This document shows positions 1 to 29,545 of a stretch of 29,545 bases of DNA, piece after piece. The notes below the pieces were generated by a model. That model was given only the letters and a program-made list of their open reading frames with translations, was not told where the DNA came from and made no database searches. The stretch lies in NCBI RefSeq assembly GCF_000003605.2, contig NW_003119425.1, positions 58,956 through 88,500 on the forward strand, written 5' to 3'. Origin of the DNA: Saccoglossus kowalevskii. Taxonomy: Eukaryota > Hemichordata > Enteropneusta > Harrimaniidae. How positions within the stretch are numbered: the stretch's first letter is position 1; each line of letters starts with the position of its first letter. A program made the translations under genes and the position numbers.

Positions 1-253
1 AGCCATCATCTCTGTACAGGCCGATCATTTTTCCGCAAATATCATGTAGCTGTGACAATAAAAAGCATCCAACTAATTCACACGTCTCTGCGCCGTCGAA
101 ACTGCCCATAGTTACGTCGAATGAGCTGGTGCTCTTCTTCTGCCAGTAGTGGCCATTATGTGATAACAGAGACTTTTTTGAATGTAGAATAATATTTATT
201 TCTTCTTCCGAAATATGGTCGTATGAAGAGGCGAAGTGTAACACTTCATACAT
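1..253 (-). mobile_element. Reverse transcriptase fragment of a retroelement (YRDD box)
   Basis: Read on the minus strand, 84 codons are open with no stop from 253 to the window edge. The stretch contains [18 protein letters not shown], a block I recall from reverse transcriptases of many aquatic-animal retroelements, followed by GLYRDDG. YRDD, encoded at 16-5, sits where the catalytic (F/Y)xDD box of polymerase motif C is expected. A TA microsatellite interrupts the reading to the right, and the rest of the protein lies off the left edge. The element family is not resolved. It lies beyond the last visible exon of gene A and is probably intronic to it. The RT assignment is from remembered motifs. 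Confidence 0.68.
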
Positions 254-256
254 ATG

Positions 257-272
257 TATATATATATATATA
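257..272. repeat. (TA)8 microsatellite
   Basis: An uninterrupted TA dinucleotide run directly borders the reverse transcriptase fragment and marks the end of its recognisable reading. Confidence 0.85.
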
Positions 273-280
273 ATGGAAAA

Positions 281-590
281 CTATTATGAGTATGATACTG
301 AAAACTGACTGATCCTGAAAACAAAATTGTGAGATATGATAAAATAATCCCACCATGGAAATAAATGTAAAAATGTCAATGTTTTGGACTTTGATGACAT
401 GAACTCACAATAATGAAAGTCTGACAAGCTTGACCATACCATTTAATGCAGCTGATGTGTAACGCATCATTTAATTAGCATGTCACAGGAAAGTATGCCT
501 GCTTTTTTTCATTTTATTTATTAGAAACATTAATTGCTACTTTTAAATTGTTTAAAGAATCCTCCCCTGGTATCCAAATGTCACATATAC
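281..590. other. AT-rich stretch left of gene A exon 6, no gene seen
   Basis: This is probably intron of gene A. Short minus-strand acceptor-like AGs occur, but none opens a convincing exon continuing the phase-1 frame that leaves exon 6 at 591. Confidence 0.5.
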
Positions 591-674
591 CTGGAGTAGT
601 TGCATTGTCTTCGGGAGTGGTCACTATTGTCTTCTCACTGCTGTCCATTTTATTCACATAATCCTCTCCATGGC
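591..674 (-). CDS. Gene A exon 6: cytoplasmic tail, last exon in the window
   Basis: An 84-nt exon runs from acceptor TTTATTATAG to donor CCAG|GTATATG, phase 1 to phase 1. It encodes 28 residues rich in Ser, Thr, Glu and Asp (KMDSSEKTIVTTPEDNATTP). The open phase means at least one more exon lies to the left. Confidence 0.6.
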
Positions 675-3600
675 CTATAATAAAGCAAATAATTAATAAT
701 TTATCATACTTTAAATACTGTAATATATAAGTTATGCATGCTGTAGTGTTTTCCCAAAGAAGGGGGGGGGGGTGAATGGGAACATATTTTGTTTCCCATC
801 ACATTCAATTACCATGGCTAAAGTAAGGTTATCATACCTTACCTCTATCTACAACCCTGAGTTATGATATGGTGAGGTAAGGTAAGTTAAGGTATGGTAA
901 GGTAAGTTAAGGTATGGTAAGTTAAGGTATGGTAAGGTAAGATAAGGTATGGTATGGTATGGTATGGTCTGGTCTGGTATGGTATGGTAAGGTTATCATA
1001 CCTTACCTCTATCTACAACCCTGAGTTATGCAATAAAGGATTGAATATTGATGAATTGTAAATCGCAGTTTAATAATGACCGAAATTCAGAGGCAGTAAC
1101 ATTGATTACTGAGAGAAGTATATGTCTAAGTAAGAAGGTAAAATGTTCTATGTTTAAGCAACTTGTACATGATACCACTCTATATTAATGTCTATATTAA
1201 TATCATACCTGAAAGAAGTGGTCGTGTAGATCCATTTTGTCCAATATCAGGTGTCGGAGCATGATCTGTATTAAATTCACATGTATGCATGTCAATCATC
1301 AGGAGGTAACATGATTGTGGGGAAACTCCCCTTGCAAGACATTTAGCCAGCCGCCTGTCTGCCTGGCATTTCAGACAAACAACCACATTTCAGACAAATA
1401 CAAAATTCATTTGACAGGCCAAATCTTTACAAATCTGTACAATTTTCATTGAAAATAATCCACAAAAATAGACTATAAATCTATGGCTAGAGTAGCAACT
1501 TTTAGACATGCAGGCACTTTCTAATTATGCAAATTAGGTAATTATTATGCATAGATTTAAACCCCAAACTAATCAGGTGTGTGCACTGTCCTAGAGCATT
1601 CATGTACCAAGATTCATTGAAATGTAATGACTAGTACTTGAAATATCAAAAGCTTGAAAATTGACTAATTATGCAAATTAGGTAATTAATATGCACGGAT
1701 ATTACCAGTAACCTACAACCTATAAAGTCTGTGCATTGTCCTATGACATCTTTCTACCAAGTTTCATTAAAATGTAATGATCAGTACTTGAAATATCAGT
1801 GGAAAAGTAGAAAATTGAATAATCATTATGCAAATTAGGTAATTAGTAAGCATGGGTTTTTACCCAAATCTAACTAAATATGTGCATTAGTACAGAGCAT
1901 CTATGTACTAAGTTTCATTAAAATCTAATGAGTGGTCTTTAGAGATAAGTGAAACAGGCATGGAACGTACAGCTACAAAATTGCTAATTATCATGCCAAA
2001 TAGGTAATTAATAACTCTTCTAGTTTCTTGTTCATTTTAAATACACAACAATATTTGACTTGTTTGAATAATATCTAAGTTCCCTGTCATAAGTATACAA
2101 GTCATTATATATACATCTCCTTTACATGATTTAACTTGTATGAGGCCAATGTTTATTGAGGACAGTATAGGTTGTGTTGAGGGAATTATTTGTTTAAATA
2201 TAATTTTGGAATAACACTATGCATTTTCATTTTGAGCAAAACTGTAATTTTTGTCTGTACTTTTTGCATATATGCAAATTAGGCTGATAATTGTGTCGTT
2301 GATTATGGCCAACCATGGTACATGTAGTTTATATTTGTAACCATGGTTATACTTCAAGATAGAAAACTACAATGTTTTTTGATATAACCATGTTCAGTCA
2401 TGACATAGCCTTTACATCTACATTAGTCCAGATTCAAAACATAACACATTGGAAAGCAGAATTACACATGCAACCAAACATTTCTTGTTTTATAAAACAG
2501 AAAATGTATAGTATGAATAAGAGAATATGATATTTGAGAACAGAAAACAAGAAATACATACATCAAAAAGTAATTTTTTACTAAATCTTCTTGTGATTTT
2601 TAGTGAATTTTGAAAAAAATCCCCAATTTATTAACACTTACTCATGACAGGGAGAGCACAGATGCATATGGCTGTCTCACATATGCGGGGCTGCATTACT
2701 AAAAATAGTGTCAACTCGTGGGAGTGCGAGTAATTTCTATTGGTTTGCAAAGTATTTTTTTTTTTTAACATTTTTTTATTGCTTCAATAAATTAAGATAT
2801 ACAAAACAGACAGAATACAGTAAAAAAACAGACAAAAAAAACCAAACAAAGCGAACAATATGGCAAGTTATATATGTTTTCAAATAATAGAGAGTAATTA
2901 TGACTATAATTCTTCAAATGTCGACCATTTTTAATTGTGAATTTCAATTGTACCATGTTTTTTGGCAATATATTCTTCAATTTGTTGCGTTCTAGTAACA
3001 AGTGATTTTAAATTAGTGAAAACAGGCAAACATTTCTGCATCTTACACTGGTACAAGTACTGTTTTCCCAAAATCAATAAATGGTTTGTAATCTTTGAAA
3101 AATTGACATTTCCTAAAATAAAATCTTGAAGTGTTTGAAATCTGCCCCACAATGGTTTGCAAAGTCTTACACAAACAACAAATACAACAAACAGAAAAAT
3201 GATATGGTAATTACAGTTACATTTTTAGTATTATATGTTATTCACTTACCAGGTACATCTATCAATATAATTCCATTAGGATCAGATGGTGATTCGGTGT
3301 CAGCTAAACCATATGCTACACTTTTCACATCCTGATTTTGAGCTGTATACATGTATGTATTAGAAAGAGTAAAATTATTAATAAAACAATTTCCAAAAGT
3401 AATAAGTTTAAGGTCAAATTTTGACAAAAATGCTCATAATTTGTGTTTCTATAGTGTTTGGTGAAAAACAGAAACAAAGAATTCAAAGACAAGAGCATAA
3501 ATTAATGTACATGTGTATATATGTATAAAAGAAATTGTAACTTAGCTATACCATATATTGTAAGCTATTTAATTTTCACTGCTAGGATTAAATGGCATAT

Positions 3601-6600
3601 GTCATTAAATCCCAAAGTTTTGCAATAGTCATAGAACCCAGGAGAAATTGTCAATACTACAATATATCATGATTTGTACTGACATAAGTTGTCTTTGAAA
3701 CAACTTTCATCAACAATAGTCAAAGCATGTCCGAGAAATGGTTAAGGACACATGAAAATAACACCAACACAGCCAGTTCACCATTTTATATCAAAAATGA
3801 CATGTAACTGACCCACCATGAATAATGTTTATACCAAGTTTGACTGAACTCAGTCCAGGCATGCCTGAAAAACTGTTGATGACATGTTCAAATGTTGATT
3901 TTTGGTGTTTGTTTTTGGACACAAAAAAGGTCACCATTTTGAAACAAACTGATGCGCATCAGCCCCCCCCCCTGTTCTCTTGGAAAAAATTAACATGTAA
4001 CAGATGGAGCCCAATATTATATAGTTCCCTTTTTACACTGGGCATGAATGACAACCTTAATATACATGCAATATATCTTACCAGTCTTGAAAAAGTTCTG
4101 TAACCGAATTCTTAGCTTCTTATTTTTATACAAAACTACTGTAACAGCTATTACTATGATGAATAGTGAACCAACAGTCAAACCAATTATCCACCTTAGA
4201 TTGTTGCTTTTCTCAGTGTCTGAATCTTCACCTTCACTTTGAGAAGATAGCCAATCTATAATCATAAATAACAGTGAGAGTACTCTTACTTTATGATACA
4301 AACAAACATCTATCATCTTCCTGTCAGTGAAGTTGATCATAATTATTAAAGAAATATTATGGTTATAACAATTTTATTGCATACCAAAACCATGGTAGTT
4401 TATATGGTGGATATATTATACAAAATAGCATTAATTTGTGTTTACAAAAATCAGACTTCTCAAATCAAGATGTAACTGCATGAAGCCCAAAATAACACAG
4501 ACATTACTTCAGACAGTTAACATATACAGTGACTTATTAAGTGGAATGCAAACAAAAGTATTTGAGTTGGGAACGCTTATGCAAGAGTGAGATTGAAACG
4601 GGATCTTGGTATCAAGTCATGCTACTTGCAAACCCCAAGTAATGTACCTCTGATAGTACCTAGATATGGTGCTATATAGTACATGTGGTATCTGATTATG
4701 GTCATTCAGATATTTTAGCTGTTGAATGGAAATATTGATCACATGCTATGCAGTATTACCAACATGCAATATTATTGTTTTCTACATCCCGCAGAAAACA
4801 ACAACAATATTCCTCTTGTGCAACACGAGCAGCTGACCAGATATAGAAGATAATATTTGGTAATCGTAGTCCTAAATAACTATTAAAAATAGCTAGACGT
4901 TTCGAGCAATGGCTCTTTATCGATAGCATAGAAGAAAGTGTAGTGTAGTGATTTATCAGTCCGAGCAGCGTTTATTTATTTATGACCAGATATAGTGTCC
5001 ACAATAATCGCTGCTAACATGAAAACACAAATGAAACGTGCATGGTCATGAACAGTTTGGTTGGCTGGTGACTTGAGACCACAGCTATTTATATATGTAC
5101 CACAGAACAAATTTGTAAACTTCAATTCAAAAATTACAAAATGATTATTATCTATATAACTTTTGGGTATATGAAGATCTAATGTCTCCCTGATGCTTCA
5201 ATTTTTTACTTGAGATGTGCATCAGTGAATAATTGTCATGGGAACAAATCTTTATATATATCCCAAAGTTTTATAGTTAATAAGTATTAATTATATCATT
5301 AATATTTCAACATACCTTTACATTCTTCTTCCTGTACTTCGGGATGACCATCCAATACACTGCATTTATGACATTGATGTTGATACATGTAGCACCATTC
5401 ATCAAAGAGACAGTCGGTCCTTATAACACACTCATGAAGCGCTTGGTTTTTAGTGCTTTTTTCTGCAATAATAGTGACAATTAATGTTTATATTATTACA
5501 TTTCACAGCAGCTAACACATGTATATTAAATTTTGGCTGATCATAATTGTCTTATAGCTGTATAGAACTAGTACATGTACATGCATGTACCATGTAGAAA
5601 ATGAAATATATTTGATCAACTGTGAACTACACTTTATAATATTGGACACCAACAAAATTGTTATATATAGTCACTGACTATTGGTCAATATTTAATTTTT
5701 TTTCAATGGCTGCCATTTCAACTGTCAATCACAGGATATCAACAGAGAAATTTCTTAGCGCTCCATGGGACAAAAATAGTCACCAATCAGTCTGAAGTCA
5801 CCAAAACAAAAAACAAATTGACATGCATTCATCTATATATGTATACATTTTCTTTGTAGTACTAACTTTTGGTCTTTGGTACATGTATATCCACGCATAC
5901 ATGAAAAACAAAACAAAAAAAAAACATGGCCATGGCAGTCTGCAATTTTGTATCATTATCATAAAACAAACAGACGTACACTAGTAGCCTATCATGCAAT
6001 ATGTTCATACCAACTCAAATCAAACCAAGGTATGAAAAATGGTCGATGATATATTCAAAAATTGTCGTTGGACAGAGGTCAATGAAATGAAAAACAAATA
6101 GCATGTATACGTATATCATTATTAATGTCTTGTCTCTTTCAAAATTTGGATACAGCAGAAATGAATTAGGGATACATGAAAATAAAACCAACACGGCCAC
6201 CCGTTGGACATTTTGAGTCAAATCACAACATGCATTGGTACAAACAATAAACTGCCATGCAAGGGTAATTCGTCATGTGTGATGTTCATGTTTAAAGTAA
6301 AACCAGTCAAAATATTTATGTCTATAAAGAAACAAATGATGACATGTTCAAATTTTATGATTTAATTTTCTCTGTGAAAATCACTGCCAGTCCGTTAAAT
6401 TTCACCAAAATCCAAAAATATCTCAGAACATATAAACATTTCAAGTCATAATTTGGTTGAAGTTTGAAGACTTAAACAACATTAAAGATTTTTATAAACG
6501 TTAATTTTTTTTTAATTACATCTCAGTGATTATTATAAAATTGGAAATTAAACCATGAAGAAAAACATGGCAAAATATATGCACGAGAACAAAATCTGTA

Positions 6601-7360
6601 AAAAAATGTAATGCTCGGGTGATATAGATGACAAATGTGTGTTATACTTGATTTTGAGTTTTATGCATTTAGCAGAGATGCACTTTTGTAAAATTGTCAT
6701 ATTAATTAAAATTGGTCATAACCTAAAAAATAAACACTATTACAATATTAACAATAGTAGTAACAATATTAGAATTTGGAATACATTTCATTTCTTGGAG
6801 AAACAAGTTACATCCATTTATTTTGTAATCATCATTGCAAATATTTTATATTCACATAGTCATGCATGTTTGTTCTCTGCTCTGTTTACCATATAATGTG
6901 TGACAATAAAGTATTAAAAAGTATACACATACTGAGGAAAAGTGTAAAATCTGTATTAGAAGCCGCGACTTCTATTGAAATGGTACAATGCAACAGAGGG
7001 AATGCGGCGTCTATTAGAGCCATCAACACATATGAGAAATGATGAATTTTTGATTCTCAATTGTGAATGTGTGCGTCTTCTATTAGGGATGCAGCTTCTA
7101 ATACAGATTTTACGGTACTACCAGTGATACTCACCAAGTTCTTCACATTTTTGTGAGATATTCTGGCCCTGAAACTCTGAACACTTTAAGCAATTCCCCT
7201 CAGGCTGTCCAATCATTACTGGAAAGCATGTCTCATCGTGCTCACATTCAAAATCATTCATGCACGTTTCTCTTTTCAACCTTCCAGCAATTGCACTTTC
7301 CACACAAGTAATATTGAAGATGACCAGGAAAACTAAGGATATATACTTATAACTTTTCAT
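591..7360 (-). CDS. Gene A: type I membrane protein with two Dickkopf-N-like cysteine modules (six exons, 3' incomplete)
   Basis: Six minus-strand exons (7360-7135, 5462-5316, 4255-4082, 3342-3250, 1265-1209, 674-591) all join in phase 1 and give about 260 residues. Residues 1-22 are a signal peptide, followed by RLKR (27-30), a furin-like site. Module 1 (Cys 33, 39, 45, 57, 60, 72) and module 2 (Cys 87, 93, 99, 106, 109, 123) share the spacing C-x5-C-x5-C-x(6-11)-C-x2-C-x(11-13)-C. This resembles the Dickkopf N-terminal cysteine domain, but orthology to Dickkopf is not implied. A transmembrane helix spans about 146-167 and is followed by KNKKLRIR, so the N-terminus is outside. The tail is rich in Ser, Thr, Pro and acidic residues. 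NIS at 67-69 may be glycosylated. The last seen donor leaves the frame open, so the gene continues to the left. Role unknown; a cell-surface receptor or co-receptor is an inference. Confidence 0.72.
823..1030. repeat. GGTAA/GGTAT minisatellite flanked by identical 44-bp direct repeats
   Basis: The sequences at 823-866 and 987-1030 are identical over 44 bp. Between them lie about 120 bp of pentamer variants (GGTAA, GGTAT, GTTAA, GGTCT). Each flank contains the small inverted repeat TAAGGT-TATCAT-ACCTTA. The array sits in the intron between gene A exons 5 and 6. Confidence 0.9.
1209..1265 (-). CDS. Gene A exon 5: cytoplasmic tail
   Basis: A short 57-nt exon runs from acceptor TTTAATACAG to donor TCAG|GTATGA, phase 1 to phase 1. 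It encodes 19 residues (DHAPTPDIGQNG and on). The evidence is frame and splice consistency only. Confidence 0.6.
1515..2020. repeat. Degenerate tandem array, about 145-165 bp period, core TTATGCAAATTAG
   Basis: The core occurs at 1525, 1669 and 1826, with a decayed copy near 1991. Each is followed by GTAATTA, then TGTGCA(T/C)TG, then TACCAAGTTTCATTAAAATG, then AGTACTTGAAATATCA. Over three units are present in the intron between gene A exons 4 and 5. A single related core lies near 2271. Confidence 0.85.
2741..2753. repeat. Left target site duplication of the LINE insertion
   Basis: TGGTTTGCAAAGT, identical to 3153-3165, directly borders the poly(A) end of the element (poly(T) on the plus strand). 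Confidence 0.88.
2754..3152 (-). mobile_element. 5'-truncated LINE insertion (C-terminal end of ORF2)
   Basis: The minus strand from 3152 reads WGRFQTLQDFILGN, then NHLLILGKQYLYQCKMQK, then QIEEYIAKKHGTIEIHN. This resembles the C-terminal end of L1/Tx1-type ORF2 proteins. A stop at 2930-2928 interrupts the sequence just before KWSTFEEL, so the copy is inactive. The element ends in A-rich sequence (T-run at 2754-2766) and is flanked by a perfect 13-bp duplication. Tail plus duplication is the mark of target-primed reverse transcription. It lies inside a gene A intron in the same transcriptional orientation. Confidence 0.82.
3153..3165. repeat. Right target site duplication of the LINE insertion
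   Basis: TGGTTTGCAAAGT abuts the 5' truncation point of the element and matches 2741-2753 exactly. Confidence 0.88.
3250..3342 (-). CDS. Gene A exon 4: cytoplasmic tail
   Basis: A 93-nt exon runs from acceptor TATACAG to the consensus donor CTG|GTAAGT, phase 1 to phase 1. It encodes 31 tail residues including DTESPSDPNG. The 5'-truncated LINE lies in the following intron, with its right target duplication ending 84 bp from the donor. Confidence 0.68.
3747..3775. repeat. Dispersed repeat, copy 1
   Basis: The segment around ACATGAAAATAACACCAACA matches 6170-6198 with a few substitutions. It is probably the conserved core of an old interspersed repeat whose borders are not visible. Confidence 0.55.
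4082..4255 (-). CDS. Gene A exon 3: acidic stalk and transmembrane helix
   Basis: A 174-nt exon runs from acceptor TTATGATTATAG to donor ACTG|GTAAGA, entering and leaving in phase 1. It encodes an acidic Ser-rich stalk (EGEDSDTEKS), a roughly 20-residue helix (WIIGLTVGSLFIIVIAVTVV) and a basic stop-transfer segment (YKNKKLRIR). Confidence 0.78.
5316..5462 (-). CDS. Gene A exon 2: cysteine module 2
   Basis: A 147-nt exon runs from an acceptor TATTATTGCAG to a donor AAAG|GTATG. Joined in phase 1, it reads 49 codons with six cysteines (ECVIRTDCLFDEWC, then CHKC, then EEEC). It parallels exon 1, so one exon equals one module. No ATG or stop bounds it, so it was found only by splice sites and frame. 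Confidence 0.75.
6170..6198. repeat. Dispersed repeat, copy 2
   Basis: The segment around ACATGAAAATAAAACCAACA matches 3747-3775 on the same strand. Both copies lie in gene A introns. Confidence 0.55.
6944..7113. mobile_element. MITE-like element with perfect 20-bp terminal inverted repeats
   Basis: GTAAAATCTGTATTAGAAGC at 6944-6963 is the exact reverse complement of 7094-7113. The 170-bp interior repeats a motif close to GCG(A/T)CTTCTATTAG at about 6966, 7007 and 7073. It has no coding capacity and no clear target duplication. It sits in gene A intron 1, ending 21 nt from the exon 1 splice donor. Confidence 0.8.
7135..7360 (-). CDS. Gene A exon 1: signal peptide, RLKR site, cysteine module 1
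   Basis: The exon starts at the ATG at 7360, which immediately follows an acceptor-like TTTTATTTCAG. It encodes a hydrophobic signal peptide (ISLVFLVIFNIT core), RLKR, and six cysteines ending in QKCEEL. The donor is G|GTGAGT, with GT at 7134-7133, in phase 1. An upstream in-frame ATG at 7399 would precede the acceptor-like site and is less likely to be the start. Confidence 0.75.
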
Positions 7361-7375
7361 CTGAAATAAAATACA
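7361..7375 (-). other. Acceptor-like site abutting the gene A start codon
   Basis: On the minus strand ATTTTATTTCAG ends one base before the ATG at 7360. This suggests a 5' untranslated exon further right whose intron ends exactly at the start codon. No such exon could be placed. Confidence 0.5.
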
Positions 7376-7399
7376 TGTATTTGTAATAAATGTATGCAT

Positions 7400-8029
7400 T
7401 AATATAGTGACATTACCAGTCAGTTGGTGTAATAATTCAGTAATAACAAATAACGTAATTACAAATTAAACACAATGTGGATTTTTCAGTTAATTACATT
7501 AAAGTATATATATTCTACCTAATAAATAGGGGTGATAAATTGATCAACATTTTTTGTTTCAAAAGTATGACATTACTCTTAATTAGGACACATGTCATCA
7601 ATCTTTTCCATTTTTTCATAAAAAAATAATTTATCAGAATTTCCAATTTATGACAACCATCCATCATTCTATGGAGGTTTCACCCATGTCTTTTGTAATG
7701 TACACTGTACAGTGAACTTTCATTGAAACACTGAAGGGAACGTGGCGTAGATCGGGTTGATACAACAATGTACTGTCTTTATAGTGCATACTTTGTATTA
7801 TTGTTATTATTTTGTTGCATTGGCAATGCCAGTGAATTTTCACGTTGAAACTAAGATAATTTGGAAGAAACAATCGAAAACATTCAACATAATCGCGTCT
7901 ACACTATATGGGCCTTGTAATCTGTATACTGTATATAACATCAACGCGTTCACGCAACGATTTACATTTACACACACACAATATAGCGTGCAGTGGTAAT
8001 TTCAACATAACACTGTACAAAAAATAGAC
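7400..8029. other. AT-rich flank upstream of gene A, no gene recognised
   Basis: Several short ORFs exist on both strands but none has domain features or splice context. The promoter and first untranslated exon of gene A may lie here or beyond. Confidence 0.45.
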
Positions 8030-8293
8030 AAACGTGGAACTCCCTATCCTACATGATGTTAATTTTGCGATGATCGCGAGGACCATCGATGTGTAGATGG
8101 GTTGAAGCTCGTAAACCAGACAGCAATTAACGGCTTGCTGTACTGCACCCCATCTTGCTTGCGAGCTGAAGCGTAAAATTCCCACAGCAGATCGGCGAGC
8201 TCAACGACAGGAAGGTATTCAAAATTGGTGGCGTAACACGTACTCCTCATTTAGTCTGCCGTGAAGTATTTTTTTTATTTCTTGCATTTGTGA
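8030..8293 (-). pseudogene. Broken DUF3504 / Crypton-related domain fragment
   Basis: The minus strand carries LADLLWEFYASARKQDGVQY in one frame. That resembles the N-terminal block of the domain shared by ZMYM2/QRICH1/KCTD1-type proteins and Crypton tyrosine recombinases (pattern L..FY...RK.DG..Y). Flanking pieces continue it in other frames: NKKNTSRQTK upstream (8280-8250), and SGLRASTHLHIDGP then INIM-stop-DREF downstream (about 8110-8030). At least two frameshifts and two in-frame stops break it, so it cannot encode the domain. The region is more GC-rich than its surroundings. Assignment is by remembered motif. Confidence 0.55.
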
Positions 8294-10489
8294 GCACATT
8301 TAATTGGAATTCCCCGACATCGATAAAACGGGCCATCGTGTTTGCCTTTGGTGAGCTACTTTTATTTACACGTTGGACGTCAGTACCGGGTGTTTTTCGA
8401 GAAGTTGGGATTGGCCAGACGACGATTTGTGTTTGCCGTTATGGCGGGAATGACACCCATGTAAACTAAGAACAAATAATTATTTTTTATATAGCTCAGA
8501 GTTATTCATTTTCAGTTTTGATTTTAATCGTTTTCACCCCTTATTATTAAATGCCAGTCTCTTTATTTGTTTTCCGAACTCAACATTCTATTTCTATGCA
8601 CAGTACGAGGCTTTGATACTCAGTAATGCAATATATTATTGCGAATAATCTGTGGTAATGACGTCATAAAATTTGCTGGTATTGACAATGCTATAATATA
8701 AGTATAAGACAATCAATGGTATTGGTCAAAAGTGATCACATGATCAATTGATAAATATTGATATTGGAGTGTATCAGCATATTCCTTGTCTCTGATGTCA
8801 TTTTGTGTGTTACTGGCCCTCAAGTCATAACATCCGAGATACTTGGATTGTTGCAGACAATAAAAAATGATGGATGAAAATTTTTATAAGATTTTCCACT
8901 AGGGGCTAATTTTGCATCTGGCTCAAATTTTAACTGCCTTTTTTGGGATAATAAAACAGTTCGTCCCAAAGTTGACATCAGCCTCAGGCGAGACCAATAA
9001 CTGTATAGTATTCTTTTAATATTTAAACCTTAGTATTGTACATTTTCCTGTTACAATAACTTGATTTAGGATGCCCAGAAGTGAGCAAAATTTATTTAAA
9101 CTGGACATACATTATATACGTTGACGCTCTGGCTTAATGAAGATTTTGAGAGATGTACAATTGTCAATCACAAGAAGCGTACAGGTAATTCTCAATCACA
9201 TGCTATTTAAGGTGTGTGGACTTGAACATCCACAGTGTATTAGGTTATTCAAACATTATGCCATTTAATCACGTAAGATGAGGTAATGACTTTTTTCAAG
9301 CCGCCATTATCGCACTGTATCGGTACATGTAGGTGGGCGACGAAAACATTTGTCTGCATTACGGTTACTAGTAACCGTGTCTGCATCTAACTCGAGTTGA
9401 ACGTGTTCGCAGGTTGATTTATTTAGTTTCCGGGACTTATTAAAACATGTTTTTGATAACTAGCTGACAAATATGGACGCGGCGCGGGAGACTGTTCTAG
9501 AACAAACTATTGGTGTCCATTGAGTTCAGCAACATCATCATGAATCAAGACAATCTCAGTAAAAATCGGTATCCGAATATCGCGGCAATAGAAAGGGCCA
9601 ATAGTAGTACTATAACTTAGTTATTGTTCAAAACACATGTTTCGCAGTAAATATAGATATTACTCACCATTTAATTTTACGCTTTCGGGATATTTCTTTA
9701 AAGAAGAATTGCACAGCACCATGATATCACAACTTGCTTTTTAGGGGATTTCCCAAGCCTCGCTATGGTGACACTGCGCGCCCGCTTACGGTGGACATAG
9801 CATCAACTTTCTACTTTACAGAGAATGCGAAAATTGTCGCTTGGACATATTATGAAAATATTATATTCAAAACAACAATTACAAGAGAACTGGTGATGGT
9901 TGTGAACCATAACTGCCTCAGCACAAAGACTGTTGTGTATTTCAAGGGAATGTAAAGGGAAATATATTGGAATGATACCTCTGTGTAATTTACAATATAT
10001 CCGCATTAACCTTCACCGTGAAGTACAATATGGGAGTTGTCTTTAATGACTGGTAGGAGCAAGGCTGGGCACATTTTGCGAAATACATTTTTGTAGTAGT
10101 TAGTTAGAATTACCAGACACGTAATCGAGACATTGTGGGATATCGAAATATGAATGATAAGCAGCAAATGACATTTCCAGAGATATAGTTAGAATTGAAG
10201 CAAAGGAGTGGCCTATTAACCCATGAACCATACTCACACATATCTGTACATATCATCCTGTCTTATTGGGTGGTGGGGGAAAGCTGACATGTACACAATC
10301 ATAATAACTGAAATGGTCTCGGAATGGAAAACTGTTTTATTACTTGTAAAGAATTATGAACAATATAAACTGAAATTTAGAAACTATGAACAATAAATAA
10401 TGAAAATCTGTGATTTCATTTGCTGCACAGTTTTCAGTAAATTATTAACAGAACTATAAAATTTATAAAACACACAGAGATTCACTTCG
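8294..10489. other. Intergenic spacer, no gene recognised
   Basis: Mostly AT-rich, with slightly GC-richer patches near 8330-8460 and 9470-9600. The ORFs are short and overlap on opposite strands, as expected by chance. Confidence 0.5.
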
Positions 10490-10625
10490 CACGTGCGGAT
10501 TTAGGGAGAGGCGCGACAGCCCCCCCCCCTTTCAGCCCGCAAAAAAAAATTGACAAATCAATTGACAAACCCAGCCCACGTCAAAAGGAGCGCGCCCCTT
10601 ACTGAATTTCTGGACGCATGGAGCC
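10490..10625. repeat. GC-rich segment with C9 and A9 runs, likely dispersed repeat
   Basis: The segment CGGATTTAGGGAGAGGCGCG, followed by a C-run, TTTCAGCCCGC and an A-run, stands out from the AT-rich surroundings. It resembles a common non-autonomous repeat type of marine invertebrates. Borders and family are uncertain. Confidence 0.4.
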
Positions 10626-10842
10626 GGGAACAGCCACTGGTGGCGCAGTATGCAATCGAGACCTAGACCTATTTCGGCTTGCCGCAATGTGATTAAAATA
10701 AGATCCTAGTTTCGGCTTTTTTTGTATATATATATTTTTATTTTGATCTAGTATTTAGTATAATCATGAAAACCTTATAAACATAGTGCAGACTTCATCT
10801 TTCAGTTTATTCATAGCGTTTCTTACCTTTAAAACAGTACTT

Positions 10843-10974
10843 CCTGGATAGTTGCTGCAGTTTTGCAGCTCTTATTGGCCGCTTAAGCTATTTTGGTATT
10901 ACGTTGCGGTCGCCCCGCAACGTATACCACGACCAAGAGAGCTGCATAAACTGCAGCAACCTGGATAGCTGCTG
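10843..10974. repeat. Nested palindrome with direct-repeat flanks
   Basis: The outer arm GTTGCTGCAGTTT-TGCAGCTCTT at 10851-10873 pairs with 10935-10960. The inner arm GGTATTACGTTGCGG (10895-10909) pairs with 10915-10928 around a TCGCC loop. CCTGGATAG(T/C)TGCTG occurs as a direct repeat at 10843-10857 and 10960-10974, just outside the outer arms. The structure is GC-rich in an AT-rich neighbourhood. It could be a foldback or transposon end, or a structured RNA. Confidence 0.75.
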
Positions 10975-10977
10975 TGT

Positions 10978-11268
10978 GTGTCTATGGAGACTTATGAAAG
11001 AGGTCCTGGGTTTCACCACATTGATGGTGCTGAACGTTGTCTTCGTATTCGAAGCCAACACATACGCGACGATACCAGATATACAACAGCTAACAAGCCA
11101 CGCCAACCCAGCGACTGCCGAGGATTTGTACACACTCCCACCGTGTCATACGCTGTAATATACAATGACAATCCTGGTTTCCCAATAACGCTTGATCCAG
11201 TGCTTCGAGTATACCCGAAATATAATCTTACAATCGCTTACGAGTCGTCAAAACGTTCAGTTTGGTGA
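10978..11268 (+). other. Unrecognised ORF in a GC-richer block
   Basis: A 96-codon frame follows the palindrome and ends PGFPITLDPVLRVYP, then NLTIAYESSKRSVW and stop. The same bases are also open in another plus frame and on the minus strand, so base composition alone may explain it. No signal peptide, domain or splice context was recognised. Confidence 0.2.
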
Positions 11269-11280
11269 CAGCTGTGAAGG

Positions 11281-12065
11281 ACACCAAGATTTAACAATTA
11301 CATTAGAACATCGCGATGTTCTTTTAACACATGAAACGGATGTGCATAAGCCTAAGTTTGTATAGTTTAAATACGCATACAAGCACCCGTATATATATTT
11401 TGACAATAAACCTCTCCTTCACCGTGACGTTGTGCAAATACAAACAAGACATTTCCAAGCACCCGACATTCTGACAGTGTAAGTCAGTGATGTGATGGTA
11501 AAACTTCAGTCGCTCCACAAATTCCAGCAATATTGTTGGGTTACCTTGTATTCTGGTATACAATTGCAACTGAACCTCATATTGTAAGATGACCTGCAAC
11601 AGGAGGTTTAAAAATGCTGTCTATTCTACTCAATGACATAGCTTCACTTGTGAACACTTTCAAAAACAATGTTTCTACAAGTGTCGTATAAATCCGAATG
11701 GAAATTCCGGAGTGACGCCGAATATTTCTAACGAGTCACCCAATCTAAAAACGTCTTCTACCAGTCTAGGCCAATCATTATGGTGCGGGGTAATAAATTC
11801 TGATTAATGATATCGTTACCATGGAGAAGTATGTCTAATGTTTCACGAGAACGACTGTCCCTAGAGATTTTCGTCTTCTCAATTTCTCAAGATACACGTG
11901 CCAAGGTTGTATTGTTTACAAGAAGGAAATTTCATTTGGCAGCATTCTTGTATTAATTTCCAACGCACAAATAAGAAGCAAATACTATTACTGAAGCATA
12001 GAATTTGCATGTATTTTTTTCTTCCGGCCATTCACGCAAGCTGAATCCATAATTGCTGAAAAGAT
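11281..12065. other. Intergenic spacer, no gene recognised
   Basis: Only chance-length ORFs were seen, the longest about 91 codons on the minus strand with no recognisable features. Confidence 0.45.
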
Positions 12066-12069
12066 GCTG

Positions 12070-12435
12070 AATTGTTCGAGTTACGGACATCGAGTTACGA
12101 AGATCGAAAACATCGAGTTAAGGAAATGACGACGCCCATATTTTTAAAACCAGGCCCACTTTTGTGAAACCACGCCAAAATGTTAACACGATATTCAATT
12201 AACAGTTAACAGAACTTCGAGTTATGGGCAACATACATTTAGTTTTTTGTTAAACGTCCACATTCCGTAACTCGAACTTTAAATAACAGTTAACCAAACT
12301 TCGAGTTATGGGCAACATATATTTTTTGTTTTGTTTAACTTTCAAATTTTGTAACTCGAACTTTAATTAACAGTCATATTCAAACTTCGAGTTAGTAACT
12401 CGAAATTTAACAGTTAACCGAAGTTCGAGTTACAG
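12070..12435. repeat. Tandem array of TTCGAGTTA / TAACTCGAA inverted pairs
   Basis: TTCGAGTTA occurs at 12216, 12300, 12386 and 12424. Its reverse complement TAACTCGAA occurs at 12268, 12352 and 12396. Unit spacing is about 84 bp, carrying ACAGTTAACCAAACTTCGAG and ATGGGCAACATA. At 12386-12404 the two arms are separated by one base, a near-perfect 19-bp palindrome. Looser CGAGTTA copies start at about 12076. Confidence 0.85.
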
Positions 12436-15291
12436 CAACGTAGATTTTTGTTATTGTTCAAACATCCAACAAAGCATCTTTCATTTTTGACCGCGCAATA
12501 AGCTAGCTTTAAATTCGCAAAATCCAGGAAACGTTTTAGTAGGAGGGAGAGTAAAACATCGTTGATTAAAACAAAGTAAATCCAATAGCAGGAATACTAC
12601 TGATGTTTTCTATATATAACAGAAAGAACAGGGTCACCAGGGAGTTCTCTCCCTCTTTCCGAATGTAGCCGTTCTTGGTGATTATATAAACACACTATTA
12701 CACAAGCATCATTGAGTAGGATGCGTTCAAATGTTTTTTTCTTAAACACATGTCAATACCCCGTAATATTTCTACGCCTCACTGTTTTACCCATACACTT
12801 TGGTTGCAGCTGCAGGCCAAATCATTATTTCGTTAATGAACTTCTATTTTCCATATGTGACTTTTTAATAATCTACGGTATCATATGGTAAATGTATTGT
12901 GTGATGGAAACCTTTAATATTTGTCGCAGATTTGAACAGGTTCTATTCTTATACATCGCTATGTTATATTTTCTCCATAAATGATCACACACAAACATTT
13001 GTTCTCACAAATATATTGGACAATAGATACCCCAATAGACTTCTAATTGCATACTCACTCAAGTTACCTTAAACATATTCCCAATTACTTTTAATTATTT
13101 TTTTTTTATCTCAAAACGCTATAAAAATATAATTAATGATGACATGTGAGTGGGATATCACCCTGGAAACTGCACCCAGGGACATAATGAAAATATAATG
13201 AAACCTTGTTAATAACGCACTAATTACCCGCAATTACTATGCTCATTCAATCAATTGACACTTCTAACAATCTTTAATACAATTCGACTATATTAACCAA
13301 TTAATAAAACACAAAATTTAATTTAATGTATGTATGTGTGTGTTGTTGTTTTCAAAATGAATGATCGGTATTATCTCCACCTACACGTGTACGCAATTAA
13401 GGCAAGACACAGTATGTCAGAACTAACATGATAGAATCAAACAAAGAAGGTTTTCTGTAATATGCCAGCATATATACTAGTAATACGAGTGTTTAAAACT
13501 GGAATGGCGGACCTCGTGACAACATAGGACTGTTGATTCAAATTTCCCATAAAGTACCAGCCCGTTTGGTCTATGCAGCACAGACCAGTAATATTAACAA
13601 GAGGATCAGTTTCCCCTATTTTATCTAGACGTGCTGTCTATGGTTTAGGTTTCAAATTATTCAAATTATTAAAAAAGATGGTTTTGACAGTTTCACTTGT
13701 ACCCAATATATGTAAGAATATTCACATAGAATAAAACTAGTATACATAAGGTGACACTTATAATATCATTGTATTATTACATGCTGTACTGTGTTTGATT
13801 TCTATTTGTTACTTCTAGCAAAGAATTTCTTAGATTCGACATTGCAGAAAATGTTGTAACCATGACGCCAGTTTAGGTTTATAAAAGCAAAGGTGGTGGC
13901 CATGTTTCATCATGCAAATGACACTCCGTAATATCTAATTGGAGTGTGAAATCGTCTTTTTGATGACCAGAATGCATTGTGTATTTTATTTATTCTGTCG
14001 TAAACAATTACAAATATAGCTGTAAGCAGCAATGATTGGCACATTGATTAAGTACGTTTTATATCGATATGAAGCTGCTAAGAGTATCATGACATAGACA
14101 AGTCTATGCGAGTCCGAGCCTACTATTCTTTGTTACATGGGTTTATCGTGATTAGGTGGTTATGTCATGTCATTATACAAGGGATTATAAACAGACCATT
14201 ATTGAGACAGATATATCAGGGGAGTGAGGTAGGAATATTTTTAGCAACCAAAACAATGTTCATAGCAAAAAACAGAAAATAACATTTTGTGTTTATTATA
14301 AACCTAATTCCCACTATAATAATTATTTTATTGACCCCTAGCAAACAGTTCAAGTTCATATAAATATGTTATTAGGTAATTATAGTCCTGTAGAATATAA
14401 CCAGACGTTTTATACAATTCTCAATTCGGTGGACAATCAAATTACTAAGGACTATGATTACTGACTAGTTTCTATATATTATATTTATCTGTCCAAGCAG
14501 ATTTTTTACATATGTTCTTGACCAGTATATCTGATTCTTGGAATACACATTCACTGTGACGAGGGTTTGTTTGTGGACGTGTCCTTTAACAAATCATATC
14601 ACATCAACGTGGTTTCAATAGCTTATTGTCTGCAAGTCAGTCATTGCTGCCTGCCTCTATCTTTGTGTGTGGTTGCGATATCGATGGTTCGGGCTACAGC
14701 TTATTTATGTATCGACACCTGTTATTTTTATCAACATGGTTTTATTGTCGAATTTATACTACTATTACTGCTAATGACGAAGTTATCAGTACCGGGTGAA
14801 ACATTTATTTGCATATTAACAAGTACTGAAAAGTATATTATTTCGATCGAATTATTGATACTACGTCACCAATTAATCGGGATCTAAGCCTATAGGGCTT
14901 GTGTATTTTTTTTTATTTCTCTGGGTGGATATTACAGTATTGAAAAGAAAGAATTTGAAAATCACTTATCCTAATGCTTACTGCGCAGATGGTAGGAGAC
15001 AGAGGAATGAAGCATAACACAGCCATTGAATATAATAATGATATATTGGTGGTCAAAATGACGTAGCGATTTCTATCCTGTAAACTGATCCAATTGTTCT
15101 TGAAATAAGCATGATTGGGCTGCCAGTGGTTTACACATACACATGATTATAAGCAATTTACTGTGTGAATCTTAATTATCTTAATTGCTTTGGCGGATAT
15201 AGTTAAAAATGATGAACTGCGACAATTGAAAAGATTGTTATCAACTAACCTATTCTGAAGTGGATCGCATCATTTCCCTTTTCCCGCGAGC
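12436..15291. other. Intergenic spacer and presumed 5' flank of gene B
   Basis: AT-rich, with no recognised gene. A 106-codon hydrophobic frame at 14567-14887 has no domain, signal or splice support. No clear TATA box could be tied to a gene B start site. Confidence 0.45.
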
Positions 15292-15609
15292 ATGGCATTC
15301 CAAGTGTTGCCCTGTATATACTTTTTTGCTATCACAGTATACATCTTTAAGTGCACACCCGTGGCTAGCGTGTTCGAAAAAACGTCCGCACTCACGAAAA
15401 TTATACATCCACCGAGTTTACTACTGTGTATGTCCGCATGTATTGATCAAGGAGACATGTGTCTGTCAGTTCAGTTCAACAAGGAGAAAGCTGTTTGTGA
15501 ATTATACAGGGCGACTCTAGAAGGCAATTTTACTGAAGATGCTGCTTCACCGAGAAAAGGTTGGATTGCCAAAAATAAAATTCAAGTGGAATTTGATAGC
15601 GAACGAGAA
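15292..15609 (+). CDS. Gene B exon 1: signal peptide and PAN/apple-like domain
   Basis: The ATG at 15292 is followed by a hydrophobic stretch (CIYFFAITVYIF). Next come a PAN-like pattern with four cysteines, CMSAC, MCLSVQFN and AVCELY, and a possible N-glycosylation site NFT at 79-81. The exon ends in phase 0 at the consensus donor GAGAA|GTAAGT. An overlapping frame from 15260 lacks these features. Confidence 0.7.
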
Positions 15610-18600
15610 GTAAGTGTTAACTGTATGTAACCTGAAATTTAACATAAATGGATATTCGTTTCTCTTGATCAATACTAGCTTGATATTTGATTGGTAAATA
15701 TAACTATGTTCCAATTATACGCCCCAGTATGCATATTTTAACACCGGGGAGTTGCCCAAGACTGTGTTTTGACGATTGATATGTAGTATGTATTACATCC
15801 CCATTAGCGTATCATCGATCGTTGTGGTTTACGGTATCATCAAGATACTCATAACAATTATAATTGCCGTTTCCAACAAATTTGAAAGACTGGACCTAGT
15901 TTACATGATGTACATAATTATGCTACAAGATATGAGAAGGATCACACCTTTTAACTTGTGCTATACGTATTTTCCCCAGTGCACGCCAAGTTTTAAACTA
16001 CACCTCAGTAAGTCCTGTACGCAATCTTGTATATTGATGTGTAATACGTTTACAGGTGTATAACAATCCTTGTGAAGAAAACCCCTGCAATGACTACGGA
16101 TGGTGTGTTGCACATTCTGACCGCGATTACAAATGCACATGTAGATCTATGGATGGTTTCACAGGAATCAATTGTGATATTCCCGGTAAGTGTAGTATCC
16201 CCTCAATTTATATGTTAATAACGCTACGTAGAGGGCTTGTAATATTGCATAATATGTGTTGATATGATGAGTGGTTATATTTCGACATTGACGTATCCAT
16301 TTCTCATTGTAGTTCTGAATCATCTATGGAGTGTATGGTCGTTATGGAGCGACTGCAGTGCTACCTTTGGTATTGGATATCGTGAAAGAAACAGACAATG
16401 CACTCACGGATATGATGGCGAGATTGTTAAAGACAAAATGTGTTCGGGATATCCAGTTGAATTTGTGAAATGTTCTACTCATGATGGTGTGTTGCAGTTA
16501 TTTTCGAATAATTTAATATTATAATCAGATATTCAATGTTACATTGATTATTTTTTGCACACCAAAGTGTAACGAGTTTAATAATTTGTTATTTTTCAGA
16601 GCATTTTTTACAAATATTAATTGTCTCATAGCTATGTACAATCCTGAGTAAATGATGTTTTTTTTTTAAATTTCAGTTGACATTATCACGTCTCTAAATG
16701 AAGGTAAACTATATATATTATCATTATTATTTGCCATTACCGCATGTTTGTGGCTGCACGAGTTAACCTAATCCGAGCGATGCTTTGCTTGGGAAATTTG
16801 AAAAACTAATCAACAATAATTTATACTGGTTGTATTATGATGTATTTGTATTTAGCATTTTCAGAAATACCTCAAGCAATTCCAAGGTTAAACGGACCAG
16901 GAGATTTGATCGGCAATGGTACTCTCCAATTATTTGTGAAATGGTTTGGTGGCTGGATTGGTGTGAGTGGTGGATTGGACTTTAAAGAAGCGAAAGTTGC
17001 ATGTAAACACCTAGGATTCCCTGGTGCAATATCAGGTAATTGTTGTTTCTTTCTTCTTAACATTGAATTTTTAGTGAATGTTCTTATAGATACTTAACAC
17101 TTTTAACACGATTCCGAAATTTAAGTTCGAGTATCGACCCGAAGATCAGTAATACCGAGATGGTAACGTAACCAGCTGATAAGCACTACTGAAATTTCAT
17201 CAGTCAGCAAATCATAGAGTTTGAATTATTTATATTTTATTTATAATATTAATACGAACATTTCAAGGGTCTTTTGTTTGCGTTGATTAGCGGCTGAGGT
17301 CACACGGCTAAACGGTATCCAGGAATGTTGTACATTTACATAATTATTATGTTAATGAAAGCAGAAACGAGAAATTATTGTATTCTGTAACTCTATAAGT
17401 TGCAGAATAAGTTGTATAAATAATTAATGTATAGATTTTGATGTGCTGTAATATCTATTTATGTTTCAGCATGGTCTACCAATGTGATGACCACAGCAAT
17501 TCCAGTTGTCTGTGTTGTGAACTGTAACGGTACTGAACTATCCCTTAACGAGTGTGGGATCACCATGTCACCTAATACATACCACACATATGGCGGTATT
17601 TCATGTCTGAATTGTAAGTACCGATCACAATAACAATATTGTAGATATAATTGTCTAAAAGTAATATGCTAAATGTCTTGTTGTTATTTGTATTCATAAA
17701 TACATTTACCATATCATTTCAGACGTTGAGTGGGGTGCATGGTCCCAGTGGAGTAAATGCTCTAATTATAGGGAACGTACAAGGTCGTGTGTTGGTGTTA
17801 GCTGCCCAGGGTCATCTAACCAACAACAACTACTTTCTTTCGCTCAGACTGGCCTTGGTAAATATTGTTAGATGCATAGCTATTTTAGTACAGTATGTTC
17901 TATTGGATATACCTATTATGTGTTTTGTTATATTACAGTCAAATTCATTGGCTATATTACGTGTGTAACAATGCTTTCTATGGAAACTTGAATACAATTA
18001 GAAATTAGAATTCATGTTAGAGTCGTATCAAATACGTTATCAATTTTAATATACTTAGTTAATCGTGTGGGGTTAATAGGACCCTTCACGGGAACTTTAA
18101 TCCAATCGCGAATACCATACATGAAGACGGAATACAGTCAGTTAACCATGGTATGGTATGTGAAAACAAATCACTTACTCATTCACGCGTGATGTTGTTC
18201 CTTTGTTGATGTGCCACTTACTTAATCATGCATCTGGAGGTTTGGTCTTACCAATTTAAATCGATGTCGCACACACCATTATACTAATCAATAGTTAATA
18301 TTTGTATATGTGTATATTAGTTTAATTTTATCCATATAGACAGTATGATTCTTTTGAACAAAAATCATAGTAGGAACACAATGTGATCTGTGTTTTACGA
18401 AAGTAAATTAACATCAATGGAGGGAATGAGATCCTTCTGCATATGGGTATATATGGATAACAATATACATCTATATGGGCAGCAATCTACCAGACAAGTA
18501 TTGCCAACTATGAATCATTTTTTGTATCAAAAGCCATACAGTAATAATGACATAACTTTCTGAGTGCGTGTGGTGAATCAACATCAGTGGCCATGCATCC

Positions 18601-19794
18601 GATTGGCAGAAGGTTGTCGAAGTGGTGCCGCAAGGTTTCTCAGTTTGACCCATACTATTTATTGTATCCACAATTTACAAATTTTGAGTGAATATTATAT
18701 TGATGGCCAAGTATTTGGCGTTGTTTAAACCTCAAAAGCATTTCTATTCAACCATATAACAGTTAATTTATATAACATTTTTAAATGGCCATGTTTACAG
18801 TTACAATAATAGACAGATGATAATAGACAAGCAATAAAATACGCCATCAAACACATTTAGAAATTAGAATTAATGAGTTTGTTGCTTCAATGAAATCGTG
18901 CCCAGTTGAGCATTAACCAAATTTGTTTGATTAGCTCAACAGCTCAAAATATATAACGTGTTAGTTGTATTCATCTATGCATTTAAAAGTAACAAATGTA
19001 AAACATATGACAGGTTCACCTAAAAGACAATGACAAAGAGTGGAATTGCACAATTCCCGCCAAGTTAGAAAACCACTACAAATAGATAATAAAATTGACC
19101 ATCATATATGAATATATTATTTGATATTTGATTAATTTAATTTGTTGTTTGTCTCTCTACAACAACCCCACTCGATGATAGTTTACATTGCTGTACATTT
19201 TTCACATGAATACCAGTCCAAGGAGTCAGGTGTTCTTTAGTGACGTCATTAGCTACTACCAATAAAAGAAAAATGAAACTATGCAATGAGAACATTTGTC
19301 ATCAAGTTTACAACCCATTTACATTTACATAGGGCATTTTGTTGCACATACAAGTTGTATTTTTATCACCGAAAATCATTAATCGATCCCAAACATAGCA
19401 ACATTTTCCAACAACCTAATTGCTTCGAGCCGATTATTGCTACTTGCAGCTATATTTTAATGCTAATTTGTTGATGTTTCTTGCAAAGTACACTAGACTT
19501 GGTTGTTTTGCTGATAGTATACCCAGAGCCATACCGACTATTGAAGGAACTGATAATCATTTGAATGATGATTATCACACAAGAGCATGTGCTATTGAAA
19601 AGTGTGCGCAAGTAGCTCACGCACGTGGTTTCGAGATATTTGCTTTGCAGAACGGCGGTTGGTGTGCATCCAGTGCAACTGCAGACCAGACCTATAATAA
19701 TTATGGAAAATCCACAGGCTGTAATGCCAACGGAAAAGGCGGACGTTATGCAAGTGATGTATACCTACTTAAGGTAGAGATGCAGTTTACCTGA
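15292..19794 (+). CDS. Gene B: secreted mosaic protein, PAN-EGF-TSP1-SRCR-TSP1-(WSC-like)
   Basis: Exons are 15292-15609, 16056-16185, 16313-16486, 16677-16703, 16865-17035, 17470-17613, 17723-17857 and probably 19489-19794. The first seven join in frame to give 366 residues. Order: signal peptide (about 1-26); PAN/apple-like region (Cys 46, 50, 57, 69); EGF (Cys 112-146, six cysteines); TSP1 (155-203, WSVWSLW); microexon linker (208-216); SRCR (224-319); TSP1 (325-366, WGAWSQW). All joins from exon 2 on are phase 1, typical of shuffled modules. The ATG context (A at -3, G at +4) is favourable. An extracellular adhesion or recognition role is an inference. The last exon does not join exon 7 in frame, so an exon is missing from this model or the last domain is separate. 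Confidence 0.72.
16056..16185 (+). CDS. Gene B exon 2: EGF-like domain
   Basis: The acceptor is ACGTTTACAG and the donor is CCCG|GTAAGT; phase 0 in, phase 1 out. Six cysteines at 112, 117, 123, 133, 135 and 146 match EGF spacing (C-x4-C-x5-C-x9-C-x-C-x10-C) with GFTG before the last. No Asp/Asn calcium-binding signature precedes the first cysteine. The residue before Cys 123 is Trp, so the POFUT1 O-fucose consensus is absent. Confidence 0.85.
16313..16486 (+). CDS. Gene B exon 3: thrombospondin type 1 repeat
   Basis: The acceptor is CTCATTGTAG and the donor is GATG|GTGTGT; phase 1 to phase 1. WSVWSLWSDCSATFGIG is the TSP1 start, with two WxxW motifs that are C-mannosylation sites in this family. 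YRERNRQC supplies the Arg ladder. The usual second cysteine (CSxTCGxG) is Phe here, leaving four cysteines and no POFUT2 consensus. Confidence 0.85.
16677..16703 (+). CDS. Gene B exon 4: 27-nt microexon
   Basis: Nine codons (VDIITSLNE) lie between a strong acceptor (T-run then AAATTTCAG) and donor GAAG|GTAAAC. Phase 1 to phase 1, so it can be included or skipped without changing frame. It forms the linker between TSP1 and SRCR. Confidence 0.62.
16865..17035 (+). CDS. Gene B exon 5: first half of an SRCR domain
   Basis: The acceptor is AGCATTTTCAG and the donor is TCAG|GTAATT; phase 1 to phase 1. PRLNGPGDLIGNGTLQLFV, then GGWIGV, then EAKVACKHLGFPGA, is the SRCR N-terminal half. Confidence 0.85.
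17470..17613 (+). CDS. Gene B exon 6: second half of the SRCR domain
   Basis: The acceptor is TTATGTTTCAG and the donor is AATT|GTAAGT; phase 1 to phase 1. CNGTELSLNECG, then YGGISC, matches the SRCR C-terminal half (C.GtE.sl..C ... v.C). Cysteine placement is unusual: there is an extra Cys 288, and the cysteine normally found about eight residues before the last is absent. Confidence 0.83.
17723..17857 (+). CDS. Gene B exon 7: second TSP1 repeat (possibly partial)
   Basis: The acceptor is ATATCATTTCAG and the donor is CTTG|GTAAAT; phase 1 to phase 1. WGAWSQWSKCS, then YRERTRSCVGVSC, is a TSP1 core with two WxxW motifs. Only three cysteines are present before the donor, so a closing cysteine may lie in an exon not found. 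Confidence 0.8.
17858..19488. other. Intron region of gene B with a presumed missing exon
   Basis: AT-rich. Exon 7 leaves in phase 1, but the next recognised domain enters in phase 0, so an exon of length 3n+2 is expected here. Candidate openings (for example after 18340 or 19181) were not convincing. Confidence 0.45.
19489..19794 (+). CDS. WSC-like GCF domain exon, probable 3' exon of gene B
   Basis: After a T-rich tract and TTGCAAAG, the frame reads LGCFADSIPRAIPT, then HARGFEIFALQNGGWCASSA, then NYGKSTGC and GRYASDVYLL. This pattern recurs in invertebrate multidomain extracellular proteins. It ends in TGA at 19792-19794, unless AAG|GTAGAG at 19773 is a phase-0 donor. Five cysteines are seen. 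Membership in gene B is inferred from strand, distance and domain type, not from a matching splice phase. Confidence 0.68.
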   Translation, partial: YTRLGCFADSIPRAIPTIEGTDNHLNDDYHTRACAIEKCAQVAHARGFEIFALQNGGWCASSATADQTYNNYGKSTGCNANGKGGRYASDVYLLKVEMQFT

Positions 19795-21794
19795 CAGGTA
19801 TTTTAATTAGTTAATTAGGAAACCAAGATGATTTCCCTTTTCCACAAAACTATACATTTTCGGAAAGCTTAATGTATGAATTTTAAAATTGTGTTAGTAT
19901 TTTTTTATGGACACTGTAACTTGAAATATGCACAAAAATGTGCTTTTTTGTCAAAAATGATTTAAAAAAAATTAGCTTCTGAACCATGCTTCTGTTTCCT
20001 GTCAAAATTGTTTTATGAGAACATCTGTTTACCCAGGCCAGTTGTCTGTACGATTGTTGTAACACTGTTCAACCACAAACAATGCCCCGACGGCGTTTTG
20101 AAGATAAACACATTGTCAATCATTTGTAAAAATTTCAAAGCAAAAGGTCTAGGAGCTATTTTTTTAAGTTCTGGGATGTGCACTAAAAAGAAGCTGAGAT
20201 AATTGCTAATTTGCATAACAATTCACTCAGTAAGAAGTTTGCTAATGCTCATAATTAAAATGGCTGTAACAGTTCCAAATTTAAATGTATTATCGTTCTG
20301 TTAAAAGTTAAATATAGTGCATAATATGGAGATCCCGTCATTTCTTTTTTTCACCATGTTTCTTTTTTATTATTTATGTACAGCCTTGCTAAATCTTGCT
20401 AAGCATTCAAAAGAGAGAATGTTTTTACCTGTTATCTATATTTAAAAAACGTTTTTGAGTATGTTCCACTATTCACAATTCTACAAAATTTCAACAGTCT
20501 ATAGAAAAGACTGTTTGGATAATAACAAGCAAAAAAAAAATAACTAAAAATTCACTCCCAAGTGCTTACAAACCTGTATCTCTACCTTAAATAATATATG
20601 TATTAATTTCATTTTGTGACAAAATGCGCTGCGTTTCTTTCTTTATTTCCATATGAATGTATCCACTTTATTTGTTTGCGATTTTTAAATTGTGAATTCA
20701 CAATAGCTGAAACGTGCTACTTTGTCCATTTAAAGGTGGAAACTTTAGTTGTATTCACAATTTCCTAATTAGTTTTGCTACATCACATAGACACCGAGAG
20801 CAACTGACCGACAGCATTCAATTTTCAGTTAGCTGTCTTATATAGACTGGTTATATTGCGAGACGACATTCATACATTACGACAAACTAATCGTCATATC
20901 TGTTTTGGTGAAACGATGATGATTACGATGTGATGTAAGAAATGTTACGTTTCATATAAAGTTGATGCCTAAGGTCATTATATATGTCCGAGAATATACA
21001 ATAAAATTTAATTAATGAGCGCAATTACGATTATCTTTGATATTTATGTATGTGGTATATTACGTATATATCCGTAAATGGTACAATTCATTTACAAAAC
21101 TATTACAATCATCGTTATTGTTTTCATAATATTGATTTATTATGTCCACGTTGAAGGTAATTACAATTGGTGAGATGCATTATATTTATGTCTAAGGTTG
21201 TTACATTTATTATTAAACGTTTGTATTTGTGATTTATTTCTTTAAACTGATTGATTACCGATGTATGTGTTTGCGTTATTAGCTGTTGTGTTTACATTGA
21301 CGTCTTACATCCATGTCAGCCAATAAATGATTACGAAATTCATAAAATATAATCTCTCTTAAAATGCCAAGAACAATATTATATGAATTCATCTACTAGC
21401 CTCACGTGAATTTAATAAAGATAGTTTAGCAGAAAGTATCAAAAGTGTAGTAATTGTGGGATATACAAAGCATACACAACAATGTACAAAGTACTGACAG
21501 CAATCGATGACACATAACTCGTCATTATACTGTTGGCATGCACAATGCTTGGATCAGTAAATAAGAGGAGGTACAAATATATATCTAGGTTACTTATATT
21601 ATATAAATCAACATTTTCCCACCGCATAATAAAACATGATTACTATTTTAATAGACATAATGACATTGCAACTATTTCGATATAAACTGACGGTAACACC
21701 ATCGTATTGTTCGCCACTCATACTCTCAAGGGTATTCAGAAGTAGTAAATTCATTCAGAGTTTAGGGCACGGTTCTGAAAATTCTCAACTCTAT
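19795..21794. other. Intergenic spacer after gene B, no gene recognised
   Basis: AT-rich, with only short ORFs. An inverted copy of the CTAATTTGCATAA core lies at 20206-20218. No clear AATAAA was found close to the stop codon at 19794. Confidence 0.45.
20205..20222. repeat. Dispersed repeat core GCTAATTTGCATAACAAT
   Basis: This 18-bp string recurs exactly at 26613-26630. It contains CTAATTTGCATAA, the reverse complement of the core of the tandem array at 1515-2020. Confidence 0.6.
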
Positions 21795-21855
21795 ATTGCC
21801 GATTAGATTCGTGACTCACAGCCTCACTTAGCATAGTTGTCGATATATGTCCTTT
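21795..21855. repeat. 61-bp dispersed repeat, copy 1
   Basis: The sequence beginning ATTGCCGATTAGATT and continuing GTGACTCACAGCCTCA and TTAGCATAGTTGTCGA matches 29485-29545 with about four differences. Same strand, 7.7 kb apart. Confidence 0.85.
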
Positions 21856-22740
21856 GATATGGCACGCTTTTACCTCCACAGATGCCGTAGTTCATTTTAA
21901 TAAAAAGCCCACTACATTCAAACGAGGGACGTCAGCTTTATAAAGAGGATGTTAATTGTGTATATTATTTGTATTGATGAGATTACCACGGTCTGAAAAG
22001 ATCACAATATATGCGTTAATTATTTCCCTAAATTATATATACATATTTATGAAATTATCAGACATACATAATATACATATACATGAAGGAGAATGTCAGT
22101 TTTCAGTTAAATATGCCAAATTGTCATCGTTGGCAAATGTTATTCAATAACTAATATTTTGCCAATAAACTCGAGTTGAAACGTACATAATGCGAACATT
22201 TCAAAAGTTGTCACGTGTTATGGCATTCGACAATTTTGAAACCACAAGCTATCACACCGCACAACACATGACAGAGTCAAAGATTTGGAAAGATTTTGGT
22301 TGTATGTAACCAAACGCCACCTTGACATAGCACAAACAGTTCATGATTTCTTATGGTAATGACAGTGTTCATATAACGTTATTTGGGGGAGAAGGCTTAA
22401 AACTGTTGCTAGGCACCTCTAAAATAATTCTATTGTTGTGATAGTGGACATTCAATCTGCCAAATTGTAATGTTATCAAGAGGTTTTACTATGGCTGCCT
22501 TTTGTTTTGTGGCAGCTAATAGTGTGACAGCTGTTTCTATAATACACACCTCATACGCAAAATAACAATAGACTTTGAGGTGTTTTTTTTGAACAACCTC
22601 CAACGATATTTGAAGGGAATCAGATATTTCCTGTAATAGTAAACACGCAATTGTTGTAAACAATTCTAGCGCCAGCGTCTTGGGTGTTTAGTTTATGGAT
22701 TTCATATGACGAGATGACGTGTCGGAAAATTCATCAAGGT
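21856..22740. other. Intergenic spacer, no gene recognised
   Basis: AT-rich, with short ORFs only, including a 77-codon minus frame at 22663-22430 with no recognisable feature. Confidence 0.45.
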
Positions 22741-22840
22741 CGACGTTTACTTGCTAGGAGGTTGTAGAAGCTGCGTTACCATTCAAATTATTGCTCTCCT
22801 GGTTCTGTGTTGTACGTTGTGCGTTTATAAGTGCGAACTC

Positions 22841-23210
22841 CGTATCAGGGGGGAAATCTTCCCTCTGGGGTTCTCCACACTTGTCAGGGGGGAATCTCGT
22901 CTCGTCTCTATATCGCGTCCCCTTGAAGTACGGGATCGGGAAAGTCACTTAAGCTTTACAGTCAAATAAGACACACACAACAAAATACGTTTCAACTCTC
23001 GTCTTAGTCGGTCTTTCGTGCACTCTATAAGACACAGCGCCCTGGGGAAAAGTCCCCAAGACTATCGCAAGGCTGACCCAAGACTAGCCCAAGTCTGGAC
23101 TTAGACTCGCCCGAAAACTCTCCAAGACTGGACTCTCGACTGCGTCTATCGTGGTGTACTCGCCAAGACCAACTCAAACTCTCTTTATTCATTTTCAAAA
23201 CTCTAACCAA
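22841..23210. other. G/C-rich block with CAAGACT motifs, possible mobile-element remnant
   Basis: TCAGGGGGGAA occurs twice (22845 and 22884). Between about 23050 and 23170 the motifs CCAAGACT, CAAGTCT and GACTCTCGACT recur. ORFs on both strands here reflect composition. It may be a decayed LTR or another repeat; no family recognised. Confidence 0.35.
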
Positions 23211-24197
23211 TTACAAAGCAGAAAAAAGACTCTAGGGCATAACCTTCAATCATAAAGCCAATCACACTAAGTACTGAATACGTCATATCTTTTGATTAAT
23301 CGTTCACTACATTAATAACTACAAATACCAACTGTCAGAAATAGTAGTACGAATAGCGACGGTTATCTCGTAATTAGTTCCAAATCACTGAGTCGAGTTC
23401 CGTCCAGGACCTCGCCTGCCTAAACGATGACAGACATAACACAGCCATTCGCTAATAATCAGCTAATTAAGTCGATTAACAGATACGCGAAAACAAATTC
23501 ATCATACACCTGTAGATTAAAAAAATTGTTGGGGGTTTTCAGCATTTGCATTTTCTAGACTTAAAATATATAAATCAGTATATTTAATTTATAAAATACC
23601 ATATACGTCCAATCCTAATTTAAGATTATATATTTATGAAATTACACTTGAAATCAAACATGTAGACTTATTCTTAAAATAATTCAATATATAAATGGCC
23701 CTGTACTTTAGTGAAAGAAGCTAATTTTCTCATAGTTTATTCTATATTATGTATTGACTCATATACTTGTATGATTCCCCACATAAATGTAAATACATAT
23801 ATGGGAATAACCGCTAAAATAATCAATCTGCAAAGCACACATTTCTGAAAACACGCACAAAGACCTTTTTAATGACATCACACATCATCATGACCAGTAT
23901 CTACAAATGGTATCAAATCTGCAAACAAACGTCACATTAGTCTAGATAGTTCCACTGTATTCGTATAGTGTCTTGGTTATTTGCTCTATGGTTATTAGTG
24001 TTTTCACATCGATCAAGGTACCCACATATCAAGTATAAAAGCAACTATTGAGCTGGTAATTTTTTCGAAAATAGTCGAAAATACCATTTACCAAAAATGA
24101 CATTTTACTGAAAATTTTGAATTGAAAATGGTGAAATTGATGATCAAATTAAACAGAATTCAACCCTAGTCACCTATATACCAAATAAAAAAACAAA
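23211..24197. other. AT-rich spacer, no gene recognised
   Basis: No coding features were seen. Low-complexity AT runs occur, with GAAAATAGTCGAAAATACCA near 24070. Confidence 0.45.
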
Positions 24198-24430
24198 TTG
24201 CCCCCGTATTTTTCAGTAAAATTGTTGATGGAAGACGGACGTGCAACAGACGAACCGGGAATTCGCCTCAGCTCAGCTCTGTCAACTTCGATGACAGCAG
24301 AACTAAAAAATAGATTTGGTCCATGGATTATGTCGGCTACAGAAAACAAGGGCATATATAGAACAATAGCGACGATTCATAAACATTTCACATGTTCATT
24401 TGTTCAAAAACAATACCCGTTTACTAGAAA
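24198..24430 (+). pseudogene. Possible hAT transposase remnant
   Basis: The plus frame reads RLSSALSTSMTAELKNRFG, then IYRTIATIHKHFTCSF. This resembles the hAT pattern of a leucine-rich helix ending in KRFG, followed by Y.IATLLDPRFK..FF, with the DPRFK core degraded to HKHFT. A T-run and the end of similarity follow. The opposite strand is also open for 61 codons. It lies about 500 bp beyond the last recognised exon of gene C. Confidence 0.38.
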
Positions 24431-24926
24431 GTGTTTTTTTGCCGCTGTTTTAACAAGACTCAATAACAGAGCAAAAACCAATTTAAAATTTTTTTTTTTT
24501 TCAGCAGCAAATCTCTGGTTTAAAACTAAAGTTAACATAATCTATGAGCTGTGTGAATAAATGGTCACTCTACTGAATGTAATAAGCAGGTGGTTTTTGA
24601 TTGAATGTAATTTAGCTATGATACATACACATAGAAAATGCGTTGCCTAATGTTCTTCTATAAAGTTACATAAGGTCATAGAAACACCAAAATCTAAATC
24701 TCGCCAAATTCGATATTGCTAATAATTAACAAGTGTTTGAGACCATGATCTGACCTCGAAAAATTTCGTTAATTTACTAACGATATTTTATTCACTCTCT
24801 ATCTATAAGTGCAAGTGTAATGATTTGAGCTTTAGTTTATTTACTATGACTTTTCAGAAGTGGCGTATTACATGTTAAATGTGCTGTAATTGTTATATAG
24901 ATGCATAACAACATAATTATACTCAC
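24431..24926. other. Region left of gene C exon 3, expected to hold or precede its last exon
   Basis: Exon 3 of gene C leaves an open frame at 24927, but no minus-strand exon with the expected C-terminal O-fucosyltransferase features was found here. A T-run lies at 24489-24501. Confidence 0.4.
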
Positions 24927-25043
24927 GATACATATCTCCTGTTCCACCAATGACAACTCATACCCATCAAGACTGGCATTGATGTTTTCTGATGTGAAAA
25001 TACGATCATGTAGTACTATTTCAACTAGATGACGAAGAATGTC
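24927..25043 (-). CDS. Gene C exon with ELSLVEQEIC
   Basis: A 117-nt exon (39 codons) runs from acceptor TTAATTTAG to consensus donor ATC|GTGAGT, phase 0 to phase 0. It reads DILRHLVEIVLHD, then SLDGYELSLVEQEIC. It joins the middle exon in frame. Confidence 0.65.
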
Positions 25044-28000
25044 CTAAATTAAATAAAATAATTAAATATAAATTAATTATTATAATAATTGACAAAAATA
25101 TATTTCGCAAGAGTTTTTGTTATTATGGCAGCTAGCTGTAAATATGGTAACTATGTTGTTGTCGACAGTTCACCAATTACCAAAAATGACAACCAATTCG
25201 CATTTGCCATGAATAAATGTTTTAGGAAATCCTTTATGTGAGATTTCAAAATACTTGTTGGCGTTCATGTACGAATATATCTAAACTTACGAAATGCAAT
25301 ATGCCCATAGCTTGTATTAGCTTAACATTATCAAAAACGAAATAAATGAAAAGTTTACAACAATATTTGTAATCATGTATTAGGAACAGAGCAGATGATC
25401 AGTTGTTATTTTATCGATCTAATAAAAAATACTAACTTTTAAGAATAAGACAAGTAACAATAGTTTACGTTTATTTGGATTGTAAATAGATTGGATTGCT
25501 GCTGAATGCATGTTTAACGCAATGTTTCTTTTTATACATATCATAATTAAATAACACGATTAATTGTGGCTTAACCTACCCTTGACCAATTCGAACAGGA
25601 TACATATATCCTGTCTATTCCTGTTTTATTCATAATATCTGCTATATCTTCACTGATTGTTTTGGCCATTAATGCAAACTGGTATATTTTATCCTCACAC
25701 ATAGAATTGTAGAACAGACTGAGATTTGACTTTGTATTACCCTTTAAATGTAAGGCACATCTGAGAATGATATTAAAAACTAAACATTCCTTAATCAGTG
25801 TGAATTCCTAGACAGTACAGGTAACGCACATATAATCAAGCCTGTTTGCAAACAAAGGTATTTAATAATTGGTCTGCCAATTTTTGGAAATAAGGGTATG
25901 ACCAAGTCACAATTGGTTTCAAACGGGAAATTACTTATACAAATATATACACACCAAATAATACAATACGTTATTAATTTTCAAATATAATTACTACCTT
26001 ATACTAAAATATGTTTGGATATTTAGAGTACTAAAAAATTTCCACTTATGGTCCGGTTAGACTTAAAATACATCCCGAATATTCATTTTTGAGATATAAT
26101 TTTTAGTATGTGTTGATTCTTGGATATTTCATCTTTGTCGTCCTGTACGTTTAGTAATTCAAACTTCCCAATTTGCGTAAAAAGGGTGAGTTTTGCGATT
26201 TCGACATCGAAAATGCCTTTGCTTCATTATTTGCTTAGAGACGGCCACTTAGGTATGTGCACTGTAACTTGCAGCAAATAAACCTAAAAACGTTAGGTAA
26301 TCAAACAAAAATGACGTTGTACTGAAGTCCAAAAAGTACGTTCAAGGTCTGCATTTTTTCGTAGCATAAAAACGATTTACTCCTTGGCTTATTGTGACAC
26401 CCTCAAATCAACTGATTTTCATTCCCCTCACGAGTCTAAATGGTATGTGCCTCCATTTTAAGCCATGACTCGAAAAAGTATTTTTTGCTTGACGTGTTCA
26501 TTTAACTTCAATTGCGTTTCAGTGGCTGTCACAGTCGTATTCTGAGTCTTGCCGATAACATTTTGGTTCAAATTCACGTAGATATCGCCGAGAAAACAAA
26601 TTTTCAACTAAAGCTAATTTGCATAACAATGTTTTTGCCCTTGGTCGCCATATTGGAGACCGCATACAACTTGGGGAAATTCACTCGCATTAAATTGCGT
26701 TCGCGTGATAGGCAAAAATGTATTTGCACTAAAGTATGTTCAACATTTACACTTTCGCATAGCATAAACACGGGTTTTACCCACAATTACTAAAATCAAA
26801 ATATAATTGAAGTATCTATTGCCGCGGTAAATTGCTTTGACCTCTCTTCGCTCAAAAGGCAAAGGCCATAAGACTAGATTCTCAAGGACGCAGGTCGTTT
26901 GGATCAGACGATTTCTTTTGTTTCCAAACATGGCAACGATGTTTTTGGTGAATGTATAACATGTTCTGTTCCAATAAAGGATTTTGATATGCATAACAAT
27001 TCTTTATTGAAAATGTTACTGTACTCTCTTAAATTTGACAATGCCACTAGCCCAAGATGGACTTCCTGATCAACACGTTGTTGAATGTTCGCGTCACTGT
27101 ACGTAAAAACACACTCCCGAACTTGACAATTTTAAAGTTCAGATCAATAAGCAAATAGATGAAAATATCAGTTGCATAAATCATGAAGATTGATGACTCA
27201 ATTGCTGACCGGGATAGCTGCATTTAGTGTTCTTCTCTATGCAATATAAACGCATATCGATGTTGTGGTCGGCCAAAGATGACAGTATGTTTTGGTTCAA
27301 CGGCTCTCAAGGCACAGGCAACTGACATTTCCATGGACTTTTTTTACTATTCTGACGTGTTCTGGGCGTCAGACACTGACGAGTAAGTAAGTACTAGTAA
27401 ACAGTTCGGGACATAGTTAATACAAGCCGGTAGGCTAGTTGACGATCTGCTCTGCTCAAAAAACAAGCAACATGTTTTTGGCTGTGTCCATGGTAGGACA
27501 TGAATGTGAAACTAAAGTCAGTTTATAACTAAATGGGCCCTGTATACGAAGTTCACAAAACCCATTCAGTCTTTAGAAGTCACTTAGTTTATTACTAAGA
27601 CGTATACATTTATTATTTCCAACCATTTTGTGATAGTATTTTTCTAGAATTTTCTATGAAAACAGCACTTACAGTTCATTCAAAGTTCAAAGTTGCGTTG
27701 GGATTACATTGATACAGTGTAACAATGTCGGCGCCTGTGATATTTTACCAGTGTCAAAAGTAGCCAAAATAAAAAGCATGATTATTTGAACACTGCTATT
27801 ACAAAACTGGTAGGAGGTAATACATTTGGGGCAAAAGTATTCAAAAACCCGTTTTTGGCTGTTGCAGTGGCAGTGGTGGGCCAGGATTTGTTTACAGTTA
27901 GTGATGGTACAACCTACATATGAAGTATGAACAAAATCAGCCGAGCCTAAAAAATCACAGAGGAGTTAAAAGCCGTTGCTGGTGAAAAGTTACTCCAACT

Positions 28001-29098
28001 TTAATGTCAAATGTTTCGGTAATGAAAAAAGATACATGTATCAAAAATTAAAATAGTAATTGTTGAGTGCCTACACTCAAGCTGAGTAGAATGACCTATG
28101 TCTGAGGTGTTTTATTCTAAATTTGTAGGAGGAGAAGATTTGTTATTGAAACTGAGTTATATATTTGTTACGTACTATAATTTATCTATATTGGAAAACG
28201 GTTATGGGGATTATTAATTTTAATAAACAATATTCAACTATCCTTATTTTGCAATACCAATAAGATCATAATGGTAATGTTTCTTGCTTTTTGCTATGGG
28301 CACTATCAGAGCATGGATCTTATTTTGGAACTCCTGCCAGAGCAACTGCACAAATCATTAGGGCAAATTAATAGCTTCTAAAGATGGTATTCTCAGAATA
28401 GCGCAAGATGTTAAGGAAACATAAAACAATGAAAGGACCAGTTACCAGAGTCACTGCGACAAAGCCATACTCCCCTCGAGATCCACCCAATACGAAACCT
28501 ACTTACCGCGAAAGCCACTTACTGCGAAGCTACTATATAAAATATCAATATAAAATAATATTTTACTTATGTGGGAATGTTAGCATACTGATTTTAAACT
28601 ACATTCGTATATGTCGTTTTGTTTCGCCAATGTAATGTCAGATATGGCTTTCCTTGGAACATATATTTCAATACACGTTCTGCTGCGATAACAATAGAAT
28701 CAGCTCTAACCAGATATTTGTGTATTTGAATGGAAGGTTTTTCAGTCCGATATGTGTGTGGTCTGTAGTACACTAAACACGGTTCCTGTCCCACCAGATG
28801 TTTTAGTTGAATGGAGTTCCCGGTATCCTTGAAGAACACCACGTTGTTTGAAATAGGTAAATCAATATCATACAGTGGATTGTTGTGTGACCGGGTGTTC
28901 CTGCATGCAGACATAGTATGGTTCCATGTAATAGCCATAATTCTATGTGCACATTGCTCATTAAACGGATCTATAGATGCCACTGGGAGAAGTTCAGCTA
29001 ACCGGGCGACGTTGAAGGTCCCATTAAAACTTTTCACTTGAAGATTCGCCGCACGAGAATTAAAACCTCTCTGTACAAAAAAAGGTGTCAAAACTGTC
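24927..29098 (-). CDS. Gene C: O-fucosyltransferase-like protein (three exons, both ends incomplete)
   Basis: Minus-strand exons at 29098-28603, 25760-25580 and 25043-24927 encode about 264 residues. Motifs in order: RGFNSRAANLQVKSFNGTF (like the N-terminal GDP-fucose-binding loop GxFNSR..N), LAELLPVASID, GQEPCLVYYRP, YLTLHWRNKT (Arg in the HxR position), TISEDIADIM, IYVSCSNW, and SLDGYELSLVEQEIC. These resemble the GDP-fucose protein O-fucosyltransferase superfamily, whose members act in the ER or Golgi. Which acceptor is used, or whether the enzyme is POFUT1 or POFUT2, cannot be told. The N-terminus lies off the right edge; the C-terminal exon was not found. The join of the first two exons is uncertain in phase. 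Confidence 0.6.
25580..25760 (-). CDS. Gene C middle exon
   Basis: 60 codons run from CALHLKGNTK through MCEDKIYQFALMAKTISEDI to YVSCSNWSR. The donor is AAGG|GTAGGT in phase 0. Acceptor CATTCTCAG at 25760 is strong but gives phase 2; AAAG at 25741 gives phase 0 and fits the previous donor. No start or stop bounds it. Confidence 0.58.
25761..28602. other. Long intron of gene C, no other gene recognised
   Basis: About 2.8 kb. The only repeat noted is the GCTAATTTGCATAACAAT core at 26613-26630. Short ORFs on both strands lack features. Confidence 0.5.
26613..26630. repeat. Dispersed repeat core GCTAATTTGCATAACAAT, second copy
   Basis: Exact 18-bp match to 20205-20222 on the same strand, carrying the inverted core of the array at 1515-2020. 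Confidence 0.6.
28603..29098 (-). CDS. Gene C exon (N-terminal part in window): GFNSR to HWRNKT
   Basis: 165 codons. The acceptor may be TTGACAAACAG (exon from 29098) or CCTTTTTTTGTACAG (exon from 29070). The second has the better pyrimidine tract; the first keeps VLTPFFVQ before RGFNSR. The only usable donor is AAT|GTAGTT in phase 0, before an in-frame TAA. NGT and NHT are possible glycosylation sites. Confidence 0.62.
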
Positions 29099-29484
29099 CT
29101 GTTTGTCAAGTTTAGCGTTTATAAATTATTACGTATTGTATCCACTGCTTCCATATCTCTGGACGGGAAGCAGAAATGCCTGATTTCTTATTTCGGGTCT
29201 CTTCAACTTGGTAATTAAAAATGTGGATAAACGCATTGACCCATTTTTAGTAAACAGATGTGTCGACATCCGATTTTCCATAACCCTGTAAAAATGTAGA
29301 TTTCGATTAATACCATCTCGTAGAGACATTCATAATGATTACAATAATGAAAACAATTAATAAACACACACTGGTCGCCAATTTGAAACTCGTTCCCATG
29401 ATATGAGTTGTATAAATTCACTCTATTATTATTATAGACAATCCACTATAATGATATGATCCAACGGTACCAACTCTTCTTTTG
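29099..29484. other. Right of gene C's first visible exon, no exon recognised
   Basis: Presumed intron of gene C. Two minus-strand ORFs (29329-29129 and 29421-29215) overlap in different frames and lack domain features or good splice borders. Confidence 0.4.
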
Positions 29485-29545
29485 ATTGCCGATTAGATTT
29501 GTGACTCACAGCCTCAGTTAGCATAGTTGTCGAATATATGTCTTT
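29485..29545. repeat. 61-bp dispersed repeat, copy 2 (runs off the window)
   Basis: Matches 21795-21855 on the same strand with about four differences. The right border is not visible. Confidence 0.82.

Follow-up and report, generated by a model that had tools for sequence, protein, structure and literature searches.

A probable single-pass membrane protein gene of Saccoglossus kowalevskii with two six-cysteine modules partly resembling Dickkopf CRD1

We analyzed a 29,545-nucleotide stretch of Saccoglossus kowalevskii DNA (C1210:58956-88500 of the 572,110,611-base assembly; hereafter, the window) and found six exons that probably form a real, mildly unusual gene, the product of which is most likely a type I receptor or co-receptor. 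Six GT-AG exons on the minus strand of 7360..591 join without a stop to encode 260 residues (Table 1). Both of its six-cysteine modules share the frame that opens the first cysteine-rich domain (CRD1) of Dickkopf proteins. Judged by its predicted architecture, however, the protein is not a Dickkopf, because it carries a membrane helix and has neither a CRD2 nor the second CRD1 subdomain.

Table 1. Exons of the gene model and the candidate promoter region (window coordinates)
Feature	Position	Strand	Content
E1	7135..7360	-	ATG, signal peptide-like start, RLKR, module 1 (C33-C72), donor phase 1
E2	5316..5462	-	module 2 (C87-C123), phase 1-1; splice-score rank 1/204
E3	4082..4255	-	acidic stalk, predicted transmembrane helix, basic stop-transfer, tail start; phase 1-1; rank 4/204
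E4	3250..3342	-	predicted cytoplasmic tail, phase 1-1; splice-score rank 3/204
E5	1209..1265	-	predicted cytoplasmic tail, phase 1-1; splice-score rank 7/204
E6	591..674	-	predicted cytoplasmic tail with YVN, ends in phase 1; rank 5/204
Candidate promoter region	7751..8750	.	CpG observed/expected 1.16-1.20 in three overlapping 500-base windows

The gene model is supported by the splice signals and by their phase. In a splice-score scan of the minus strand from 7134..1, which considered candidates 40-300 bases long with an open phase 1-1 frame and used consensus splice frequencies, the internal exons E2, E4, E3, E6 and E5 ranked first, third, fourth, fifth and seventh among 204 candidates. Six non-overlapping candidates, namely the five exons and one more, scored at least 9 in minus phase 1. 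Minus phases 0 and 2 gave one and two such candidates, each overlapping the same places as the phase-1 set, and the three phases of the plus strand gave 0, 0 and 0. Phase 1 is used at all five joins and at the last donor, and the splice scores agree with the earlier note in placing the exons for the stalk, helix and tail in this phase. By codon score, the claimed frame beat the two other frames in 6 of 6 exons, with stops in those frames penalised. Per-codon scores were unremarkable for E1-E3, being reached by 0.17-0.31 of 191 open null segments, and moderate for E4-E6 (0.04-0.07). The model provisionally omits the rank-2 candidate exon (3864-3817, 16 aa), whose codon score is poor and which has an interspersed repeat match some 20 bases away. 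A tandem array with a period of 150 and 2.8 copies occupies 1522-1931, within the intron between E4 and E5.

An acceptor-like ttttatttcag directly precedes the ATG of E1, and therefore an untranslated exon is likely to lie upstream. The CpG-rich region listed in Table 1 is a possible promoter region of the gene; the observed/expected ratio is 0.38-0.50 in four windows over 6501-7750 and reaches 1.11-1.28 at 9001-9750, as high as in the candidate region itself.

The order of two modules, stalk, helix and tail proposed in the earlier note was borne out by the exon model and by hydropathy. By eye and hydropathy, about residues 1-25 resemble a signal peptide, and RLKR at residues 27-30 forms a furin-like site. 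Module 1 has its cysteines at residues 33, 39, 45, 57, 60 and 72, with an NIS sequon at residue 67 inside it, and module 2 has its cysteines at residues 87, 93, 99, 106, 109 and 123. Between module 2 and the only strong transmembrane helix, which was located from hydropathy at about residues 146-167 (peak 2.77), lies a 21-residue acidic stalk. The helix is followed by a basic stop-transfer and by a hydrophilic tail, of which 91 residues lie in the exons seen; no enzyme domain was recognised in this part. At residue 238 the tail contains YVN (as EDYVN), which by consensus is a Grb2-SH2-like motif.

Each of two adjacent exons does encode one six-cysteine module, as previously described, but the spacing is only partly matched. 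It is 5-5-11-2-11 in module 1 and 5-5-6-2-13 in module 2, so that three of the five spacings are identical (5, 5 and 2) and the others are 11 versus 6 and 11 versus 13. The six-cysteine pattern, which was written after the modules had been seen, matched the window at exactly two places and had no match in 200 order-2 Markov windows; with a looser spacing, the average was 0.035 matches per window.

The likeness to the Dickkopf N-terminal domain holds for about its N-terminal half. Both modules show the C-x5-C-x5-C-x(n)-C-x2-C start of CRD1, and their spacings fit its first five cysteines, which span about half of CRD1. Module 1 carries C-x-x-D-x-[DE]-C and module 2 an aspartate before its second cysteine, at the places of Asp44 and Asp46 of Dkk4; the Dkk4 structure paper states that both residues are present across all Dkks (PMC6078440). 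Residue likeness beyond the cysteines was reached by 1 of 300 cysteine-fixed shuffles for module 1 and was marginal for module 2 (15 of 300). Thus, the label Dickkopf-N-like given in the earlier note stands for the spacing of both modules and the residues of module 1, but not for the whole domain. Neither module, nor the whole protein, matched PF04706 (Dickkopf_N) at E<=10 in a search with filters that drop weak matches, whereas a control, the N-terminal half of human DKK1, matched at 5.6e-9. Each module has six cysteines, compared with the 8-10 of a two-subdomain CRD1: ten are given for Dkk4 (PMC6078440) and eight for protostome CRD1 (PMC6425005). The counterpart of the second subdomain (Dkk4 cysteines 73, 79, 80, 85 and 90) is absent. 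A colipase-type CRD2 is likewise absent from the six exons, and any domain further 3′ would come after the helix, a feature that sets the protein apart from the secreted, helix-free Dickkopfs. In a literature search on membrane-anchored or unusual Dickkopf architectures, which covered titles and the starts of abstracts and had most subscription papers outside its scope, no such gene was found; the matches to 'membrane-bound Dickkopf' include reports on regulatory T cells.

When the same genome was searched with exon 1, with module 1 and with module 2, every query matched only itself (the first look passed 4, 1 and 1 candidates), and at this sensitivity no close relative of the gene was found in its own genome. 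A genome-wide Dickkopf_N search at E<=1, which scored five candidates and gives counts as lower bounds, found at least three loci (L005, L006 and L007), all over the cut-off, and the present gene was not among them. Judged by eye, these loci resemble Dkk1/2/4, Dkk3 and a third type. L005 and L007 have a CRD2-like exon after CRD1, whereas in L006 just the beginning of one is visible, in the same frame. Their CRD1 begins with CMNDKTC, CVNDDSC and CVDDNDC, close to the CMNDFEC of module 1, but in all three CRD1 is full. Splice scores, with near ties among them, predict a phase-0 acceptor for their CRD1 exon: it has the top score in L006 and L007 and comes second in L005, 0.2 behind the best. Exon 2 of the present gene is phase 1-1. 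The donor with the highest score for the CRD1 exon is a phase-1 site in two of the loci (L005 and L006) and a phase-0 site in L007. CRD1 of L007 lacks the C-x2-C pair, and this locus may be the 'dkk5' type described in PMC11414264. If the third type is indeed dkk5, a set of these three would suit an invertebrate deuterostome.

A substantial possibility, though not the reading we prefer, is that the modules belong to a divergent six-cysteine kind (EGF-like, EB-like or convergent) and that their Dickkopf likeness is a coincidence of a common hairpin frame. The weak likeness of module 2 is consistent with this, as are the Foldseek and VIA matches, which were weak and mixed toxins, Draxin and an IGFBP-like protein. 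The best Foldseek match of module 1 was the C-terminal cysteine-knot domain of Draxin (5z5k); in the Draxin/DCC structure paper, the two-clawed plan of Draxin is likened to the Dickkopf C-terminal region (PMC5871715). The earlier note had allowed that a profile search might place the modules in an unrelated family; no Pfam family matched either of them, a result that also fits a divergent kind. Against an EGF-like origin, EGF domains have C4-x-C5, whereas both modules have C4-x2-C5 and gave no Pfam EGF match, although the true EGF domain of the window was found at 1.7e-4. In hhalign, the module pair reached 0.1% against that EGF domain, and the EGF domain reached 0.6% against the Dickkopf profile, compared with 69% for module 1. 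LDL-receptor class A, TNF-receptor and granulin modules were set aside on their cysteine spacings and had no Pfam match. It is very improbable that the protein is a Dickkopf-type Wnt modulator anchored in the membrane and acting on LRP5/6 or Kremen. Such a role would account for the resemblance of module 1 to Dickkopf CRD1 in cysteine frame and residues, but there is no Dickkopf_N match, and the genome already has at least three Dickkopf_N loci. Additionally, high-affinity LRP6 and Kremen binding in Dkk4 is carried by CRD2 (PMC6078440). A direct Wnt role is therefore disfavoured, since the LRP6- and Kremen-binding CRD2 is absent, and the Wnt-pathway role suggested earlier found no support.

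We instead favor, with moderate confidence, the reading that the gene is real and intact and encodes a type I cell-surface protein that crosses the membrane once, with modules that bind a partner or ligand and a tail that recruits SH2-type adaptors. The signal peptide would be removed, perhaps with furin trimming at RLKR, which would leave two small disulfide modules on the acidic stalk. The probable fold of each module is a beta-hairpin braced by cysteines (C1-C3 and C2-C4, as in the Dickkopf CRD1 subdomain), with a C5-C6 loop closing it. Outside the cell the modules may bind a partner or ligand, and inside it the tail could recruit SH2-type adaptors via EDYVN. We consider it unlikely that the exons come from more than one gene, that the tail ends at the E6 stop, or that a 3′ part such as an intracellular kinase or death domain changes the function. 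The next 20 kb of contig in the 3′ flank are N, which leaves room for such a part. E6 ends in a usable phase-1 donor but may alternatively be the last exon, with its frame continuing to a stop at 516-514 that is overlapped by an AATAAA. However, the exons agree in phase and splice score.

As to origin, we tentatively suggest, with considerable doubt, that this cell-surface protein is a receptor built from single Dickkopf-type subdomains in tandem, each encoded by its own exon in a phase-1 series, in which an ancestral 'one-subdomain' form was kept or re-made. The Dkk4 structure paper proposes such a form as the ancestor of the Dickkopf and colipase domains (PMC6078440). This reading draws on one good module and one weak module. 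If the modules are homologous half-CRD1 units, the gene would offer a living test of whether the Dickkopf and colipase domains arose by doubling of a single subdomain, and would add a new type of receptor that needs placing. Convergent modules would make it one more lineage-specific cysteine-rich receptor.

Elsewhere in the window, an open frame at its edge (2-280, minus strand) has no Pfam match at E<=10 and, by eye, recalls a retroelement reverse transcriptase. An O-fucosyltransferase-like frame lies at 28594-29118 on the minus strand (O-FucT, E 1.2e-4, below the Pfam cut-off). On the plus strand, PAN, EGF, TSP1 and WSC pieces over Pfam cut-offs, with SRCR and a second TSP1 below them, lie at 15278-19794 and form a candidate second multi-domain extracellular gene.
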